A DNA stretch of 64,000 bases. It comes from Nitrospira sp. Lineage in GTDB: Bacteria > Nitrospirota > Nitrospiria > Nitrospirales > Nitrospiraceae. The notes under the pieces were generated by a model. That model did no database searches, was not told the DNA's origin, and worked only from the letters and a program-made list of their open reading frames with translations. The stretch spans positions 3,873,237 through 3,937,236 of the forward strand of contig CP126123.1 in the NCBI GenBank assembly GCA_030123605.1, in the 5' to 3' direction. Shown here in pieces: positions 1-64,000 of this stretch. The translations under genes and the position numbers were made by a program. Within the stretch, counting starts at the first letter, position 1. Each line of letters starts with the position of its first letter.

Positions 1-1
1 G

Positions 2-1468
2 TACAGCAACGTCAAGGTCGTCGACGTCGATCATCACAGCCCAGGAGTCGATCTGGCGCCGTCTGGCCCGCCGAATCGCACGCAGGATATCGACGTCCAT
101 GCCGGCGCGGCGGACTTCGACGATTCGAATTGGGAGCAGATCAAGCCGGCGCAACTCGAAGAGCGGCGGTCCACTGGGCGGCTCTGCTTTAACTGGTACC
201 GCACGAGCGTGACGATACCCGAGAAAGTCGGCTCGTTCGACCCGACCGGCTCGACTGTCGTGTTCGAAATCGCCATCGACGATTATGCGGAAGTCTGGGT
301 CGATGGAAAGCTGCCGTTAGTTCTGGGACAACCAGGTGGACAATTGATCAAGGGCTTCAATGCGCCGAATCGAGTGGTCTTGACGAAGAACGCGAAACCT
401 GGTCAGAAAATTCAACTGGCCGTCTTCGGGATCAACGGCCCGCTGTCGAATCCGCCGGGCAACTTCATCTGGGTGCGCTCTGCCACGCTCGACTTCTACA
501 AGGCCAATCAGATCGGCCCGACGCAGTTCGTGAAAACCGAGATCGTCAAGATTGATCCGGCGCTCGATCAGATCGTCTCGTCAGGTGCACAACTGGAAAA
601 ACTCGCCGGTGGCTTCCTCTTCACCGAGGGACCGGTATGGGTCCCGGGCGCCGCCAACACACCTGGATATCTCCTCTTCAGCGATCCCAACGCCAATACC
701 ATCTATCGTTGGTCACCTGACGGGCAGGTATCCGTCTTTCGGACAAAAAGTGGGTACGCCGGTATGGACATCGGCGCATACCACCAGGCCGGCTCAAACG
801 GACTCACGCTCGACAAACAAGGCCGGCTCACCATCAATCAACACGGCAACCGGCGCGTGATTCGCGTCGAACCGCACGGCAACATGACCGTGCTGGCCGA
901 TCGCTATGACGGCAAACGACTGAATAGTCCGAATGATCTGGTCTATCGCTCCGACGGCGCGCTTTACTTCACCGATCCGCCGTTCGGCTTGCCCAAGGTC
1001 TTCGACGACCCACGCAAGGAACTCCCCTACAGCGGCGTCTACTGCGTGAAGGACGGGCAGGTCAAGTTGGTCAGCACCGACCTCGATGCGCCGAACGGGA
1101 TTGCGCTCTCGCCGGACGAAAAGACCCTCTACGTCAACAACTGGAACGACAAGAAGAAAGTCATCTTGCGGTATGACGTGAACGCGGACTGCACCCTGTC
1201 GAACGGTAGAGTTTTCTTCGACATGACGAATGCGCCCGGTGGTGACGCGCTCGACGGCCTCAAGGTCGATCAGACCGGAAATGTCTACTCAACAGGGCCC
1301 GGCGGGCTCTGGATCATCTCATCGGAAGGCAAGCAACTCGGCCTCATCAAGGGACCGGAAGATCCGCACAACATGGCCTGGGGCGATGACGACGGCAAGA
1401 CGCTCTATATCACGGCGCTGACGGGAATCTATCGCATCCGCATGAATGTTGCGGGAGTGCGGCCATAG
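2..1468 (+). CDS. SMP-30/gluconolactonase-family protein with N-terminal beta-sandwich domain (5' partial)
   Basis: The frame is open from the left edge of the window, so the true start lies outside it; 488 codons are visible. The last ~300 residues are an SMP-30/gluconolactonase/LRE six-bladed propeller, with EGPVW, SNGLTLD, NSPNDLV, DPPFGLP and PNGIALSPDEKTLY, all typical of this family of metal-dependent lactonases. The first ~160 visible residues (for example NWYRTSVTIPEKV and DDYAEVWVDGKLP) resemble the jelly-roll sugar-binding domain found in glycosidases, so this is a two-domain version. It is a paralogue of the single-domain gene at 3610. Substrate unknown; a sugar or aromatic lactone is likely from the family. 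The stop at 1466 is followed after 29 bp by the next gene. Confidence 0.85.
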   Translation, partial: YSNVKVVDVDHHSPGVDLAPSGPPNRTQDIDVHAGAADFDDSNWEQIKPAQLEERRSTGRLCFNWYRTSVTIPEKVGSFDPTGSTVVFEIAIDDYAEVWVDGKLPLVLGQPGGQLIKGFNAPNRVVLTKNAKPGQKIQLAVFGINGPLSNPPGNFIWVRSATLDFYKANQIGPTQFVKTEIVKIDPALDQIVSSGAQLEKLAGGFLFTEGPVWVPGAANTPGYLLFSDPNANTIYRWSPDGQVSVFRTKSGYAGMDIGAYHQAGSNGLTLDKQGRLTINQHGNRRVIRVEPHGNMTVLADRYDGKRLNSPNDLVYRSDGALYFTDPPFGLPKVFDDPRKELPYSGVYCVKDGQVKLVSTDLDAPNGIALSPDEKTLYVNNWNDKKKVILRYDVNADCTLSNGRVFFDMTNAPGGDALDGLKVDQTGNVYSTGPGGLWIISSEGKQLGLIKGPEDPHNMAWGDDDGKTLYITALTGIYRIRMNVAGVRP

Positions 1469-1497
1469 CCTGAATCCGAATTTTTGGGAGGATCACA

Positions 1498-2214
1498 ATG
1501 TCTGTAAGGCGCACAATGAGGGCCGTCCAGATGAACCGCTTTGGTGGGCCCGAGGTCTTGGCGCTCGTCGAAACTCCCATGCCCATGCCCGGTCCGGGCC
1601 AAGTGCTGGTCCGAGTCTGTGCCGCGGGTGTCAATCTTTCCGAGACGCTGATGCGGCAGAATCGTTACGCGGTGACGCCCGAGCTTCCAGCGGTGCCGGG
1701 CAACGAGGTCGCCGGTGTCATTGAAGCCCTAGGAGCCGCTGTGAGCGGGTTGGCGGTCGGCACCCGCGTGGTAGCACCGCTGTTCGCCACCGGCCAGTTG
1801 GTCGGTGGATACGCCGAGTATGTGTTGATCGATGCGGAGTTTGTGGCCACGATCCCGGACGAGTTGTCGTTTGCGGTCGTGACGGCATTGATGATACAGG
1901 GGCTCACGGCCCTGTATCTCATCAAACAGGTACCTCCGCAAGGCAAGACAGTGCTGGTCAGCGCCGCTGCGGGAGGGGTCGGCTCCCTGCTGTTGCAGCT
2001 CGCCAAACGTGCTGGAGCCAAGGCCGTGATCGCCGCTGCGAGTACGACCGAGAAACTCGACTTCGCCCGTTCACTCGGCGCCGACGCCGGTGTTAACTAC
2101 ACCAGGGCGGAGTGGGTCGAGCAGGCGCGCTCGAAGGTCGGCACACCACCGGCAAGCTCGTGCTGGTCCCATAGACATGAACGTGCCCCGATAGAGAAAG
2201 GAGAGTGGTCATGA
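1498..2214 (+). pseudogene. Quinone oxidoreductase (MDR/zeta-crystallin type) with internal deletion
   Basis: The first ~210 residues are a good NADPH:quinone oxidoreductase: a GroES-like start, then the Rossmann motif SAAAGGVGSLLLQLAK and FARSLGADAGVNYTR. Family members run to about 320 residues. Here the protein turns into unrelated sequence after WVEQAR and stops at 238. In another frame, at 2139-2174, the bases encode EGRHTTGKLVLVP followed by a stop, which is the usual C-terminus of this family. Roughly 100 codons, including most of the C-terminal NADPH-domain half, have therefore been deleted with a frameshift. A good SD (GGGAGG) precedes the ATG, so a truncated product may still be made, but the enzyme is probably dead. 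Confidence 0.8.
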
Positions 2215-2546
2215 AGCTGGCTCTCTGCAAACTGGAAGATATTCCTGACGACAAGACCAAGGCCGGGGACTTTTTTGGACGCGAGGCCTTGCTGATGAAA
2301 GTGAACGGGAAGCCGAAGGCGACTTTGAACATCTGTATGCATCTCGGTGGTCCGATGAGACGAGAAGGAGGCAGGTTCGTCTGTGAGTGGCACGGGGCGG
2401 AATTCGAATGTGACCGTGGGAAGTGTCTCAAAGGCCCGGCCGATCGAGATTCGCGATTGATCACCCTCCCGACGCGGATTGAGAACGGCATGTTGACGTA
2501 CGTGTATGGCGAGTGCGCAGTCGATATTCAGAGTATCGACCGATGA
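2211..2546 (+). CDS. Rieske [2Fe-2S] ferredoxin-like protein
   Basis: A 111-residue soluble protein with the two Rieske cluster half-motifs, CMHLGGPM and CEWHGAEF (C-x-H and C-x2-H), as in Rieske-type ferredoxins and the small subunits of aromatic dioxygenases. The ATG at 2211 has an AAAGGAG SD at 2197; an in-frame GTG six bases upstream is less well placed. It overlaps the out-of-frame end of the broken quinone oxidoreductase gene, so the pair was probably an operon. Likely an electron carrier; its partner is unknown, since no oxygenase large subunit lies nearby. Confidence 0.85.
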   Translation: MKLALCKLEDIPDDKTKAGDFFGREALLMKVNGKPKATLNICMHLGGPMRREGGRFVCEWHGAEFECDRGKCLKGPADRDSRLITLPTRIENGMLTYVYGECAVDIQSIDR

Positions 2547-2632
2547 ATCGGCCCGTCACGCGCCGAGAAATGTGTGATGGCAAGATGTAATCCGCCGATC
2601 TTTCCCAATCTTTTGGACGTCGTGACCGGCGT

Positions 2633-3277
2633 TCAGTCTTCCAAGCCCACGCCAAGCACGATGAGCACTGAATAGTCCTGCTTCGTGCAACCCTCGACCG
2701 GAGGCATCGCTCCCCCTGGCGCAACGGGAAACGCCGTCTTCGGCGCGTGCGCCGGCGAGCACGAACGACCGACCGCTGCCGGGGTATAGCGCGCCGAGCG
2801 GCAGGCCAGGTGCGTCACGTCATAGAGCGTCGCGCCTTGATCGAGTTCCCAGCGCCTGTCGCCGTTCTTGTCCGCGGGATGGATGGTCAGCACCGCCGTC
2901 ACGTCGCGGGCGCCCGTGACCAGGTACCTGCCGGGAGGGAGCGGAAAGGTCGGCTTTTCCATGATCAAGCCGTGTTCCTCCAGCCACCAGTCCGAGCCGT
3001 CGAATTGCCAGTGCGCCGGGGCGACACCACCTGCCTCCTTCAACCGTTGATAGCGGTTCAGCTCGACGCCCCGAGGACCAGGGTCTAAAGGCCACAGGCC
3101 CCACGATTGCGCGCCGCTTCCAGAGGTCGCACCTGGATCACCCAATGCCGCGATGAACTGTGTCGAGATGGGCCGGAACTTCGTCTGACCTCCGTCTACG
3201 GGATCAACCGGCTGAGTCACGGCGGCTATCATGACGAGGACAGCCGTCGCTAGACATGCGTTGCGACGGAAGATCAT
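2633..3277 (-). CDS. Exported protein of unknown function
   Basis: I do not recognise the family. The 214-residue product starts with a signal-peptide-like stretch (MIFRRNACLATAVLVMIAAV). The mature part is rich in W, G and P, with four cysteines towards the C-terminus (HLACRS, RSCSPAH, VEGCTK), suggesting a folded periplasmic protein with disulfides or a metal site. A longer in-frame start at 3355 exists, but starting at 3277 places the hydrophobic segment at the N-terminus. It is transcribed towards the Rieske gene and away from the SMP-30 gene at 3610. No SD is obvious. Confidence 0.6.
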   Translation of the reverse strand: MIFRRNACLATAVLVMIAAVTQPVDPVDGGQTKFRPISTQFIAALGDPGATSGSGAQSWGLWPLDPGPRGVELNRYQRLKEAGGVAPAHWQFDGSDWWLEEHGLIMEKPTFPLPPGRYLVTGARDVTAVLTIHPADKNGDRRWELDQGATLYDVTHLACRSARYTPAAVGRSCSPAHAPKTAFPVAPGGAMPPVEGCTKQDYSVLIVLGVGLED

Positions 3278-3559
3278 CGGGTTTGCGAACTCGTGGTCCG
3301 CCTCCAGGTTCAGGGCGGGTATTGCATTGAACGCACTGGCCTCAGCACACCTCACCAGGCCGTGGGAAAGCAGTGTACTGGAAAGGCGGAGGGATATCCA
3401 TCACTCCTCGACTGAAGCTAGAGTTTCTTGAGATCGGGAGGAGCGGAGAGTCAGAAACCGCCGGTCCGCCATCCTTCGACGGGCTGCCCTCAATTGAGAT
3501 AGCCACGAGCCAGCATGGTGCAAGGACCAGACTCTCTGCACCTCGCGCCCAGTCAGTCC
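3278..3559. other. Gene-free stretch between divergent genes
   Basis: Short open frames here have no recognisable domains or ribosome sites. The only structured signal is the promoter-like motif that follows at 3560. Confidence 0.5.
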
Positions 3560-3585
3560 TGTAAGACCTGACCGGCTGATTCGAC
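3560..3585 (+). promoter_or_regulatory. ECF-type promoter motif, copy 1 (TGTAAG-N16-CGAC)
   Basis: TGTAAG at 3560-3565 and CGAC at 3582-3585 are separated by exactly 16 bases, ending 24 bases before the ATG of the SMP-30 gene. The same pair with the same spacing occurs seven more times in the window, each time on the plus strand. The form (-35 of GTAA type, -10 of CGA type, 16-nt spacer) is typical of ECF sigma promoters. Confidence 0.8.
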
Positions 3586-3609
3586 AGAGTAATAGCCGGA
3601 GGTCTCCGT

Positions 3610-4626
3610 ATGGTTCCTCCATCTGTGCTCACCGTCACTGTCTTGTGCGCGGCCTTCGGGGTTCAGTTTTTCCATACGACCGCGTTCGCAGAAACCGTCG
3701 CAGCGACCATCACCAGTTTCGATTCTCGATTCGAGCGCCTGGTGCCGAAGGATGCCACGTTCGAAAAGATCGCCGATGGGTTCACGTGGGTGGAAGGACC
3801 GGTGTGGCATAAACAGGGCAAGTATCTCCTCTTTTCAGATATTCCGGCGAACGCCGTTTATAAGTGGACCGCGGGTGAAGGGGCGAGGCTCTATCTTAAG
3901 AACAGTGGCTATAGCGGCGCAGCATTATTCACGGGCAAGGAACCCGGCTCGAACGGACTCACATTTGATCCGCAGGGGCGACTCGTCCTCTGCCGCCATG
4001 GAGACCGGCAGATCGGCCGATTGGAAGAGAATGGTCACATCACGGTGCTGGCCGACCGCTATGATGGATACAAACTCAACAGCCCGAACGATCTCGTGTT
4101 CACATCCAACGGCGACTTGTATTTCACCGATCCGCCGTTTGGATTACCAGGCGCCTTCGATGATCTGCAAAAGGCGCCGGTTCAGGGCGTCTATCGCGTT
4201 GGGAAAGACGGCACCGTCACGAGGCTGATCCTCGATATCTATGCACCGAACGGTATCGCGTTCTCACCGGATGAGAAGACGCTCTATGTCTCCGACGTCG
4301 ATCCAAAACGAGCCGCGTGGTTGGCCTACGACGTGAAACCGGACGGCACCGTGACCAACGGCCGCACCTTCTTTGATGCCACCCGCTGGAGGCAGGATCC
4401 GTTCTTCGGCCCGGACGGATTCAAGCTGGACAAGCACGGCAATCTCTTCGGCACGAGACCGGGAGGACTGAGCGTCATCGCCTCCGACGGCACGTTGCTC
4501 GGTACGATTGAAACGGGCCTACCCACGTCCAACGTGGCCTGGGGTGAAGACGGCCGTACGTTGTTCATCACCGGCGGGACGTCGGTCTATCGGATCAGAC
4601 TCACGACGGAAGGTGCTAGGTACTAA
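3610..4626 (+). CDS. SMP-30/gluconolactonase/LRE family protein, exported
   Basis: 338 residues with an N-terminal signal peptide (hydrophobic core about residues 5-20, then FHTTAFA). The propeller carries WVEGPVW, GSNGLTFDPQGRL, NSPNDLVF, DPPFGLPG and PNGIAFSPDEKTLY, as in calcium/zinc-dependent lactonases. It lacks the N-terminal beta-sandwich of its paralogue at the left edge. An SD (GGAGG at 3600) sits 8 bases before the ATG, and ECF motif copy 1 lies just upstream. A periplasmic sugar-lactone hydrolase is likely; it could act after the GMC oxidoreductase or glucose dehydrogenase that carry the same promoter motif. Substrate is inferred only. Confidence 0.88.
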   Translation: MVPPSVLTVTVLCAAFGVQFFHTTAFAETVAATITSFDSRFERLVPKDATFEKIADGFTWVEGPVWHKQGKYLLFSDIPANAVYKWTAGEGARLYLKNSGYSGAALFTGKEPGSNGLTFDPQGRLVLCRHGDRQIGRLEENGHITVLADRYDGYKLNSPNDLVFTSNGDLYFTDPPFGLPGAFDDLQKAPVQGVYRVGKDGTVTRLILDIYAPNGIAFSPDEKTLYVSDVDPKRAAWLAYDVKPDGTVTNGRTFFDATRWRQDPFFGPDGFKLDKHGNLFGTRPGGLSVIASDGTLLGTIETGLPTSNVAWGEDGRTLFITGGTSVYRIRLTTEGARY

Positions 4627-4675
4627 GGGAGGTTGCCGAGAAAACGGATGTCGAAGATCAATGGGGGAGGAATGG

Positions 4676-5740
4676 TCACGAAGTTTCACGCCGGCCGACA
4701 TTCCAGATCGTCTCGGCCTTGCTGCCGACATACCAAAAGCTGACCCCCAACAGTGCGAAGAAGAGAGCCTTGTGGAGCGAATTCCAGAACAGTTCGAAAA
4801 AGCGTGTGTAGAGGTTGATGAACAGAAACGTCAGGCCGAACCCCTTGGTCATTCCATTGTCGTGTGTCAAGCCATGGTAGACGGACCCGCAGGCCACTAG
4901 GCCGAACAGGAGCGACCAGTGGAAGAGTTCGATCTGTCTGGCCCGTTCCCATTGATGCAGGTCGCCGTAGTTGCCGAAGATCGACAGGATCCAAAGGGCG
5001 ATAAAGAGGTAGAGCAGGCCCATCGCGAGTGTGCTTCGGAAAAATCGGCTCGCCCGCTGGTCTGTTTCGAGCACCAGCGCGCAGACCGTGAGCAGGCCGC
5101 CGAACAACACGAATCGGAGCGGGTAGTTCATGCCGAGATAGTAGGCGCCCCAGCCGGACCTGTAGCCGGTTTCCGTGCCCATCCACCCGCCCAGAGCAGC
5201 AAGGGCGAAGGTCCAAATGAGTGTCGAGTCCATCGCCAGGCCAAGCAGGGCGTAGACGAGAAACGACAGCAGGAGCAGGATCGAGAAATGTCCGCTGCCC
5301 GTATCCAATGCCGCGCCGAGCTGTGCAATCGCACCTGCCGTGGCCAACACCCCTAACAATAGAATCGCTTCATTCCGGTAGATGCGGTTCGGATCCCGCG
5401 CGCGGCGCGTCATGCTCCACCAATAGAGCCAGGCGGCGAGGATCGACAGTCCGAGACATTTTGCCAAGGCCGGCGTCTGGAACAACCGGGCGAGGAGTTC
5501 CATCAACCAACGATCCGAGAGCGCCGCACTGACCGATGTGACGATGGAGAGGAGGGCCACCCAGAACGAATACTTCGCGAGGCGCCGCCAGTCGAAGGCC
5601 TGCACCTCGATCGTTGCCGCCAACTGCGCGGCTTGAACGGCCGGCAGGAGACCGTCGTGCGTCCACTGAGCGATGGCGTCGTTAATGACGGCTGCTTGTT
5701 TTCGTGGGAGCTTCATCAGGATCTCACTCTGTGAATGCAT
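4676..5740 (-). CDS. DUF2157-like multi-pass membrane protein
   Basis: About 354 residues. The soluble N-terminus (AVINDAIAQWTHDGLLPAVQAAQL) resembles the cytoplasmic start of DUF2157 proteins and is followed by roughly ten hydrophobic segments. The start at 5740 is chosen because GAGG lies 6 bases upstream; ATGs at 5761 and 5716 are alternatives. It ends convergently with the SMP-30 gene, 49 bp away. Function unknown; related proteins are uncharacterised inner-membrane proteins. Confidence 0.7.
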   Translation of the reverse strand: MHSQSEILMKLPRKQAAVINDAIAQWTHDGLLPAVQAAQLAATIEVQAFDWRRLAKYSFWVALLSIVTSVSAALSDRWLMELLARLFQTPALAKCLGLSILAAWLYWWSMTRRARDPNRIYRNEAILLLGVLATAGAIAQLGAALDTGSGHFSILLLLSFLVYALLGLAMDSTLIWTFALAALGGWMGTETGYRSGWGAYYLGMNYPLRFVLFGGLLTVCALVLETDQRASRFFRSTLAMGLLYLFIALWILSIFGNYGDLHQWERARQIELFHWSLLFGLVACGSVYHGLTHDNGMTKGFGLTFLFINLYTRFFELFWNSLHKALFFALLGVSFWYVGSKAETIWNVGRRETS

Positions 5741-5872
5741 CAAGATCCTCATGGGGATCATGGCTCACCCAGGCTATGGGTGTGACCGAACGGAGTCAAC
5801 GGAATGGAGAAAAGCCGACAAGTCAGAATTGGGACTGAGGTACACATGAGGCGGATGAAAGCCGGTGCAGCT

Positions 5873-6583
5873 TCAGGGAAGGTGCAGGCCGATCGCAAAC
5901 GTGGCTGCATACCCGTCGGCCGTGGCCGTCGGCGCCAGCATGAGTCGATCGCCGCCGCGACGGAAGATGCGATCATCCTGGTTGCGTGCATCGCGCGGTC
6001 CTCTTTCCGCATAGAGTGCGTCGGCATGGACGCGATCCGTGAGTCCGTCGTCGAAGTACATTTGCGACGTGAACTCATGGCTGCGCTTCGCCTGGGGTTC
6101 GGTGCGAATCTTGACGTGAATGTGCACCGTCCGGCCCTCATACCAGCCTGGGTAGATGGTGACGAATCGGGCTTCCCCCTTCGCATCGGTGATCTGATAC
6201 CCGCGCAAAAACTTCTGGCCGAGTGTCTTGAAGGACGGGTCGTTCACGTCCGAGTAGATGCCTAGTGCATTACAGTGCCAGATGTCCACCTGGGCACCCT
6301 CCAACGGCCGACAATCTCCTGCGCCGAGACGCGAGGCCAGCACCGTCAAGGTGAGCATCGTGCCGGGTGTGATGTGTCCGCCGCTCGGATCCGAGCGAAT
6401 GTCGGACCGGTTCAGGCGCTCGTCGACAAAATAGGGTCCTTCGGTCTGTTCTGGTCGGACTACACAGGATGGTCTCGACGTATCCGCAAACGCGCGCCGA
6501 GGAATCAGGTGGCTCGCCATCAAACCGGCAGCACCAGAGCCGAGCAGGACCATGACTTCCCGTCGGGAAAGAAGACGACTCAT
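5873..6583 (-). CDS. Intradiol ring-cleavage dioxygenase family protein, Tat-exported
   Basis: 236 residues. The N-terminus, LSRREVMVLLGSGAAGLMAS, is a twin-arginine signal. The body has the fold signature of protocatechuate/catechol 1,2-type dioxygenases: PEQTEGPYFVDE, GAQVDIWHCNALGIYSD and PGWYEGRTVHIHVKI. The two Tyr (in IYSD and PGWY) and two His (HIH) would bind non-haem Fe(III). Exported homologues are widespread and their substrates are mostly unknown. The start at 6583 puts RR near the N-terminus; an ATG at 6610 is also in frame. It is monocistronic and faces the YHS relic. Confidence 0.85.
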   Translation of the reverse strand: MSRLLSRREVMVLLGSGAAGLMASHLIPRRAFADTSRPSCVVRPEQTEGPYFVDERLNRSDIRSDPSGGHITPGTMLTLTVLASRLGAGDCRPLEGAQVDIWHCNALGIYSDVNDPSFKTLGQKFLRGYQITDAKGEARFVTIYPGWYEGRTVHIHVKIRTEPQAKRSHEFTSQMYFDDGLTDRVHADALYAERGPRDARNQDDRIFRRGGDRLMLAPTATADGYAATFAIGLHLP

Positions 6584-6756
6584 CGACGTGTCTTCAGGTG
6601 CTATGGACATGCTCCTCGGTTCGCGCGATCTTCTGTGACACGCGAGCAGGGCGTGACGGCTCGCGAAATGGATGCATAAAAGAGCTTTTTCGAATCACTG
6701 CCGCCCTCAGTCTGTGGTGATTGGGAAGAGAAGTCAACGCCTCATAATCGTCAACC
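6584..6756. other. Intergenic stretch, no gene seen
   Basis: Divergent spacer between the dioxygenase gene and the motif-driven YHS relic. No coding frame of interest. Confidence 0.5.
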
Positions 6757-6782
6757 TGTAAGAACCGTCGGCCTGAGACGAC
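6757..6782 (+). promoter_or_regulatory. ECF-type promoter motif, copy 2
   Basis: TGTAAG at 6757-6762 and CGAC at 6779-6782, with 16 bases between them. It points to the YHS-domain relic ~160 bp downstream. Confidence 0.7.
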
Positions 6783-6944
6783 GAAACAACTGGTCGGTCT
6801 ATGGACTCTGATTGGAAGGGTCGGCGAGAATGGAGGAGAGACCAGAGGGCAGAATCAGAGCCATAGTTGAGCGCCGGGCCGCCGACGATGGCGGCGGCGG
6901 GCGGAAGACGGAGTCACCACATGGAGAAGAGGGATGGCATGACG

Positions 6945-7141
6945 CTCGTTGCGAGTATGGGCTCGGCGTCGGAAAGAAATTCGTTGCGGTCCCTGAGGTC
7001 TGGAAGATCGTCGAAGGAACGCTCTACTTGAATCTGGACAAAGGAATCCAGGAGAAATGAGAAAAGGACATACCCGGCTACATCAAGAAAGGAGATGCCA
7101 ATTGGATCACGATGAAAGACAAGAGGCCCTCAGACTTGTGA
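6945..7141 (+). pseudogene. YHS-domain protein relic (premature stop)
   Basis: The frame encodes CEYGLGVGKKFVAVPEVW, then KIVEGTLYLNLDKGIQEK, a stop, and EKDIPGYIKKGDANW. This matches the C-terminal half of secreted YHS-domain proteins, where a Trp normally lies between IQEK and EKDIPGY. The TGA at 7058-7060 is thus a TGG-to-TGA change. The N-terminal half, including the expected YGG-C-A-G region and signal peptide, is not recognisable upstream. YHS proteins are thought to bind metal. An open frame begins at 6812 but its first 45 residues do not look like a protein. Confidence 0.75.
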
Positions 7142-7245
7142 TCGAAAGGGGCCGTCTTCAATCCTTGCTCCTCCGCTCCACTCGCCCGTAATCTTAGGCA
7201 GAGGGTCGAAGGGGAGGGCCTTATCCTGTTGAAGCGAGGACGACG

Positions 7246-7869
7246 ATGAACTCACCCGTCAGCGACATTGCGTTTACCGCGTCTGTGAAGGACGTTCAAC
7301 GACACATGGGGTCACGCAAACAGTATGAACGGATGGAGAAGAGTGGTGGCTGGGAGAATACGATCACCAGGGATCTATCCGACTTCATCGGCGAGCGCGA
7401 TTCGTTGTATTTGGCAACCGCCAGCGCGACAGGTCGGCCTTATATCCAGCACCGTGGGGGGCCAAAAGGGTTTCTCAAGGTGCTGGATGATCGCACTTTG
7501 GCCTTTGCCGATTTCGCGGGGAACCGTCAGTATATCTCAGTCGGGAACCTGGCCGAAAACAATCAAGCCTGTTTGTTTCTCATGGACTACGCCAGTCAAA
7601 CACGGATCAAAATCTGGGGAACGGCTGAGGCTGTCGATAATGATCCGCGCCTCATGAAGCACCTCACGGATCCGGGCTACAAGGGAAAACCGGAACGGGC
7701 CATTCGTTTTCATGTTGAAGCCTGGGACGGCAATTGCAGACAGCACATTCGACCGAGGTTTACGAAAGAGGAAGCCGATGCGCTTGTGCAGCCGCTACGT
7801 GATCGCCTCGCCGAATTGGAAGCCGAGAACAACGCGTTGAAGCGTCAAGCCGCAGCGCGTGCCAGGTAG
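7246..7869 (+). CDS. Pyridoxamine 5'-phosphate oxidase-like FMN-binding protein
   Basis: 207 residues with the split-barrel flavin-binding fold of the PPOX family: SLYLATASATGRPYIQHRGG, then LAFADFAGNRQYISVGNLAENN and ACLFLMDY. These are typical of the pyridoxamine phosphate oxidase-like subgroup annotated as general flavin reductases/oxidases rather than true PdxH. The last ~35 residues form a coiled coil (LRDRLAELEAENNALKRQ). GAGG precedes the ATG. Monocistronic. The role is probably reduction of a small molecule with FMN; substrate unknown. Confidence 0.85.
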   Translation: MNSPVSDIAFTASVKDVQRHMGSRKQYERMEKSGGWENTITRDLSDFIGERDSLYLATASATGRPYIQHRGGPKGFLKVLDDRTLAFADFAGNRQYISVGNLAENNQACLFLMDYASQTRIKIWGTAEAVDNDPRLMKHLTDPGYKGKPERAIRFHVEAWDGNCRQHIRPRFTKEEADALVQPLRDRLAELEAENNALKRQAAARAR

Positions 7870-7984
7870 GCCAGTATCCCGATTGCCGCTCGTTGTCCCG
7901 CCGGTAACGCAGCCCGAGCGAACCCCGTTTCCCGGCGCGGCCGTCCGGTAGGGAGGCTGAGCCGACCGTGATATCTGTACGGAA

Positions 7985-8240
7985 GCATCCGGGATCATGC
8001 ATCGAGCAGCGTCGGGGGTCGGTGATCGTGGCGCCGGCTGTGTGGGCCTGAGCCATCACCCTGTCCACCTTAGCTTTGGTCGCAACATTGTGACCGAGTG
8101 CAAACTCGGACGCGCTGCGAGGGCCCAGTGGCACTTTGGCTTCAAATACCAGAGATGGGCGCGGCCAGATGTCGAGCTTCAAGCCATGCTGAAGATTGAA
8201 GAAGGCGACCGCTCCATCGTGAGAGGGCCTACGCTTCTAA
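7985..8240 (-). pseudogene. VOC/glyoxalase-family protein relic
   Basis: Read on the minus strand, the frame gives HDGAVAFFNLQHGLKLDIWP and, further on, EFALGHNVATKAKVDRVMAQ and AGATITDPRR. This is the C-terminal betaalpha repeat of a VOC protein, where the family usually continues with a YSGYF-DPDGH motif. That motif is missing here, and stops interrupt the frame upstream, so both ends are lost. A fragment without function. Confidence 0.65.
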
Positions 8241-8448
8241 TTTCCCCCGTCAACGCGGCAGTTTGATACTGTGCACAGATCTGGGACAGATCGGTTTGGA
8301 TCTGCATTGCCCATTGTGCCGCCTTCCGTCGAATCCGACCGTATAGCCGTCCTCGTCAGCGTTATCAATTCAGTATGGGCCGCCGAAAGGGGGAATCAAC
8401 GCTACCACGCATCGCGACAGGGACCGGATCGGTCAAGAACCCCCATCG

Positions 8449-8793
8449 TCACGGCATCCGTCGCCGTTTCAGCCTATGGCCGACTTGCACAATGGCTTCG
8501 ATGGCCGGCGTCAGTTCATGACCGAGATCCGTCAATGAATACTCGACCGTGGGCGGCGACGTCGGAACCACTTCTCTGGTCAAGATACCGTCTTGGACCA
8601 ATCGCTTGAGCCGAGACGAAAACACTTTCGGCGAGACGCCCGGGATGTCGGCCATCAGTTCGCTGAATCGCCTTGGTCCAGACCGCAGGTACCAAATCAC
8701 GTTCGGCGTCCAGGCGCCTTTGAGAAACTGCATGCAGGCAGTCAGCGGACAGCCTGCCGGCGGCGGGGCCACCTTGGATTTCCGACGTTTCAC
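8449..8793 (-). CDS. HxlR-family transcriptional regulator
   Basis: A winged-helix regulator of about 115 residues: GCPLTACMQFLKGAWTPNVI, then GPRRFSELMADIPGVSPKVF and LTDLGHEL, the standard HxlR/MarR-like sequence with a Cys (GCPLT) near the N-terminus that in several relatives senses electrophiles. I prefer the GTG at 8793, which gives the usual family length and leaves 155 bp for a divergent promoter. ATGs at 8862 and 8910 are in frame but would run through the operator palindrome at 8859-8874. Probably represses the SDR-tautomerase pair. Confidence 0.85.
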   Translation of the reverse strand: MKRRKSKVAPPPAGCPLTACMQFLKGAWTPNVIWYLRSGPRRFSELMADIPGVSPKVFSSRLKRLVQDGILTREVVPTSPPTVEYSLTDLGHELTPAIEAIVQVGHRLKRRRMP

Positions 8794-8858
8794 GGCCACC
8801 TGACGGCTCCACACTGCTTTCCAAACGGAAAGTTCAAAACGATACTTACCAAACGATA

Positions 8859-8874
8859 GCATATTGCCATATGC
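8859..8874. promoter_or_regulatory. Palindrome in the hxlR-SDR divergent promoter region
   Basis: GCATAT-TGCC-ATATGC is a perfect 6-bp inverted repeat midway between the preferred HxlR start and the SDR gene, where an HxlR operator is expected. Assignment is inference. Confidence 0.45.
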
Positions 8875-8948
8875 CAGTCTATGCTTTACCTTGGTTGACA
8901 GGAGACACACCGTTCACGTTACCCTCACTTTCCGAAAGGAGTCGCATC

Positions 8949-9671
8949 ATGGCAACGAAGAAGACAGCGATCGTGACGGGCGCATCCAGTGGAATCGGAC
9001 TCGGCCTGACGACCGCGTTGCTCGAACATGGGTATCGCGTCGTCGCCAACTCGAGACACGTCACGGAAGCCGGCACGCTGGTACCGTCGGATGACTTGGC
9101 TCTCGTGGACGGTGATATCGCCGGCCCCGAGACCGCACGTCACATCGTCGAGACCGCCATCCAGCGGTTTGGCTCGGTGGACGTGCTCGTCAACAACGCC
9201 GGCATCTTCATCCCGAAGCCGTTCACGGACTATACGACGGAGGACTTCGAGCGGCTGGTCTCGACCAATCTGGCCGGATTTCTCTATGTGACGCAGCAGG
9301 CCGTCCGGCAGATGAAACTTCAGGGTGCCGGCCATGTCGTCAATATCACGACGACGCTGGCTGACCAACCGGTTGCCGGTGTGCCGGCCTCCATCCCCGT
9401 CCTGACGAAGGGCGGACTCAATGCTGTCACCGCTGCACTTGCGATTGAGTTTGCGGGCGACGGCATCCGATTCAACGCCATCGGCGCAGGCATCATCGAT
9501 ACGCCGATGCATAAACGTGAGGCACATGAGTTTCTGAAAACGCTGCACCCGATCCAGCGGATCGGCAAGGTATCGGAGATCGTCGATGCCGTCCTCTACC
9601 TCAGCGAGGCCACATTCGTGACCGGTGAAGTGCTGCACGTTGACGGCGGAGCCCATGCGGGGAAATGGTGA
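8949..9671 (+). CDS. SDR-family NAD(P)-dependent oxidoreductase
   Basis: 240-residue classical short-chain dehydrogenase: TGASSGIGLGL for cofactor binding and VLVNNAGIF are standard. The active site is atypical: the region usually YxxxK reads PVLTKGGLNAVTAAL, with no Tyr four residues before the Lys, and the upstream Ser position reads ITTTLADQP. The C-terminal VTGEVLHVDGGAHAG is standard. A strong SD (AAAGGAG) lies 8 bases before the ATG. Divergent from the HxlR regulator, 60 bp ahead of the tautomerase gene. The altered catalytic Tyr makes a conventional dehydrogenase reaction doubtful. Confidence 0.88.
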   Translation: MATKKTAIVTGASSGIGLGLTTALLEHGYRVVANSRHVTEAGTLVPSDDLALVDGDIAGPETARHIVETAIQRFGSVDVLVNNAGIFIPKPFTDYTTEDFERLVSTNLAGFLYVTQQAVRQMKLQGAGHVVNITTTLADQPVAGVPASIPVLTKGGLNAVTAALAIEFAGDGIRFNAIGAGIIDTPMHKREAHEFLKTLHPIQRIGKVSEIVDAVLYLSEATFVTGEVLHVDGGAHAGKW

Positions 9672-9680
9672 TCCAACGAA

Positions 9681-9707
9681 TCCGGGCGCTCAGCATGAGC
9701 GCCCGGA
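9681..9707 (+). promoter_or_regulatory. Strong intercistronic hairpin
   Basis: TCCGGGCGCTCA and TGAGCGCCCGGA form a perfect 12-bp stem with loop GCA, starting 9 bases after the SDR stop and ending 24 bases before the tautomerase ATG. There is no T-run, so it may stabilise or attenuate the message rather than terminate it. Confidence 0.6.
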
Positions 9708-9731
9708 CAACTCACGGAACGGAGGCCGATC

Positions 9732-10013
9732 ATGCCGTATGTCCTGATGCAGGTGACGCGCGAAGGCGTCACCCTCGAACAGAAAGAAGCCCTCATCAAG
9801 GGAGTCACAGACTTGCTGGTTTCGGTGCTGAATAAGAAGCCAGCCCAGACCTTTGTCGTGATCGAAGAAGTCGAGACCGACAATTGGGGCGTAGCCGGGA
9901 TGACGGTCACCAAATACCGGCGTCACGAGCACACGGCCGACGGAAGAAGTCAGCCTTTGCCACAATCTTCTCGCGATCAACTTGGTGATATTCCATGTTC
10001 GGGAGAAACATGA
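9732..10013 (+). CDS. 4-oxalocrotonate tautomerase family protein
   Basis: MPYVLMQVTREGVTLEQKEALIKG: Pro2, which becomes the N-terminal catalytic base after Met removal, and the following beta-alpha unit identify a 4-OT-like tautomerase. FVVIEEVETDNWGVAG is the conserved second half. Family members end about residue 70-75; here ~25 extra residues rich in S, Q and H follow, so the original stop may have been lost. GGAGG at 9720 is the SD. Likely co-transcribed with the SDR gene. Confidence 0.85.
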   Translation: MPYVLMQVTREGVTLEQKEALIKGVTDLLVSVLNKKPAQTFVVIEEVETDNWGVAGMTVTKYRRHEHTADGRSQPLPQSSRDQLGDIPCSGET

Positions 10014-10097
10014 GCGAGGCGGGAGGTGACCCATTCCCATTGAAGTAGAAAGTGTCAACGAGATGATTGTGGGACTGCTGGTATTTTAAGCGATGGA

Positions 10098-10112
10098 CGC
10101 CGCGCGCCGCGA
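10098..10112. repeat. 15-bp direct repeat, left copy (flanks hicBA)
   Basis: CGCCGCGCGCCGCGA occurs here and again at 10609-10623, one copy on each side of hicBA. A variant (CCGCGTGCCGCGA) lies at 11518 just after the next TA module. Confidence 0.6.
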
Positions 10113-10124
10113 TGGAGATCATCT

Positions 10125-10337
10125 TCACAAGTCTTCCGGCGTGAGGCCCGTCACTTTGGCAAGTCGCGCCGGCATGCGCGGACCGATGTCGTCGCGGTCA
10201 TGGAAGGCAAAGACGACATCAGGCCATCCGCTTCGTTGGAGCACACGATGGGAACCAGTCGTTCGTTTGATTTGCCAGCCGAGGCGAAGAAGCGAAGAAA
10301 GAACGCGGGAAGCTTGGGTCGAAGGCCAGCGGCTCAT
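10125..10337 (-). CDS. hicA: HicA-type mRNA interferase toxin
   Basis: 70 residues with the double-stranded RNA-binding-like fold of HicA. GSHRVLQRSGWPDVVFAFHD contains the catalytic His in the G-S-H motif, followed by RDDIGPRMPARLAKVTGL. HicA toxins cleave mRNA independently of the ribosome. It overlaps the upstream hicB by 4 bp (ATGA), so translation is coupled. The order here is antitoxin first. A decayed second copy lies at 12257-12487. Confidence 0.88.
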   Translation of the reverse strand: MSRWPSTQASRVLSSLLRLGWQIKRTTGSHRVLQRSGWPDVVFAFHDRDDIGPRMPARLAKVTGLTPEDL

Positions 10338-10555
10338 GCCGCGATAAACGAGACGTTCAGCAATTCTTCAGGGACGGCCTCGTTGTGTTCAAGACGGTCA
10401 GCCATCGTCCGAAGAGCCAGCGCTTGAACAGCAGCCATTGCGGCAGCCTTCGTCTGGCCATAGGCCATCACGCCCGGCAGCGTCGGCACCTCGCCGATCC
10501 ACCGGCCATCTTCTTCCTGCTCCAATTCGATCTTGAGTTGCGTCACTTTTGCCAT
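10334..10555 (-). CDS. hicB: HicB-like antitoxin
   Basis: 73 residues: LEQEEDGRWIGEVPTLPGVM and YGQTKAAAMAAVQALALRTM form the partially degraded RNase H-like fold of HicB antitoxins. No C-terminal DNA-binding domain is present, as in the short HicB class. First gene of the hicBA operon. Confidence 0.88.
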   Translation of the reverse strand: MAKVTQLKIELEQEEDGRWIGEVPTLPGVMAYGQTKAAAMAAVQALALRTMADRLEHNEAVPEELLNVSFIAA

Positions 10556-10608
10556 GGGCCATAGGCTAATGCTCGATCAGGCCAAACAGCAAGCAGGCCG
10601 ATGAATAC

Positions 10609-10623
10609 CGCCGCGCGCCGCGA
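10609..10623. repeat. 15-bp direct repeat, right copy (flanks hicBA)
   Basis: Identical to 10098-10112. The two copies bracket the hicBA module with 12 bp and 53 bp of spacer. Confidence 0.6.
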
Positions 10624-10681
10624 AACGGGAAGCTGGCTGGAAGGATAGCAGGCTTTCGACTCCGGCGGCGGATCAAACGTG

Positions 10682-10792
10682 CATGACCGCATCGCTGCTG
10701 GGCTCCATAACTCGTTTCCATTCCGACTGCGTCGAATGGACCTTCGGAGAACGGTCGCCCTCGCTCAGGGCGACAGCAGCGACACGGCCATG
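10682..10792. repeat. Structured repeat, copy A
   Basis: About 111 bp with imperfect terminal inverted arms: CATGACCGCATCGCTGCTG at the left, and the complement of GACAGCAGCGACACGGCCAT at the right. A related element lies at 29189-29303; both share the left arm (TCGCTGCT-GGCTCC--AACTCG) and, just outside the right arm, the 10-mer CGCAAGTCGC. Non-coding; it sits upstream of a TA module. Confidence 0.6.
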
Positions 10793-10870
10793 CGATCCGC
10801 CGCAAGTCGCCGCAACCAGCCGCCTCACTCCCAGCCATGAGGGGGAGTGCAAACGAGCAAGCTCGAGCGG

Positions 10871-10921
10871 TTGCAGATCTGCGAGAACATTGCTATTGTC
10901 TATACACTTGCAATGCAAGTG
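10871..10921 (+). promoter_or_regulatory. Promoter and operator of the phd-relE module
   Basis: TTGCAG (10871-10876), 17 bases, then TATTGT (10894-10899) is a plausible sigma-70 promoter. At the expected start point lies CACTTGCAATGCAAGTG (10905-10921), a perfect palindrome with 8-bp arms and one central base. This is a good candidate for autorepression by the antitoxin encoded at 10934. Confidence 0.6.
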
Positions 10922-10933
10922 GAGGTATCGTGT

Positions 10934-11215
10934 ATGAGTTCGGCAAACCTGCTCAGAAAAGCCAAGCCTATAAATGTCCGAGAAGCCCAAGCGCACCTAT
11001 CCAAGCTGATTCGGTCGAAGTCGCCATCGATGGTCCTCTCGCACGGCAAACCGGTGTCATTCCTTGTGCCCTACGAGGATATGCTGGACTTGGTCGAAAG
11101 CCTCGATGAGTTGAAAGACAAGAAGCTGCTTGGGGAGATCGCAAAAGCCCGAGGTGAGTATGCTGAAGGGAAAGCCGTCCCGGCCGAAAGACTCTTCAAG
11201 AGACTGGGATTCTAG
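10934..11215 (+). CDS. Phd/YefM-family antitoxin
   Basis: 93 residues. INVREAQAHLSKLIRSKSPS, then LSHGKPVSFLVPYEDMLDLV is the N-terminal DNA-binding Phd/YefM fold, and the C-terminal part (KLLGEIAKARGEYAEGKAV) would wrap the toxin. The ATG at 10934 follows GTGGAGG; an earlier in-frame ATG at 10847 would start before the operator palindrome. It ends immediately before the toxin gene. Confidence 0.85.
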   Translation: MSSANLLRKAKPINVREAQAHLSKLIRSKSPSMVLSHGKPVSFLVPYEDMLDLVESLDELKDKKLLGEIAKARGEYAEGKAVPAERLFKRLGF

Positions 11216-11515
11216 TTGGGCTACGAAGTCGTCTTCCCTAGCACGCGAGTCGAGCGCACGTTTCAGAACACTCTGACGAAGGTCCCTCCTGACTACAAAG
11301 ACGGCATCGTCGCTGCCATCAGATCGCTTGCGGCGAATCCACGACCTGAAGGAAAACGAGCAAAGAAACTCACGGGCCAGATCGTCCTCTCGCAGTTCAC
11401 TGCTCAGTATCGGTTGCGAGTCGGACCGTATCGCATTTTGTACGATATCGACGATCAGCGGAAGAAAGTCATTCTTATCAAACTCGCCAAACGGGATGGG
11501 CAGACATACAACTGA
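11216..11515 (+). CDS. RelE/ParE-superfamily toxin
   Basis: 99 residues, TTG start directly after the antitoxin stop. KVPPDYKDGIVAAIRSLAAN, then FTAQYRLRVGPYRILYDIDD and KKVILIKLAKRD match the RelE/ParE toxin fold, with the R-x-G-x-YR-I-Y core. Expected to be a ribosome-dependent mRNase or gyrase inhibitor; the sequence does not decide which. Translationally coupled to the antitoxin gene. Confidence 0.82.
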   Translation: MGYEVVFPSTRVERTFQNTLTKVPPDYKDGIVAAIRSLAANPRPEGKRAKKLTGQIVLSQFTAQYRLRVGPYRILYDIDDQRKKVILIKLAKRDGQTYN

Positions 11516-11572
11516 CTCCGCGTGCCGCGAAATGGAGAATGTCCCCGTTTTATCTTTCCCAATGTCGTTCGG

Positions 11573-11863
11573 TCACTTTTTCTTTCGTAACCGGGCGCTC
11601 AGTTCCTCGTAGACATGCCGCCGATGACCGACAGCCATGAAGCAGATCATGTGCGTCTTCCGGTCAATGGCATAGACAATCCGAAAACGCCGGACGCGGT
11701 ATTTCCACAGCCCTTCCAGTTCGCGAAGGAGCGGTTCGCCGCATTCAGGGTCGGCGACAATCGCGCGTACGGCTGCTTTGATGGACCGTTTGAGGTCGGG
11801 ATGGAGCGAGCGGATGACTTCGGCAACGTGGGGAGGAATGTCAGGGCGAAAGGAGTCACGCAC
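11573..11863 (-). CDS. RelE/ParE-superfamily toxin (second module)
   Basis: 96 residues: FRPDIPPHVAEVIRSLHPDL, then PLLRELEGLWKYRVRRFRIV and YAIDRKTHMICFMAVGHRRH. The RVRRFRIVYAID segment and the basic C-terminus (GHRRHVYEELSARLRKKK) are typical of RelE toxins. It overlaps the upstream antitoxin gene by 8 bp on the minus strand. Confidence 0.85.
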   Translation of the reverse strand: MRDSFRPDIPPHVAEVIRSLHPDLKRSIKAAVRAIVADPECGEPLLRELEGLWKYRVRRFRIVYAIDRKTHMICFMAVGHRRHVYEELSARLRKKK

Positions 11864-12155
11864 GGCGCCGCTTTTTCGCAGGAGTCAGCGGCTCGCCGAA
11901 CACGTCCTCGAAGGTGAATCCTTTCTTGCCTGCCTGATAGAACACCTTACTTCGGCCAAGCTGCTTCATCAGGTCCGGATCGCTCAACACGTCGAGCGTC
12001 TCCTTCAGCCGCGCATACTCATCGACATTGATCAAGATCGCGGCGGGCCGTCCATTCTTGGTAACGACGACCTCCTCCTCGCGCTCCTGCACGCCGGTCA
12101 CCAACTCCGGCAACCGCGTTTTTACCTCCGACAACGGCAAGGTTTTAGCCACCAC
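11856..12155 (-). CDS. Phd/YefM-family antitoxin (second module)
   Basis: 99 residues: LPLSEVKTRLPELVTGVQER, then VVVTKNGRPAAILINVDEYA is a textbook Phd/YefM N-terminus. The C-terminus (KKGFTFEDVFGEPLTPAKKR) is the toxin-binding, flexible part. First gene of the module. Confidence 0.87.
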   Translation of the reverse strand: MVAKTLPLSEVKTRLPELVTGVQEREEEVVVTKNGRPAAILINVDEYARLKETLDVLSDPDLMKQLGRSKVFYQAGKKGFTFEDVFGEPLTPAKKRRRA

Positions 12156-12256
12156 TCACCTCCAAACCACGCCTGACCAGAATCCTGGTCTCAAGCATAC
12201 TGCGCCATCAGGGAGCTCGTCAACCGCACTGAAGGACGGAGCGCCGCACCGCGAAC

Positions 12257-12487
12257 ATAAGTCCTTGGGTTGTGGCCTATGGCTGTTGCAAGCAAGCATG
12301 GCGGGCCGATTTCGTCGCGGTCAGTGAAAGACAAAGACGACATCAGGCCATCCGCTTCGTTGAAGCACGCCATGAGAACCAGTCGTTCGCTTGGTTTGCC
12401 AACCGATGCGGAGCAGTGCGGAGAGAACGCGGGACGCTTGAGTCGATGGCCAACGGCTCATGCCGCGATAAATGAGACGTTCAGCAA
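12257..12487 (-). pseudogene. Decayed second copy of hicA with the 3' end of hicB
   Basis: The DNA aligns over its whole length with 10129-10362. For example, AAGACGACATCAGGCCATCC and the following CGCTTCGTTG are identical, as is GCTCATGCCGCGATAAA around the hicA start. Single-base insertions (for example GGTCAGTGAAAG for GGTCATGGAAGG) shift the hicA frame, and the hicB part is cut off after about 26 bp. It records an old duplication or a second insertion of the module. Confidence 0.8.
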
Positions 12488-12630
12488 GCTATTAATAACG
12501 AATCAAGCTTGTCAAGCTTGCCTTATCTGTAACTTGCGGTTTGAGAGGCCGTCTTATGCTAGAGGCATCAGTTATCTGCAAAAATCTATTGTCGCATAAC
12601 TCCGTCGTGTAACATAGGAACGAATCCAAG

Positions 12631-13401
12631 ATGGAGGAGCATGTGGAATCTTCAAGCGTCAAATGGTCGGATCAGGTTAGAGATACCTTTCATGAAATTA
12701 TTGCTTGCCCCGGAAAAACACTGAAGGAGCAGCCGCACTCCGGGTGTAGAAAGATCATCGACTTCCAGAATAAGTCGTTGGACAAGTGTCAGGTCCCCGA
12801 ACCGTGGTCTGGGAGTTTTGAAACAGCTCGGATTCTCTTTATTGGGAAGAATCCTTCCATTGACACGAATGATATAGACTTTCTCACAACAGTTAAAGCC
12901 GGGAACGACAGGAAAATAACGGAACAGTATTTTATTGACCGCTTTGAACGTGAAAAGGACAAGGTTGATAGGGTTCGTTGTTGGAAAGTCGCCCATATGC
13001 TGGCCGAGCAATTGCTCGACAGGAAGGTTGATCCAGGGTCAGACTTTGCATTGACAGAGGTCGTGCACTGTAAATCGAAGAGGGGAAAGGGGGTTCGGAA
13101 AGCCTTTGACACATGCAGAGAGAAGTATCTTCGCCGCGTGGTCGAGCTATCAGGTGCAAAAGTGATTGTGTGCCTAGGAAAAGATGCTAGGAAAGGTATG
13201 CTAACTGAGTTTTCTGATGAGCTCAGAGAGGGTGATGGAGCAATTCTGGGCACCCTCAAGCTTCGCGGATATAAGAAACTGGTTGCGTGGCTGTGGCATC
13301 CATCGGCAAGGAAACCGATAGATGAAAAGAAATTTCGAGAGCCGGCCTTATCGGAGCTGCAGGAGGCTCTGAGACATAATGGCACCGGCAACCAGAATTA
13401 A
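12631..13401 (+). CDS. Uracil-DNA glycosylase-like superfamily protein
   Basis: 256 residues. ARILFIGKNPSID resembles UDG motif 1 (G-x-NPS), LTEVVHCKSKRGKG plus KVIVCLGKDARKGM resemble the central strands, and LVAWLWHPSARKPID gives the motif-2-like H-P-S. Three cysteines at about 32, 43 and 51 (IIACPGK, SGCRKI and DKCQVP), with later Cys, might hold a cluster or zinc. The gene is visibly more AT-rich than its surroundings and lies among TA modules, so it was probably acquired horizontally. A DNA-repair or defence role is inference; no partner gene is apparent. Confidence 0.65.
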   Translation: MEEHVESSSVKWSDQVRDTFHEIIACPGKTLKEQPHSGCRKIIDFQNKSLDKCQVPEPWSGSFETARILFIGKNPSIDTNDIDFLTTVKAGNDRKITEQYFIDRFEREKDKVDRVRCWKVAHMLAEQLLDRKVDPGSDFALTEVVHCKSKRGKGVRKAFDTCREKYLRRVVELSGAKVIVCLGKDARKGMLTEFSDELREGDGAILGTLKLRGYKKLVAWLWHPSARKPIDEKKFREPALSELQEALRHNGTGNQN

Positions 13402-13478
13402 TGATCATTATTGTTGGCACCGGTCCCGGCGGCGGCACCATCGCCTGAAAGCTCGCGGCATCGGGCAAAGAAAATCCT
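13401..13478 (+). pseudogene. Relic of a GMC oxidoreductase N-terminus
   Basis: ATGATCATTATTGTTGGCAC encodes MIIIVG, continuing TGPGGGTIA, a stop, then KLAASGK. The intact gene at 17528 reads LIIIGTGPGGGTLAYKLAPSGK at the same place. The Tyr codon has become TGA and a base is inserted soon after (the following AAAATCCTGCGGCTGG matches KILLL only in another frame). A ~80-bp fragment only. Confidence 0.7.
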
Positions 13479-13535
13479 GCGGCTGGTGAGTAGGCAACAG
13501 ATCGCGGTTGAGGAGGGGAAAAATGACGCGGTCGG

Positions 13536-13880
13536 TTAGTGACGGCCATTCCTGGTCCGTCGAGTCGAACTCCGTACCCCGCTCGATCTGCGAGCGGAAA
13601 GCCATTTCTTGAACGAGGCCTGGCTTTCACCCGACGGTTTGCCGGCGAGGAGGCCCTCGACGCTGATGTCCTCGTCAAGTTTGCTCCAGTGAATACCGTG
13701 CCCTCGTCCGATCAATCTCCAGTTCTTGCGTTCTGCTGGTGTCGCATGGACCAGTCGAGGGAACCAGGCGAGAGGCACTGACAGGCTCCGCCCGTCGGTG
13801 AGTTCTACCGTCAGTGTGTCTTTCGTCACCGTCACCGTTTCCGCCGCGGGCACTGCGATCTCAACGGCCGAAGTAGTCAT
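13536..13880 (-). CDS. DUF2442-family protein
   Basis: About 114 residues: TVELTDGRSLSVPLAWFPRL, then ERKNWRLIGRGHGIHWSKLD and EDISVEGLLAGKPSGES, the standard DUF2442 sequence. Such proteins usually sit next to DUF4160 genes, as here, and resemble TA pairs. The C-terminal ~25 residues after FKKWLSARR look out of place and may result from a lost stop. It overlaps the DUF4160 gene by 20 bp. The ATG at 13880 is preferred over 13901. Confidence 0.8.
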   Translation of the reverse strand: MTTSAVEIAVPAAETVTVTKDTLTVELTDGRSLSVPLAWFPRLVHATPAERKNWRLIGRGHGIHWSKLDEDISVEGLLAGKPSGESQASFKKWLSARRSSGVRSSTRRTRNGRH

Positions 13881-14103
13881 CCCACGCCTCCCGAAGGGCA
13901 TCCTGATGCTCGGTCACGAGTTTATGGAGGCGACCGATTTCCTGACGAGAAAAACCGCCGCTCTCTTGCAACCGGATCGGGTCAAGCCAAAACTTCGCAA
14001 CCTTGTCCTCTCGTTCGATGTGCGCATGGGTCGGTTCCTCTCGATCGCCGGCGTAAAAGAAGAACCGGTAGGGACCGACCCTCAGAACTGTCGGCATGAA
14101 CAA
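13861..14103 (-). CDS. DUF4160-family protein
   Basis: 80 residues: MPTVLRVGPYRFFFYAGDRE, then EPTHAHIEREDKVAKFWLDP and SGGFSRQEIGRLHKLV, typical DUF4160. First gene of a DUF4160-DUF2442 pair, a suspected toxin-antitoxin-like module of unknown biochemistry. Confidence 0.82.
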   Translation of the reverse strand: MFMPTVLRVGPYRFFFYAGDREEPTHAHIEREDKVAKFWLDPIRLQESGGFSRQEIGRLHKLVTEHQDALREAWDDYFGR

Positions 14104-14282
14104 GCGCTCGTCACGAGGCGCATCTTAGCATGTCGGCTCTCCCAAGCTGAAGTATTCTACCGCTTCACCCCGGACGGACAGGTCGATTTCCGTCTCTGCC
14201 AAGATTGTCCAGCCTGAACCGGCTTCTACCTCCATGTGAAAAAAGACATCAAGGAACCCCGTGCGATGTTTCATAAAGTCAT

Positions 14283-14499
14283 CTAGCCCACATTATTCAT
14301 GACCGCTTCTACTGCAACCGCCGATCCGCCGCTGCGACAAGCTTGGATGCCAGTTTCCGGCATCCAAGCGGGCAGGCTCGCCGCTCGGTCGGTCGACAGA
14401 CTGTATTAAGTATGCCTCCCTTCCTCGCGGCTCCGCGTGCCCGTCTCGCCTGGCGTTTTGACGGTTTCGTCACGAACCGTTATGAATAATGTGGGCTAG
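14283..14499. mobile_element. MITE-like element 1
   Basis: A 217-bp non-coding segment bounded by 21-bp inverted repeats: CTAGCCCACATTATTCATGA at the left, and its complement with one mismatch ending GTGGGCTAG at the right. Both ends finish in CTAG. No transposase is encoded. It abuts element 2, sharing its right CTAG. Confidence 0.7.
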
Positions 14500-14685
14500 G
14501 AGCCTGTCGGACATTGACCTTTCTACTGCGGCGAACGATCTGGGGCCATCTGCGTCGTTCTCGGCCCGGGAAAACCCTCAACGTATTCCAGCGGATACGC
14601 CTCCGGTTTTTCCGGGCCTGTGGCCTCGCATCTGACGACACCTCCTTCGCCTCGTCACGAACGGCCATGTCGGACACGCTCCTAG
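14496..14685. mobile_element. MITE-like element 2
   Basis: A 190-bp segment with 21-bp inverted ends: CTAGGAGCCTGTCGGACATT at the left, and CATGTCGGACACGCTCCTAG at the right (3 mismatches). It shares the CTAG at 14496-14499 with element 1, and near its right end it carries CGTCACGAACGG, close to CGTCACGAACCG near the right end of element 1. No real coding frame. Confidence 0.65.
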
Positions 14686-14761
14686 GGAGCGGCCCTGGCA
14701 AGACGTTTGAGGTATACGTAGAGTCGGTGGCTACTGCGTATAACTCGAGGCCCTGCCGCTC

Positions 14762-15690
14762 ATGGAACGACTTCCTCCCGAAACGCAGGCGCTATATGCC
14801 GAATTCCCGGAACATCTCGTGGCCATGCACGCCCGCCGCACGATCGGCCACGTCCCCGGCTGCTTCACGACTAAAACGGTCAAAGGCGAGTCGTAGTGCT
14901 ATTTCCAATTCTCCGATCCCGGCGGCGTCTCGCGGCAAGCCTATGTGGGCAAGAAATCGGCCGCGCTTGAGAAGATGGTGGCCGGCTACGAGCGAAGCCG
15001 GTCGGATCTCGGCGCCGACACGGAACGGCTTCAACGTCTCGCCGCCCAACTGCGCGCGGGGAGGGCTCTGCCCACAGACCCCGCTTCTTCCAGAGTCCTG
15101 AAGGCTCTCGCCGAATCCGGCTTGTTTCATCTCGGGGGCGTGCTGATCGGCACCCACGCGTTCGCCGTCCTAGGGAATCTGCTAGGTGTGCGGTGGGATA
15201 GCTCTCACCTCAAAACGCAGGATATCGATATTGCGGGCACCGATCGAATGGGGATCGTCGTACCGGACCTCCAGGAGGATGTCCCCGAAGTACTTCAGAG
15301 CCTTCAAATGGGCCTTCTTCCCATCCCCGCGCTCAACCCCAAGCAACCGTCGACCGCATTCAAAGTTCGGGGACAGGCCGTTCGTGTGGACTTTCTCACA
15401 CCTGCATACGGGGCACGACGCGACCATCCATTGTTCATCCACCGGTTTCGGGTGGCGGCACAACCCCTGAAGTTTCTCGACTACTTGCTGGAGAGTGCCG
15501 TGCAAGGGGCGGTCATCAACAGTGGAGGCGTGCTTGTCAACGTGCCCAACCCCGCACGATATGCCTTCCACAAACTTCTTGTATCGAGATCACGCGAGCT
15601 ATCGAGTCAGACCAAGGCCGAGAAAGATCTCCATCAAGCCGTTCAATTGATAAAGGCCGACCTTGCAGGCAAATACGAATGTGAGGGTGG
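14762..15690 (+). pseudogene. GSU2403-like nucleotidyltransferase-fold protein (nonsense mutation, 3' truncated)
   Basis: The frame starts with an ATG and encodes PEHLVAMHARRTIGHVPGCF, then GES, stop (TAG 14894-14896), CYFQFSDPGGVSRQAYVGKK, then LGGVLIGTHAFAVLGNLLGV and KTQDIDIAGTDRMG. The D-x-D (TQDIDIAG) and GGVLIGTHAF are the nucleotidyltransferase-like core of GSU2403-type proteins. The TAG very probably replaces a TGG (family: YWYFQ). The 3' end runs into the convergent TPR gene near 15690 and lacks the usual C-terminus. A protein from an internal start at 14945 might still be made. Confidence 0.75.
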
Positions 15691-15696
15691 ATCGTT

Positions 15697-17391
15697 TCAA
15701 AACCTCGACGCGACCAGCGTGATGTCCGCCCGCGCCCAGGCCCGTTGCAATTCCTTGTGCGCGGCGGCCGCTTCCGCTTCTTTCTTCTGCGCCTTCAGGC
15801 TCTGCTCCAATCCGAACAGCGCCCAGCCGTTGCGGGGATGCTGTCGAAGATCCTGCCGGTATACCAGTTCCGCGTCAGCCGCGCGTCCTGCCAGGAGCAG
15901 CACCGCTCCCAACGAATGACGTGACGGAATGTGCCAGAGCGGCGGTTCGTAGTAGCGCACCGCATCTTCCAGGGCGGTCGCCTCTTCCAATGTTTTGATC
16001 GCGACGTCAAACCGCCCCTGGCGCGCTGCGATCTCGCCCGCCAACACCCGCTCGGCAATTTTAGCCAGTTGTACGACCGGAACGACCCCGACCATGCGGC
16101 CTTCCGGCAGGCGACCGATTGCGCCGACCAGCGCTTCGTGCTCCCGCTGCGCCTCGTCGAACCGCTTGGTGGCGCCCAAGGCCACGCCGCGGCCGTAGTG
16201 CCAGATCACCGTCGTGTAGGACAGGTCCTCCGGCGGTTTCGGCAGGGCCAGCAATTCGTTCCACTGCCCGAATCGCACCAGCGCGAAGGTCAGGGTCGGG
16301 GTGAATTCCTCCATCGCCGGCTCTTGCTGCGCCAGCTCCCACGGGACCATGCCGGTGAGCTTGCGCGCCGCTTCCAACGCTTCCTTGCTTCGGCCTTCCA
16401 TCGTGAGGGCCGCCCAGAGAAAATGCACGTTGTGGGGATAGTAGCCCACCGGGTAGATGCCTGAGAGCTTGCGATGTTCCAGGTACTCGTGATCGATCGC
16501 GACCGCATGGGCATTGTGTTCCGACGCCTTGTCATAGAGCCCCAACCGGAGATAGATGTGGGCCGGCATGTGCACGAGATGACCCGCGCCCGGAGCCAGC
16601 GTCGCCAGCCGCTCCGCGCAGGGGAGCGCCCGCTCAGGGCGGGACGAGGCTTCCACAGCATGGATATAGTAGTGGCAGGCGCCGGGATGGTTGGGGTTGA
16701 TCGTCAGCACCTGCTCGAGCGTCGCCACGATGTCCTCGGCCCGGCCCTTCGGCTTGCCATCGAGCGTCCAGTAATCCCAGGGCTGCAGATCCATGAGCGC
16801 CTCCGCGTAGAGCGTGCCGGCGGTCGCATCGTCCGGATACCGCTGCCGCAGCGTTTTCATCGCACCGGCATAGGCTGCATCCAGCGTTGATCGAGAGGCA
16901 CCTGGTGCGATGGAATAGCGGGTGGCAAGCGCTTCGATGTAGGCCCGCTCCTGCTGCGTCACCCGCTCCGCGAGTTTCATCGCAATCTGGACTTCGTCCA
17001 CCGCCTGCTTCTCCAGTGCCGAGGCCATCGGCAGATTGATGTTCGGCCCCAGCGCAAGCGCGATCCCCCAATGGGGCATGGCGGCCTGCGGGTCGAGCCT
17101 CGCTGCCTCCCGGAACGAATTGATCGCTTCTTCATGGTTGAACGCGAAGACCAGCCGCAGCCCCTGGTTGAAATACTGCTGCGCCTGGGGGGATGACGTC
17201 GTGATCGGGTGGTGCAGCGCGCCGAGGTTCGAAAACAGCGGCACGCGATCGTCTGCCTTCACCGTCTGCTCGGGCGGTTGGTCCGCATGGGCGGTCCAAG
17301 CGGTGAGGCTCAGCATGAATGCAACCACGAACCAGCGTATCATTCGTTCCTGTCGACAGCGGTCTGGTTTGTGTCGTCGCGCATGCATCAT
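15697..17391 (-). CDS. Exported TPR-repeat protein
   Basis: 564 residues. After an N-terminal basic region comes a signal-peptide core (IRWFVVAFMLSLTAWTAHA), so the protein is probably periplasmic. TPR-type helix pairs follow, for example AQQYFNQGLRLVFAFNHEEA, INSFREAARLDPQAAMPHWG and later GHLVHMPAHIYLRLGLYDKA. The HYYIHAVEASSRPERAL and HMPAHIYLRLG segments are typical of a family of large secreted TPR proteins without known function. A strong SD (AAAGGAG) supports the ATG at 17391; a second ATG is at 17343. Divergent from the GMC oxidoreductase gene. Confidence 0.85.
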   Translation of the reverse strand: MMHARRHKPDRCRQERMIRWFVVAFMLSLTAWTAHADQPPEQTVKADDRVPLFSNLGALHHPITTSSPQAQQYFNQGLRLVFAFNHEEAINSFREAARLDPQAAMPHWGIALALGPNINLPMASALEKQAVDEVQIAMKLAERVTQQERAYIEALATRYSIAPGASRSTLDAAYAGAMKTLRQRYPDDATAGTLYAEALMDLQPWDYWTLDGKPKGRAEDIVATLEQVLTINPNHPGACHYYIHAVEASSRPERALPCAERLATLAPGAGHLVHMPAHIYLRLGLYDKASEHNAHAVAIDHEYLEHRKLSGIYPVGYYPHNVHFLWAALTMEGRSKEALEAARKLTGMVPWELAQQEPAMEEFTPTLTFALVRFGQWNELLALPKPPEDLSYTTVIWHYGRGVALGATKRFDEAQREHEALVGAIGRLPEGRMVGVVPVVQLAKIAERVLAGEIAARQGRFDVAIKTLEEATALEDAVRYYEPPLWHIPSRHSLGAVLLLAGRAADAELVYRQDLRQHPRNGWALFGLEQSLKAQKKEAEAAAAHKELQRAWARADITLVASRF

Positions 17392-17491
17392 GCTGCTCTC
17401 CTTTCTCTCTCCGGCTTCCGCCGGTGGGCGTAGAATACCGATTGCCCGAATACTTCACAAGCGCGACACTCTCCCTGTCTTACCCGTCCCG

Positions 17492-17517
17492 CCTGTAAGA
17501 AGACGACCTTTCCCCCG
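17492..17517 (+). promoter_or_regulatory. ECF-type promoter motif, copy 3
   Basis: TGTAAG at 17492-17497 and CGAC at 17514-17517, spacer 16. It ends only 10 bases before the ATG of the GMC oxidoreductase gene, so transcription would start within a few bases of the start codon. Confidence 0.75.
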
Positions 17518-17527
17518 ACTACCTTCC

Positions 17528-19075
17528 ATGCCTTCCTCCACGCACTACGACCTCATCATCATCGGTACCGGCCCCGGCGGTGGGACGTTGGCCTACAAGC
17601 TGGCACCGTCGGGCAAGAAGATCCTCCTGCTGGAACGGGGCGGCTATCTGCCGCGCGAAAAGGACAATTGGAGTTCCAAGACCGTCTTCATCGACAACAA
17701 ATACAAGGCCAAGGAAACCTGGTACGACAAGGACGGCGGCCCGTTCCATCCCGGTATCCATTACAACGTCGGCGGCAATTCCAAAGTCTATGGCGCGGCG
17801 CTGCTGCGCATGAGGGCGCAGGATTTCGGCGAAGTGAAGCACCACGGTGGCATTTCTCCGGAATGGCCGATCCGCTATGAAGACTTGGAACCCTATTACA
17901 CACAAGCCGAGCACCTGTACCATGTGCACGGCAATCGCGGCGAAGATCCGACGGAACCGCAGGCCGGCGCACCCTACAAATATCCCGCGCTCACGCACGA
18001 GCCCCGCATCCAGGAACTGCACGAGGACTGGCAGAAGATGGGCTACCGACCCTTTCACCTGCCGGTCGGTGTGATGCTCAACGAACAACAGAAGGAACGA
18101 AGTGCCTGCATCCGTTGCAACACCTGCGACGGTTTTCCCTGTCTGGTGAATGCCAAGGCGGACTCGCAAGTGGTCTGTGTCGATCCGGCCCTGCAATATC
18201 CGAATGTGACGCTGATCACGCACGCGAAAGTGACCAAGCTTGAGACGAGCTCCTCAGGGCGTGAAGTGACCGGTGTCGTTGTGGAACGCCATGGGCAGAT
18301 GGAGACCCATCGGGCCGATATCGTGGTGGTGTCCTGCGGGGCGATCAATTCCGCGGCATTGCTGCTGAAGTCAGCCAACGACAAACATCCCAACGGCCTC
18401 GCCAACTCCTCCGGCCAGGTTGGACGAAACTACATGTGCCACAACAATTCGGCCATGCTGACCATCTCGAAGCGGCCCAATCCGACGGTCTTTCAAAAGA
18501 CGATCGGTTTGAACGACTTCTACCACGCGTCCGCCGACTGGGAATTCCCCATGGGCCATATCTCCATGATCGGCAAGTCGGACATGGATACGCTGCGGGC
18601 CGGCGCGCCGGCCTTCGCGCCCGGTCTCGCCCTCGATGTGATGGCCAAACATTCGCTCGACTTCTGGATGACGTCCGAAGACCTGCCCGATCCGAACAAT
18701 CGCGTGCTCGTCGGCAAAGATGGGAGCATCACGCTGGCCTATAGGGAAAACAATCTCGAAGCCCATCGCCGCTTGGCAGCCAAGCTCAAGAGCATGCTGA
18801 ACCATATCGGCTGCGAGGAACAGCTCCTGCCGACGCACCTCTACCTCGGGAAGAAGATCCCGATCGCGGGCACGGCCCACCAGTGCGGCACGGTGCGATT
18901 CGGCAGCGATCCGACGACCTCCGTGCTCGATGTGAATTGCAAGGCGCACGACCTCGACAATCTCTACGTCGTTGATGGGAGCTTCTTCCGGTCGAGTTCG
19001 GCGGTAAATCCCTCGCTGACGATCATCGCGAATGCGCTTCGAGTAGGCGATCATCTGCTCAGCCGATTAAACTGA
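17528..19075 (+). CDS. GMC-family FAD-dependent oxidoreductase
   Basis: 515 residues. YDLIIIGTGPGGGTLAYKLA at the N-terminus binds FAD. GGNSKVYGAALLRMR and ACIRCNTCDGFPCLVNAKAD (a Cys-rich insert typical of one GMC branch) follow. The C-terminus GTAHQCGTVRFG and AVNPSLTIIANALR gives the His/Asn active-site pair. GMC enzymes oxidise alcohols or sugars at C1, often to lactones, which fits the co-regulated lactonase at 3610. No SD is visible and ECF motif copy 3 lies immediately upstream, so the message may be leaderless. An N-terminal relic of a relative is at 13401. Confidence 0.88.
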   Translation: MPSSTHYDLIIIGTGPGGGTLAYKLAPSGKKILLLERGGYLPREKDNWSSKTVFIDNKYKAKETWYDKDGGPFHPGIHYNVGGNSKVYGAALLRMRAQDFGEVKHHGGISPEWPIRYEDLEPYYTQAEHLYHVHGNRGEDPTEPQAGAPYKYPALTHEPRIQELHEDWQKMGYRPFHLPVGVMLNEQQKERSACIRCNTCDGFPCLVNAKADSQVVCVDPALQYPNVTLITHAKVTKLETSSSGREVTGVVVERHGQMETHRADIVVVSCGAINSAALLLKSANDKHPNGLANSSGQVGRNYMCHNNSAMLTISKRPNPTVFQKTIGLNDFYHASADWEFPMGHISMIGKSDMDTLRAGAPAFAPGLALDVMAKHSLDFWMTSEDLPDPNNRVLVGKDGSITLAYRENNLEAHRRLAAKLKSMLNHIGCEEQLLPTHLYLGKKIPIAGTAHQCGTVRFGSDPTTSVLDVNCKAHDLDNLYVVDGSFFRSSSAVNPSLTIIANALRVGDHLLSRLN

Positions 19076-19129
19076 CCAGACATGAGAAATTGGAAATGTG
19101 GAATGAGAAATTGTAGGGGGCGCGACGCG

Positions 19130-20170
19130 ATGCAGGCCCTGAAGAAATTTTCCCATCGCCTCGTCTTCGTCATCTGCGCGGTGCATGCATCATGTTTCAC
19201 TGCTGGCGTCACCGCCGCGGAAACGTCTGCCGCCGTTCAGCACATTGCCACAATTGGTTTCACCGTCGCAGACATGGACCGCTCGATCGCCTTCTATCGC
19301 GACGTGCTGACGTTCAAGCCGGTCGGCGATGTCGAGGTGGATGGACCTGAATATGATCAGCTCTGGGGCGTCTTTGGAGCGCGGGCCCGCGTGGTCCGCA
19401 TGCAACTCGGCGAGCAGCAGTTGGAATTGACCGAATTTCTATCGCCACCGGATGTCCGGCCGATCCCCGTACCATCCTACAGCAACGATCTCTGGTTCCA
19501 ACACATCGCAATTGTGGTGCGCGACATGGAAGCGGCTTGGGCCCGGTTGCGCAAGTACCATGTTCGACAGATCTCGCCGCGCCCACAGACGATTCCCGCG
19601 TCGAATGCGGTGGCCGCCGGTATCAAGGCGATCAAGTTCCGCGATCCGGACGGGCACAGTCTCGAACTGCTCTGGTTCCCCGAAGGTAAGGGCCATTCGC
19701 GCTGGCATGCCGCGGGGGCTGAACTATTCCTGGGCATCGACCACACAGCCATGACCGTGCGCAGCACGGAGAACAGCGCGAAGTTTTATCGCGATCTGTT
19801 GGGCATGACTGTGGCCGGAGGAACACTCAACATGGGGGTGACCCAACAGTATCTCGACAGTTTGCCCGGCGCCCGTACGCGCGTGACCGGCTTCACGCCG
19901 AAAACGACCCCACCAGGCTTGGAGTTTCTCGAATATGAACTGCCCACAGCCGGCCGGCCGTTTCCCACCGATTCGCACCCGACCGATCTCTGGCATTGGC
20001 GGACGACGTTGGTCGTATCCGACATCGAGACAGCGGCGGCGGCGCTGAAAGACACCGCGCAGTTCCTGTCATCCGGCGTGGTGCTGCTCCCTGACAAAAG
20101 CCTGGGTTTCATGAAAGGCTTGCTGGTTCGCGACCCGGACGGACATGTGCTGCAACTGGTCTCGCCGTGA
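19130..20170 (+). CDS. Two-domain VOC/glyoxalase-family protein, probably exported
   Basis: 346 residues. A signal-like segment (LVFVICAVHASCFTAGVTAA) precedes two VOC domains. The first has VQHIATIGFTVADMDRSIAF, then KFRDPDGHSLELLWFP; the second has FLGIDHTAMTVRSTENSAKF, then LVRDPDGHVLQLVSP. The paired His/Glu positions suggest metal binding. The ATG at 19130 follows an AGGGGG sequence; an earlier ATG at 19082 is less likely. It follows the GMC gene by 54 bp and may be co-transcribed. Substrate unknown. Confidence 0.82.
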   Translation: MQALKKFSHRLVFVICAVHASCFTAGVTAAETSAAVQHIATIGFTVADMDRSIAFYRDVLTFKPVGDVEVDGPEYDQLWGVFGARARVVRMQLGEQQLELTEFLSPPDVRPIPVPSYSNDLWFQHIAIVVRDMEAAWARLRKYHVRQISPRPQTIPASNAVAAGIKAIKFRDPDGHSLELLWFPEGKGHSRWHAAGAELFLGIDHTAMTVRSTENSAKFYRDLLGMTVAGGTLNMGVTQQYLDSLPGARTRVTGFTPKTTPPGLEFLEYELPTAGRPFPTDSHPTDLWHWRTTLVVSDIETAAAALKDTAQFLSSGVVLLPDKSLGFMKGLLVRDPDGHVLQLVSP

Positions 20171-20202
20171 GCACAGGGCTGATGGCCGATAGCCGATAAG
20201 TC

Positions 20203-21024
20203 ATGACTCGATGGATCAAGATAACGCTGCTCGTGATTGTGGTCGGAGGCTCAGTCGCCCTCGGCCGGCAGATCGATTTCGAACGGGCGCTCAACCCCTC
20301 AGGTCTTGCCGACCTGCTTCACTCGTTAGGCCCCTGGGGGCCGGTCATGCTGATCCTTTCGATGGCCATGGCGGTGATCATTCCGCCGATTCCGAGTTTG
20401 CCGTTGGACCTTGCCTCCGGCGCCGCGTTCGGCCCGCTGCTGGGAACTGTCTATGCCGTCGTCGGGGCCGCCGTCGGGGCCATCCTGAGTTTCTTGATCG
20501 GGCGGGCGTTAGGCAGGGAAGGCATCTCCCGCCTGCTCAGGGTCGATGCCGTCTTTTGTGAGAAATGTGCGGATCACCATCTGGGGCTGCTGATCTTTCT
20601 CGCCCGGTTGATTCCCGTATGTTCGTTCGACGTGGTGAGTTACGGGGCGGGGTTCACCACGATCTCGTTGCGGACCTTTTCGCTGGCGACCATCGCAGGC
20701 ATGATTCCTCCCACGGTTGCCTTTACCTATCTGGGTAGTTCGATCGCCTCCGCTCAATGGTTGCTCATCGGAGCCGGCGGTTTCCTCGTGACCGTTTTCC
20801 TGCTCCTGCCGATGTGGTTGAAACGACATCGCTCGTCCCGACTTGCACAGTTGTTGTTTGGGGCGACGACGACTACAGTACCTATGACCACACAACCGGT
20901 TGAACCGGCAGTCTGTCCGGCCTGCGGGAAACCTTTTCCGCCCGCCGTTCCGACGCTCGTCTCCCCCGATCCGAGTCAATCTGCCGAGCCGCCGGGCTTG
21001 CTGGCCTGTAAGGGAAGGTGCTAG
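20203..21024 (+). CDS. TVP38/TMEM64 (VTT-domain) membrane protein with C-terminal zinc-ribbon-like tail
   Basis: 273 residues. A first TM helix is followed by the VTT core, with [20 protein letters not shown], then [20 protein letters not shown] and [23 protein letters not shown] proteins are DedA-like and implicated in lipid scrambling or transport. The tail is unusual: [10 protein letters not shown] and ending LACKGRC give four cysteines in two pairs after the last TM helix, a possible zinc ribbon. It overlaps nothing, but ends 26 bp before the activator gene and probably shares a transcript with it. Confidence 0.82.
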
Positions 21025-21050
21025 GCTTGCATCCGCCTGCGAGGCTCTCC

Positions 21051-23861
21051 ATGATCCCTCTGGTCGCAGACGCTGAAAAGGAACCCTTCAAGACCGCGCT
21101 GGAATCCCTCCGCGAGAGCGAAGAGTTCAAGACCCGCCTCATCGAAGGCAGCCGCGATTGCATCAAAATTCTGGATCTCGACGGTCGGCTCCTCTCGATG
21201 AACGCCGGGGGGATGGCCGCGCTGGAAATTTGCGATGTGGGATCGATCGTCGGCACCTTCTGGGTCGAATTCTGGCAGGGTGCGGACAAAGAAGCGGCTC
21301 GGCAAGCAATCGAGGCGGCTCGTCAGGGCGGAGTCGGCCGGTTCGTCGGCTTTTTCCCAACCACACAGACCAACGAACCCCGCTGGTGGGACGTCGTCGT
21401 CAATGCCATTAAGGATACGGAAGGCAGGCCTGAGAAGCTGCTGGTCGTTTCACGCGATGTGACCGAACTCAAGCAGGCCGAAGAAATTCTTCGGATTGCG
21501 ACCGAGGAAACGGCCTCCGCGACCGGTACCGATTTCTTTCAGCTCCTCGTCCGACACCTCGCCCTCACCCTCCATGTCCGCTACGCGTTCGTCGCGGAAT
21601 GCACGAATGCCGCGAAGACCCACGTGCGGACCTTGGCGTTTTGGAGGAACAATGCGTTCGGCGACAACGTCGCCTATCCATTGAAAGGGACACCCTGCGA
21701 GCCTGTCGTGGGCGGCGAAGTCTGTTCCTTCCCGGAACGGGTCCAAACCCTGTTCCCCGAGGATCGCGATTTGGTATCGCTGGCGGCCGAAGGCTATGTC
21801 GGCGTGCCGCTCCGCACCGCCGGCGGTGACATGCTCGGACATCTGGCGGTGATCGACGACAAACCGCTGTATCTCCAGCCCCATCACATGGGGATACTGA
21901 AAATCCTTGCGGCCCGCGCCGGTGCGGAGCTTGAACGCGAACATGCCTACAGAGACGTCCAGCGGCTGAACGTAGAACTCAGCACCCTGCTCGAAATCAA
22001 TCGCGCCATCAACCGCCATCTGAATCGCGATGAACTGTTCGGGGCGCTTGCCGACTGCTTGAAGAAGGTAGTGCCGACCGAACGGTTCGGGATCGAGCTG
22101 CCGATCCAGGACGACAGGCTCCAGGGGCATATCCTTTCTCAGCATCCGGCGGAGGGGGGCTCGACGCAACCGACCCTGTTGCCTGCGGCAGGCACGGCCT
22201 GCGATTGGGTGATCCGGGCTCGGCAGTGGTACGTTGCATCCTCCTGCGATGAGTTTCGAGAACGTTTTCCGGTGACGTTCCAGGTGATGTCGAGCGCGGG
22301 CATGGAATCGCTCTGCGCGCTCCCGTTGGTGAGCGGGGGGAACAGTCTCGGCGCGCTGTTTTTCATGACGAAGGAGAAGGGCTCCTACGATCACCTCAGC
22401 CGTGAGTTTCTCGATCAAGTGGCCGGTGCCGTGGCGGTGGCGCTGGACAATTGTCTTGCCCACGAGAAATTACGACGCGAGGGGATCCAGGCGCTGGCAG
22501 ACAGCGAGGAACGGCTCCGCGATCTCTTCGACGAGGCACCGATCGCCTATGTGAACGAAGGGCTGGATTCCCGTTTTATCCGAGCCAATCGGGCCGCGAT
22601 GCGTAGTCTGGGCATCACGCCGGACGAGGTCGCCGGCACCTACGGCAGCTCGTTCGTGCCTGATACGCCGGATGCTCAGCGCCGTCTCAAAGAAGCGTTC
22701 GCGTCCGTCGGCCGCGGTACCGACACCAGCGGTGTCGTGCTCGAACTGCGGCGCAAGGACAACGGCAAGCCGCTCTGGATTCAATGGTGGTCCAAGCCCG
22801 ATCCTGGCGGCACCTACACGCGGACGATGTTCGTCGACATTACCGAGCGAGTGCTGATGGAACAGGAGAAGGCTCGTTTGGAAGCGGCGAACGTTTACCT
22901 GCAGGAGGAAATCAAGACCGAACACAACTTTGACGAGATCATCGGCACCTCGAGTGCCATCAAGAAAGTGTTCCAGGCGATCGAGAAGGTGGCGGCGACC
23001 GATGCGACCGTGTTGATCACCGGTGAGACCGGTACCGGCAAGGAGTTGATCGCCCGAGCCATCCACCATTTGAGCCACCGGAAAGACGGGGTGCTGATCA
23101 AGGTCAACTGTGCGGCGATTCCGGCCGGGTTGATCGAGAGCGAACTCTTCGGGCACGAGAAGGGAGCCTTCACCGGAGCGCTCGCGCGGAAGGTCGGCCG
23201 GTTCGAGCTGGCCGATCGCGCCACGATCTTTCTGGACGAGGTCGGTGAAATTCCGTTGGAGTTGCAGACGAAGCTCCTGCGCGTATTGCAGGAGGGCGAG
23301 TTCGAGCGGTTGGGCAGCACGAAGACGTTGAAGGTGACAGTGCGCGTGATCGCCGCCACGAATCGCGATCTGGATAGGGAAGTGCGCGAGCGGCGATTCC
23401 GGTCCGACCTCTTCTACCGGTTGAAGGTGTTTCCGATCCAGCTCCCGGCATTGCGTGATCGGACACAGGACATTCAGCTATTGGTGTCCTATTTCGTAAA
23501 AAAATTTTCCGCGACGATGGGCAAGAAGGTCGAGTCGGTGCCGGCCAAGGCCATGGAGATGCTGAAGCTGTACCCTTGGCCGGGGAACATCCGTGAATTG
23601 GAACATGTCATCGAGCGCGCGGTGATTCTAAGCCAGGATCGGGAACTCGAATTGGGCGATTGGATGCCGAAGGAGCCGGCCACGACCGGCATCGGACCGG
23701 CTGCCACATTGGAAGAGGTGGAGCGCGCACATATCATTGCCGTCTTGGCCCAGACCAATTGGCGGGTGAGCGGCGACAAGGGCGCGGCCAAAATTCTCGG
23801 ACTCAATCCCACCACGCTCGAAGCCCGCATGAAGAAGCTGGGCATCACTCGCCCGGCCTGA
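21051..23861 (+). CDS. Sigma-54-dependent transcriptional activator with PAS-GAF-GAF-PAS sensor
   Basis: 936 residues. Order: PAS (about 20-140; [20 protein letters not shown]), GAF (about 155-290), second GAF (about 310-475), PAS (about 490-610), AAA+ domain from about 630, Fis-type HTH at the end ([20 protein letters not shown]). The AAA+ domain has Walker A GETGTGKE, the sigma-54-contacting GAFTGA and Walker [10 protein letters not shown], so it should activate sigma-54 RNA polymerase. No receiver domain; signals are probably sensed by the GAF/PAS domains, as in FhlA- or NorR-like activators. ATG at 21051 with GAGG upstream. Likely target: the sigma-54 promoter at 24111. Confidence 0.92.
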
Positions 23862-23967
23862 AGCGCGTCTCTCGTGAATCGTCGTTCGTAGTTCGCATCC
23901 CGGTCCATTCCTTTTTCCCCACCATAAGCCATACGTCATAAGCCATCGGCTCTTGACCTGCTCTCGT

Positions 23968-24000
23968 CCCAACATTTTGTGAATGTCCCAACATATTGGG
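23968..24000 (+). promoter_or_regulatory. Tandem upstream activator boxes (CCCAACATATTGGG type)
   Basis: CCCAACATATTGGG at 23987-24000 is a perfect 5-bp inverted repeat with a 4-base centre. CCCAACATTTTGTG at 23968-23981 is a partial copy 19 bp upstream, so both face the same side of the helix. They lie 110-140 bp before the sigma-54 promoter, the usual place for enhancer-binding proteins. Confidence 0.65.
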
Positions 24001-24110
24001 AGCCTCTGTCGGGAATCTCTGTTGCCTCCGCCCCCTGTCACGCCTCAGGAAGATCCGTTCTTCAAATGTTTCACCGTCTTAATCGGTGCTCGCTCCTCCT
24101 CGACCCATTC

Positions 24111-24124
24111 GGCATGGGCCTTGC
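24111..24124 (+). promoter_or_regulatory. Sigma-54 promoter of the STAS-ECF operon
   Basis: GGCATGGGCCTTGCT: GG at 24111-24112 and GC at 24123-24124 are exactly 10 bases apart, matching the -24/-12 form TGGCAC-N5-TTGCW at most positions. The start point would be near 24136, ~20 bases before the STAS ATG. Confidence 0.7.
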
Positions 24125-24156
24125 TGAATAGCCCACGCAAGAAGGGAACGCGACAG

Positions 24157-24426
24157 ATGTTGAAAATCACGACGGCAGAACGGAACGGGCAGACGGTCGT
24201 GCTCAAGCTCGAAGGCAAGATCATCGACCAGTGGGCCGCGCTCCTCGATCGCGAGTGCAGGGCGGCGCTACTGCACCATGGTCGGGTCGAGTTGGATTGT
24301 GCCGCGGTGGATTTTTTGGATCAGCGGGGGATCGAGGTGATGAAACGCCTGCCTCGCAAACAGGTCACACTTATCGGCGCTCCTGGATTCGTGATGGAGC
24401 TGCTGCAGACAGGAGGTCGGTCATGA
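24157..24426 (+). CDS. STAS-domain protein
   Basis: 89 residues: NGQTVVLKLEGKIIDQWAAL, then RVELDCAAVDFLDQRGIEVM. The fold matches STAS domains (anti-anti-sigma-like), with D-F-L-D in place of the usual D-S-S loop, so the classic phosphorylatable Ser is absent. The ATG at 24157 follows AAGGGA; upstream in-frame starts lie before the sigma-54 promoter. Its stop overlaps the sigma gene start (ATGA). A regulatory partner of the sigma factor or a membrane protein is possible; inferred from position. Confidence 0.75.
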   Translation: MLKITTAERNGQTVVLKLEGKIIDQWAALLDRECRAALLHHGRVELDCAAVDFLDQRGIEVMKRLPRKQVTLIGAPGFVMELLQTGGRS

Positions 24427-25127
24427 ACGCCATTGCCATCACCCAGGAACATTCGTCGGTACAGGCTCAGTCACGAATATTGAATGGAGCGCGAGTGCCG
24501 GAGTCCGGTCCGATCGGCGGCGAGCGGCAATTGCTCGCCCGGCTTCGACAGCGTGATGCGGCGGCCTTCGACGAGTTGGTCGTCAAACATCATGGTGCCC
24601 TGATCCGCATGGCGATGGGCCATGTGGCAGACCGTGAAACGGCGGAGGAAGTGGTCCAGGACACCTGGATGGCGGTCATCGAAAGCCTGGATCGATTCGA
24701 GGGCCGATCGTCGCTGCGGACCTGGATCTTCGGGATTCTGATTCACAAGGCGAAGGATCGCGGCGTGCGCGAGAAGCGTCACACGACGTTCTCGGCCTTC
24801 GAATCCTACGATGACGAACAGGAAGAAGCGGTGGATCCCTCACGGTTTCATCTGCTGGGAGAGTGGGCCGGGCGGTGGGCCCTGCCGCCGCAACCCTGGG
24901 ATGACCGGACGCCGGAAGCCCTCCTGGCCAACCAACAGGTCGTGGCGGCGATGCAACAGGCTCCGGCGACATTGAAGGAGGTCCTTGTGCTTCGTGATGT
25001 CGAGGGGCTGGAATCGAAAGAGATCTGCGAGTTGTTGAAGATCACGGAGACGAATCTCTATGTGCGGTTGCATCGCGCGCGCGAGCGGGTGCGGCAAGCG
25101 ATCGAAGCCTACGTCGGGGAACGGTGA
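24423..25127 (+). CDS. ECF-type RNA polymerase sigma factor
   Basis: 234 residues. Region 2: DAAAFDELVVKHHGALIRMA, then AEEVVQDTWMAVIESLDRFE and SSLRTWIFGILIHKAKDR. Region 4: QAPATLKEVLVLRDVEGLES, then LKITETNLYVRLHRARERVR. No region 3, so an RpoE-like ECF sigma. A 45-residue linker with acidic and Trp-rich stretches separates the regions. It is translationally coupled to the STAS gene, and the zinc-finger anti-sigma gene follows after 90 bp. It is the best candidate for recognising the TGTAAG-N16-CGAC motifs. Confidence 0.92.
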   Translation: MNAIAITQEHSSVQAQSRILNGARVPESGPIGGERQLLARLRQRDAAAFDELVVKHHGALIRMAMGHVADRETAEEVVQDTWMAVIESLDRFEGRSSLRTWIFGILIHKAKDRGVREKRHTTFSAFESYDDEQEEAVDPSRFHLLGEWAGRWALPPQPWDDRTPEALLANQQVVAAMQQAPATLKEVLVLRDVEGLESKEICELLKITETNLYVRLHRARERVRQAIEAYVGER

Positions 25128-25158
25128 GGGTGAGGTGTAGGCTGAGGACAATCAAGCA

Positions 25159-25184
25159 TGTAAGGAATGTCCGGGAGAGGAGAC
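25159..25184 (+). promoter_or_regulatory. ECF-type promoter motif, copy 4 (variant -10 AGAC), before the anti-sigma gene
   Basis: TGTAAG at 25159-25164, 16 bases, AGAC at 25181-25184. It lies between the ECF sigma and anti-sigma genes, so the sigma factor could drive its own inhibitor separately. Confidence 0.65.
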
Positions 25185-25217
25185 TCAAGGGTAGATCACG
25201 TTACCGGAGGCCCCGCT

Positions 25218-25475
25218 ATGAACCACCATCCGTCTCATGAGGGCACAGCGGCACTGACCTGTCGCGAGGCCGCCGCATGGACATCGGTCTATCTCGATGC
25301 GTGTCTCCACGACTCCGGCCAGGCCCGCATGACAGTCCATGTGGCGGCCTGTGCCGCTTGTCGCGCCTATGTCGAACAGATCAGGCTCGTGCGTGAGGCG
25401 CTGAAAGGCCTTCCTTATACGATGCCTTCGTCCGAGTTGCGTCTTTTTGTGCAGCAACGGTTCGCCGAGCGGTGA
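25218..25475 (+). CDS. Zinc-finger (ZAS-type) anti-sigma factor
   Basis: 85 residues. LTCREAAAWTSVYLDACLHD, then MTVHVAACAACRAYVEQIRL contains the H-x3-C-x2-C zinc site of anti-sigma factors, with the preceding Cys as a further ligand. No TM helix, so it acts in the cytoplasm, where such proteins often sense redox state by zinc release. The ATG at 25218 has GGAGG 7 bases upstream. Next gene is cydA, 84 bp away. Confidence 0.85.
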   Translation: MNHHPSHEGTAALTCREAAAWTSVYLDACLHDSGQARMTVHVAACAACRAYVEQIRLVREALKGLPYTMPSSELRLFVQQRFAER

Positions 25476-25559
25476 TCCCTCCTCTCAAATCCGCATTTCT
25501 TTTCAAGGCGAGAGAGACCATGCGCGCTCCTAGGGTCTGACTGTGGTAAGGTCCTCCCC

Positions 25560-26900
25560 ATGGAGACCGCATTGCTGTACGACCGTCTGCAATTCGCAGT
25601 CACGGTGACTTTCCATTATCTGTTTCCACAATTGACGATGGGCGTGGCCCTGTTGCTCGTCTATTTCAGAACCAGGGCACTCACAAGCGGCGAGGAACAT
25701 TATCATCGCGTCGCCCTGTTCTGGACGAAAATTTTTGCCTTGAGCTTCGCCTTCGGCGTGGTCACCGGTATTCCGCTGGAATTTCAGTTCGGCACCAACT
25801 GGGCGAAATTTTCCAACTTCGCCGGCGGCGTCATCGGCCAGATGTTGGCGATGGAGGGGATGTTCGCGTTCTTTCTGGAATCGTCATTCATCGGCATCCT
25901 GCTCTACGGCGACAAGCGGTTCAGTCTGCGTGTGCAATGGTTCGCCGCCCTGATGCTGTTTCTCGGCTCGTGGCTCTCGGGCTATTTCATCCTCGCGACG
26001 AACGCCTGGATGCAACATCCTGTTGCCTATACGGTCGCGCCGGACGGACGGCTGTTCGTCGACAGTCTCTCCGGCCTGCTCACGAATCCCTGGCTATTCT
26101 GGCAATATACGCACAACATGACCGCCGCAGTGGTGACCGGGTCGTTCGTCATGGCGGCGGTCGGGTCGTTCTATCTCTTGTCCGCTCGACACGTGGCCTA
26201 CGCGAAGACGTTCCTTCGCACCGGCGTCGTTTCCGGCGCGATCAGCATCACGTTGATGGTTTTCCCCACCGGCGATGGCAACGCCAAACAGGTGTTCGAA
26301 CATCAGCCGGTGAAGGGCGCGGCTTTCGAAGGGCTGTTTAAGTCTGAGCGAGGCGCGGGACTCCTGCTGATCGGCCAACCGAACATGGAAACCATGACGA
26401 TCGACAATCCGTTGGAAGTGCCGGCAGCGCTCAGTTTCTTGGTGTACGACGAACTTTATGCCGAGGTGAAAGGGCTTGATGCGTTTCCGCGCGAAGACTG
26501 GCCTGACAACTTGCCGCTGCTCTACTATTCGTATCATGTGATGGTCGGCCTCGGGACCATCCTCATGGGCGTGATGGGCCTCGCGATGCTCTGGCTCTGG
26601 CGCGGCCGGCTGTTCGAAGCGAAATGGCTGCTCTGGCTCGTGATGCTGAGTGCGCCGTTCCCCTACATCGCGACGACGGCCGGATGGATGACGGCGGAAC
26701 TCGGCCGCCAACCTTGGCTGGTCTATGGGGTGCTGCGCACCGCCGAAGGCGCGTCGCCGTTGGTGCATTCCGGGAACGCGCTGTTCACGTTGCTCGGCTT
26801 CCTTGGTATCTACCTCATGCTGGGGCTGCTCTTCCTGTTTCTGATCGTCGAGACGATCCACCAGGGCCCGGCCGACCATCCAACGGCAGGGCACGCGTGA
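25560..26900 (+). CDS. cydA: Cytochrome bd quinol oxidase subunit I
   Basis: 446 residues with about nine TM helices. His19 (VTFHYLFPQL) matches the haem b595 ligand; the N-terminal region LQFAVTVTFHYLFPQLTMG, GMFAFFLESSF and the GRQPWLVYG motif identify CydA. The quinol-binding Q-loop is short, as in the CioA (cyanide-insensitive) branch. The enzyme reduces O2 to water with quinol in the membrane and often protects against oxidative or nitrosative stress. Overlaps cydB by 1 base (TGATG). Confidence 0.95.
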   Translation: METALLYDRLQFAVTVTFHYLFPQLTMGVALLLVYFRTRALTSGEEHYHRVALFWTKIFALSFAFGVVTGIPLEFQFGTNWAKFSNFAGGVIGQMLAMEGMFAFFLESSFIGILLYGDKRFSLRVQWFAALMLFLGSWLSGYFILATNAWMQHPVAYTVAPDGRLFVDSLSGLLTNPWLFWQYTHNMTAAVVTGSFVMAAVGSFYLLSARHVAYAKTFLRTGVVSGAISITLMVFPTGDGNAKQVFEHQPVKGAAFEGLFKSERGAGLLLIGQPNMETMTIDNPLEVPAALSFLVYDELYAEVKGLDAFPREDWPDNLPLLYYSYHVMVGLGTILMGVMGLAMLWLWRGRLFEAKWLLWLVMLSAPFPYIATTAGWMTAELGRQPWLVYGVLRTAEGASPLVHSGNALFTLLGFLGIYLMLGLLFLFLIVETIHQGPADHPTAGHA

Positions 26901-27934
26901 TGGAAACGTTCTGGTATGCCGCTGTGACGTTGATGCTGACCGTCTATGTCGTCCTCGATGGCTTCGACTTCGGCGTCGGCATCGTCTATCCCTTCGCGGC
27001 GAAAACGGAAATGGATCGGCGTACGGCGCTCGGCGCCATCGGGCCGGTCTGGAATGGAAACGAAGTTTGGTTGATCGCAGCCGGCGGCTTGCTCTTCTTC
27101 GCCTTTCCCAAGGCCTATGCAGCGGGATTCAGCGGGTTTTATCTCGCGCTCATCATCGTGCTGTGGCTGTTGATCGGGCGCGGGCTGGCGCTCGAACTGC
27201 GGTCGCATATCGACCATGACCTGTGGCGGCAATGGTGGGATTTCGTGTTTGCGATTTCCAGCACGTTGCTGGCCGTCGTCTTCGGCGCGGCGTTGGGTAA
27301 TCTGATCCGCGGCGTGCCGTTGAATCAAGACGGCTATTTCTTTGTCCCGCTCTGGACGAATTTTATGACAGGGCCGCAGCCGGGTATTCTGGATTGGTTC
27401 ACGGTCTTGATTGGCCTCACCAGTGCAACTCTTTTGGCATTGCACGGCGCGAATTATCTGGCGATGAAGACTGAGCGCGAGTTGCAGGCCCAGGCCAGGA
27501 CTATCGCCAGATTGGCTGGGTTTGCCACGGCCGGCTTCGTGGTGCTCGTGCTGACCGTTGCCCCCTTCGTTCAGCCATCGTTTGGTCTCAACTATGGAGC
27601 CCATCCGATCGGTGCCGTTTTTCCGGTCATCGGTATGGGCGCGTTGGTTGCGACGATTGCCCTGCGAAGACGAGACCAGGATGCCTCTGCGTTCTATGCC
27701 TCCTGCCTTATGATCCTCGCGCTTCTCGCCAGCACGGCTTGGGGGTCGTATCCCAACATCCTGATCGCCACGGCGGATCCGTCCCGTAGCCTGACGGTCT
27801 TCAATGCGACCGCCGGAGTCTACGGCATGCACATCGGCCTCTGGTGGTTTTTGATCGGCTTCGGCCTGGTCATCGCCTATCAGGTCTATGCGCACCGTGT
27901 CTTTTGGGGAAAAGTCACGGTGGACAGGCACTGA
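26900..27934 (+). CDS. cydB: Cytochrome bd quinol oxidase subunit II
   Basis: 344 residues, about eight to nine TM helices: YVVLDGFDFGVGIVYPFAAK, then GPVWNGNEVWLIAAGGLLFF are strongly conserved in CydB. Overlapping start with cydA ensures equal expression. No CydX-type small subunit is obvious between cydB and the next gene. Confidence 0.95.
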   Translation: METFWYAAVTLMLTVYVVLDGFDFGVGIVYPFAAKTEMDRRTALGAIGPVWNGNEVWLIAAGGLLFFAFPKAYAAGFSGFYLALIIVLWLLIGRGLALELRSHIDHDLWRQWWDFVFAISSTLLAVVFGAALGNLIRGVPLNQDGYFFVPLWTNFMTGPQPGILDWFTVLIGLTSATLLALHGANYLAMKTERELQAQARTIARLAGFATAGFVVLVLTVAPFVQPSFGLNYGAHPIGAVFPVIGMGALVATIALRRRDQDASAFYASCLMILALLASTAWGSYPNILIATADPSRSLTVFNATAGVYGMHIGLWWFLIGFGLVIAYQVYAHRVFWGKVTVDRH

Positions 27935-27952
27935 TCGACTGACTGGTTTCCT

Positions 27953-27978
27953 CGTAAGACTCTTTTAGGTTTTTCGAC
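27953..27978 (+). promoter_or_regulatory. ECF-type promoter motif, copy 5 (variant CGTAAG)
   Basis: CGTAAG at 27953-27958, 16 bases, CGAC at 27975-27978. It lies just after cydB and 61 bp before the glucose dehydrogenase-like ATG. Confidence 0.7.
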
Positions 27979-28038
27979 TCATGAACAGATGGCTCCGGCA
28001 AGACATCCCGGAGTCGGCGCATGAGAAGGAGATCAACG

Positions 28039-29142
28039 ATGAAAGCCGTGGCCGTCTTTCCGGGGAAGCCCGATTCGATCCATCTTGCCGAATTGCCAAA
28101 ACCATCCGTCCATGAGATCCCGAACGGACGCGGTGTCCTGGTCCAAGTTCTGCGCGTCGGTGTCGACGGCACAGACAAGGAGATCAATGCCGCGGAATAT
28201 GGCCAGGCGCCTCCCGGTCACGACTTCCTCGTGATCGGCCATGAGTGTTTCGGCCGCGTGCTCGAGGTCGGCCCGAACGTCACGGAGTTCATGCCCGGCG
28301 ACTATATCGTGCCGACCGTGCGGCGTCCCGGCGGTAGTTTCTACGATCAAGTCGGCCAATACGACATGACGCTGGAGGACACCTACTTCGAGCGCGGCAT
28401 CAATTTGCGACATGGTTATCTGACGGAACTCTTCGTGGAGGATCCGGAATATCTCGTGAAGATTCCTCGCGGCCTTAGGGATGTCGCGGTCCTGCTCGAA
28501 CCGACCTCGATCATCGAAAAAGGCATCATTCAGGCCTATGAAGCCCAGCGGCGATTCAAGATCTGGCGGCCCAAGAAAGCGGCGGTGCTGGGATCCGGCA
28601 CAGTCGGATTGCTCGCGGCCCTTTCATTGAAGATGAAGGGACTCGACGTGACCAGTTTCGGGAAGCAGAGCGGCCCGTCTCGCAATCTCGATCTTCTGGC
28701 GCAGCTCGGCGTGCGTTACATCTCGACGGACGATCTCTCGATTCGAGAAGCGGCTAAGCGCTATGGCCCGTTCGATCTGATGTTCGAAGCGACCGGCTAT
28801 TCGCCGGTGGTGTTTGAAGCCATGGAATCGCTGGGGAAGAACGGCGTGTTGATCCTCGCCAGCGTGACCGGCGGCGACCGCCAACATGCGATTCCTGCCG
28901 ACAAGATCAACCTGGATTTCGTCCTCGGCAACAAACTGGTCGTCGGCACCGTGAACGCCAATCGCGAGTATTTCGAGGCGGGTGTCTATGACTTTGCGCG
29001 GGCCGAACTCGAATTCCCCGGATGGCTTTCCAAGCTCCTCACCCATCCGGTGACGGGCTTGGAGAATTATCGGCAAATGATGCAGACGCTGACGATGGAG
29101 AAGAACGCGATCAAGGTGTTTGTGAATGTGGCCTACGAATAG
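28039..29142 (+). CDS. Glucose 1-dehydrogenase-like zinc-dependent MDR alcohol dehydrogenase
   Basis: 367 residues. VLRVGVDGTDKEINAAEYGQ, then DFLVIGHECFGRVLEVGPNV (catalytic zinc region) and PGDYIVPTVRRPGG match the archaeal/bacterial glucose-galactose dehydrogenase branch, where D replaces the usual catalytic Cys. AAVLGSGTVGLLAALSLKMK is the NAD(P) site. The product of glucose oxidation would be gluconolactone, the type of substrate for SMP-30 enzymes. The ATG at 28039 follows AAGGAG. Preceded by ECF motif copy 5. Confidence 0.85.
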   Translation: MKAVAVFPGKPDSIHLAELPKPSVHEIPNGRGVLVQVLRVGVDGTDKEINAAEYGQAPPGHDFLVIGHECFGRVLEVGPNVTEFMPGDYIVPTVRRPGGSFYDQVGQYDMTLEDTYFERGINLRHGYLTELFVEDPEYLVKIPRGLRDVAVLLEPTSIIEKGIIQAYEAQRRFKIWRPKKAAVLGSGTVGLLAALSLKMKGLDVTSFGKQSGPSRNLDLLAQLGVRYISTDDLSIREAAKRYGPFDLMFEATGYSPVVFEAMESLGKNGVLILASVTGGDRQHAIPADKINLDFVLGNKLVVGTVNANREYFEAGVYDFARAELEFPGWLSKLLTHPVTGLENYRQMMQTLTMEKNAIKVFVNVAYE

Positions 29143-29146
29143 AAGG

Positions 29147-29341
29147 TGAGGATGGTGGGACCGCTCGCTCCGGCGACGTGTTAACACGCATGGCTCTGTC
29201 GCTGCTTGGCTCCGCAACTCGCTCCGATCGAGACTTCGTCCGACCGGAGCTTCGAACAGTGCTCGCCATCTCGCCAGCAGCGGACCGCACCGACAGAGCC
29301 ATGCAACCCATCGCAAGTCGCAGCCGGCCCCACCATCCTCA
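29147..29341. repeat. Structured repeat, copy B, with nested inverted arms
   Basis: Outer arms TGAGGATGGTGGG and CCCACCATCCTCA are exact complements; inner arms CATGGCTCTGTCG (29189) and CGACAGAGCCATG (29291) are exact complements too. The inner part is related to copy A at 10682. Non-coding, between the dehydrogenase gene and a minus-strand gene. The outer hairpin might also end transcripts from both sides. Confidence 0.65.
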
Positions 29342-29458
29342 TGCGCCGGAGAATGCGCGCCGGTGAAGATCGACTGGCCGTTCCCTTTGAAGCACGGGAT
29401 AGTCAGCTGCGGCCTTGCGGGAAGACCGTTTTGAACATCCTATCAGCAGTTCTTGCCC

Positions 29459-30607
29459 TCACGACCGCTCCTCCTCAGCGCGGTGGAATAGAACAAGGAT
29501 CTTAACTATCGCCTCACCTCGAGTAATTGCTTCCATGCATGCATCAAGATCAGTAACCGTATAGGGCTTTCTGTCTCCATGCCGTGCACGGTTACAATGG
29601 TCTTTCAAAGTGCGGAGAGCGGTCGCCAACAGAGGGGAAAGAGATAGTGTGAACTTCAGTCGCTCACAGACGGATAGTACAAGGCCCTTATTCAGAGGCT
29701 CAGCACTACGAAGCAGTCTGCTTATTTGGTTGATCGTAAGCCTATCGTGATCCAGTTCCTTTGGTAGAGGTCTGGAGACCTTGCGAAATGGAGCCCAAAC
29801 CCTCTCGTTAAACTCGCATTCAATGGCTTTCTGGTAGAGGATGGGAGGCCAGCATGGACCGATTGTCCTAAAGGGATCTGTGTTCCAGGCAAATGCTTCA
29901 ACAAGAAATTGTTGTGTGTGAGGCAACAAGGTAGCCAATGAACCAGCATATCTATCCCTCAGTTCTTTCTCTGCTTCTGCGCATACATCCATGAACCGAA
30001 CTCCGGCGTCGGCCTTGGCCTTTAAGATTTCCTTTTCTCGGCGCTCGGCATCTAAGCGTTCGCGCAGGTCGCAGATGGTCCTTGTGGCGCTGTGGAGCAA
30101 GGAATGCCGATCTGCGCTCCGATCATGATCAGCTGTTCCGATGGCTGCCAGCAGTCCGTCAGTGTATTCAGAAAAAGCGGCGTGACCATCCTCATATAAT
30201 TCCTCAAGCCGACCGAACAATTGGCTGACCCTCTCACGGTGATGAAGTTCTGCATAGAGCCGTAGCATTGTAGGCAAATAGTCGGCCTGGTAGCCTGCGA
30301 CTTCCCCAATCCGATCGTACTCTCGGCGCACATCACGATGAATGTGCTCAAACACCGCCGCGGCGTGGAGCCGCATCTCGTGTTCCCAGTACCAAACGGC
30401 GATGCCGAAGTGTACGGGCCATCCAAGATGCTCTTCTCCCACCTCTTTCAGAAAGTTCGCCCAGGCGTCTTTGTATGTTTCTTCCGTAAGCGGTCGCGAA
30501 GCGAACGACAGACTCTCTACGAGCGCACCTGTCTCGGGAGAGAATGGAACTTGTTCCTCATCATCGAATCGACGTTCCAATTCTTCAAGGAGTTCAAGAT
30601 CGGCCAT
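29459..30607 (-). CDS. Large protein with HEPN-like C-terminus, unknown function
   Basis: 382 residues, mostly helical; I do not recognise the full protein. The middle has a coiled coil (RERLDAERREKEILKAKADA). Near the end, LATALRTLKDHCNRARHGDR resembles the R-x-x-x-H type motif of HEPN domains (putative RNases), although it is not the exact Rx4-6H spacing in all relatives. It starts with MADLELLEELERRFDDEEQV. It lies directly downstream of a DUF4258/YgiT TA-like pair on the same strand, with 38 bp between. GC looks lower than in housekeeping genes. A defence or TA role is inference. Confidence 0.55.
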   Translation of the reverse strand: MADLELLEELERRFDDEEQVPFSPETGALVESLSFASRPLTEETYKDAWANFLKEVGEEHLGWPVHFGIAVWYWEHEMRLHAAAVFEHIHRDVRREYDRIGEVAGYQADYLPTMLRLYAELHHRERVSQLFGRLEELYEDGHAAFSEYTDGLLAAIGTADHDRSADRHSLLHSATRTICDLRERLDAERREKEILKAKADAGVRFMDVCAEAEKELRDRYAGSLATLLPHTQQFLVEAFAWNTDPFRTIGPCWPPILYQKAIECEFNERVWAPFRKVSRPLPKELDHDRLTINQISRLLRSAEPLNKGLVLSVCERLKFTLSLSPLLATALRTLKDHCNRARHGDRKPYTVTDLDACMEAITRGEAIVKILVLFHRAEEERS

Positions 30608-30645
30608 GGTTACCAGTGCTCTGCGCCAAATGAACAGCGGGAACG

Positions 30646-30891
30646 TCAGAAATTGACGGCGGGCACATCTAACATCTGGTCAGGCTGCCGCGCTCGTTCG
30701 AAGATATCGTGGAAGCTTTGATCCATGCGCTTGAGCACATCGGGGGTGAAATATTTTTCTCCGCATTGCCGACAGACTCCGGCAGGCACGTTGCGAAGTA
30801 CGAGCAAGTGATCCCGGCGCCGATAATCGTAGCTGATGTGCCGTTCCTCTACCTCGCCGCCACAGAACGTGCAGTCTGCATAGGTGGTCAT
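30646..30891 (-). CDS. YgiT-type zinc-finger protein (antitoxin-like)
   Basis: 81 residues. CTFCGGEVEERHISYDYR, then VPAGVCRQCGEKYFTPDVLK gives two C-x2-C pairs typical of YgiT/MqsA N-terminal zinc domains. The C-terminal HTH of full MqsA is absent, as is common when the partner is DUF4258. Overlaps the DUF4258 gene by 4 bp. Confidence 0.82.
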   Translation of the reverse strand: MTTYADCTFCGGEVEERHISYDYRRRDHLLVLRNVPAGVCRQCGEKYFTPDVLKRMDQSFHDIFERARQPDQMLDVPAVNF

Positions 30892-31214
30892 GGCCTTGCT
30901 CCTCTGGTCCTCATATCTTTCCACTTGGGCGGCCTGGGGATATATACCGTAATCATCCTCAGTGTCTTCTCAGTCAGCTGTTTTCTCGTGGCCCATCCTA
31001 ACACAACATGAATCGGTTTGACTCCCGCCATCCCGCCGACGAGACAACTCGGGCCGCGTGGGTCATTCGGATACTCTTCGATGAGTTCTCCTTGGAGCAC
31101 CGCCTTTTCTATCTCATCGATATCCAAGTCATCTTCAAGCCGTTCCTGCTGAGCATGAATACTGACTTCATAACGACCGTCTCGAACCAGTTGTCGTATT
31201 TCGTCAATGGTCAT
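30888..31214 (-). CDS. DUF4258-family protein (toxin-like partner)
   Basis: 108 residues: EIRQLVRDGRYEVSIHAQQE, then LDIDEIEKAVLQGELIEEYP and GGMAGVKPIHVVLGW. DUF4258 is BrnT/RelE-like and often precedes YgiT-type genes, forming type II TA-like pairs. First gene of the pair, coupled by ATGA overlap. Confidence 0.82.
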   Translation of the reverse strand: MTIDEIRQLVRDGRYEVSIHAQQERLEDDLDIDEIEKAVLQGELIEEYPNDPRGPSCLVGGMAGVKPIHVVLGWATRKQLTEKTLRMITVYIPRPPKWKDMRTRGARP

Positions 31215-31307
31215 CTGCTGGTCAGTAGTCTGACGGAAGGGCGATTAGGGCCCCAAGACTAGAGGCCAGGAGCAGTGAAAGCAAGGGTATCGACAGACTG
31301 GGGGTAT

Positions 31308-31333
31308 TGTAAGAATCCTGTCTCTCGTCCGAC
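31308..31333 (+). promoter_or_regulatory. ECF-type promoter motif, copy 6 (orphan, left of the IS3 element)
   Basis: TGTAAG at 31308-31313, 16 bases, CGAC at 31330-31333. No intact gene follows before the IS element at 31487; the Met-rich peptide gene truncated on the far side of the IS is the likely former target. Confidence 0.65.
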
Positions 31334-31560
31334 TCTTGTTTGTACACCCTCCATGGGGTTCAATGGCTCCTGGATATTCTCGGCAATGTTGCGAAGGCCG
31401 ATGAGCACCGGTCGGATGTGAGGAAGCGAACGACCGTACGCGAGTGACGCTGATGACTTGGCGTATCAAAGGGGGAAGGATATCACTGACCTTCCCCCCG
31501 AAAACTAGACCATTGGCATGGAAGTTTACCTGTGCTGAGATAGGCCCCACAGGAGGGGCC

Positions 31561-31827
31561 ATGACGCGAAAACGCCACACGGAGGAACAGATCATTGCGG
31601 TGCTCAAGGATGCCCAGGCGGGCATTGGGGTCCCAGAGCTCTGCCGCAAACACGGGATCTCGGATGCCACCTTTTATAAGTGGCGGGCGAAATATGCCGG
31701 GCTCGAAGTGAGTGATGTGAAGAAGCTCCGCCAACTGGAGGACGAAAACCGGCGGCTCAAACAGATGGTGGCAGACCAAGCGCTGGACATCCAAGCGTTG
31801 AAAGCGATCAACGCAAAAAACTGGTAG
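31561..31827 (+). CDS. IS3-family transposase OrfA
   Basis: 88 residues: [20 protein letters not shown], then [20 protein letters not shown] is the helix-turn-helix of IS3/IS911 OrfA, followed by a leucine-zipper-like [20 protein letters not shown]. The run A-AAA-AAC at 31815-31821, six bases before its stop codon, is a classic -1 slippery site. Confidence 0.92.
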
Positions 31828-32690
31828 GGCCCAAGGCGAAGCGAGCGGCAGCTCAGTGGAGCACCGAGCGCTTTGGGCTCAGTCAGCGACGGGTATGCCG
31901 TCTCCTGGACCTCGATCGCCAGACGCTCCGGTATCGCCGTCGCCGCCAGGAGGATGAGCCGCTACGGACGCGGATTCGGGAGATTGCCGAGAGCAAGCGG
32001 CGGTACGGTTGTCCCCGGATCTATGTGCGCTTACGGCGTGAGGGCTGGCGCGTGAATCATAAGAAGGTGGAACGGATCTATTATCGCGACGAGGGGCTGT
32101 CGTTACGGCGACGGCGGCGGAAGAAGCTGGCCGCGGTGCCGCGGGTCGCGCTCCCACGGCCGACGCAGCCGGGGCGCTGTTATGCGCTGGATTTCGTGCA
32201 TGATCGGCTAGTCACGGGACGACGGTACAAATGTTTGACGATGACCGATCTGTGTTCCAAGGAAGTCCCGGTGATTGAGGTGGATGTGTCGATCGGCGGG
32301 GCACGGGTATGCCGGATTCTTGACCGGCTGTTTCATACACGGCCGTTCCCGGAGACGTTGATCCTGGACAACGGCCCAGAATTCGCCGGGACCGCCTTGG
32401 ATGCCTGGGCCGTCCAGCACGGCGTGCACCTGCACTTCATTCAGCCGGGGAAGCCAGTGCAGAATGCGTTTATCGAGAGCTTCAACGGCAAGTTTCGCGA
32501 TGAATGTCTCAACGAGCATTGGTTTCTGACCTTGCAGGAAGCGCAGCTGGTCATCGAATCATGGCGGCGGGAATATAACGAGGAGCGGACGCACAGTGGA
32601 ATTGGGGATCTGACACCCCAGGAGTTCATTCGTAACCATCAAGCCGGGGCTTATCGGGCACAGGACTCAACTACCTTGGCTGTGGTGTAA
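31818..32690 (+). CDS. IS3-family transposase OrfB (DDE integrase domain, made by -1 frameshift)
   Basis: Open from the slippery site: [20 protein letters not shown], then [20 protein letters not shown] and the rve core. Catalytic residues: D in [12 protein letters not shown] in [12 protein letters not shown] in [17 protein letters not shown]. OrfB has no good start of its own near the junction, so an OrfAB fusion is expected to be the active transposase. Confidence 0.9.
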
Positions 32691-32707
32691 TTAACGGGGG
32701 AAGGTCA

Positions 32708-32951
32708 GGCAGGATTCGGTTCTCTGTCATTTGCCGATGAGATGGGCAAGATGAAGGATGAGATGAAGGGTGACGCGATGGGGCACAAGGATGCGATGAA
32801 AGGGGAGATGAAGGGGAAGTCAAACGACATGAAGGGGCAGAAGGACGCAATGAAAGGGGAGATGAAAGAGAAGCGCGATGATATGAAGGGCGAGATGAAA
32901 AGCACACACAATGACATGAAAGGCGAGATGAAAGGAGCCATGGGTAAGTAA
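32708..32951 (+). pseudogene. Met/Lys-rich repeat peptide (MXKDX/MrpX-like), 5' end lost to the IS3 element
   Basis: Directly after the IS end the frame reads AGFGSLSFADEMGKMKDEMK, i.e. the end of a signal peptide (SLSFA) followed by a low-complexity mature part of MKGEMK, MKGQKD and KSNDMKG units. About 14 of 69 residues are Met and many are Lys, Asp or Glu. This resembles the pentapeptide MXKDX proteins and the Met-rich MrpX of Azospira, which scavenges hypochlorite in the periplasm. The start codon and most of the signal peptide are missing, so export is lost. An internal ATG at 32742 would give a cytoplasmic product. Followed by a good terminator. Confidence 0.75.
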
Positions 32952-32975
32952 ACGCTTCCATCGCGTTCCGAAGTT

Positions 32976-33014
32976 ATGGCCTGCGGTCTCACTCGACTGC
33001 AGGCCATCTTTTTT
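32976..33014 (+). terminator. Rho-independent terminator after the Met-rich gene
   Basis: ATGGCCTGC (32976-32984) pairs with GCAGGCCAT (32999-33007), followed by CTTTTTT. It isolates the Met-rich gene from the cytochrome operon. Confidence 0.8.
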
Positions 33015-33029
33015 GCGCACACCATGGTC

Positions 33030-33055
33030 TGTAAGAAATGTCTCTGCACGGCGAC
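33030..33055 (+). promoter_or_regulatory. ECF-type promoter motif, copy 7
   Basis: TGTAAG at 33030-33035, 16 bases, CGAC at 33052-33055, 37 bases before the ATG of the cytochrome b561-like gene. Confidence 0.8.
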
Positions 33056-33092
33056 AATCTCGGTAGAGAGTGCGTAGCGAGAGGAGAGAATC

Positions 33093-34004
33093 ATGCCATC
33101 ACTGATTGAGAACAGCGCAGACACGCAGATTCCGGCTCTTGATGCAGTGGTATCCGCTGAGCACGCAACCGTTCCGGCGCCTCCCATCATCCCCGTAGCC
33201 GTCAAGGAACGGGTCTATCGGCACAAGCTTCCCGTTCGCCTGGGCCATTGGCTCAACGTGGTCTGTCTGTTCATCTTGATCAGCAGCGGTCTCCAGATTT
33301 TCAACGCACATCCTGCGCTCTACTGGGGCGATCGATCCGATCGAGACAAGTCCCTGCTCTCGATCCGTCCGATGAGGACCGACAGCGGCGAGATGAAAGG
33401 CGTGACGACGATCTTGGGGCATCAATTCGATACGACCGGGGTCCTCGGCTATTCGAACGGCTCAGGCCGCGCCTTCCCCGCTTGGGCGACGGTCCCCAGC
33501 GCCAAATGGCTCGCGATGGGACGGCAGTGGCATCTCTTCTTCGCGTGGTTGTTCGTCATCAACGGAGTGATCTTTGCGACCTACGCCTTCGTGAGCCGCC
33601 ACTTCAAAAAAGATCTCTTGCCGACCGGCCAGGATTTGAAGCAGATCCCGCAAGCGGTGAAGGACCATCTTGTGCTGCGCCACCCGACGGGTGATGAAGC
33701 CAAGCGCTACAACGTCCTGCAGAAGCTGGCCTATGTCGGCGTGATCTGCGGGCTTGCGCCGCTGATCGTCTTGACCGGCCTCACGATGTCGCCGACGATC
33801 GATACGGCCTTCCCGTGGCTGTTGACGATCTTTGGCGGCAGGCAATCCGCGCGGACGATCCACTTTATCGCCTGTTTCTCGTTTGTCGGGTTTATCGTGA
33901 TCCACGTGTCACAAGTCATTCTGACAGGGTTCTTCAACAACATCCGCTCGATGATCACGGGATACTTTGTGATCAAACATGAAGGAGCCAGCCATGGAGT
34001 CTAA
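33093..34004 (+). CDS. Cytochrome b561 / thiosulfate-reductase-type b-haem membrane subunit
   Basis: 303 residues. After a soluble N-terminus, VYRHKLPVRLGHWLNVVCLF begins a four-helix di-haem bundle, with His ligands in RLGHWLN, GRQWHLFFAWL, and FIVIHVSQVI and TIHFIACFSF near the end. It should pass electrons between quinol and a periplasmic partner. It overlaps the molybdoenzyme gene by 11 bp, so they form a membrane anchor-catalytic pair like YedZ-YedY or PhsC-type systems. SD is AGGAGAG. Driven by ECF motif copy 7. Confidence 0.88.
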   Translation: MPSLIENSADTQIPALDAVVSAEHATVPAPPIIPVAVKERVYRHKLPVRLGHWLNVVCLFILISSGLQIFNAHPALYWGDRSDRDKSLLSIRPMRTDSGEMKGVTTILGHQFDTTGVLGYSNGSGRAFPAWATVPSAKWLAMGRQWHLFFAWLFVINGVIFATYAFVSRHFKKDLLPTGQDLKQIPQAVKDHLVLRHPTGDEAKRYNVLQKLAYVGVICGLAPLIVLTGLTMSPTIDTAFPWLLTIFGGRQSARTIHFIACFSFVGFIVIHVSQVILTGFFNNIRSMITGYFVIKHEGASHGV

Positions 34005-34764
34005 ACGTGCAATGGAACGACGAGCCTTCTTGAAGGGTACGGCTGGAGCAGCAAGCCTCCTTGCCCTCGCCGGCTGCGACAACCTGACACAGAGCGGGTG
34101 GTTTCCCAACATCCTCCATCAGGCGGAGAAGCTGACCGATGCCGTTCAACGCGCAATCACGCCTGTCAATGCCCTGGCAAAAGAATATAGCGAGGCAGAG
34201 ATCTCGACAGTCTTTCCGGCGAACGGCAATACCGATCCCGGCACGCAAGACTACGCTGAAATGGCTCAAGACACTTTCATCGACTGGAAAGTCACGGTTG
34301 CTGGACTGGTGTCCGCACCGACCGCCTTTTCACTGGCCGCGATCAAGGCTATGCCTGTCAGGACGCAGATCACCAGACATGATTGCGTCGAGGGATGGAG
34401 CGCCATCGGCCAATGGACCGGGGTGCCGCTGGGCGATCTGCTGCGCCCGGTCCAGCCCTTGCCGAGGGCGAAGTATGCCGTCTTCCATTGCGCCGATGTA
34501 GACGACGAAGGTATTTCCTACTATGAGAGCATGGCGCTGGCCGATTGCTACCATCCGCAGACGATCTTAGCCTATGAATTGAACGGCAAGCCACTCGACA
34601 TTCCCCACGGCGCGCCGCTACGTCTCCGCTTTGAACGCCAACTCGGGTACAAGCAGGCGAAGTATGTGATGCGCATCGAGCTGGTGGAATCGCTGGAGGG
34701 AATCGGCGGGGGCAAGGGGGGATACTGGGAAGATCAGGGGTATGAGTGGTACGCCGGGATATAG
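33994..34764 (+). CDS. SUOX-fold molybdopterin enzyme, MsrP(YedY)-like, Tat-exported
   Basis: 256 residues. RRAFLKGTAGAASLLALAGC is a Tat signal that ends in a lipobox-like Cys. The catalytic part contains RHDCVEGWSAIGQWTGVPLG, close to the C-V-E-x-W motif of MsrP, with Cys as the Mo ligand. There is no C-terminal dimerisation domain, as in MsrP. MsrP reduces methionine sulfoxide in periplasmic proteins using electrons from a haem partner; here the cytochrome b561 gene upstream would serve. The ATG at 33994 has AAGGAG upstream. A role as sulfite or other S-oxide enzyme remains possible. Confidence 0.82.
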   Translation: MESKRAMERRAFLKGTAGAASLLALAGCDNLTQSGWFPNILHQAEKLTDAVQRAITPVNALAKEYSEAEISTVFPANGNTDPGTQDYAEMAQDTFIDWKVTVAGLVSAPTAFSLAAIKAMPVRTQITRHDCVEGWSAIGQWTGVPLGDLLRPVQPLPRAKYAVFHCADVDDEGISYYESMALADCYHPQTILAYELNGKPLDIPHGAPLRLRFERQLGYKQAKYVMRIELVESLEGIGGGKGGYWEDQGYEWYAGI

Positions 34765-34889
34765 GCAGGATGATGAAACAAGCCGCCAGCGTCGTTCTCG
34801 CATCGTTCAGACCCTCGACGTACCAGAAATGTACGCCTTGGCCCTTCGCTCGCTGCGGCCTCGCTAGACGACTTGTTTGATCATCCTGC
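34765..34889. repeat. Long palindromic intergenic repeat (REP-like)
   Basis: GCAGGATGAT-GAAACAAG at the left pairs with CTTGTTTGATCATCCTGC at the right (ends at 34889), with complex GC-rich sequence between. It begins right at the stop of the molybdoenzyme gene. The arrangement is that of a transcribed structured repeat; it may act as terminator or mRNA 3' stabiliser. Confidence 0.6.
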
Positions 34890-34918
34890 AAGCCAATTTC
34901 TGAGAGAATGAGTGAATC

Positions 34919-36133
34919 GTGAAACTTGCCTGGTCCCTGATCATTCCCCTCTGCGCATATCTTCTGACCGGCTGCCTCTCGCCGATTGCCATGCATCGTG
35001 CGGTGATTGAATATGACCGCACGGTCAGTTACGTCGAGGCGGACTTATTACTTTTGAACATCGCGCGGGCCCGCCACCATCGGCCGGTGCATTTTACGGC
35101 GGTGTCGAGTGTGGCGGCCACGTTCGACTTTCGAACCAGTGCGGGTATCTCCGGTGGGTTGGGGCGTGCCGCGGATCCTGATCAACGGCCAATCAATCTG
35201 GAGTATTCCGCCAGCGTCGCAGAAAATCCCACGATCACGATCGTTCCGATTGCCGGGGAGGAGTTTACAAAACGAATCCTCCGGCCTCTCGATGAGTCGC
35301 ACCTCGATTTCTTAGTCCGTCAGGGATTCGATCTCGGCATGGTGCTTCGGCTGTTAGCACGCGGGATCGCGATCGATGAGAAGGGAACCCTCACCATTCT
35401 GTTCAACAGCCCGCAACGGAGGGAGGAGTACAGGGAATTTCGGCGCCGTCTCCTGCACCTGGCTTCGCTGGATTTTCAGAAACAGCTTCGGATCGGGCCC
35501 ATCATGTATGAGGAAGCCTTCCCGGTGGCGCTGGATCGCGCCCTCACTCCGGCAGAGGTTGTTGCAGCGCTCCAGACGGGGTATCGTTGGACGACGACGA
35601 GCAAGGAACAACCGGCTGTGTTAAGCCGAAAAGTAACCGGTCGGATCACCATGACCAACTACGATGTGCAGGGGTTGACCAATGAAGAACGACGCCGCTT
35701 GAACGAGGAGATTGAACGGTTTTCTCCGGACCATGTCTTCGTGGACATTCGTCCCGGATTTGCGGGCGGCGACTATCCTCTGCGCGGGTTTATGTTGCTG
35801 CGCAGCTTCAACTCCATCATTTCCTTCGTTGCCCGCGGAATAGCGGAAGAACAGGGGTACCACGTGGACAAGGATGCGCGAACCGGTCCTGTTCCGAGAA
35901 ACCCGGCTCATGTGCTGGAGATCGAAGAGTCGTCGACCCGTCTGACGGATGCGGAATTCTCGGTCGAATTCGAGGGGAAACATTATGCGATCAGAAAATT
36001 TCCGATCACCGAAGGGATGGAGCCGAGTTGGAACCAAGAGGCGTTTGCCGTGCTGTCGGACCTCTTTCAGATGACGGTGACGGACATCTCCAATGTGAAA
36101 ACGCCGATCATTTCCATTCCAAAAGGAGGATGA
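34919..36133 (+). CDS. Conserved lipoprotein of unknown function
   Basis: 404 residues, GTG start. MKLAWSLIIPLCAYLLTGCL carries a lipobox (LTGC), so it is probably anchored to the outer membrane. The rest is soluble: VEADLLLLNIARARHHRPVH near the N-terminus, FVDIRPGFAGGDYPLRGFML further on. I do not recognise a domain. It is followed 2 bp later by another lipoprotein gene, so they are co-expressed. Confidence 0.7.
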   Translation: MKLAWSLIIPLCAYLLTGCLSPIAMHRAVIEYDRTVSYVEADLLLLNIARARHHRPVHFTAVSSVAATFDFRTSAGISGGLGRAADPDQRPINLEYSASVAENPTITIVPIAGEEFTKRILRPLDESHLDFLVRQGFDLGMVLRLLARGIAIDEKGTLTILFNSPQRREEYREFRRRLLHLASLDFQKQLRIGPIMYEEAFPVALDRALTPAEVVAALQTGYRWTTTSKEQPAVLSRKVTGRITMTNYDVQGLTNEERRRLNEEIERFSPDHVFVDIRPGFAGGDYPLRGFMLLRSFNSIISFVARGIAEEQGYHVDKDARTGPVPRNPAHVLEIEESSTRLTDAEFSVEFEGKHYAIRKFPITEGMEPSWNQEAFAVLSDLFQMTVTDISNVKTPIISIPKGG

Positions 36134-36135
36134 TC

Positions 36136-36456
36136 ATGATGAACCTACGCGGTCTTATCGGGACGGTCCTGACCGCCATGTTGTTCCTCAACGGATGTTA
36201 CATGACGAAGGAACAGCGTTGGGAGGCGTTTGACACCGAACGGCGACAGGAGGTTGGTGTGAAGACCACGGACTATTATCTCACTGAGTGGGGAAAACCC
36301 AAAAAACGTATGAGATCCCAAGATGGAGGGGAAATATTGACGTGGGAGTTTTCCGGCTATGGCGGCGCCGAGGGTTGGCGGAAGACCCTGATCTTCACGC
36401 CTGATGGGATCCTGAAAGAGTTTCGGCGGGAATATTGGCCCAAAGAAGCCTGGTGA
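36136..36456 (+). CDS. Small lipoprotein
   Basis: 106 residues. Signal peptide with lipobox LNGC, then YMTKEQRWEAFDTERRQEVG and a C-terminal KTLIFTPDGILKEFRREYWP, resembling small SmpA/OmlA-like lipoproteins in its Y-x-x-EWGKP...F-x-x-x-G pattern. The ATG at 36136 is preceded by AGGAGG that overlaps the previous stop. Function unknown. Confidence 0.7.
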   Translation: MMNLRGLIGTVLTAMLFLNGCYMTKEQRWEAFDTERRQEVGVKTTDYYLTEWGKPKKRMRSQDGGEILTWEFSGYGGAEGWRKTLIFTPDGILKEFRREYWPKEAW

Positions 36457-36504
36457 GGCGCAGCGTTCGTTTCCCCGGAGGTCCGATGCTTCGCGGTCCT
36501 ACCC

Positions 36505-36530
36505 TGTAAGGACCAGTCCGTGACGGCGAC
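36505..36530 (+). promoter_or_regulatory. ECF-type promoter motif, copy 8
   Basis: TGTAAG at 36505-36510, 16 bases, CGAC at 36527-36530, 21 bases before the sulfite-oxidase-like ATG. Confidence 0.8.
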
Positions 36531-36551
36531 CAAAAAACAGGGACTCAACCC

Positions 36552-37556
36552 ATGACCACGACGCTCTCCCGTCGCCGCCTGCTCTTCGCTGCCGGCGTGA
36601 CCGCCTTCGCGTCAATTTTACGCCCGCTCTCAGCATCGGCCGGCCTGCTCGACTCTCTGTTCGGGCGCGTCGAAGCCAAGGCGACCAAGCCGATTACCCT
36701 CAACGAGGAGTTTTACCTGACTTCCTATCGGAGTCCATCGACGATCCGAGTGCATGACTGGTTGCTTTCGGTCAAGGGACTGGTCGAACGGCCGAGCCGC
36801 TTCACCTACGAGGAACTCCTCGCGAAACCCACCGTCTCACAGATTGTCACGCTCGAATGCGTCGGCAACACGGTGGCCGGAGAGTTCATCGGTACGGCGG
36901 AGTGGACGGGCATTTCTTTGCGCGGTTTGTTGGAAGATGCCGGTATCCATGCCAGTGGGCACGATGTCGTATTCCGGGCGGCGGACGGTTTCTCTGACAG
37001 TATCCGCCTGGATCGGGCGATGGCCGACGATGTGTTGATGGCTCACGGGATGAACGGTGTGCCCCTGCCGCAAGGTCACGGTTTTCCCGTTCGAATCATC
37101 GTGCCGGGCTGTTATGGCATGAAAAGTGTGCAATGGCTGACCGAGATCGAAGTCGTGGACCACGATTACAAGGGCTACTATCAGCAGAAGGGTTGGTCGG
37201 ACGAGGCGATCGTCAAGACCACCTCGCGTATCGATCTGCCAGGCCACGGGACGACGTTGCGAGGCCTGCGTCACAGAATCGAAGGCCTGGCTTTTGCGGG
37301 AACGCGGGGGATCAGTCTAGTCGAGATCAGCCTGGATGGTGGTGAGGTCTGGATCCCTGCGACCCTCGATCCTCCCCTCTCTCCTGCCGCGTGGAGCTTC
37401 TGGAGCTATGATTGGACGGTACAGGCAGCCGGCCGGTATCACCTGGCTGTTCGCGCAACGGATGGAACAGGGTGGCGTCAATCCTCGATCGAACAAGACC
37501 CGGCTCCGGACGGCGCCACGGGGCTTCATGAGGTTATGGTCACCGTGGAGGGGTGA
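36552..37556 (+). CDS. Sulfite oxidase-like molybdopterin enzyme, Tat-exported
   Basis: 334 residues. Tat signal SRRRLLFAAGVTAFASIL. The Moco domain has IVTLECVGNTVAGEFIGTAE (Cys ligand, C-x-GN as in sulfite oxidases) and GHGFPVRIIVPGCYGMKSVQ. The C-terminal ~90 residues (GISLVEISLDGGEVWIPATL, then YDWTVQAAGRYHLAVRATDG) are the immunoglobulin-like dimerisation domain, so this is a SorA/SUOX type rather than MsrP. Likely oxidises sulfite or a similar S compound in the periplasm and passes electrons to a cytochrome; a small cytochrome c is encoded at 39516. Confidence 0.88.
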   Translation: MTTTLSRRRLLFAAGVTAFASILRPLSASAGLLDSLFGRVEAKATKPITLNEEFYLTSYRSPSTIRVHDWLLSVKGLVERPSRFTYEELLAKPTVSQIVTLECVGNTVAGEFIGTAEWTGISLRGLLEDAGIHASGHDVVFRAADGFSDSIRLDRAMADDVLMAHGMNGVPLPQGHGFPVRIIVPGCYGMKSVQWLTEIEVVDHDYKGYYQQKGWSDEAIVKTTSRIDLPGHGTTLRGLRHRIEGLAFAGTRGISLVEISLDGGEVWIPATLDPPLSPAAWSFWSYDWTVQAAGRYHLAVRATDGTGWRQSSIEQDPAPDGATGLHEVMVTVEG

Positions 37557-37858
37557 ATCGACAAGGCCTTCCGCTCGATTTGTGAATGCTCAATAATCCT
37601 CAACCGCCAGGCAAACGATCTGCGCATTGCCGTAAATGGCTCAACCGACCAGTACCGTTTCCGAGCATGTTCGGTAAGTCACTCCGCCATGCTGTTGCGT
37701 TCTCATGCCAGTCTGCCCGCCCGGCGCAGTACGAAAGCGGTACGCCCTCTGTGGAATGGCTGGTGGTGGCTTCGATGATAGAGTCGGACATCGGCGAACC
37801 TTGAAAAACCAGAGGCATCAAGCAGCACTGAGATGCCACTCTTTTGAGGAGGAATAAG
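37557..37858. other. Gene-free stretch (302 bp)
   Basis: No convincing frame. Near the end, GAGGCATC and GATGCCACTC form a short imperfect hairpin just ahead of the next gene's GAGGAGG ribosome site. Confidence 0.4.
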
Positions 37859-38356
37859 ATGTCGCAACGAACCTTTCTGGAACTCACCCTGTGGGGGTTG
37901 ATCGCAATTGGAATTGAAGGGTGCACGATGATGCATCAATCCGGGTCTTCAGCTATCCTGCCGAGCAGCGCTTTTTTCTCCATCGATGCGAATGAATTGA
38001 AACCGCTCCAAGCCATCGCCCATGTGCAGGATGCTCGGATGAAGAATTGCCATAAGGGACCTGCCTGTGAGGATGCCTACTATACCAGAGGCTTGGTCGC
38101 GCTCTTTGAGAATCGGGCGGACGCTATTACGGTATTTCAAGAGCTGCACACCGCGATGCCGAACAATCGCTATGACTCAGCCGTGACAGGTTGGCTGAAT
38201 TTGTTGCAAGACAATGCGCCTGCTTCCAAATATAGTAAAACCCTGATGGCTCAATTGAAGCAGGAGGTATTGCGCAGTCTATCGGAACGGCAAGATCTTG
38301 CGGCAGCACGAAGCGTGAAAGACCACGACCGGCGTGTTGCGGATCTCAATCGCTAG
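37859..38356 (+). CDS. Putative lipoprotein with TPR-like helices
   Basis: 165 residues. An N-terminal hydrophobic segment ends IEGCTMM, a lipobox-like site. HKGPACEDAYYTRGLVALFE, then ADAITVFQELHTAMPNNRYD suggests a helical TPR-like repeat. GAGGAGG precedes the ATG by 8 bases. Function unknown. Confidence 0.65.
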   Translation: MSQRTFLELTLWGLIAIGIEGCTMMHQSGSSAILPSSAFFSIDANELKPLQAIAHVQDARMKNCHKGPACEDAYYTRGLVALFENRADAITVFQELHTAMPNNRYDSAVTGWLNLLQDNAPASKYSKTLMAQLKQEVLRSLSERQDLAAARSVKDHDRRVADLNR

Positions 38357-38384
38357 TCTCGACCTTCCATCGTCCTCGCCCCTG

Positions 38385-38415
38385 TCCGGCCGACAGCTCC
38401 CCGCTGTCGGCCGGA
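38385..38415 (+). terminator. Strong GC-rich hairpin, probable transcript end
   Basis: TCCGGCCGACAGC and GCTGTCGGCCGGA form a perfect 13-bp stem with loop TCCCC, 29 bp after the stop of the lipoprotein gene. It lacks a T-run. Confidence 0.55.
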
Positions 38416-38630
38416 GACGTTCCTGCCTCCCTTCACCATCCTCACTTGTCCGGGACCGAAACAGCCCCTTGATTTCGATCCTCTTCATTTGACTAATAGG
38501 CAGTGATCAGCGAATTCTCTCAATTTTCAAGTCTTTCAGTTGAGTTTACTCAGAGGCGCGGCTACACTTTGCACAGCCGTGTCGTCGATCGTTATCTATA
38601 TTTATGGTCCGCATCCGGCGGGAGGCTTGT

Positions 38631-39488
38631 ATGTATGGAGTCATCGCATCCGTCATTGGGTTCGTTTTCATGCTCTTCGGAGCCATGTCGGGTTGGGCTG
38701 TCGAGCCGCAATCTCGACAAGATGGTCAGGGAACCGCAGTTGAGACGATCAAAGGCAAAGATGGCGCGCCGATGGTATTGATTCCGGCCGGGCCGTTTAC
38801 GATGGGCAGCAATGACGGCCTCCCTGCCGAGCGGCCTGAGCATTCGGTGACCCTCGACTCCTACTTTATCGATCGGTACGAGGTGACGTTGCAACTGTAT
38901 GGGACTTTCCTTCGTGAGACGAATCACGAGGCGCCTTCCACCTGGGACGATGAAGCGGCCGCCACTGTAGGAGATCGTCCTGCCGTCGGGATGGGCTGGG
39001 CTGATGCCGCCGCCTATTGCGCGTGGGCTGGGAAGCGGCTTCCGACGGAAGCCGAGTGGGAAAAGGCGGCGCGCGGAACCGATGGACGCCGCTACCCCTG
39101 GGGCCACATGCAGCCGTTTGTGGACATTGCAAATTACAATCGCGGTGTATGGGTGAGTGAAGCGATCACGCTGGCTCCTGTGACCGCCGGAATCGAAGGC
39201 ATGAGCGTACGCCATGGGTTGAAAGAGGGCGGCAGAAGCCCCTACGGTCTCCACCATATGGCGGGGAATGCGGCCGAATGGGTGGCTGACTGGTATGATC
39301 GTGAATATTACGCGAAGAGTCCGGAGAAGAATCCCACGGGGCCGGCGAGCGGCGAGAAACGGGTGCTTCGCGGAGGGTCCTGGGCCGACCTACCAGCCGC
39401 GTTGCGGGTGTCGGCGCGTTTCTCAGCGGAGCCGGATTTTCAAGATCGGACAATCGGGTTTCGCTGCGCAATGGATGCCAAGCAATAG
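38631..39488 (+). CDS. FGE/SUMF1-domain protein (formylglycine-generating-enzyme fold), exported
   Basis: 285 residues. Signal peptide (VIASVIGFVFMLFGAMSGWA), then the SUMF1 hallmarks LIPAGPFTMGSNDG, DRYEVTLQLY, KRLPTEAEWEKAARG, YPWGHMQP, GNAAEWVADWYD and VLRGGSW. True FGEs activate sulfatases, but most bacterial relatives have other or unknown roles, and no sulfatase lies nearby. ATG at 38631. The small cytochrome c gene follows after 27 bp. Confidence 0.85.
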   Translation: MYGVIASVIGFVFMLFGAMSGWAVEPQSRQDGQGTAVETIKGKDGAPMVLIPAGPFTMGSNDGLPAERPEHSVTLDSYFIDRYEVTLQLYGTFLRETNHEAPSTWDDEAAATVGDRPAVGMGWADAAAYCAWAGKRLPTEAEWEKAARGTDGRRYPWGHMQPFVDIANYNRGVWVSEAITLAPVTAGIEGMSVRHGLKEGGRSPYGLHHMAGNAAEWVADWYDREYYAKSPEKNPTGPASGEKRVLRGGSWADLPAALRVSARFSAEPDFQDRTIGFRCAMDAKQ

Positions 39489-39515
39489 GGTGGATGCTGA
39501 ATCGTACTCGTGCCC

Positions 39516-40016
39516 ATGCTCGATTCTCCTTCCCCAGTTCCCCCGTCCTCCAGCCGGAAGGACAAGGCATTGATCGCCTTGGCTGCCGGAAGTGTTCTGC
39601 TGGTTGCGATTTGGAACGTCCAACCGTCTCCTGAATCGCCGCCGAATGTCGATCCCAACATGGTGCCGTTGGTAACCGGAGATGAGCCGATCCAGGAACT
39701 CTTCGTCCGTGCGGGATGTCCGATCTGTCATCAGATTCCCGGTATTGCCGGGGCGAACGGGCGGGTGGGGCCCCCGCTCTGGCTGGGGAAGACGGGGGTG
39801 ACGCGCCTTGCCGATCCTCGGTATCGTGGGCAGGCGCAGACCGTCCGTGACTACATTGTGGAATCGATTGTGTCGCCCGGGATCTACGTGGTGCCGGGCT
39901 TTCCCGCGAATACGATGCCGGTGTGGTATGGACGAAAATTGAGTGCGACTGCGTTAGAGAAAATCGCGTCGTATCTCGAACAGGCGACTGAAGAACGGAC
40001 GTTTGTGATTCCGTAG
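39516..40016 (+). CDS. Membrane-anchored small c-type cytochrome
   Basis: 166 residues. One TM helix (KALIALAAGSVLLVAIWNVQ) and one haem c site, CPICH in FVRAGCPICHQIPGI; MPVWYG supplies the likely Met ligand. Periplasmic electron carrier, perhaps for the sulfite-oxidase-like enzyme; inferred from neighbourhood. Alternative GTG start at 39510. Confidence 0.85.
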   Translation: MLDSPSPVPPSSSRKDKALIALAAGSVLLVAIWNVQPSPESPPNVDPNMVPLVTGDEPIQELFVRAGCPICHQIPGIAGANGRVGPPLWLGKTGVTRLADPRYRGQAQTVRDYIVESIVSPGIYVVPGFPANTMPVWYGRKLSATALEKIASYLEQATEERTFVIP

Positions 40017-40057
40017 GAGGACATGTCGGTCAGCCACGACCGTCCGACCGCTGAGCG

Positions 40058-41221
40058 TCAGCGTTTCCTGCCTCCGGTCTGGCCCAGTTGACCTTGGATC
40101 TGAAACCCCTTCTCGTCCTTGCTGTTCTTGTCTAAGAGGGCCGCCACCGCGTCGTCACCCTTCAAACCTGCCAATTTGATCTTGAGGCGAAGGTTGTTGG
40201 CGCTATCGGCATTGATCAGGGCTTGTTCGATACTGATCTTCCCTGCCTTATAGAGCTGCAGCAGGATGTGGTCGAACGTCTGGCATCCTTCCTCGATTCC
40301 CTGTTCCATCGCTTCCTTCAGCGTATCGATCTCCGAACGTTTGATGAGGTCTTTGATGCGCGGCGTATCCAACATGATTTCCAGCGCCGGTACCCGACGG
40401 TTGTCGAGAGAAGGAATCAACCGTTGGGAGATAATGGCCCGGAGGTTCAACGACAGCTGCAGGTAGATTTGAGCGTGCCGTTCAACCGGGAAGAAGTTCA
40501 TGATGCGTTCGATGGCCTGATTGGCATTGTTCGAGTGCAAGGTGCCGAGACAGAGGTGGCCGGTTTCGGCGAAGGTGATCGCGGCTTCCATCGTCTCCGT
40601 ATCCCTGATTTCGCCGATGAGAATGACGTCCGGAGCTTGGCGTAGGGTGTTCTTCAAGGCATGGCCGAATGAATGGGTATCGAAGCCGACTTCGCGCTGC
40701 GTCACGATGGATTTCTTGTGGTGATGGACGAACTCGATCGGGTCTTCGACGCTGATGATGTGGCCGGCATGGACGCTGTTACGATGGTCGACCATGGCCG
40801 CCAGCGTGGTGGATTTGCCGGATCCGGTGGCGCCGACGACGAGGACCAGCCCACGCTTGGTCATGGCGATGTCTTTCACGATGGGCGGCAGGTCCAACTG
40901 CTCGACCGTCATGATCTCCGCCTTGATGTGCCGAAACACCAGTCCGACGTTCCCTTTCTGGCGGAAAATGTTCACACGGAAACGGCCCAACTCCTTGTAA
41001 TACAGCGCGAGGTTCATCTCCATTTTTTCTTCGAACTCGCCCCGCTGTTGGCCGCGCATGAGCGCCAACGCCAGTGATTCCAATTGTTCATTGGCAAAGG
41101 GCGGCGCATCGGTCCGATGCGTCGAGCCATGAATGCGATAGATGGGCGGCGCATCGACCGTGAGATACAAGTCGGAGGCCTCCTGCTTGACCATGACTTC
41201 GAGAAGAGTGCGAACATCCAT
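40058..41221 (-). CDS. pilU: Type IV pilus retraction ATPase-like protein PilU
   Basis: 387 residues: Walker A VVGATGSGKSTTLAAM, Walker B VILIGEIRDTETMEAAI, His box FAETGHLCLGTLHSNN. The N-terminus LLEVMVKQEASDLYLTVDAP and the long variable C-terminus fit PilU, the accessory retraction motor that works with PilT. It follows pilT by 56 bp. Confidence 0.9.
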   Translation of the reverse strand: MDVRTLLEVMVKQEASDLYLTVDAPPIYRIHGSTHRTDAPPFANEQLESLALALMRGQQRGEFEEKMEMNLALYYKELGRFRVNIFRQKGNVGLVFRHIKAEIMTVEQLDLPPIVKDIAMTKRGLVLVVGATGSGKSTTLAAMVDHRNSVHAGHIISVEDPIEFVHHHKKSIVTQREVGFDTHSFGHALKNTLRQAPDVILIGEIRDTETMEAAITFAETGHLCLGTLHSNNANQAIERIMNFFPVERHAQIYLQLSLNLRAIISQRLIPSLDNRRVPALEIMLDTPRIKDLIKRSEIDTLKEAMEQGIEEGCQTFDHILLQLYKAGKISIEQALINADSANNLRLKIKLAGLKGDDAVAALLDKNSKDEKGFQIQGQLGQTGGRKR

Positions 41222-41277
41222 GAGACGCCTCGTTCCGATGCCGGATGGAGTCCGGCAGAGTTGAGTTGAGAAGGCGC

Positions 41278-42339
41278 TTACGCAGCGCCACCCATCGCGG
41301 CGCTGAATAAGGCGGGATTCATGCTTCGCGATTGAGCCTCGGCTTTGGTGACCAGACCGCGCGTGGCCAGGTCGATCAGAGCCATGTCCATCGTCTGCAT
41401 GCCGTCTTTCTGACTGGCCTGCATGACGCCTGGAATCTGGTGGAGCTTACCCTCGCGAATGAGGTTCCGCACCGCCGTGGTCCCGACCATGATCTCCACA
41501 GCGGCGACTCTGCCGCCGCTCTTCTTCTTGAGGAGCGTCTGCGTCAGCACCGCTTCCAGCGTTTCGGCCAACTGCGCACGGACCTGAGCCTGTTGGTTCG
41601 GGGGAAACGCGTCGATGATACGGTCGACGGTCTTCGGGGCGCTGGAGGTGTGGAGGGTGGCAAAGACCAGATGGCCGGTTTCGGCGGCGGTCAAGGCGAG
41701 CTGGATCGTATCCAAGTCTCGCATTTCGCCGACGAGAATGATGTCGGGATCTTCGCGAAGGGCGGCGCGGAGGGCATTGGCGAACGACAGGGTATGTACG
41801 CCCAGTTCACGCTGGTTGACCAGGCATTTTTTCGACTTGTGCACGAACTCCACCGGATCCTCGATCGTGAGGATATGCCCTTCGAACGTGTTGTTCAGAT
41901 AGTCGATCATTCCCGCGAGCGTGGTGGATTTCCCCGATCCGGTCGGGCCGGTGACGAGGATCAAGCCCTTCTCGCGGTCGCACAACTGTCTGAGAATCGG
42001 CGGCATGCCGAGCTTTTCCAGCGGAAGAATTTCAGTGGGAATGGTCCGAAAGACGGCGCCCAATCCACGGCCCTGGATGAAGACGTTGACGCGGAAGCGG
42101 GCGATGTCGCCGAGGTCGAAGGAGAAGTCGCATTCCCGGTGTTCTTCGAAATTCTTCCGCTGCGCATCGCTCATCATGTCGTAAATGAGCGCGTGGGTTT
42201 CGTCTTGGCTCAAGGGGGGATGGTCGAGCTTCTTGAGATCGCCGTGCAGGCGGATCATCGGTGGTTCGCCTGCGCTGATGTGGCAGTCTGAGGCGCCTTG
42301 CTGGACGCCGAAGGTCAACAGCTTGGAGATGTCAATCAT
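41278..42339 (-). CDS. pilT: Type IV pilus retraction ATPase PilT
   Basis: 353 residues: ASDCHISAGEPPMIRLHGDL, Walker A VTGPTGSGKSTTLAGM, Walker B IILVGEMRDLDTIQLAL, His box TAAETGHLVFATLHTSSA and the C-terminal AVRNLIREGKLHQI, the PilT signature. It drives pilus retraction at the inner membrane. GGAG precedes the ATG. Confidence 0.93.
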   Translation of the reverse strand: MIDISKLLTFGVQQGASDCHISAGEPPMIRLHGDLKKLDHPPLSQDETHALIYDMMSDAQRKNFEEHRECDFSFDLGDIARFRVNVFIQGRGLGAVFRTIPTEILPLEKLGMPPILRQLCDREKGLILVTGPTGSGKSTTLAGMIDYLNNTFEGHILTIEDPVEFVHKSKKCLVNQRELGVHTLSFANALRAALREDPDIILVGEMRDLDTIQLALTAAETGHLVFATLHTSSAPKTVDRIIDAFPPNQQAQVRAQLAETLEAVLTQTLLKKKSGGRVAAVEIMVGTTAVRNLIREGKLHQIPGVMQASQKDGMQTMDMALIDLATRGLVTKAEAQSRSMNPALFSAAMGGAA

Positions 42340-42526
42340 CGGATCACTCCATGAAGTAAGAGCATGTACGGAGGAAAGATCGCAGTGATGAATAACTGAG
42401 CATGGCCCGTTGAACTTCTTGGATCATGCCATAGGAAAGAGAGAAAGCAAGAAAATACCCGGAAGAGGCGACGAAGAAGCGGTCGAGAGATGAGGCTTGG
42501 AGCAGGGAGTGCCGCAGCGCGCGACG

Positions 42527-43726
42527 CTAGATTATGTTGAGCGCGCGTCCGCCTTTTTTCAGTGCCGCCAACGCCTCGTCGATCTGTTCGATGCTGTGGT
42601 CGGCCGTGACGGTGAGACGAAGGCGGCTGGTGGCGGGCGGGACGGTCGGTGGGCGGATCGCCGGGGCATAGATACCCTCCGCCAGGAGTGTGTTCGACAA
42701 GTTCACGGCACGATCGGGATCGCCGACCAGGATCGGCACAATCGGACTCTCCGAGGCCGTGAGTCGGAAGCCGAGTCCGGCGAGCCCTTGCGCGAGACGG
42801 TCACGGTTCTGCCAGAGTCGAGCGCGCCGTTCCGGTTCCTGGTCGATGACACGAAGCGCTGCGATGGCTGCCGCGGCAGATCCCGGTGGGGGGGCGGTCG
42901 TGTAAGTCAATGCACGACAGGTATTCACGAGGTAGGCAATGGATGCGCGCGATCCGACGATGTAGGCTCCGGCACTGCCGAGCGCCTTGCTCAAGGTGCC
43001 CATATGGTAGGGTAAGCGCGATTCCACATCGCAATGTTCGAGCGTGCCGCGGCCGGTTCGCCCCATGATTCCTGTACCGTGCGCATCATCCACAAAGACC
43101 GATGCTCCATACCGTTCGGCCAAGAGGGCAATGTCCCTCAGCGGTGCAATGTCTCCGTCCATGCTGAAGAGGCCGTCGGTCACAATGAGGGTGGGTTTGG
43201 CCGAGGATCGACGGGCGAGCGATTGTTCCAAGTGATCCATGTCTCGATGGCGGTACACACGAAATGTAGCGCCGCTCAAGCGGCAGCCGTCGATCAGGCT
43301 TGCATGGCAGAGCCGGTCGGCGAAGATGAGGCCGTCTTTCCCGATCAGGGCTGGAATCGCGCTGATGTTGGCCAGATAGCCCGCTGCAAAGGTGAGCGCC
43401 GCCTCCGTATCTTTGAACTGTGCCAATGCTGACTCAAGAGCTTCATGGGGTGGGAGGGTGCCGCACACCAGGCGCGATGCTCCGGATCCCGCGCCATAGC
43501 GTCTGGTGGCTTCGACGGCCGCTTCCACGACTGCCGGGTGCGTGGCGAGGCCCAGGTAATTGTTGGATGAGAGGAGGATGACTCGGCGGTTGTCCAACAT
43601 GACCGTCGGCCCGGTAGCCGACGCGATGGTCCGAAGCCGACGCAAGAGATGGCGATCTTCCAATTTCTGGAGACGGTGCTCAAACATGGCTGCCTGTACG
43701 TTCGAAGCGTTGGTACTATTTGACAA
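42527..43726 (-). CDS. bioF: 8-amino-7-oxononanoate synthase-like (alpha-oxoamine synthase family)
   Basis: 399 residues, PLP-dependent fold type I. SSNNYLGLATHPAVVEAAVE, YGAGSGASRLVCGTLPPHEA, VFVDDAHGTGIMGRTGRGTL and the PLP Lys in MGTLSKALGSAGAYIVGSR. BioF makes the biotin precursor KAPA from pimeloyl thioester and alanine; Kbl (glycine C-acetyltransferase) is the main alternative. No other bio genes are nearby, so the specific call is moderately sure. Divergent from the TPR gene at 43810. Confidence 0.75.
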   Translation of the reverse strand: MSNSTNASNVQAAMFEHRLQKLEDRHLLRRLRTIASATGPTVMLDNRRVILLSSNNYLGLATHPAVVEAAVEATRRYGAGSGASRLVCGTLPPHEALESALAQFKDTEAALTFAAGYLANISAIPALIGKDGLIFADRLCHASLIDGCRLSGATFRVYRHRDMDHLEQSLARRSSAKPTLIVTDGLFSMDGDIAPLRDIALLAERYGASVFVDDAHGTGIMGRTGRGTLEHCDVESRLPYHMGTLSKALGSAGAYIVGSRASIAYLVNTCRALTYTTAPPPGSAAAAIAALRVIDQEPERRARLWQNRDRLAQGLAGLGFRLTASESPIVPILVGDPDRAVNLSNTLLAEGIYAPAIRPPTVPPATSRLRLTVTADHSIEQIDEALAALKKGGRALNII

Positions 43727-43809
43727 GGCCGACTGGTCCCTAGTATAAGGCGCGATGCTGCCGGAAACGACCGCTTCTTTGTAGTTTCGGCGAAGATAAC
43801 CGTCTGTCT

Positions 43810-44643
43810 ATGAGTTACCGAATCAAAGTTCAGGAAAAAGCCGATCCGCTCGATGAGAGCCACCTACTGAGCGGGGTGGAACGGTTTCTGCTCATGCTCC
43901 ATGAGCAGCGACGGGCATTGCTGGTGGGGGTAGGCGTCTTGCTGGTCGCTGCTGCCGTGGTTGCCGGTGTCATGTGGTATGACTACCAGACGACCTTGAA
44001 GGCGCGTGAACTCGATCAGGAGGCGACGCTTCACTATCTCAATCGGCCGGCCGACGACCCGAAGAAGGCGCGTGAGCAGCTCACTCAGGCCATAACCCTC
44101 TACAAACAGGTGGTGGATCAATATCCTCGTACGCCGGTCGCCCCATTAGCCTTGTTCCATCTTGGTAATGCCCAGGTCTTGGCGAATGAAGTCGATGCGG
44201 GGATCGAAACCTACAAGCGATTTATGCTGCTCTATGGGGTCAATCCATCGCTGCTGGGTCTTGTCCAGCAACGGTTGGCTTATGCCTATTGGATGAAGGG
44301 GGATCGCGACCAGGCGACCAAGGCCTTTATCGGCATTCTTGACATCCCCGGCGCCCTCAACAAGGATCACGTGCTCTTCGAGTTGGCAAAGTTGGAGGAG
44401 TCGCAGTCTCGTCCGGAGGGGGCACTCGCGCACTATCAAGACTTGATGAAGAATTATCCCAACTCGCCCTTCACGAGCGAGGCTGCCGTCCGGGTGAAGG
44501 TGCTGGAAGTGAAGAAATCGCCGGATAGTCCACCGACCGCCGTTACGGCTACCCCGGCGGCAGGAACCCCCGCTCCCCAGCCTGAAGCACCTGCCAAATC
44601 ATCAGGCAAGTCTGCCTTACCTGCTTCCAAGAAGAAGCCGTAG
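43810..44643 (+). CDS. TPR protein with N-terminal TM helix (YfgM-like)
   Basis: 277 residues. One TM helix (ALLVGVGVLLVAAAVVAGVM) after a ~35-residue cytoplasmic start, then TPR-like repeats, and a Pro/Ala-rich tail ending in KKKP. The layout resembles YfgM/BamD-type periplasmic scaffold proteins. Convergent with the mltD-like gene. Confidence 0.75.
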   Translation: MSYRIKVQEKADPLDESHLLSGVERFLLMLHEQRRALLVGVGVLLVAAAVVAGVMWYDYQTTLKARELDQEATLHYLNRPADDPKKAREQLTQAITLYKQVVDQYPRTPVAPLALFHLGNAQVLANEVDAGIETYKRFMLLYGVNPSLLGLVQQRLAYAYWMKGDRDQATKAFIGILDIPGALNKDHVLFELAKLEESQSRPEGALAHYQDLMKNYPNSPFTSEAAVRVKVLEVKKSPDSPPTAVTATPAAGTPAPQPEAPAKSSGKSALPASKKKP

Positions 44644-44688
44644 GCTCCTCCTTTCTATGGGCATGGTGCTCGTTGCCGCGGTCGGTTA

Positions 44689-46110
44689 TTACTGAGCGAT
44701 GACGAGGCGACTGCCTGCCTTGATGGTGGGACCTGTGAGGTTGTTGTTGCTCTTGAGGGTCTTGACTGAGATATTGAATCGCTTGGCGATTTTCTCAAGG
44801 GAGTCGCCCACGCGGACCCGATACCAACGGCCGGAGTCAGGTTCACCCTTGATTTGCCGCACCTTGACGGGAAGGGGGGCGAACTTGTGGGTCGGGGCTC
44901 GATCCAACAGCTGTTCCACCTTCGCCCTGGTACCGACAGGGACTTTCAAGTGGTACTCGGCGTCATCCGGAGGCGTGGCATCCCGCCGCAACTCCGGGTT
45001 GAGGACCTTCAACTCTTGATAGGAAATCCCGGTCACATTGGCAATGGCTTTGAAATGGATGGGGCGTCGCACGACCACTTCCTCGAACTGGTGCGGCTGC
45101 ACCTCATTCTGCGGAAATCCATAACGATCCGGATTCTTGGCGATGATGGTCGCAGCCATGAATCGAGGCACGTATTCTTTGGTCTCTCGGCGGATCAGAC
45201 GTGTTTTTGCGATATCTGAAAAGCTCTCCGCTTGAGCTGTCTGCAGCGCCCGCATGACTTTGCCTTCACCGGCATTGTACGCGGCCATCGCCAACGGCCA
45301 GGTTCCGAACAGATCGTAAAGGTCTCGCAGATAGCGCGCTGCCGCGACGGTCGACTTCACGGGATCTCGTCGCTCGTCCACGTAGCTGTCCACCCGTAAC
45401 CCATACACTTTCGCCGTGCCCTTCATGAACTGCCATGGACCGGCCGCCCGGGCACGTGAATAGGCGTGGGGGTTGAATCCGCTTTCGACTAGAGACAGAT
45501 AAATAAGATCGCTCGGGAGGTTGAACTCGGAGAAGATGCTGTCCACCAACGGCCGATAGTGGCTGAGGCGAATGAGCCATTGCTCAAAACGGTTGCGGAT
45601 CGAGACGTTGAAAAAGCGAATGTGACCTTGAACGGAAGGATCGAGCACGATCGGCACATTATAGGCCGTCGCCTCTTCAGATTCCTGATCTTGTGCGGCG
45701 GCGACGGCCTCCTCTTGGATGGTTTCTGCCGGTGGCGTCAACAGATCCGCAAATCTCGCGGTGGCTCCACTGAGAGGCTTGAGCTGAAGGAGGGCTTCCG
45801 CCGGCGGAATTTCGGTGGACGGTTCGCTGGCAATGGGAGTGAGGTTTTCAGCTGCTTCACTTTCTGCGGCCGCAACGCGATCTTTTTCCTCCAATAGGTA
45901 TTCTGGTTCTTGTAGGTATTCTGGTTCTTGAATGGGAGTGGGGATCTCTTCAGCGTCTGGTTCAGGAGTGGTAGCCGGATCGGTTTGAAGGGGAATCGGC
46001 GCTTCGGCCTTTGCAAGAGCCGGCCACGAGAGGCCAATCACACAGAGGCAGAAAAAAAGTAAGTTGCGAAAACCAGCGCTCAGTGAACGTCCACGCATAA
46101 ATGCACCCAT
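44689..46110 (-). CDS. mltD: Membrane-bound lytic transglycosylase with LysM domain (MltD-like)
   Basis: 473 residues. Signal peptide (LLFFCLCVIGLSWPALAKAE), a Pro/Glu-rich linker with a repeated PEYLxEPEYL unit, then the SLT domain: LVESGFNPHAYSRARAAGPW with catalytic Glu, and LAMAAYNAGEGKV. The C-terminus WYRVRVGDSLEKIAKRFNIS is one LysM domain that binds peptidoglycan. Cleaves glycan strands in the periplasm. An ATG at 46098 is an equally possible start. Confidence 0.9.
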   Translation of the reverse strand: MGAFMRGRSLSAGFRNLLFFCLCVIGLSWPALAKAEAPIPLQTDPATTPEPDAEEIPTPIQEPEYLQEPEYLLEEKDRVAAAESEAAENLTPIASEPSTEIPPAEALLQLKPLSGATARFADLLTPPAETIQEEAVAAAQDQESEEATAYNVPIVLDPSVQGHIRFFNVSIRNRFEQWLIRLSHYRPLVDSIFSEFNLPSDLIYLSLVESGFNPHAYSRARAAGPWQFMKGTAKVYGLRVDSYVDERRDPVKSTVAAARYLRDLYDLFGTWPLAMAAYNAGEGKVMRALQTAQAESFSDIAKTRLIRRETKEYVPRFMAATIIAKNPDRYGFPQNEVQPHQFEEVVVRRPIHFKAIANVTGISYQELKVLNPELRRDATPPDDAEYHLKVPVGTRAKVEQLLDRAPTHKFAPLPVKVRQIKGEPDSGRWYRVRVGDSLEKIAKRFNISVKTLKSNNNLTGPTIKAGSRLVIAQ

Positions 46111-46222
46111 CCAGACTGTTCGTAAGAATGTGCGGTTACCGAGTCTCGAAGGCTAGCCTATCGATGAGGTGACAACTTGTCAAGAAATTGAGGGAGTTGG
46201 GTCGTCGTCTCCATTTCGAGGA

Positions 46223-46241
46223 ACGCAAAACGATTTTGCGT
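46223..46241. promoter_or_regulatory. 19-nt palindrome in the mltD-aminotransferase divergent region
   Basis: ACGCAAAA-CGA-TTTTGCGT is a perfect inverted repeat with 8-bp arms, between two divergent genes (302-bp gap). Probably an operator or RNA hairpin; no T-run follows. Confidence 0.5.
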
Positions 46242-46412
46242 GGAGGGGCGAACAGAGATCAAAAGGTTCATCCTCCCGCGGCCTATTGAACTCGCTGAAA
46301 AGATGAGCATCTTTGCGGCTGGTTACCTTGACACCTCTAGGGGGCTATGGTAGCGTACGCCCCTTCCAAATCCCTGACATTGTTCGTTCCGTACAGCGAG
46401 GAGGTTTGTTCC

Positions 46413-47558
46413 ATGCTCAAACGGTATTTACTGGCTCCCGGCCCCACCCCCGTCCCGCCGGAGGTGCTCCTGGCGATGGCCAGACCGATGATTCATCACC
46501 GAGCTCCTGAGTTCGACAAGCTCTTCGCCGAGGTTCGCGAGGACCTGAAATGGCTGTTCCAGACCAGAAACGACGTATTGATTCTTGCGGCGTCCGGCAC
46601 AGGAGGGATGGAGGGATCGGTCTCGAACTTTCTTTCCCCCGGCGATAAGGCGCTCACGATCAACGGCGGCAAGTTCGGTGAGCGCTGGACGAAGCTCTGC
46701 AAGACCTTCGGCGCGCAGGTGACCGAGCTGAAGGTCGAGTGGGGCCGCGCGGTGGATCCTCAGGCCGTGGCGGATGCTTTGAAGAAGGATCCCTCCATTA
46801 AGGCTGTCTACGTGCAGGCCAGCGAAACCTCCACGGCAGTGGCGCACGATGTCAAGGCCTTGGCCGAGATCATCAAGGGTTATGAGGATACGATTCTGGT
46901 GGTGGACGCGATCACCGCACTGGGTGTGCTCGATCTCAAGACCGATGCGTGGGGACTTGACGTGGTGGTGACCGGGTCGCAGAAGGCACTGATGTTGCCG
47001 CCGGGGTTGGCCTTCGCCAGCGTGAGCGAGAAGGCCTGGCGGTTGGCGGAGAAGGCGAAGAACGCGGCGTTTTACTTCAACTTCAAAAGAGAACGGGAGA
47101 ATCAACAGAAGAGCACGACCGCCTATACGCCGGCCGTATCGCTCATCTTGGGCCTGAAAGAAGTGATGAACATACTCAAGGCCGAGGGGTTGGAGTCGAT
47201 TTTTGCCCGCCACGCCATGTTGGCGACGGCGATGCGCGAAGGTGTCAAGGCTGCCGGGCTTGAACTGTTCCCAAAGGAACGCCCCAGCGATGCGTTGACG
47301 GCGATTCTCGCCCCGCAAGGAGTAGATGGTCAAGCGGTCTACAAGAATTTGCGGACCCAGTACGGTATGACGGCTGCGGGAGGTCAGGATCATCTGAAGG
47401 GCAAGATCTTCCGTATCTCTCATATGGGCTACATCGACAGCTTTGATGTGATTACGGCCCTGGCTGCGGTGGAAATGGTCGTCAAGGGACTGGGTTATCC
47501 CGTGAAGCTGGGTAGTGGGGTTGCGAAGGCTCAAGAAATCATCATGGGAAAATCCTAG
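46413..47558 (+). CDS. Class V aminotransferase (alanine/serine-glyoxylate aminotransferase family)
   Basis: 381 residues. LLAPGPTPVPPEVLLAMARP, HHRAPEFDKLF and, around the PLP Lys, VVVTGSQKALMLPPGLAFAS. Next to serA, it probably acts as the phosphoserine or serine transaminase of serine synthesis, replacing SerC; that is inference from the operon. GAGGAGG precedes the ATG at 46413. The next gene starts 28 bp downstream. Confidence 0.85.
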   Translation: MLKRYLLAPGPTPVPPEVLLAMARPMIHHRAPEFDKLFAEVREDLKWLFQTRNDVLILAASGTGGMEGSVSNFLSPGDKALTINGGKFGERWTKLCKTFGAQVTELKVEWGRAVDPQAVADALKKDPSIKAVYVQASETSTAVAHDVKALAEIIKGYEDTILVVDAITALGVLDLKTDAWGLDVVVTGSQKALMLPPGLAFASVSEKAWRLAEKAKNAAFYFNFKRERENQQKSTTAYTPAVSLILGLKEVMNILKAEGLESIFARHAMLATAMREGVKAAGLELFPKERPSDALTAILAPQGVDGQAVYKNLRTQYGMTAAGGQDHLKGKIFRISHMGYIDSFDVITALAAVEMVVKGLGYPVKLGSGVAKAQEIIMGKS

Positions 47559-47586
47559 ACTCACCTTCAGGTAAGGCGCCACGACA

Positions 47587-49179
47587 ATGAAAATTCTGAT
47601 CAGCGACAGTTTGTCGAAGCAGGGTGTAGAGGTGTTGGAGAAGGCGGGCTTTACGGTCGTGGTCAAAACGAAACTGCCGAAAGAGGAACTCCTGAAGGAA
47701 CTCAAGGATGCGGACGGGTTGATCGTCCGGTCCGGAACCAAGGTCACCGCCGAAGTCATTGCCGCAGCCGGTCGCCTGAAAGTGGTGGGACGAGCCGGTT
47801 CCGGCTTGGACAATGTCGATACCCCCGCAGCCACGCGACGGGGCATCGTCGTCATGAATACGCCCGGCGGCAATACCGTGACGACTGCCGAACATACGAT
47901 GGCCATGATTTTCGCCATGTCGCGGCGCATTCCCCAAGCCACGGCCTCGACCAAGGCAGGGAGGTGGGAAAAAGAAAAGTTCATGGGCGTGGAGCTCTAC
48001 AATAAGGTTCTCGGCATCGTCGGCGTCGGTCAAATCGGCGGCTATCTCACCAAGCTGGCCCAGGGGGTGGGCATGCAGGTGTTGGCCTATGATCCCTACC
48101 TGGCGCCGGAACGAGCCCAGAAGATGGGAATCACCATCGTCGACCTGGACGAACTCTTCCGACGGGCGGATGTGGTGTCGGTCCATACCCCGTTGACTCC
48201 GGAAACCAAGAATCTCATCAACGCCCAGGCGATTGCGAAAATGAAACCGGGTGTGATGATCGCCAATTGTGCGCGTGGTGGTATCGTGCATGAGGGGGAC
48301 CTCTGCGAGGCGTTGAAGTCTAAGCGGGTCGCAGCGGCAGCGTTCGACGTGTTCGAAGATGAGCCGGTGAAGCAGGACAATCCGCTCCTGGCGCTGGACA
48401 ATTTTATTTGTTCGCCGCACATCGGGGCCTCCACGACGGAGGCGCAGGAAAATGTGGCTGTCGGGATTGCGGAGCAGATCGTCGAATACTTCACCGAGGG
48501 GATCGCGCGCGGGGCGGTCAATATTCCGTCCGTGTCGCCCGAGCTGCTCCCGCAGCTCCAGCCGTACCTTTCGTTGGGCGAGCGGGTCGGGCTCCTGCAA
48601 GCCCAGTTGTTGGAAGGTGGATTGGAGCGGTTGACCGTCGAATACGGTGGAGAGGTCGCCGGGTTGAATGTGGCGCCGCTGACCATTGCGGTCTTGAAGG
48701 GGCTCCTGACCCCCATCCTTGAAGATCCCGTCAACTATGTGAATGCGCCGATCGTGGCCAAGGAGCGCGGCATCGAAGTAAAAGAGGTGAAGAGCAGTGA
48801 TGCCGGCGATTTTACCAGCGTCATTCGGGTGCGGGTGGAGTCCGGTAAAAAATCCCATCAGGTGGCCGGGACTCTTTATAATCACAAGGATCCGCGCATC
48901 ATCGAAATCGACCAGTTCAAGGTGGAGGTCGTGCCGGACAACCATCTTCTCTTGATTATGAACGAGGACCGCCCCGGTGTGATCGGCACGGTGGGGCATG
49001 TCCTGGGCGATCACAACATCAATATCGCGCGCATGCAATGTTCGAGAGAAGAACGAGGCGGCCGCGCGTTGTTGATTTTTGGGCTCGATGCGCCGCTTTC
49101 CACTTCGGTGCTCGATCACATTACGAACAGCAAGCACATCCTTTCCGTCAAGGTCGCCGACCTGTCGAAAGGCTTGTAG
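47587..49179 (+). CDS. serA: D-3-phosphoglycerate dehydrogenase
   Basis: 530 residues, the long type. NAD site LGIVGVGQIGGYLTKLAQGV, catalytic region ANCARGGIVHEGDLCEAL and HIGASTTEAQENVA, then an allosteric substrate-binding domain and a C-terminal ACT domain (LLIMNEDRPGVIGTVGHVLG). First step of serine synthesis, probably feedback-controlled by serine through the ACT domain. Confidence 0.96.
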   Translation: MKILISDSLSKQGVEVLEKAGFTVVVKTKLPKEELLKELKDADGLIVRSGTKVTAEVIAAAGRLKVVGRAGSGLDNVDTPAATRRGIVVMNTPGGNTVTTAEHTMAMIFAMSRRIPQATASTKAGRWEKEKFMGVELYNKVLGIVGVGQIGGYLTKLAQGVGMQVLAYDPYLAPERAQKMGITIVDLDELFRRADVVSVHTPLTPETKNLINAQAIAKMKPGVMIANCARGGIVHEGDLCEALKSKRVAAAAFDVFEDEPVKQDNPLLALDNFICSPHIGASTTEAQENVAVGIAEQIVEYFTEGIARGAVNIPSVSPELLPQLQPYLSLGERVGLLQAQLLEGGLERLTVEYGGEVAGLNVAPLTIAVLKGLLTPILEDPVNYVNAPIVAKERGIEVKEVKSSDAGDFTSVIRVRVESGKKSHQVAGTLYNHKDPRIIEIDQFKVEVVPDNHLLLIMNEDRPGVIGTVGHVLGDHNINIARMQCSREERGGRALLIFGLDAPLSTSVLDHITNSKHILSVKVADLSKGL

Positions 49180-49197
49180 ATTGCTCGGCAGCCGCCC

Positions 49198-50328
49198 ATG
49201 GGCTCTCTTTCGTTGAAGGCCACTTCTTCCTCCACTCCTCATCTGTCTGGTCGGGAACGGTCGCTCATTCCAGTCGGAATGAGCACCATTCTCCCTCAGG
49301 CCGCCGAGTGTATCCGTCGTCTCGAACAGACCCTCCTCGGCGTTCTCGCGCGAGGGAGGTACGAAGAGATCATCCTGCCGATGTTCGAGTACCTGGATGT
49401 GCTCGCACCGGGTCTGGAGTCCGAGATCATCGAAAAGTGTTATCAGATCGTCGATCGAACCACCGGCAGATTGTTGTTGCTGCGTCCCGATGCGACCGCG
49501 CAGATTGCGCGGACCGTCGCCATGGGGATGATGGGCACGAGGCTGCCGCTGCGGCTCTGTTACCGCACGTCTGTGTTTCGTTATGAACGTGATCATGCGG
49601 GCCGTGACCGGGAAATTTTTCAAGTCGGGGCCGAGCTGATCGGAGTGAACGGAGTGGACGGGGACGCCGAGGTTCTGATGCTCCTCCTCGAATGCTTGGA
49701 CCGGGTGGGGCTCTCCTCGTTCAAAGTCGCAGTCGGCCATGTTGGGTTCTTCACGGCCTTGCTCGTCCGGTCCGGTCTCTCGGCGGAGGGCAGGAAACGT
49801 GTGGAGCAGGCCGCCGCAAGGAAAGACATGCCGCTTCTTGAAACATTGCTGGTGGGGGAAGGCCTGTCCCGATCGGCATCGGGAGTCATCCTTGAGGTGT
49901 TGGAATTATGCGGCGGACAGGAAGTGCTTGCACGGGGGCGGAAGTTGGTGGGGCGCGATCGGACGCTCTTGGGACCGTTGGATCGACTGGCTCAGGTGTA
50001 CGAACGACTGGTGTCGATCGGACGGCAACAGGCCGTGCTGATCGATCTCGGCGAGTTCCGCGGGTTCGAATATTATGACGGGATGGTGTTCGATGTCTTT
50101 GCGCCGGGGGTCGGGGCGGAGTTGGGCGGCGGGGGACGGTACGACCATCTGATGGGGCGGTTCGGTCGCCAGGCGGCATCCACCGGCTTTGCCCTCGATG
50201 TCGATCGGCTGTTTCGGGCCATCGACTCGTCAGGGGATCTATCGCCGGCTCATCCGGTCGGTTCGACCACGGACCGTGCAACGGGTGTCTCCGTTCGCGC
50301 ACGCATGCGGCAAAGGAGTCGGGCATGA
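49198..50328 (+). CDS. hisZ: ATP phosphoribosyltransferase regulatory subunit
   Basis: 376 residues, HisRS-like but without the synthetase active site: GRYEEIILPMFEYLDVLAPG, LLLLRPDATAQIARTVA, FRYERDHAGRDREIFQVGAE, then GGGGRYDHLMGRFG. HisZ partners the short HisG. It is 18 bp after serA and overlaps dnaB by 4 bp. Confidence 0.9.
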   Translation: MGSLSLKATSSSTPHLSGRERSLIPVGMSTILPQAAECIRRLEQTLLGVLARGRYEEIILPMFEYLDVLAPGLESEIIEKCYQIVDRTTGRLLLLRPDATAQIARTVAMGMMGTRLPLRLCYRTSVFRYERDHAGRDREIFQVGAELIGVNGVDGDAEVLMLLLECLDRVGLSSFKVAVGHVGFFTALLVRSGLSAEGRKRVEQAAARKDMPLLETLLVGEGLSRSASGVILEVLELCGGQEVLARGRKLVGRDRTLLGPLDRLAQVYERLVSIGRQQAVLIDLGEFRGFEYYDGMVFDVFAPGVGAELGGGGRYDHLMGRFGRQAASTGFALDVDRLFRAIDSSGDLSPAHPVGSTTDRATGVSVRARMRQRSRA

Positions 50329-51680
50329 AGCCGCTCTCTGCCGTCGATCTGACCTCGCCCAAGTTGCCTCCGCAGAATGTCGAGGCCGAACAGTCGGTCC
50401 TGGGCGCCATTCTCTTGGACAACCAGGCCATGGCCAAGGCCATGGAGATCCTGACGGATGAAGAGTTTTACCGGACCGCGCACCGCAAGATTTACCAGGC
50501 GATGCTGGACCTATCCGACCGAGGTGAGGTGATCGACCAGATCACGTTGACGGAATGTCTGAAGGGACGCTCCGAACTCGACGCGGTCGGGGGATCGGCC
50601 TATCTGGCTGAACTCGTCCAGGTGGTGCCGACCGCCGCAAACATTCGCTATCACAGCAAGATCGTGCGTGATAAAGCGCTGTTGCGCGGACTCATTGAGA
50701 CCTCGACGGAGGTGGTCTCTCGTGGGTACGACGGCACGGCCGCCGTCGATGAATTACTCGATTTTGCCGAACGATCGGTCTTCGGCCTCGCGCAGGGAAA
50801 GCTCGATCGTTCCTTTACGCCGGTGAACCAGATCATCAAGGAAAGCCTGGATGTGGTGGACCGGTTGTCCAAGCGGAAGGAACGTGTGACCGGTGTGCCG
50901 ACCGGATATTACGATCTGGACGATCTCACGGCCGGGCTGCAACCCTCGGATCTGATCGTCATTGCCGGTCGCCCGAGCATGGGCAAGACGAGTCTGGCGC
51001 TCGGCATGGCGCAGCATGCCGCCCTCCAGGCCGGTACTGTCGTCGGGATCTTCAGCCTCGAAATGTCGAAGCCGCAACTTGTGCTCCGCATGTTGAGTTC
51101 CGAGGCCCGCGTCGATTCACACGCGCTCCGGACCGGAAGGCTGCAAAAGGAAGATTGGTGGCGGTTGGCCGAAGCGGCCGGCAAGTTGGAACAAGCACCG
51201 ATCTTCATCGATGACTCAGGAGCCGTGACGGTGCAGCAGATGCGCGGGAAGGCCAGACGACTCAAGGCGGAACGCGGCCTTGATTTGCTCATCGTGGACT
51301 ATTTGCAACTCATGCAGGGAAAGAGCGATGCCGAGTCGCGACAACAGGAAATTTCCGACATTTCGCGTTCCTTGAAAAGCCTGGCGAAAGAACTCAACGT
51401 CCCGGTCATCGCGCTCTCGCAGTTGAGCCGAGCCGTCGAAGCCAGGAAACCACCGATTCCGATGTTGGCCGATTTGCGGGAAAGCGGCGCCATCGAACAG
51501 GATGCCGACGTGGTCATGTTCATCTATCGCGAAGAAGTCTACGAACCGGGCACGGAGCGAAAAGGAATCGCCGATATTTTGGTCAGCAAACATCGCAACG
51601 GTCCGATTGGGAAACGAGAATTGTTCTTTCATGATCGGTTCGCCAAGTTCGAGAGCTTGGAGAGTCGCGAGTCTGTTTGA
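50325..51680 (+). CDS. dnaB: Replicative DNA helicase
   Basis: 451 residues: N-terminal domain LPPQNVEAEQSVLGAILLDN, Walker A IAGRPSMGKTSLALGMA, Walker B LDLLIVDYLQLMQG and VIALSQLSRAVEARKPPIPM, LADLRESGAIEQDADVVMFI. Hexameric fork helicase. The C-terminus has no intein and normal length. Confidence 0.96.
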   Translation: MKPLSAVDLTSPKLPPQNVEAEQSVLGAILLDNQAMAKAMEILTDEEFYRTAHRKIYQAMLDLSDRGEVIDQITLTECLKGRSELDAVGGSAYLAELVQVVPTAANIRYHSKIVRDKALLRGLIETSTEVVSRGYDGTAAVDELLDFAERSVFGLAQGKLDRSFTPVNQIIKESLDVVDRLSKRKERVTGVPTGYYDLDDLTAGLQPSDLIVIAGRPSMGKTSLALGMAQHAALQAGTVVGIFSLEMSKPQLVLRMLSSEARVDSHALRTGRLQKEDWWRLAEAAGKLEQAPIFIDDSGAVTVQQMRGKARRLKAERGLDLLIVDYLQLMQGKSDAESRQQEISDISRSLKSLAKELNVPVIALSQLSRAVEARKPPIPMLADLRESGAIEQDADVVMFIYREEVYEPGTERKGIADILVSKHRNGPIGKRELFFHDRFAKFESLESRESV

Positions 51681-51819
51681 CGCTTCCTTTCGTGGGCCGG
51701 TATAATCCACCACAGTTCAGTCACGTTCTTCTGGCGCTTCCCTGCAAGTCGAGCGGACGATTGTGCAACGATTGGGTGAAGATCTTCAACGACCGTGCGC
51801 CCCGCGAGGGAGCGTCGGG

Positions 51820-53619
51820 GTGAGAGGTGCGGCGGTTTTGTTGGCGGCACTCTCGTGCGTCACTGCGGCCTGTCACAGCGCCCTGCCTGCTCGTTCCACT
51901 CCGCCTGTGAGCCAGACGCTTTCGCCGACGCCTCCCCCTGCCATATCACCATCCTCCGATTCCCGTGCTTCGTATCACTTCATGCTCGGATATCAGGCCG
52001 AGTTGGAGCAGGAGACGGAGCAAGCCATCAAGGAGTATCAGCTCGCGCTTCAGACCGATCCTTCTTCCAATTATCTGAAAGCCCGGTTGGCCGTGCTGCA
52101 TTTCGCGACGGGAGATGTGCCCGCCGCCGTGCGACTTGCCGATGAAGTGGCCGATGCGCCGGATTTGGACGCACAGATGCTCGGTCAAATCGGCGGCATG
52201 TATGCCGCCGCAGGGAAGCCGGATAGGGCGTTACGGTTGTTCAATCGCGCCATCCAGCAGGACCCGCAGCGAAGCGAACATTTCTTTGCCAAGGGATTGT
52301 TGCTTGCCAACCAGAAACAGTACGCCGAAGCGGAAGACACGATTCGGGCCGGGATCAAAGTGAGCCCGGATTCCGCAGTCGGGTATTACTATTTAGGTCG
52401 AATCGGGGTCGAGGCCAGGGATTTTGATCGCGCGACCACGCATTTCGAGCAGGCAGTGACACTGAATCCCGCGTTCGAGCCGGCCTATGTGGCGTTGGGG
52501 TCTGTCTATGAAGCCAAACAAGACCGTGAAAAGGCCATCGGTATCTATCGCCGGTATTTGCAAGGAGTGAATCCCAAGAATCGAGAAATCCGGCATCATC
52601 TTATTCGATTGCAAGTGGCAGCGAAACAGTATGACGAAGCGCTTCAGGAACTGGAGGGAATGCTGGCGGAGGATCCGTCGGACCTTGATGCTCAACTCAG
52701 GATGGGGCTTGTCTATGGAGAGCAAAAAAACTATCCCAAAGCCATTCAACAGTTGAATCAGATCTTGACGGTGCGTCCGGCCGAACTCAAGGTGCGAGAC
52801 TATCTTGGGTACCTGTATGAAGAGACCAAAGACTATGCCAAGGCGATCGACGCCTATCGTCAGAATCTGACGTTAGAGCCCTCCTATTTCGAGGGGCATC
52901 TGCATTTGGGGATCTTGCAGTATCGACTCAAACACTATACCGATGCGATTCACCACCTTCAGGAAGCCAGCCGGTTGAACCCCAAGCAACCGGAAGCCCA
53001 TATCGTTCTCGGACTGTCGCATTTTCAAACGGAGCAATACGAGCCGTCCCTTCAGGCCTTTTTGGAAGGGATTCGTTACAATCCGGACAACGCGGACCTG
53101 CATTTCAACGCTGGGACGGCCTACGACAAATTGAATCGCTTCGAGGACGTGGTGAAGGCGATGGAAACGACGCTCACGTTAGATCCGCACCACGCGGATG
53201 CGTTGAACTACCTGGGCTATAGCTACGCGGAACGTGGTGTGAAAATCGAAGAGGCGATTCGGTTGACGAAGCAGGCCGTCGCACTCCGGCCGACCAACGG
53301 GTATTATGTCGATAGTCTTGCCTGGGCCTTTTTCAAGAAGGGGCTGCTGGCCGAAGCCTTGACTGAAATGAAGCGGGCGGTAGCGTTGGTCGGCGACGAT
53401 CCCGTGATCTATGAGCATCTGGGTGAGATTTATTTGAAACAGCAATCCCTCTCGGAAGCGCGAGAGGCTCTTCTGCATTCGCTCGAACTCGATCCCTCGA
53501 ACGACAAACTGATGCAGCGTTTCCGTGAACTTGGTTTAGGCGACCCCACCAAAGAGGAGCGTATCCTTCAGGCCATTCGCCGTGTCTCCGACCGTAAGAC
53601 GGCCATTTCGACCCAATAA
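51820..53619 (+). CDS. TPR-repeat lipoprotein
   Basis: 599 residues from a GTG at 51820 with GGGAG upstream; this start places the signal peptide (GAAVLLAALSCVTAAC, lipobox TAAC) at the N-terminus. A GTG at 51763 is the alternative. At least ten TPRs follow, for example AYVALGSVYEAKQDREKAIG and AYRQNLTLEPSYFEGHLHLG. Probably an outer-membrane-anchored scaffold; possibly a pilus assembly (PilF/PilW-like or Tgl) protein, since pilin genes follow. Confidence 0.82.
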   Translation: MRGAAVLLAALSCVTAACHSALPARSTPPVSQTLSPTPPPAISPSSDSRASYHFMLGYQAELEQETEQAIKEYQLALQTDPSSNYLKARLAVLHFATGDVPAAVRLADEVADAPDLDAQMLGQIGGMYAAAGKPDRALRLFNRAIQQDPQRSEHFFAKGLLLANQKQYAEAEDTIRAGIKVSPDSAVGYYYLGRIGVEARDFDRATTHFEQAVTLNPAFEPAYVALGSVYEAKQDREKAIGIYRRYLQGVNPKNREIRHHLIRLQVAAKQYDEALQELEGMLAEDPSDLDAQLRMGLVYGEQKNYPKAIQQLNQILTVRPAELKVRDYLGYLYEETKDYAKAIDAYRQNLTLEPSYFEGHLHLGILQYRLKHYTDAIHHLQEASRLNPKQPEAHIVLGLSHFQTEQYEPSLQAFLEGIRYNPDNADLHFNAGTAYDKLNRFEDVVKAMETTLTLDPHHADALNYLGYSYAERGVKIEEAIRLTKQAVALRPTNGYYVDSLAWAFFKKGLLAEALTEMKRAVALVGDDPVIYEHLGEIYLKQQSLSEAREALLHSLELDPSNDKLMQRFRELGLGDPTKEERILQAIRRVSDRKTAISTQ

Positions 53620-53735
53620 TCCCTCACCGGCCGGTCTGTTTTTTCGTTCCCGATGGTTTCCCCTCACAGAGTTCCACGTCCCCTTCCCAGGACCGCTCGC
53701 GTCACGCCTCACAGCTGTTCGTTTCAGCCAAATTT

Positions 53736-53750
53736 TGGCACTTTTCTTTC
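53736..53750 (+). promoter_or_regulatory. Weak sigma-54-like promoter before pilin 1
   Basis: TGGCACTTTTCTTTC: perfect -24 TGGCAC, but TC instead of GC at -12. It lies 199 bp before the pilin ATG in a 329-bp gap that otherwise shows no gene. Confidence 0.35.
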
Positions 53751-53948
53751 CGGATTCAACATTCCTGCTCAAACTCGTTGGGTTCCGACGCAAGGCACCT
53801 GCTGAAAAACACCGTACCGTCAATATGTTAGGTGGTGTGTCATAGGGGGGAGTCCCTTGGCATAAGGTCTGCTTACAGAGGACGTATCTTTATCGGCAAG
53901 GAAACCGAACATGATTTTCCCCGAAACCTGCGGCTCTGCGCGATCGTG

Positions 53949-54470
53949 ATGCTCTCGAAAGACCGAGGGTTCACACTGATCGAATTAATGATCGTGGTTG
54001 CCATCTTGGGCATTGTGGCAGCTATCGCAATGCCGAATTTTCTTCGATACCGGGTACAGGCCACTCAGGCAGAGGCGCGGTCGAATCTGACCGCCATCTT
54101 CGTGGCGGAGACGGCGTTTTTCAGTGAGCGGGAGCGGTTTGGGAATTTCTCAGATATCGGCTTTGTCTTGGCTGGTGGCACGACAAATCGTTACACCTAT
54201 CGAACGGGTGCAGGTGTTGGCGCAGGGCTTGGTCCGAACGGCGGCAATCTCTGTGGGCCTCCGGGCAGTTGCGATACGATCCAGACCCAAGTTCCTATGA
54301 CAGGAGTTGTGGCCTTCACCGGAACGGTCGGGAACGCGACGACATCTGTGACAGGGTTTACCGCAACTGCGGCGGCGAACCTCGACGGTGATGCCACGCA
54401 CGACGGGTGGTATGTCAACGATGCGAAACAAGGATTGAGCGGGGCACAGCCCAACGATGGTTCAAGCTAA
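53949..54470 (+). CDS. Type IV pilin-like protein (pilin 1)
   Basis: 173 residues. Prepilin signature [20 protein letters not shown]: short basic leader, G|F cleavage site and Glu5. The rest has a Cys pair (NLCGPPGSCDT) and a Gly/Thr-rich globular part. It shares with pilin 2 the segments NFLRYRVQATQAEARSNLTA and IFVAETAFFSE, so the two are recent duplicates. No clear SD before the ATG. Cleaved by PilD and assembled in the pilus. Confidence 0.9.
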   Translation: MLSKDRGFTLIELMIVVAILGIVAAIAMPNFLRYRVQATQAEARSNLTAIFVAETAFFSERERFGNFSDIGFVLAGGTTNRYTYRTGAGVGAGLGPNGGNLCGPPGSCDTIQTQVPMTGVVAFTGTVGNATTSVTGFTATAAANLDGDATHDGWYVNDAKQGLSGAQPNDGSS

Positions 54471-54613
54471 GAACGGTGGTCGCGCGTCAAAACTTGGCAG
54501 AAGATGACGGAAAAGGGAACCGATACAGGCGCTGGTTACCGAGATCGCATCCCCAACAGTCATAAGTGGTTGAGAACTTGTACGGACGATAAAGAAATTG
54601 GGAAGGAGGTGTT

Positions 54614-54629
54614 GGGCACAGAATCTGCT
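54614..54629 (+). promoter_or_regulatory. Sigma-54 promoter of pilin 2
   Basis: GGGCACAGAATCTGCT: GG at 54615-54616, ten bases, GC at 54627-54628, near-consensus for -24/-12. The leader would be ~95 nt. Sigma-54 control of pilA is common. Confidence 0.6.
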
Positions 54630-54733
54630 CTATCCTTGATCTGCTAGGCTTGAACAGGTTGTTTTGTGGAACGAGCCATGAATGAACGTCAGTGTCGAGT
54701 GAAGGAACAACAATAGGAAAGGGAGGAACATCC

Positions 54734-55252
54734 ATGTTGAAGCAAGTCAAAGGGCAAAAGGGTTTTACCTTGATCGAGTTGATGATCGTGGTGGCGATCA
54801 TCGGTATCTTGGCGGCCATCGCCATTCCCAACTTCTTGCGCTACCAGGCGAAGTCGCGGCAGTCTGAGGCCAAGACCAACCTGGGCGCGATCTTCGTGGC
54901 GGAGACGGCCTATCTCAGCGAAAACTCGCGTTATGGAAGTTTCTCTGAGATCGGATATGCGCTCGCCGGCACGACGAATCGCTATACCTATCGCAGCCCG
55001 GCCATTGGTGGTAACGCCGCCTCGACCGGTGCTGTGACCGATCAAATTCCCTGCGGTGCTCCGGTAGGCTGCACGGTGTCTTCTGATGCAGCTCCGGCAG
55101 TGCCCTCCAATGCGAGCACGACGGCTGGCGCGGTAGGCTTCACGGCTTCGGCAGTGGCCAGTATCGACAATGACCCGACGATCGACGGGTGGTCGGTCAA
55201 TGATATCAAGGGTGGTTTGACACAGGCGGTTCCTGACGACGTGATCAGCTAA
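54734..55252 (+). CDS. pilA: Major type IV pilin (pilin 2)
   Basis: 172 residues: [20 protein letters not shown] with G|F cleavage and Glu5, then [20 protein letters not shown] and [21 protein letters not shown] Cys pair ([11 protein letters not shown]) forms a small loop. Strong SD (GGGAGG) and strong terminator suggest high expression, so this is probably the main pilin. Confidence 0.93.
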
Positions 55253-55277
55253 CGATCACTCGAAGGAGTGCTCAACG

Positions 55278-55310
55278 ACGGGGGAGGAACAGCGTTCCTC
55301 CCCCGTTTGC
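55278..55310 (+). terminator. Terminator after pilA
   Basis: ACGGGGGAGGAAC and GTTCCTCCCCCGT form a perfect 13-bp stem with loop AGC, followed by a short TTGCATTT. Confidence 0.75.
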
Positions 55311-55443
55311 ATTTCGCCCGACTCACCGGTGTGTTTCGCCCTCGTTTCACCGCATCTTCTATCAGTCTGCTATCCGGTGTCCCGCCACGGTATTCAATTT
55401 CACTTTGCCAAATCGAGGTCCTCTGATACAGCAGGAGAAAGCG

Positions 55444-57468
55444 ATGGGTAGGCCTCCTCGACACATATCCATGAATATCCTGTCTTCCATTCCGCTGATC
55501 CTGACCAGCGCGCTGGTGATCTTCTCGCCGCTCCAGGAAGGAGGCACCACGCATGTCGGGCAGATGATCATCCGCCTCGTGATTCTCGCATGGGCTGGAG
55601 GCGCGATGGCGCTGAGCATTCAGAACGGAAGTCTGACGGTGCCCGTGCTGTCGGTCAGGTATGTTGTGGTGGCGTTTCTTGGTTTTGCGCTGGTCGCGAC
55701 GCTGTTCTCGCCCTATGTTCATCCCAGCCGGCAGTGGCTGCTCACGATCATCGGCTATGCGACGTTTTTCTATTTGCTTGTCTCTTTCGTAGACCGATGG
55801 GAGCATGTGTACACGCTGACGCTGATGATCGTGCTGATGGGAGTCGGCGAAGCGGCCTTGGCTATTTTTCAAGGCTTCGCCTGGAATGTCGTGAGACCCA
55901 GTGGCACCTTCTTTAACCCCAACTTTCTTGCCGGGTATCTCACCGTGAGTTGGGCGATCCTCCTGAGCGGCGCAGTCTATGGATATCGAAGAGCGGCGGC
56001 CCCTTCCTGGATGTCTTTGGCGCCCGCGCTGTGGTGGCTCGGCATCGCTATTTCATTGTGCAGCCTGTTCCTCGCAGTGCTGCTGACCCAATCGCGCGGC
56101 GGCATGATCGTGTTGCTGGTGGCGACGGTGTTTATCCTGACCGTGCGATACGGCTGGAAGTTGGCCGGTAGCTGTCTGGTTATCTTGGTGTTGGCCGGCC
56201 TGCTGTTTCCTACGCCGTTACGGGAGCGGGTGTGGACCGAACATCAGCAGAATCCCGTTTCGTATGCTCGCTGGCAGATGTGGCAGGGTGCGATGCGGCA
56301 AATGGTGGATTATCCCCTGGGAATAGGACTGGGGCTCTATCAATACACCTATCCTCTCTACGCGTTTCCGGTAGACGGTGAGATTGCCCGCTACGGAAAG
56401 GTTGCGCAGACGCCTCATAACGACTACCTGCAAATGGGGGTCGAGATGGGGATCGGCGCGATGGTGGTGTTTGCCGCCGGTGTGTTGATGCTTGGTCGAG
56501 AACTTATGCAGGTGCTCCAGGCGCGACTGTCCCGTCGGCAACGAAGCCTCATCCTCGGCATTGGAGGCGGGGGGATTGCGCTCCTCGCTCATGCCGCGCT
56601 GGATTCCAGTTTGCGCGAGTCGGCACTGGCAATCCTACTGGTGCTTTGTGCCGGGCTGATTGTGTCGGTCGGACGACTCACGAACCGAGGCACGGCTGTC
56701 GTGCATGTCATTCCGATCCGCTCGCGGTTGGCGTGGGGAACCGGTGCGGCATGTTTGGTACTAGTGGCTGGTGTGGAAGTGACTCGACTGGGTGTGGCCT
56801 GGATGAAGTTTGATGCCGCGTCTCGTCGAGCCATGGCAGGGGACACCGATGCGGGGATCGAAGGATTGAAGGCGGCTGTCGCATTGGATCCAGGTAAGGC
56901 GCTGTACCATCACGGTCTCGGGTCGGTCTATGCGAGGGCGTTCGAAACATCTCGTGAAGAGGACGCGTTTCGACTCGCGCAGGCAGAGTTCAAGACCGCG
57001 ATCGAACTGAATCCGCTGGACAGTCGACTGTTGGCACTTTTGGCACAACTGTATGTCTCGGCGGCCCAGTCGTCATCAGGCACCACCGACTTCCTTGAAC
57101 AACGGAAGGATTGGTTGCAGGCTGCGCTGCGTGTGTACGAGCGCGCCGTCCAGCTCGCGCCCTATTCCGCACCCTACCGCTATGAACAGGCCCGGCTCCA
57201 TTGGATGCTTGGGGAGCGTGCGGAGGCCGAGCAACTGGCAAAGGAAGCGGAGCAGTTGGAGCCGAATTTCCTCCCGGCCCGCGCGCTCCTGGCTCGTTTG
57301 TGGATGGATCAGGGACATGCCGACGAGGCCAAGCATGAGTTGCAGGAGATTCAATCGCGCCAAAAACGATACAAACAATGGAACAAAAGCAGTCTCGACC
57401 AGGCCTTCCTGAACGTGGATGTCGCTCCGTTGCGCGCTGCGGTGCATGAAAGGGATGTGGCCGGATGA
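55444..57468 (+). CDS. O-antigen ligase/polymerase-like (Wzy_C) membrane protein with C-terminal TPRs
   Basis: 674 residues. About ten TM helices; the Wzy_C region has PSGTFFNPNFLAGYLTVSWA, LTQSRGGMIVLL and KVAQTPHNDYLQMGVEMGIG with its conserved His. After the last helix, TPR units follow (AVALDPGKALYHHGLGSVYA). Directly downstream of pilins, such proteins often glycosylate pilin (TfpO/PglL class), but chain ligation of O-antigen is also possible. CAGGAG precedes the ATG at 55444. Confidence 0.85.
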   Translation: MGRPPRHISMNILSSIPLILTSALVIFSPLQEGGTTHVGQMIIRLVILAWAGGAMALSIQNGSLTVPVLSVRYVVVAFLGFALVATLFSPYVHPSRQWLLTIIGYATFFYLLVSFVDRWEHVYTLTLMIVLMGVGEAALAIFQGFAWNVVRPSGTFFNPNFLAGYLTVSWAILLSGAVYGYRRAAAPSWMSLAPALWWLGIAISLCSLFLAVLLTQSRGGMIVLLVATVFILTVRYGWKLAGSCLVILVLAGLLFPTPLRERVWTEHQQNPVSYARWQMWQGAMRQMVDYPLGIGLGLYQYTYPLYAFPVDGEIARYGKVAQTPHNDYLQMGVEMGIGAMVVFAAGVLMLGRELMQVLQARLSRRQRSLILGIGGGGIALLAHAALDSSLRESALAILLVLCAGLIVSVGRLTNRGTAVVHVIPIRSRLAWGTGAACLVLVAGVEVTRLGVAWMKFDAASRRAMAGDTDAGIEGLKAAVALDPGKALYHHGLGSVYARAFETSREEDAFRLAQAEFKTAIELNPLDSRLLALLAQLYVSAAQSSSGTTDFLEQRKDWLQAALRVYERAVQLAPYSAPYRYEQARLHWMLGERAEAEQLAKEAEQLEPNFLPARALLARLWMDQGHADEAKHELQEIQSRQKRYKQWNKSSLDQAFLNVDVAPLRAAVHERDVAG

Positions 57469-58418
57469 AACCCACAACATCGAGCTCTGCCGGGACGCGG
57501 ATCACCGCTCAATTGCTGTGCGGGGTGGTGTTGCTGACCGGTGCCTCGGGACTGCTGCACATCCTTGATCGTGACCGAAATGCGATCGCGCGGGCCGAGC
57601 AACTCGCCTATCTCCCGAAGGGGGAGTATTTGAAACTGGCGGTGCTTGGCTACCGGCAGGTCGTCGCTGACATGATTTGGCTCCAGGCGGTGCAGCACAT
57701 CGGTGCGAAGCGGGATACGCAGCTGGGATATACGTGGACGTACCATGCCGTGGACGTCCTGACCGACTTGGATCCGACGTTCGTTCCGCCTTACCAGGCC
57801 ACCGGGCTGTTTCTGGGCGTCTTGGTCGGCCGGCATGAAGAAGGCGTGGCGATTTTAAATAAGGGCATTCGGCACAATCCGTCGAGCTGGCAACTGCCGT
57901 TTCTAGCCGGCTACATTTCGTACTACGAACGCTGTGATCCGGCGGCGGGAGGAGAATTTTTCCGCATGGCGGCGCAGGTGCCCGGTGCTCCGACTTATCT
58001 CCCACGGTTGGCCGCTCGTATGACAGTTGAGAGCGGGGACCCTACCGCGGCGCTCGAGTTTCTCGACCGGTTCTCTCACACCGTGACCGATGAACGGATT
58101 CGCGAGGCCCTTGCCGACAAGATGAAAGAAATTGTTCAGGAGAAGGATCTACGGTTCCTGGAGGAGGCTGTCCACCGTTACCGAGCCAAGTATGGGCAGG
58201 CTCCGGCAAAGCTTGAAGATCTGATGCTGCATGGAATCATTCAGCAATTGCCAGCGGATCCGTTGGGTGGGGCGTATGAAGTCGACGCTTTGAGCGGAGT
58301 CGTTCGTGCGACCTCAAAGCGCGAACGGCTGCGCATTCATGAAAAGGTGGCCTGTCAGGCAAAAGCCGGCGAGGTGAGGCCCCAGGCGGGGGCTAACACA
58401 CCGCCGTCTTCGGGATGA
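57465..58418 (+). CDS. TPR-like protein with N-terminal TM helix
   Basis: 317 residues. One TM helix near the start, then ADMIWLQAVQHIGAKRDTQL, VDVLTDLDPTFVPPYQATGL and similar helical pairs. It overlaps the ligase gene by 4 bp and precedes the ABC pair by 15 bp. The pilin-TPR-ABC ATPase-ABC permease order recalls pilA-pilG-pilH-pilI of Myxococcus; PilG identity is inference. Confidence 0.75.
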   Translation: MKPTTSSSAGTRITAQLLCGVVLLTGASGLLHILDRDRNAIARAEQLAYLPKGEYLKLAVLGYRQVVADMIWLQAVQHIGAKRDTQLGYTWTYHAVDVLTDLDPTFVPPYQATGLFLGVLVGRHEEGVAILNKGIRHNPSSWQLPFLAGYISYYERCDPAAGGEFFRMAAQVPGAPTYLPRLAARMTVESGDPTAALEFLDRFSHTVTDERIREALADKMKEIVQEKDLRFLEEAVHRYRAKYGQAPAKLEDLMLHGIIQQLPADPLGGAYEVDALSGVVRATSKRERLRIHEKVACQAKAGEVRPQAGANTPPSSG

Positions 58419-58433
58419 AGATGGAGGCGTGTT

Positions 58434-59405
58434 GTGGACGATATTGTCACCGAAGAACTGAGTAAATCCTACCCGTCTGGTTGGCCAGGCCGGCCGCCCT
58501 TTGTTGCTTTGGATGGACTGTCACTGACGGTTCGGCGGGGAGAAATATTCGGGTTTCTGGGCCCGAACGGTGCCGGGAAAACCACCACCCTCAAAATTCT
58601 GCTCGGACTCGTTCGTGCGACCAGTGGACGCGCGCTGTTGTTGGGAGCGCCTGCGGGCGATGTGGCGACTCGACGCCGGATCGGCTTTTTGCCGGAGTCG
58701 CCCTATTTCTATGATTATTTGACGGCAGAAGAGTTTCTGGGATTTTACGGGCAATTGGCCGGCTTGAGCCGTGCCGTCATCGCACAGCGGGTGGACGACC
58801 TCTTGCAGCTTGTCGGGTTGGTCGAGGCGCGCGCCAGACAATTGAGGAAATTTTCCAAAGGGATGCTGCAACGCATCGGCCTCGCACAGGCGCTCATCCA
58901 CGATCCGGAACTCGTCATTCTCGACGAGCCGATGACTGGCTTAGACCCGGTCGGCAGAAAGCAGGTCCGTGACCTGATTCTGAGCCTGCGCGATCAGGGG
59001 AAGACGGTCTTTTTCAGCACACACATTCTGCATGACGTGGAGATGATCTGTGACCGTGTCGGCATTGTGATGAAAGGACGGCTTGTGGCCAGCGGCCGTG
59101 TCGATGAACTGGTCCGGCAGGATCATACCCGGTCCGTCGAGGTGGTCTGCCAACAGCTCAAAGTCGAGGGGAATGCCTTCATTCACTCGCTGGCCACCCG
59201 GGTGTTGCAGCAAGGGCAACAGTGCCTGATCGTGTTGCCGAGCCCAGACGCAGTCGATGCGCTTGTCGGGGAGATTCGTCGGCAGGGAGGGCGATTGCTG
59301 TCGGTGACTCCTCATAAAGCATCGCTGGAGGATCTGTTTTTCCAGGAGGCCACGCAACAGGCCTCGCGGCCGTTGCCGCATATGAGCAGTGGGAGGGCGT
59401 CTTGA
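58434..59405 (+). CDS. ABC transporter ATP-binding protein (PilH/CcmA-like)
   Basis: 323 residues, GTG start with GGAGG upstream. Walker A GFLGPNGAGKTTTLKILLGL, signature KFSKGMLQRIGLAQALIHDP, Walker B LVILDEPMTGLDP, H-loop STHILHD. C-terminal extension of ~90 residues as in ABC-2 type drug/lipid transporters. Couples with the next gene. Confidence 0.9.
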   Translation: MDDIVTEELSKSYPSGWPGRPPFVALDGLSLTVRRGEIFGFLGPNGAGKTTTLKILLGLVRATSGRALLLGAPAGDVATRRRIGFLPESPYFYDYLTAEEFLGFYGQLAGLSRAVIAQRVDDLLQLVGLVEARARQLRKFSKGMLQRIGLAQALIHDPELVILDEPMTGLDPVGRKQVRDLILSLRDQGKTVFFSTHILHDVEMICDRVGIVMKGRLVASGRVDELVRQDHTRSVEVVCQQLKVEGNAFIHSLATRVLQQGQQCLIVLPSPDAVDALVGEIRRQGGRLLSVTPHKASLEDLFFQEATQQASRPLPHMSSGRAS

Positions 59406-60169
59406 TGGGTGCGATCGGCGTCATTGCCGTGAATGCATTTCGTGAAAGCTTGCGCGATAAGATCCTCTACAACCTGGTGTTCTTCGCGGGCCTGCTCATC
59501 GGACTGTCCGTGTTGCTCGCGGATCTATCAATCACAGAACACCACAAGGTGATTGCCGATATGGGCCTGGCGGCCATCAACCTGATCGGGGTCATCATCG
59601 CCATCTTCATCGGCATCAGTCTGGTCAATAAAGAAATCGAGCGGCGTACGATCTATACGATCATGGCGAGGCCGATCAGTCGGGCCTCGTTCATCATGGG
59701 CAAGTACCTTGGCCTGGCGCTGACCTTGTTCGTGAACATGGCCATCATGTTGGCCGTGTTTCTGCTGACCCTGTGGCTCTACCATGTGCCGATTCAGCCC
59801 TCCATGTTTCAGGCGGTCCTACTGATCTTTGTGGAGATTCTGGTGGTGACGGCCATTGCACTCTTTTTTTCAACGTTCACGTCGACGACGCTGAGCGCCA
59901 TCTCCACGCTGGGCCTCTATGTGATCGGCCATCTGACGGCTGACTTGCGGACGGTGGTGGCCAACAGCGACAGCGGACCGATCAAGTCCCTCGTAGACCT
60001 ACTGTATTATCTCTGCCCCAATCTCGAGATGTTGAACATCAAGGGGCAGGCCGCGGTGGGAATTGTCGCTGCACCGGAATATGTGATGATGGCGTCGCTC
60101 TATGGAGTGATATACGCCGGAGTATTGCTGACCGGTGCCTGCCTAGTGTTTCAGCAGCGTGATTTCTGA
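59405..60169 (+). CDS. ABC-2 type transporter permease
   Basis: 254 residues, six predicted TM helices: VNAFRESLRDKILYNLVFFA at the start is typical of this family, then RTIYTIMARPISRASFIMGK. The ATG overlaps the ATPase stop (TGATG). Substrate unknown; in the Myxococcus-like order it would be PilI. Confidence 0.88.
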   Translation: MGAIGVIAVNAFRESLRDKILYNLVFFAGLLIGLSVLLADLSITEHHKVIADMGLAAINLIGVIIAIFIGISLVNKEIERRTIYTIMARPISRASFIMGKYLGLALTLFVNMAIMLAVFLLTLWLYHVPIQPSMFQAVLLIFVEILVVTAIALFFSTFTSTTLSAISTLGLYVIGHLTADLRTVVANSDSGPIKSLVDLLYYLCPNLEMLNIKGQAAVGIVAAPEYVMMASLYGVIYAGVLLTGACLVFQQRDF

Positions 60170-60290
60170 GCGCCGGTCATACTCGTCTCCCCGTGATGGG
60201 GATGAAGCGACACTTGCCGCGTGTTCTTGCATCGCGCGTGTCGGATTCCCGTGAACGCCGTACCCGGCGTTCTTAGCTAAGGGCTAGCCC

Positions 60291-61115
60291 ATGGTTTCTC
60301 AACAATACGGTGTCTCCCCCCTGATGGTCTTCACCAGCATCAGCGCGCATTGGGATTTGATCCGTCAATTGACCAAACGAGAAATCGTGAGCCGATATCG
60401 AGGGTCATTCCTGGGGTTGGCATGGGCGTTCCTGCAGCCGCTGCTCATGCTGACGGTCTACACGCTGGTCTTTCGGGGCGCGTTTGGGTTGCGATGGGGG
60501 CGAGAGGGCGAAACTGCCCTGGATTTCGGTCTGCTGCTGTTTGCCGGGTTGATCGTGCACGCGTTGTTTGCGGAGAGCATGCATCGCGCGCCCTACCTGA
60601 TCGTGAATCACAGTAACTACGTGAAGAAGATCGTCTTTCCGTTGGAAATTCTTGCGTGGGCGTCACTGGGGTCGGCGGTGTTTCACGCGGCGGTCAGTGC
60701 ATGCGTCTTGATTTTCTTTTACGGCATTCTGCATCAGTCGCTGCATTGGACGATGTTGTTGGTGCCGCTTCTGTTCATTCCGTTGGTATTGGTGACGCTC
60801 GGCATGTCGTGGTTTCTGGCCTCCGCTGGCGTCTTTATCCGGGATATCGGCCAGGCGAGTGGGCCGTTGACAACCGTCATGCTGTTCCTTTCACCCGTGT
60901 TCTATCCCCTGTCGGCGTTTCCTGAAGCCTATCGAGCATTGCTGTATGCGAATCCGCTCACCTTTCTCATCGTGCAAGCGCAGGATCTGATGATCTGGGG
61001 CAAGGCTCCGTCCTGGGTAGGGATCGGCGCCTATAGCCTGGGTAGCTACATCATCGCATGGTGCGGGTTGCTGTGGTTTCAAAAGACCCGGAAAGCGTTC
61101 GCCGATGTCCTCTGA
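60291..61115 (+). CDS. wzm: Polysaccharide ABC exporter permease (Wzm-like)
   Basis: 274 residues, six TM helices: IRQLTKREIVSRYRGSFLGL, then LAWAFLQPLLMLTVYTLVFR is the conserved N-terminus of Wzm/KpsM permeases. SPVFYPLSAFPEAYR is the usual C-terminal motif. Exports undecaprenyl-linked O-antigen or similar glycan. Overlaps the ATPase gene by 11 bp. Confidence 0.9.
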   Translation: MVSQQYGVSPLMVFTSISAHWDLIRQLTKREIVSRYRGSFLGLAWAFLQPLLMLTVYTLVFRGAFGLRWGREGETALDFGLLLFAGLIVHALFAESMHRAPYLIVNHSNYVKKIVFPLEILAWASLGSAVFHAAVSACVLIFFYGILHQSLHWTMLLVPLLFIPLVLVTLGMSWFLASAGVFIRDIGQASGPLTTVMLFLSPVFYPLSAFPEAYRALLYANPLTFLIVQAQDLMIWGKAPSWVGIGAYSLGSYIIAWCGLLWFQKTRKAFADVL

Positions 61116-62448
61116 GTGGGCGATTCGAGTGTCCAATCTATCGAAGACCTATCGAGTCTACGATCGGCCGTACGATAGAGGGAGGCAATGGGTATTGCCT
61201 CCGATTCAGAAAGTACTTCGACGCACGCCTACTCAGTATTACCGTGAAGTCCAGGCGCTCAAGGATGTGTCCTTCGAGGTGAGCAAGGGCGAGACACTCG
61301 GCATCATTGGGCGGAATGGGTCGGGAAAATCCACGTTGCTGCAATTGATCGTCGGCACCGTGACGCCGACGAGTGGTCACATCGAGACGCAGGGACGGGT
61401 GGCCGCTCTCCTGGAACTCGGGGCAGGGTTTCATCCGGAATTCACGGGACGAGAGAATGTGACGCTGAATGCGACCTTGCTCGGCCTGTCGCAGGATGAG
61501 ATCGAAGAACGACTGGATGACATACTGGTATTTGCGGATATCGGTGCGGCGATCGATCAGCCGGTGAAGACCTATTCGAGTGGCATGGTCGTGCGGCTCG
61601 CGTTCGCGGTGATGGCGCATGTGCAGGCCGATATTCTCGTCATTGACGAAGCCCTGGCCGTAGGGGATGCCTTCTTTGTTCAGAAGTGCATGCGGTTTCT
61701 TCGGTCGTTTATGGAGCGGGGTACGGTGTTGTTTGTGAGTCATGATTCTTCGGCCGTGCTGAGCCTCTGCCGCAAGGCCCTGTGGTTGGCGCGTGGGCGG
61801 GTGGCCGGTATGGGAGAAGCCAAGGTCGTGTGTGACGACTATCTGCACGACGAGCACGCCATGCCAAAACCGTCGAAAAAGCCTGAGGCAGAGACACCGC
61901 CCCAGGCCGGCCCGGCGAGGGTCCTGGCGCTCCCGTCTCGAGATAACGATCAGAGATCGAATGGTCGGCAGGCGTGGATTGAGCGCATCACGCTCTCAAA
62001 CGAGGTCGGTCATGCGATTCATACGGTGACCACGCGGGAACGTGTGTCACTTCGCGTCTGGTGTGCTACTTCGGTTCGGTTGACGAGCCCAATCGTCGGA
62101 TTCCTGGTGCGCAATCGGTTCGGTCAGTCATTGTTCGGCGCAAATACCTGGATGTCCGAGACCGCATTCCCGAAACCATTACTCCCCGGCACCCGGTTTC
62201 TTGCCGAACTGGAGTTTGTGATGCCGGTGTTACATCCGGGCGACTATGCGATGAGTATCGCGCTCGCTGACGGCACGCAACAGCAACATGTCCAGCATCA
62301 TTGGATGCATGACGCGTTGGCTTTCACGTCGGCCCCCTCTGAATTCTGTTTCGGACTCATTGCTGTCGAGATGGTCCGGGCACAGGTCATCCGTGTCGAA
62401 GCTCGGGATAGAGACCATGAACGAACGAACGATTCCATCGCCCTGTAG
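61105..62448 (+). CDS. wzt: Polysaccharide ABC exporter ATPase with C-terminal glycan-binding domain (Wzt-like)
   Basis: 447 residues. Walker A GIIGRNGSGKSTLLQLIVG, signature VKTYSSGMVVRLAFAVMAHV, Walker B DILVIDEALAVGD. After a Pro/Lys linker near 265, the C-terminal ~150 residues form the Wzt_C beta-sandwich that recognises the modified end of the glycan. The two methyltransferases downstream may make that end modification. Confidence 0.9.
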   Translation: MSSEWAIRVSNLSKTYRVYDRPYDRGRQWVLPPIQKVLRRTPTQYYREVQALKDVSFEVSKGETLGIIGRNGSGKSTLLQLIVGTVTPTSGHIETQGRVAALLELGAGFHPEFTGRENVTLNATLLGLSQDEIEERLDDILVFADIGAAIDQPVKTYSSGMVVRLAFAVMAHVQADILVIDEALAVGDAFFVQKCMRFLRSFMERGTVLFVSHDSSAVLSLCRKALWLARGRVAGMGEAKVVCDDYLHDEHAMPKPSKKPEAETPPQAGPARVLALPSRDNDQRSNGRQAWIERITLSNEVGHAIHTVTTRERVSLRVWCATSVRLTSPIVGFLVRNRFGQSLFGANTWMSETAFPKPLLPGTRFLAELEFVMPVLHPGDYAMSIALADGTQQQHVQHHWMHDALAFTSAPSEFCFGLIAVEMVRAQVIRVEARDRDHERTNDSIAL

Positions 62449-63151
62449 GGTGTGCGGCGGCCTCGCCTTTGCGCATCACGATGTGTTGTGGCGTGAGCTT
62501 ATCGCCCAGTGGGGCTTGTCCTCAGGGGAAGCGAACTACATCAACGTCCAACAGGGGACCTCCTGCACCCGGTGCGGTTCGAATGTGCGGTCGATCGCGC
62601 TGGCCGCAGCCTTGTTACGATGGACTTGCGCCACGATAACGTTGAAGGAATGGGTGGACACGCCTGCAGCCCGCCGATGCGATCTGTTGGAAATCAACGA
62701 GGCGGGAATGTTGAGTGGAATGCTGTCGCTACTGCCGGGCCATCGACTGGTTCGGTATCCGGAATACGACATGATGGCGTTGCCGTTCGAGTCGCGTTCG
62801 TTTGATGTCGTGCTTCATTCCGATACGTTGGAGCATGTGCCTGATGCGATGCAGGGGTTGCGGGAGTGCCGGCGCGTGCTTCGTCCCGGCGGGGCCTGCC
62901 TGTTTACGGTTCCTGTAGTCGTGGGACGGTTGACCCGTGGGCGTCAGGGGTTGCCGGTAAGTGTGCATGGCAGTGAAGGATGTATGGACGCGGCATTGAC
63001 CGTGCATACTGAGTTTGGCGCCGATGTCTGGTGTCAGGTGCTTGAAAGCGGTTTTGATGAATGCCGGATCGTGCCCTACCGATATCCTGCGGGAATTGCG
63101 TTGATCGCGCAGGTGGCGAAACCGATGCCCACAGAAGGGGGGCAGTGGTGA
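62417..63151 (+). CDS. Class I SAM-dependent methyltransferase
   Basis: 244 residues. CRVCGGLAFAHHDVLW and GTSCTRCGSNVRS form a Cys4 zinc-type N-terminus. The methyltransferase part has CDLLEINEAGM, LPFESRSFDVVLHSDTLEHV and CRRVLRPGGACLFTVPVV. It overlaps wzt by 32 bp. Likely a sugar or glycan methyltransferase of O-antigen synthesis. Confidence 0.82.
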   Translation: MNERTIPSPCRVCGGLAFAHHDVLWRELIAQWGLSSGEANYINVQQGTSCTRCGSNVRSIALAAALLRWTCATITLKEWVDTPAARRCDLLEINEAGMLSGMLSLLPGHRLVRYPEYDMMALPFESRSFDVVLHSDTLEHVPDAMQGLRECRRVLRPGGACLFTVPVVVGRLTRGRQGLPVSVHGSEGCMDAALTVHTEFGADVWCQVLESGFDECRIVPYRYPAGIALIAQVAKPMPTEGGQW

Positions 63152-64000
63152 ACGAGACGGGCAACCAACCGACCGTGCTTGAAGCGACCGGGGAGCGGTT
63201 CCTCCCGGAGATGCAGGGGACCATAGCTCTGGAACATTTTCATCGCTATGCCTTGGCGAAGGATTTTGCCTTTGGGAAAATCGTCCTCGATATTGCCTGC
63301 GGAGAAGGATACGGTTCATCTCTGCTGGCCGGGACCGCAGCCCGTGTGTATGGCGTAGACATCGCGCCCGATGCGATTGTCCATGCGAAAGCCGTTTATG
63401 GACGGCCCAATCTTGAGTTCCTGGTTGGGCGATGCGCGCAGATTCCGCTTCCGGACGGTGCGGTCGATCTGGTGGTCAGTTTCGAGACCATTGAACATCA
63501 CGCCGAACATGAGGAGATGTTCAGAGAAATCAAACGTGTCCTCCGGCCTGGCGGCCTGATGATCATGTCCAGCCCTGACAAGTTGGAATACACCGAACGA
63601 GCACATCATGCCAATGCGTATCATGCCAAGGAACTCTATGCGGATGAGTTCCGGAAACTGGTCGAGGGTTTTTTCAGTCACGTGGCGATATTGGGGCAGC
63701 GTGCGCTCTATGCATCCGCCATCCTTCCCGTGGGGATTCACGGAGAAGTGATTGAGTATTTCCGGGAACAGGGTGGCGCCATTCAGTCGGCACAGGGAGT
63801 GGTGCGTCCCTGTTATCAAGTCGCCATGGCCTCAGATGGTGCCTTGCCTTCGATGCCCTCCTCGCTCTTCGAGCACATTGGCGAGTCTGATCCGGAAATT
63901 ACACAGCTTCGGTATCAGTTGGATCATGCGCAGCAGCGAATCCTGGGCTTGGAGGCGGAGGTGTCGGGCCTCAAATCGGCGATCGACCTGATGCTGCGCT
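63148..64000 (+). CDS. SAM-dependent methyltransferase with C-terminal coiled coil (3' partial)
   Basis: GTG start overlapping the previous stop (GTGA); the frame stays open to the window edge (284 codons). RFLPEMQGTIALEHFHRYAL, then IVLDIACGEGYGSSLLAG (motif I) and LPDGAVDLVVSFETIEHHAE are typical of O-antigen-terminating methyltransferases such as WbdD. A coiled coil begins near the end (ITQLRYQLDHAQQRILGLEA). In such systems it caps the chain and sets the length, recognised by Wzt; inferred. Confidence 0.82.
   Translation, partial: MNETGNQPTVLEATGERFLPEMQGTIALEHFHRYALAKDFAFGKIVLDIACGEGYGSSLLAGTAARVYGVDIAPDAIVHAKAVYGRPNLEFLVGRCAQIPLPDGAVDLVVSFETIEHHAEHEEMFREIKRVLRPGGLMIMSSPDKLEYTERAHHANAYHAKELYADEFRKLVEGFFSHVAILGQRALYASAILPVGIHGEVIEYFREQGGAIQSAQGVVRPCYQVAMASDGALPSMPSSLFEHIGESDPEITQLRYQLDHAQQRILGLEAEVSGLKSAIDLMLR

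Follow-up and report, generated by a model that had tools for sequence, protein, structure and literature searches.

A probable two-stage sigma-54-to-ECF transcription switch with negative and positive loops, conserved in the Nitrospira family

Gene order and proteins of the locus

The locus lies in a 64,000-nucleotide stretch of a Nitrospira genome (the whole stretch that was analysed, hereafter the window), and the host genome consists of a single contig of 4.32 Mb. On the forward strand, the genes for a GMC-type oxidoreductase, a glyoxalase-like protein (GLO), a VTT-domain protein and a sigma-54 activator (EBP) are followed by those for a STAS-domain protein, an ECF sigma factor, a zf-HC2 anti-sigma factor (ZAS), CydA, CydB and a glucose-dehydrogenase-like protein. 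The initial annotation had named a sigma-54 activator, a sigma-54 promoter, a STAS protein, an ECF sigma factor, an ECF motif and an anti-sigma factor, and every one of these elements was present in the window. The named relatives that carry the locus are nearly all Nitrospira, N. moscoviensis among them. Nitrospira are major nitrite oxidisers, and to our knowledge little is known about their regulation beyond a few operons.

The GMC gene (17528..19075; Pfam PF05199/PF00732; start taken from the sequence) is the first of a tightly spaced run. It is separated by 6 nt from the gene of GLO, a protein of the glyoxalase/dioxygenase superfamily (19082..20170; PF00903), and this by 32 nt from the gene of the VTT-domain membrane protein (20203..21024; PF09335), which overlaps the start of the EBP gene (21018..23861). 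The EBP has 947 aa and combines PAS and GAF sensor domains with an AAA+ domain (PF00158, 2.5e-72), in which the GAFTGA motif could be read in the translation, and a Fis-type helix-turn-helix (PF02954). Its domain matches included no receiver domain. The host genome has one rpoN gene.

The STAS gene (24157..24426, 89 codons) matched PF01740 with 25.0 bits against a cut-off of 22.6. Its stop codon shares an ATGA with the start of the next gene (24423..25127), which encodes a protein of 234 aa with regions sigma2 and sigma4 only (PF04542 and PF08281), the composition of an ECF sigma factor. A search of the STAS profile against the sequences of solved structures gave no match at E values up to 0.01, and it was the fold search that placed the protein: the model (pLDDT 87) has the SpoIIAA/RsbV fold, and its best PDB matches were SpoIIAA and RsbV with TM scores of 0.74-0.81. 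Among 395 genomes of the phylum, strong STAS matches (E < 1e-37) were confined to the Nitrospira family, and four weaker ones, G354, G395, G401 and G408, belonged to further families of the order.

The anti-sigma gene (25218..25475) encodes a protein of 85 aa that matched NF052368 at 1.9e-9, under the cut-off of that model, and its Pfam zf-HC2 score was likewise under the cut-off. The zinc motif of ZAS proteins is H/C-x25-H-x3-C-x2-C, and the corresponding residues C15, H41, C45 and C48 were invariant in 30 of 30 sequences. By eye, we saw no hydrophobic membrane stretch in the protein, and it had no match among the sequences of solved structures at E values up to 1. We infer that it binds and inhibits the neighbouring ECF sigma factor. 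Downstream of it lie the genes for a CydA-type cytochrome bd oxidase subunit I (25560..26900; PF01654) and a CydB-type subunit II (26900..27934; PF02322). Farther along the window, two small overlapping genes are found on the reverse strand (30646-31214), and we take one to resemble a zinc-finger antitoxin and the other a DUF4258-like toxin.

Promoters of the sigma factor and anti-sigma genes

A -24/-12 box of the sigma-54 type, TCGGCATGGGCCTTGCT, is located at 24109-24125 on the forward strand with two mismatches to YTGGCACGNNNNTTGCW, and transcription is predicted to start near 24136. Within the window alone such a box is near chance: 42 matches were found at up to three mismatches when 55 were expected, and three further matches had two mismatches or fewer. 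The box becomes significant because it is conserved across loci, although the window by itself gives a chance level. In all 33 loci with a STAS gene it lies 47-64 nt upstream of the STAS start codon, with GG and TTGC invariant (GG-N10-GC), and the observed score was reached by just 14 of 3300 shuffles. It was also present in 30 of 30 loci of a second set that overlaps the first. The 33 loci comprise 25 distinct box sequences, because some loci represent the same genome twice (e.g. L007/L035 and L008/L037). Six loci (L039, L048, L052, L055, L060 and L063) carry an additional gene inserted between the EBP gene and the sigma-54 promoter; it has about 446-459 codons, and the N-terminus of its product is signal-like.

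Upstream of the box are two dyads that resemble activator sites, at 23967..23982 and 23986..24001, 19 bp apart from start to start; the two form a direct repeat, TCCCAACATTTTGTGA / TCCCAACATATTGGGA, and the region marked in the initial annotation starts at this repeat (about 23968). Such paired dyads, similar to TCCCAA(C/T)AT..TTGGGA and spaced by 18-19 bp, were found in 32 of the 33 loci at a distance of about 110-125 bp from the box; the exception, L062, provides only 123 nt of upstream sequence. When 0-1 mismatch was allowed, the pattern occurred in the host genome solely at the 23967/23986 pair. Between the dyads and the box there is an IHF-like site (24069..24081, forward strand, two mismatches). 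A match to WATCAANNNNTTR with no more than one mismatch lies in this interval in 22 of the 33 loci, compared to about 2.8% of shuffles, which suggests an involvement of IHF. The conserved box, the upstream activator sites, the rpoN gene and a nearby AAA+ activator with GAFTGA and a Fis-type helix-turn-helix are together the features of an EBP-regulated sigma-54 promoter. The sigma-54 promoter that had been proposed ahead of the STAS and ECF sigma genes is thus well borne out by the comparison of genomes. The EBP would appear to be the dedicated activator of this promoter, with the dyads as its putative binding sites.

The ECF promoter predicted for the anti-sigma gene, TGTAAGGAATGTCCGGGAGAGGAGACTCA, occupies 25159-25187 on the forward strand, between the ECF sigma and ZAS genes, where the initial annotation had noticed an ECF motif at 25159. 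The consensus of this gap is TGTAAG[AG]A...GAC, with 17 bases from TGTAAG to GAC. It was exact in 30 of the 31 loci with a ZAS match (L040 has one mismatch), which agrees with a copy of the motif that belongs to the anti-sigma gene. In the 27 distinct sequences, positions 8 and 29 were always A, though neither belongs to the search pattern. The N17 spacing predominates: across 38 loci, N17 gave 64 matches on the forward strand and one on the reverse strand, and the spacings N13-N16 and N18-N21 gave 14 altogether. In the host genome there were 26 matches for N17, compared to 3 for N15, 7 for N16, 6 for N18 and 9 for N19. Taken alone, the motif is near chance, and it is the cross-genome comparison that makes it convincing as a candidate promoter.

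The predicted ECF regulon and its loops

A second copy of the motif (17494..17519, forward strand) precedes the GMC-GLO-VTT-EBP run in the window. In six of six genomes (G000, G003, G017, G019, G021 and G028) the motif stands both ahead of this run and ahead of the ZAS gene. Conservation of the order in related genomes was a check that the initial annotation had proposed, and the ATGA overlap of the STAS and ECF sigma genes is retained in 33 of 33 STAS loci. The GMC start codon (17528 in the window) lies 34 nt after the start of the motif in five of the six genomes and about 50 nt in G017. With such a short distance, the GMC mRNA may be leaderless; an EcfF promoter of B. japonicum likewise has a start that overlaps an annotated ATG (PMC3420878). 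G017 has two ECF motifs about 1.4 kb apart (L148/L149), and a GMC-like start comes after both, which points to a GMC gene that is duplicated or a remnant.

Because an ECF promoter is predicted ahead of a run that ends with the activator gene in all six genomes, a positive loop probably opposes the loop through the anti-sigma factor. The GMC-EBP run is presumably a single transcript. In G021, a gap of 492 nt precedes VTT and in G028 a gap of 978 nt precedes EBP, so that co-transcription is uncertain there and EBP could be transcribed from a separate promoter. No copy of the ECF motif was found between 17495 and 25160 in the window. The initial annotation described a sigma factor that one sigma system activates and that its own regulon turns off. 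The promoter architecture, with its conservation and co-occurrence, is consistent with this description; however, the description is incomplete, as an ECF promoter also precedes the activator run.

Eight of the 26 copies of TGTAAG-N17-GAC in the host genome lie on the forward strand within the 39 kb that hold the ECF locus (p = about 2e-9, computed post hoc). Besides those already described, predicted ECF promoters on this strand precede an SMP-30/gluconolactonase-like gene (motif 3560..3585, gene 3610), the b561 and molybdopterin-oxidoreductase genes (motif 33030..33055, genes 33093-34764) and a sulfite-oxidase-like gene (motif 36505..36530, gene 36552), and a CGTAAG variant (27953..27978) precedes the glucose-dehydrogenase-like gene (28039). 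Outside the window, 15 of the 18 N17 matches are inside reading frames of at least 100 aa on either strand, and the regulon therefore seems to be mainly local.

Some copies of the motif have less regular surroundings. At 6757-7140 of the window, the sequence after an ECF motif resembles, by eye, a decayed YHS-domain gene, with a PNPOx-like gene farther downstream at 7246. At 31308-31830, the motif precedes a region in which no gene is intact and a transposase-like frame; an insertion has perhaps left this promoter stranded. On the reverse strand at 53821-53877, a TGTAAG-N17-GAC match lies about 20 nt from CCTAACATATTG, a half-dyad resembling the activator site. A further cluster, with three ECF motifs in about 2.2 kb, recurs in several genomes (L144 in G019, L155 in G003, and contig C212 of G015).

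The abundance of the motif was related to the presence of the STAS-ECF genes. In the family, the mean per genome was 12.6 in 54 STAS-positive genomes and 5.6 in the 121 others (p = 6e-15), where the weak STAS matches G040, G068, G131 and G164 were counted as without; the reversed motif, used as a control in the same 175 genomes, gave p = 0.87. In the genus, the means were 12.5 in eight genomes with close ECF orthologues and 4.6 in 21 others (p = 2.4e-5), and the off-spacing control gave p = 0.075. These p-values ignore kinship and overstate independence, because the genomes are related. Some family genomes without the STAS gene are also rich in the motif, such as G066 with 14 matches.

The proposed switch and its relation to known systems

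Gene order, the motifs, the conservation of the motifs and their co-occurrence are read directly from the genomes. From these data, we consider it likely that the locus forms a conserved two-stage sigma-54-to-ECF transcription switch of the Nitrospira family with a negative and a positive loop. The EBP, a one-component activator with PAS and GAF sensors, would bind the paired dyads, the DNA would bend over the IHF-like site, and the STAS-ECF sigma-54 promoter would fire. The ECF sigma factor, co-produced with the STAS protein, would then transcribe from TGTAAG-N17-GAC promoters, which we infer to be the sites that it reads. One of its targets would be its own zinc-finger anti-sigma factor, closing the negative loop, and another the GMC-GLO-VTT-EBP run, which carries its own activator and would close the positive loop. 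The cytochrome bd-type oxidase would be a target via read-through or via its own motif copy, and further local redox targets would be the glucose-dehydrogenase-like, the b561 and molybdopterin oxidoreductase, the sulfite-oxidase-like and the gluconolactonase-like genes. The physiology of the switch would be redox or respiratory stress.

A simpler arrangement, which we regard as rather unlikely, is a linear cascade in which one sigma-54 transcript covers STAS, ECF sigma, anti-sigma and cydAB, the internal ECF promoter is only a minor booster, and the EBP gene has a constitutive promoter, so that no functional positive loop exists. We found no terminator between the ECF sigma and ZAS genes, so the sigma-54 transcript may carry the anti-sigma gene as well; the ZAS gene is often close behind the ECF sigma gene, and the gaps in G021 and G028 also fit a cascade of this kind. 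However, the gap between the ECF sigma and ZAS genes varies from tens to more than 500 nt, while the nearly invariant motif in it keeps to a distance of 57-99 nt upstream of the ZAS alignment start, and the motif is found ahead of the GMC-EBP run in six of six genomes. It is also conceivable that a different ECF sigma factor reads the TGTAAG-N17-GAC sites and that the STAS-linked one has other targets. Two genomes without the STAS-ECF set, G022 and G026, have 8-9 such sites, and another ECF may therefore read a similar motif; the genus genomes without the STAS-linked ECF contain more distant ECF genes, with best identities mostly of 30-36%. We nevertheless judge this explanation improbable, as the motif density follows the STAS-ECF set over the 175 genomes, the densest cluster surrounds the STAS-linked ECF gene in the host genome and its relatives, and a motif ahead of the adjoining anti-sigma gene is in the usual autoregulated position. 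In G022, a TGTAAG-N17-GAC site lies about 120 nt ahead of the match of a related ECF gene (L013, G022:C8:1518), which shows 33% identity.

The role of the STAS protein was considered separately. It might act as an antagonist in a classical partner switch, with a SpoIIAB/RsbW-type kinase from another locus to phosphorylate it, and the SpoIIAA and RsbV structures that best match its model are in kinase complexes. In the alignment column that we take, from SpoIIAA, to hold the usual phospho-serine (after the conserved Asp), Ser was found in 0 of 22 sequences, Arg or Lys in 20 and Gln or Gly in two, and a scan of eight neighbouring genes revealed no kinase gene. We therefore rejected classical partner switching on account of the missing serine and give the version with a distant kinase very little credence. 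Instead, the STAS protein is most likely a non-phosphorylated helper, which would either antagonise the anti-sigma factor or assist the sigma factor. Within the preferred two-stage switch, a tentative extension is that both loops form a latching two-sigma switch, in which a translationally coupled STAS protein without a phosphosite, as a new kind of antagonist dedicated to the ECF anti-sigma factor, lets the first burst of sigma factor escape the anti-sigma factor.

A promoter motif, an activator site, a regulon and a circuit are hereby defined, as predictions, across the Nitrospira family. The paired positive and negative loops that join sigma-54 and ECF control, if true, would provide a case from nature of a switch that is possibly bistable, and the coupling of STAS and ECF genes points to a possible new way of antagonising an anti-sigma factor. 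In the open-licence literature, we found no description of this circuit or of a Nitrospira ECF regulon. A transcriptome paper on N. moscoviensis reports sigma-54 regulators near the nxr genes, and its main text contains no word that starts with "ECF" (PMC6606698).

The predicted promoter can be compared to that of the ECF16 group, to which Caulobacter sigma-F, Bradyrhizobium EcfF and Sinorhizobium RpoE7 belong (PMC3420878, PMC3511200, PMC6180224). The Nitrospira motif, written as TGTAAG-N16-CGAC, resembles the ECF16 promoter tGTAACc-N16-CGAA, and a YedY-like sulfite oxidase belongs to the sigma-F regulon of Caulobacter. However, the -35 element ends with G in Nitrospira and with C in ECF16, and the anti-sigma factor is a small zf-HC2 protein in the former and of the membrane OsrA type in the latter; sigma-54 control is absent from the ECF16 descriptions compared. 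Membership in ECF16 was rejected on the promoter letters and on the 85-aa zf-HC2 neighbour in place of an OsrA-type protein.

The initial annotation had regarded the coupling of a STAS protein to an ECF sigma factor as unusual. In the btr locus of Bordetella, genes for a STAS protein (BtrV), an ECF sigma factor (BtrS) and an anti-sigma factor (BtrA) occur together as in Nitrospira (PMC7498569), and this combination of genes thus has a precedent. However, as this locus is described there, a kinase and a phosphatase are the partners of BtrV, the STAS and sigma genes do not form a two-gene operon, and the activator is BvgA rather than a sigma-54 system. What does look specific to the Nitrospira family, in the genomes searched, is the two-gene STAS-ECF operon. 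In the plasmid collection, the closest ECF sigma factors outside Nitrospira were those of Mycobacterium kansasii and Sinorhizobium plasmids (about 42% identity). Like the Nitrospira gene they adjoin a zf-HC2 gene, but no adjoining STAS gene was seen, and there was no TGTAA[CG]-type motif on the strand scanned. Three lone ECF paralogues of Nitrospira (L058, L059 and L061) have no STAS gene, sigma-54 box or dyads. With the lone paralogues, the plasmid pairs and strong STAS matches restricted to the family, it looks as though the STAS coupling and the sigma-54 control were added, at the level of the family, to a pair of ECF sigma and anti-sigma factors.

Among known sigma-54-to-ECF cascades, that of HrpL in Pseudomonas syringae is the closest, and this type of cascade therefore has a precedent. 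The hrpL gene encodes an ECF sigma factor and is transcribed from a sigma-54 promoter under HrpR/HrpS, with an activator site and an IHF site, and it is subject to negative feedback, in which the HrpL holoenzyme at hrpJ occludes the activator site (PMC5263251). The Nitrospira ECF gene is likewise behind a sigma-54 promoter, as predicted from conservation. Compared to what is described for HrpL, the Nitrospira locus differs in its anti-sigma gene with an ECF promoter, in the STAS protein coupled to the sigma factor, and in the activator gene behind an ECF promoter. Furthermore, no ECF motif was found to overlap the activator site in the window, and the negative feedback would instead be exerted through the anti-sigma factor.

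Follow-up and report, generated by a model that had tools for sequence, protein, structure and literature searches.

An ECF-associated b561-type cytochrome and SUOX-fold enzyme in Nitrospira: a predicted relative of the MsrPQ/MrpX methionine-oxidation systems

Organization of the locus

The window, i.e. the whole 64,000-nt stretch of Nitrospira DNA that was analysed, contains a membrane cytochrome gene followed by the gene of a SUOX-fold molybdopterin enzyme (denoted MsrPL), with the following features in their surroundings (L numbers denote other loci used for comparison):

24231..25127, +: ECF sigma factor, presumed reader of the motif (PF04542 and PF08281)
25167..25475, +: probable small anti-sigma factor with a conserved H-x3-C-x2-C
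31308..31333, +: ECF-type motif of the decayed YHS/Met-rich unit; the equivalent motif in L097 and L131 precedes (anti-sigma-)YHS-Met-rich genes
about 31364..31450, +: remnant, 3' end of a YHS-domain gene, by alignment with the YHS gene ends of L097, L131 and L098
31487..32707, +: IS3-family element (NF033516, 167 bits; orfA about 31562-31827, orfB 32025-32690)
32708..32951, +: Met/Lys-rich peptide gene, 5'-truncated, signal peptide lost (ORF 32742-32951)
33030..33055, +: ECF-type motif of the cytochrome-MsrPL unit, in the same place in L051, L053, L057, L096, L097, L125 and L131
33093..34004, +: di-haem b561-type (FdnI/PhsC/hydrogenase b) membrane cytochrome
33979..34764, +: MsrPL (PF00174, 109 bits); the ATG at 33994 is also a possible start
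34919..36133, +: lipoprotein, conserved downstream of MsrPL in six further Nitrospira
36136..36456, +: small lipoprotein, with an 82% identical gene in L058
36505..36530, +: ECF-type motif upstream of the second SUOX-fold gene, kept in L058
36552..37556, +: second SUOX-fold enzyme

The motif TGTAAG-N16-CGAC occurs six times in the window, always on the + strand (3560, 6757, 17494, 31308, 33030 and 36505), compared with a mean of 0.10 in the shuffled window, where six sites were never reached. The last three are those reported in a preliminary description of this DNA, and the four components that it had placed under a common motif (the Met-rich gene, the cytochrome, the C-V-E-x-W enzyme and the second SUOX-fold gene) do share it. 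The site at 31308 does not stand directly before the Met-rich ORF; the YHS tail and the insertion element intervene.

The true start of the ECF sigma gene is probably inside the annotated ORF, near 24420. An orthologue is found in 8 of 29 Nitrospira genomes, all eight of which have MsrPL (Fisher p 1e-5), and the motif occurs on average 7.4 times per genome in these eight as against 2.0 in the others. A wider form of the motif (R only at position 7) is not above background in most Nitrospira genomes, and single sites outside the cluster are therefore not evidence. The other motif-bearing genes of the genome (an SMP-30 lactonase, a GMC oxidoreductase, a glucosidase and a PPOX-like protein, named by eye) give no pointer to chlorine, which counts against the oxidant-repair reading developed below.

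The presumed anti-sigma factor at 25167..25475 matches neither Pfam nor NrsF, and homologues with the H-x3-C-x2-C adjoin the ECF gene in other Nitrospira loci. Judged by its anti-sigma, a small HxxxCxxC protein, the regulator pair of Nitrospira is not of the SigF/NrsF type. An ECF16 sigma factor with an NrsF/DUF1109 anti-sigma was likewise not found in Nitrospira, but is present in 15 proteobacterial MsrPL loci. Compared with the ECF16 core, the Nitrospira motif has a matching spacing and a single different base in each of the two boxes.

The Met-rich gene and its relatives

The richest 60-residue stretch of the ORF 32742-32951 contains 12 Met, the top value among all ORFs of the window, and the mature part of the remnant is 20% Met. 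Upstream, its frame stays open over ...GFGSLSFAD|EMGK, which is the end of a signal peptide, as far as the boundary of the IS3 element; intact relatives start MKQIMLSLIAIMCLVGFTSLSFADEMGK. The element has inverted repeats TGACCTTCCCCC and no target duplication. Its left flank is not matched over the full length in any of 28 other Nitrospira, and the nature of this flank as a YHS tail emerged only from the comparison with L097, L131 and L098 (blastn, 74% over 53 bases, E 0.006). Judged by its sequence, the gene is a remnant whose signal peptide was removed by the IS3 element; a Met-rich ORF does lie where a Met/Lys repeat peptide had been described, but not an intact gene. Since the peptide lacks a signal peptide, the scavenger half of the system is probably dead in this genome, and since the element has cut the peptide gene, only the repair half plausibly remains.

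In relatives the intact gene order is motif-(anti-sigma)-YHS-Met-rich-motif-cytb-enzyme. The preliminary description had suggested a search for intact Met-rich homologues, and had held that its idea would be refuted by a position of the enzyme firmly outside MsrP together with the lack of a conserved Met-rich neighbourhood in relatives. The former is borne out by the tree described below, the latter is not: the cytochrome-enzyme pair is accompanied by an intact homologue of the Met-rich gene in seven other Nitrospira-type loci (L053, L096, L097, L098, L099, L125 and L131). The MXKDX model TIGR02953 (cut-off 41 bits) does not match the Nitrospira peptides, and membership of that family was rejected for them; two rhizobial Met-rich neighbours of MsrPL that were tested score 54.9 and 75.4 bits.

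It could be argued that the neighbourhood is due to chance, the Met-rich ORF coding for a hydrophilic stress protein that is unrelated and the motif serving as a general stress promoter, as all Nitrospira have exported Lys-rich small proteins of similar make-up, although poorer in Met (8.8% in the only one measured, compared with 18-25%). This is highly improbable in view of the seven intact homologues in the same place and of other Met-rich peptides similarly placed in Proteobacteria; it is already contradicted by the co-occurrence of ECF and MsrPL across genomes described above and by the enrichment of Met-rich neighbours described below.

The cytochrome and the second SUOX-fold enzyme

The haem membrane protein expected at 33093 is present (PF01292, 81.8 bits) and features four invariant histidines (His52, His147, His257 and His271). 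It also matches hydrogenase/FdnI/PhsC-type models and no MsrQ model, in agreement with its earlier assignment to the b561/PhsC type and outside the MsrQ family.

The two SUOX-fold genes are separated by the genes at 34919-36133 and 36136-36456, neither of which has a Pfam match; the former is 64-95% identical in L052-L056 and L058. The second SUOX-fold enzyme is present at 36552 as described, with PF00174 (160 bits) and a weak PF03404 dimerisation domain, and is found near the cluster in L052, L054, L055, L057 and L058. Its scores against the SorA, SorT and SoxC models, 142, 88 and 140 bits, are all far under the cut-offs (600, 570 and 420 bits, respectively), with SorA the best, and it has Val at the position of SorA Arg109. 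The enzyme leans to the SorA/SoxC side of the superfamily, below the cut-off of every named family.

Identity of MsrPL

The sequence of MsrPL is that of a Tat-type lipoprotein (RRxFL...LAGC|D, with Asp at +2) with a DCVEGWS centre. C-V-E-x-W-S (C136, E138, W140 and S141) is found in every non-fused MsrPL, while fused cytochrome-enzyme forms have Q in place of the Glu. The C-V-E-x-W motif and its place are as previously described. MsrPL scores 96.5 bits against the MsrP model NF003767, where the cut-off is 207; all MsrPL fall at 92-110 bits, compared with 402-503 bits for true MsrP in the same genomes. In the phylogeny that had been proposed as a check, MsrP forms one clade (100/100), and MsrPL with its fusions a separate one (98/92). 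Being outside the MsrP clade and at less than half the model cut-off, MsrPL was rejected as a direct member of MsrP. The branch between the two is very long (3.5 changes per site), enough for another substrate, and this counts against the oxidant-repair reading.

MsrPL and MsrP nevertheless have C146/E148/W150 and about 30 near-invariant positions in common, as against 20 near-fixed differences, and the profile match of MsrPL to MsrP has an E of 1e-31. MsrPL does not have the MsrP motif YNNFYEF, which contains Asn45 in the numbering of the mature E. coli protein; FxxNG is found instead, and its invariant Asn82 is one column from MsrP Asn45 in the sequence alignment. True MsrP is found in 0 of 29 Nitrospira genomes. 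It is, however, present in 17 of 26 proteobacterial genomes with MsrPL, so that MsrPL is not simply a stand-in for MsrP there.

One alternative is that MsrPL and its cytochrome are a quinone-reducing dehydrogenase of sulfite or another small S or N compound, only co-regulated with the Met-rich peptide, e.g. to supply reducing power under stress. Among the members of the cytochrome family are proteins that link an enzyme to quinone, for example FdnI and hydrogenase b subunits, sulfite dehydrogenases are among the SUOX-fold enzymes, and RpoE4 of S. meliloti controls a sulfite oxidase. MsrP and sulfite oxidases are not told apart by comparison of structures: with a model of mean pLDDT 79, the best Foldseek matches are 1xdy (YedY) and 1xdq (E 8e-14), whereas VIA-align gives SorA a Z of 19.7 and YedY one of 16.9, which puts SorA level with YedY or ahead of it. 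On the other hand, MsrPL is without the PF03404 dimerisation domain of sulfite oxidases, has Ser in place of SorA Arg109 at the fifth residue following the Mo-binding Cys, and is placed nearer MsrP by sequence profiles; the repeated pairing with sacrificial Met-rich peptides would also be unexplained. We consider a dehydrogenase unlikely.

Neighbourhoods of MsrPL in other genomes

The survey covered 80 loci from Nitrospirota and Proteobacteria, which are the closest relatives and are partly redundant. The cytochrome gene directly precedes MsrPL in all 80, and 27 have a Met-rich peptide gene on the same strand (at most 2.2 kb upstream or 0.6 kb downstream), with a signal peptide by a crude call in 26 of the 27. 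The other 912 kb of the loci gave five Met-rich matches, none with a signal peptide. Against the oxidant-repair reading, 53 loci are without a Met-rich neighbour, and in many the linked genes are different ones (TetR, an exported protein of 211 aa). Fused cytochrome-enzyme forms also occur, in other gene settings.

At least three types of peptide are found: the Nitrospira MKGEMK type, MXKDX (TIGR02953, above cut-off) and a Rhizobium type downstream of MsrPL, which indicates repeated origin or retention of the pairing. An ECF16-like sigma factor and NrsF (PF06532, 188 bits in the one tested) are neighbours of the module in 15 loci, and 13 of the 15 have the peptide (Fisher p 8e-6); in Rhizobiales MsrPL adjoins these regulators. 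Of 12 loci checked, 11 have the ECF16 consensus, GTAAC-N16/17-CGAA, in the gap, where it precedes either the peptide gene or the sigma gene, or stands before each of them. The cytochrome pairing, the Met-rich neighbours and the ECF16/NrsF context in Rhizobiales lend strong support to the oxidant-scavenging idea of the preliminary description; its observations are confirmed and its interpretation holds in part, excluding the MsrP identity and the SigF/NrsF-type regulator.

Comparison with known systems and proposed function

The closest parallels are SigF/NrsF-MrpX-YedYZ of Azospira suillum and BcrS/AbcS-BcrXQP of Brucella melitensis (PMC8315932). In Brucella, the hypochlorite-induced bcrXQP, which encodes an MXKDX peptide together with MsrQP and gives HOCl resistance, is under a regulator of the ECF16/NrsF class (PMC8315932). 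Common to these systems and the present one are an ECF sigma factor with the same promoter architecture and a cluster of an exported Met-rich peptide, a SUOX-fold periplasmic enzyme and a haem membrane protein; the Rhizobiales MsrPL loci also have the ECF16/NrsF neighbours and the MXKDX peptide family. An exported Met-rich gene beside reductase genes, as in MrpX/BcrX, is found in relatives, the window having only the 5'-truncated remnant. The differences are that MsrPL is outside the MsrP clade and has a predicted lipid anchor, that its partner is of the di-haem b561/FdnI type and not MsrQ, and that in Nitrospira the anti-sigma is the small HxxxCxxC protein, the motif reads GTAAG/CGAC instead of GTAAC/CGAA and the peptide is unrecognised by TIGR02953. 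The MXKDX repeat proteins themselves, small exported Met/Lys/Asp repeat peptides, lie beside MsrPL in Rhizobiales.

MsrPQ (YedYZ) of Escherichia coli resembles the pair in its SUOX fold without dimerisation domain, Tat-type signal, C-V-E-x-W-S and quinone-linked haem partner; it differs in that MsrPL is 26% identical, below the MsrP cut-off, with FxxNG and a lipobox with Asp +2, and has a cytochrome from another family. SorA, SorT and SoxC share the superfamily and fold, but MsrPL is without their PF03404 and conserved active-site Arg.

We propose, with a probability of about 0.6, that the cytochrome and MsrPL are a quinol-linked periplasmic reductase of an ECF-sigma oxidant response, like MsrPQ but built from other parts. 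An envelope oxidant (HOCl or another methionine oxidant) would inactivate the small anti-sigma, upon which the sigma factor encoded at 24231 would read its motif and switch on the units. In relatives, whose Met/Lys peptide gene and its position are as described above, the exported unstructured peptide would soak up the oxidant as methionine sulfoxide, by analogy with MrpX. The di-haem cytochrome would pass quinol electrons to MsrPL, which its predicted lipid anchor with Asp +2 would keep at the periplasmic side of the inner membrane, and MsrPL would then reduce methionine sulfoxide on the peptide and on other envelope proteins.

A different substrate, namely a small periplasmic molecule (an S-oxide, N-oxide, chlorate/chlorite or nitrogen oxide) reduced in a general envelope-redox response, is suggested by the clear separation of the MsrPL clade from MsrP with its 20 near-fixed differences, by the settings of the fused forms and by the relevance of chlorite and related oxyanions to Nitrospira, the phylum being among the most likely carriers of chlorite dismutase (PMC9751292). 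It would leave the Met-rich peptides unexplained, and the C-V-E-x-W-S centre in every non-fused MsrPL aligned argues against it; we regard it as even less likely than a dehydrogenase.

In the preferred reading, that of methionine sulfoxide repair, the module, a relative of the known MsrPQ/MrpX but not identical to it, probably repairs bleach-like oxidation damage. It is best read as a widespread, apparently undescribed variant of a periplasmic methionine-oxidation scavenging and repair system, its catalysis and oxidant being predicted. The inducer in Nitrospira could differ, since the ECF16 regulon of Caulobacter responds to chromate and cadmium (PMC3511200). More tentatively, at somewhat less than even odds, MsrPL and the b561-type cytochrome may be a second methionine sulfoxide reductase system of Nitrospirota and Proteobacteria, tethered to the membrane and assembled separately, teamed several times with sacrificial Met-rich peptides, and a bleach or chloramine defence for nitrifiers without MsrPQ.

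The pair is carried by hundreds of genomes; in the limited literature searched, we found neither a function, activity, induction or mutant for any MsrPL nor a paper linking a b561 cytochrome, an MXKDX/Met-rich peptide and a SUOX enzyme. The neighbourhoods suggest a job, the repair of oxidised methionine beside a sacrificial peptide, under the sigma class of the Azospira and Brucella hypochlorite defence. If this is true, MsrPQ/MrpX would represent a general design of ECF sigma, Met-rich sink and quinol-linked SUOX-fold reductase with exchangeable parts, which would bear on the survival of chlorine and chloramine by Nitrospira, nitrifiers of water and sewage treatment.

A DUF417 gene, absent from the genome of the window, lies under the motif in two of the 29 Nitrospira genomes compared (G015 and G017) and occurs in none of the others; DUF417 is the family of RclC, a protein of a reactive-chlorine operon, and its place under the motif counts in favour of the oxidant-repair reading.

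Motif sites and the gene cluster

The window (3,873,237-3,937,236) comes from a complete genome of 4.32 Mb whose relatives are Nitrospira. It contains six copies of the ECF-type motif TGTAAG-N16-CGAC, all on the + strand and with identical spacing; dinucleotide shuffles of the window gave a mean of 0.10 copies and never more than 1. A tighter form of the motif (R at position 7, M at position 8) has nine sites genome-wide, seven of them inside 40 kb at 3.870-3.910 Mb. The same motif read backwards has five sites in the whole genome, so that single sites beyond the cluster are close to background. The motif would be a promoter read by the ECF sigma factor encoded at 24231. A Met/Lys ORF, a b-type cytochrome and two enzymes had been proposed in the preliminary description to form an oxidant-scavenging system, and all four are present as described. 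The features of this region are:

31487-32707, IS3-family element with 12-base inverted repeats, target duplication absent
33093-34004, b561-type cytochrome
33979/33994-34764, C-V-E-x-W enzyme of the SUOX fold (MsrPL)
36552-37556, second SUOX-fold enzyme

MsrPL and its cytochrome

MsrPL matches PF00174, and the domain search found no dimerisation domain in it. The initial label of this enzyme, MsrP-like, is correct as to relatedness: the Mo-binding Cys, the Glu and the Trp of C-V-E-x-W-S are all retained, and in profile comparison MsrP matches MsrPL better (E 1e-31) than the family of the second enzyme does (E 4e-24). It fails as to membership. The MsrP model gives the window protein 96.5 bits against a cut-off of 207 and other MsrPL 92-110 bits, with a clean gap up to the 402-503 bits of true MsrP from the genomes that carry them. 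A tree of 59 sequences, whose bootstrap had yet to settle fully, puts MsrP in a single clade (100/100) and MsrPL with fused cytochrome-enzyme proteins in a separate one (98/92); a quicker second tree agrees with this split. The separate clade and the low score rule out MsrPL as a member of MsrP and, judged by sequence, 'MsrP-related, separate clade' is the weaker label that has to replace the first one. In the residue conservation comparison, MsrPL lacks the YNNFYEF stretch found in MsrP. The structure prediction shows a SUOX fold, which allows no choice between MsrP and sulfite oxidase. The fused proteins (loci L061:6945-8510, L062:7559-9037 and L063:8123-9601; ~500 residues) join a b561-type cytochrome to an MsrPL-like domain in which C-I-Q-G-W replaces C-V-E-G-W; one genome, G021, has two copies with equal match scores.

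The membrane partner is, as first suggested, of the b561/PhsC type and not MsrQ: it matches PF01292 and the hydrogenase b, PhsC and FdnI-type subunit models, and the profile search gave no match to the MsrQ model. His52, His147, His257 and His271 do not vary among the 81 sequences compared, and the last two have the 14-residue spacing of FdnI, pointing to two haems and a quinone site. Electrons would pass from quinol through the cytochrome to MsrPL, whose substrate would be methionine sulfoxide.

The prediction of Tat export, lipid anchoring and inner-membrane retention rests on the established features of Tat signals and of lipoboxes and on the +2 Asp rule. Downstream of the twin arginine, Gly-Cys is found in all 61 MsrPL sequences covering the site, followed by Asp in 56. 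MsrPL is thus predicted to be a lipoprotein exported by the Tat route and retained in the inner membrane beside its cytochrome, in contrast to MsrP, which is soluble in the periplasm.

The Met-rich gene

The Met-rich gene has the position originally described but is broken. Read back past the first ATG, its frame gives GFGSLSFAD, the last residues of a signal peptide, before it enters the IS3-family element, which has cut the signal peptide off. Intact homologues were found immediately 5' of the same cytochrome gene in seven Nitrospira-type loci (L053, L096, L097, L098, L099, L125 and L131); that of L053 starts MKQIMLSLIAIMCLVGFTSLSFADEMGK. A YHS-domain gene precedes the Met-rich gene in L097, L098 and L131 (in L099, YHS was assigned by Pfam), and the final codons of this type of YHS gene align with the window sequence at the left flank of the element (about 31364-31450). 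From this arrangement, the ancestral order is reconstructed as motif, (anti-sigma), YHS, Met-rich peptide, second motif, cytochrome, enzyme. Both motifs and the cytochrome-enzyme unit survive in the window; most of the YHS/Met-rich unit is gone.

Neighbourhood in relatives

The scan took one genome per species and gave at least 586 encoded relatives. Among the matches listed, the nearest outside Nitrospirota are from Rhizobiales, Burkholderiales and Gammaproteobacteria (51-60% identity). The 80 loci retained are the closest relatives, and the counts from them ignore shared ancestry. The cytochrome gene accompanies MsrPL in 80/80. A Met-rich ORF (at least 6 Met in 40 residues, same strand, at most 2.2 kb upstream or 0.6 kb downstream) adjoins the module in 27 of the 80, with a crude signal-peptide call in 26 of these; the other 912 kb of the loci hold five Met-rich ORFs, none with a signal peptide. 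The association proposed in the preliminary description is real, and more general than that description could show. Several kinds of peptide are involved: one of MKGEMK type in Nitrospira, members of the MXKDX repeat family (54.9 and 75.4 bits for the two that were scored, cut-off 41) and a Rhizobium type 3' of the enzyme gene.

The Rhizobium-type peptide (L111:8811-9071, L130:8850-9116, L135:8814-9086, L138:8822-9091, L155:8903-9175) is exported, has about 90 residues with 11-12 Met in 40, lies immediately 3' of MsrPL and differs from the other Met-rich peptides. All Nitrospira genomes searched (L010, L011, L066-L093) encode exported, Lys/Glu-rich small LEA-like proteins, distantly similar to the Met-rich peptide and lower in Met.

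An ECF sigma factor and NrsF (one tested: PF06532, 188 bits) adjoin the module in 15 of the 80 loci. The peptide is present in 13/15 of these versus 15/65 without NrsF (p 8e-6). In 11 of 12 NrsF loci checked, GTAAC-N16/17-CGAA is present between the sigma gene and the module, preceding the peptide gene, the sigma gene or each of them; this sequence is the promoter of the ECF16 class (PMC3420878). An ECF16 sigma of Brucella, paired with a DUF1109 anti-sigma, controls an MXKDX peptide together with MsrQ and MsrP; this system is induced by HOCl and contributes to HOCl resistance (PMC8315932). Regulator class and peptide family are alike in the two settings, whereas the reductase pair differs; ECF16-class regulators and MXKDX peptides are thus joined to either MsrPQ or cytochrome-MsrPL. 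The trigger would be HOCl or a similar oxidant, although the response of the Caulobacter ECF16 regulon to chromate and cadmium (PMC3511200) is a warning against assuming HOCl.

A true MsrP is also present in 17/26 proteobacterial genomes with MsrPL, so the two may divide work there; it was found in 0/29 Nitrospira genomes searched. One cluster can hold both enzyme types: in L100, from a groundwater Nitrospirota metagenome bin, an MsrP-clade gene (8818-9558) lies immediately 3' of MsrPL.

Regulator and further genes in Nitrospira

A close homologue of the ECF gene is found in 8/29 Nitrospira genomes, and MsrPL in all eight of these versus 2/21 others (p 1e-5). Motif sites average 7.4 per genome in the eight and 2.0 in the others (backwards control 7.1 in both), indicating that sigma factor, motif and MsrPL are inherited together. 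The small probable anti-sigma protein, with a conserved H-x3-C-x2-C, looks to be of the zinc anti-sigma type rather than NrsF. Right after this pair, at 25560-27934, lie CydA/CydB-like oxidase genes, a position conserved in other Nitrospira loci. DUF417, the family of the reactive-chlorine operon protein RclC, occurs in only 2/29 genomes, both times within the MsrPL cluster, 3' of the motif:

L053, about 7155-7667, - strand, DUF417 gene behind ECF motif
L056, 3487-3999, DUF417 gene behind ECF motif

The second SUOX-fold enzyme is under the motif and is clustered with MsrPL in five other Nitrospira too. Its scores fall far short of the cut-offs of the sulfite dehydrogenase models, and the active-site Arg after the Cys is missing. 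The lipoprotein gene at 34919-36133 is conserved 3' of MsrPL in six other Nitrospira; its 95% identity to the L058 copy, where the adjoining MsrPL has 74%, suggests recombination between lineages. Motif sites at 3560, 6757 and 17494 precede genes named by eye as an SMP-30/lactonase-like gene, a PPOX-like flavin protein and a GMC-type oxidoreductase; with a glucose-dehydrogenase-like gene at 28021, these hint at sugar oxidation in the motif regulon.
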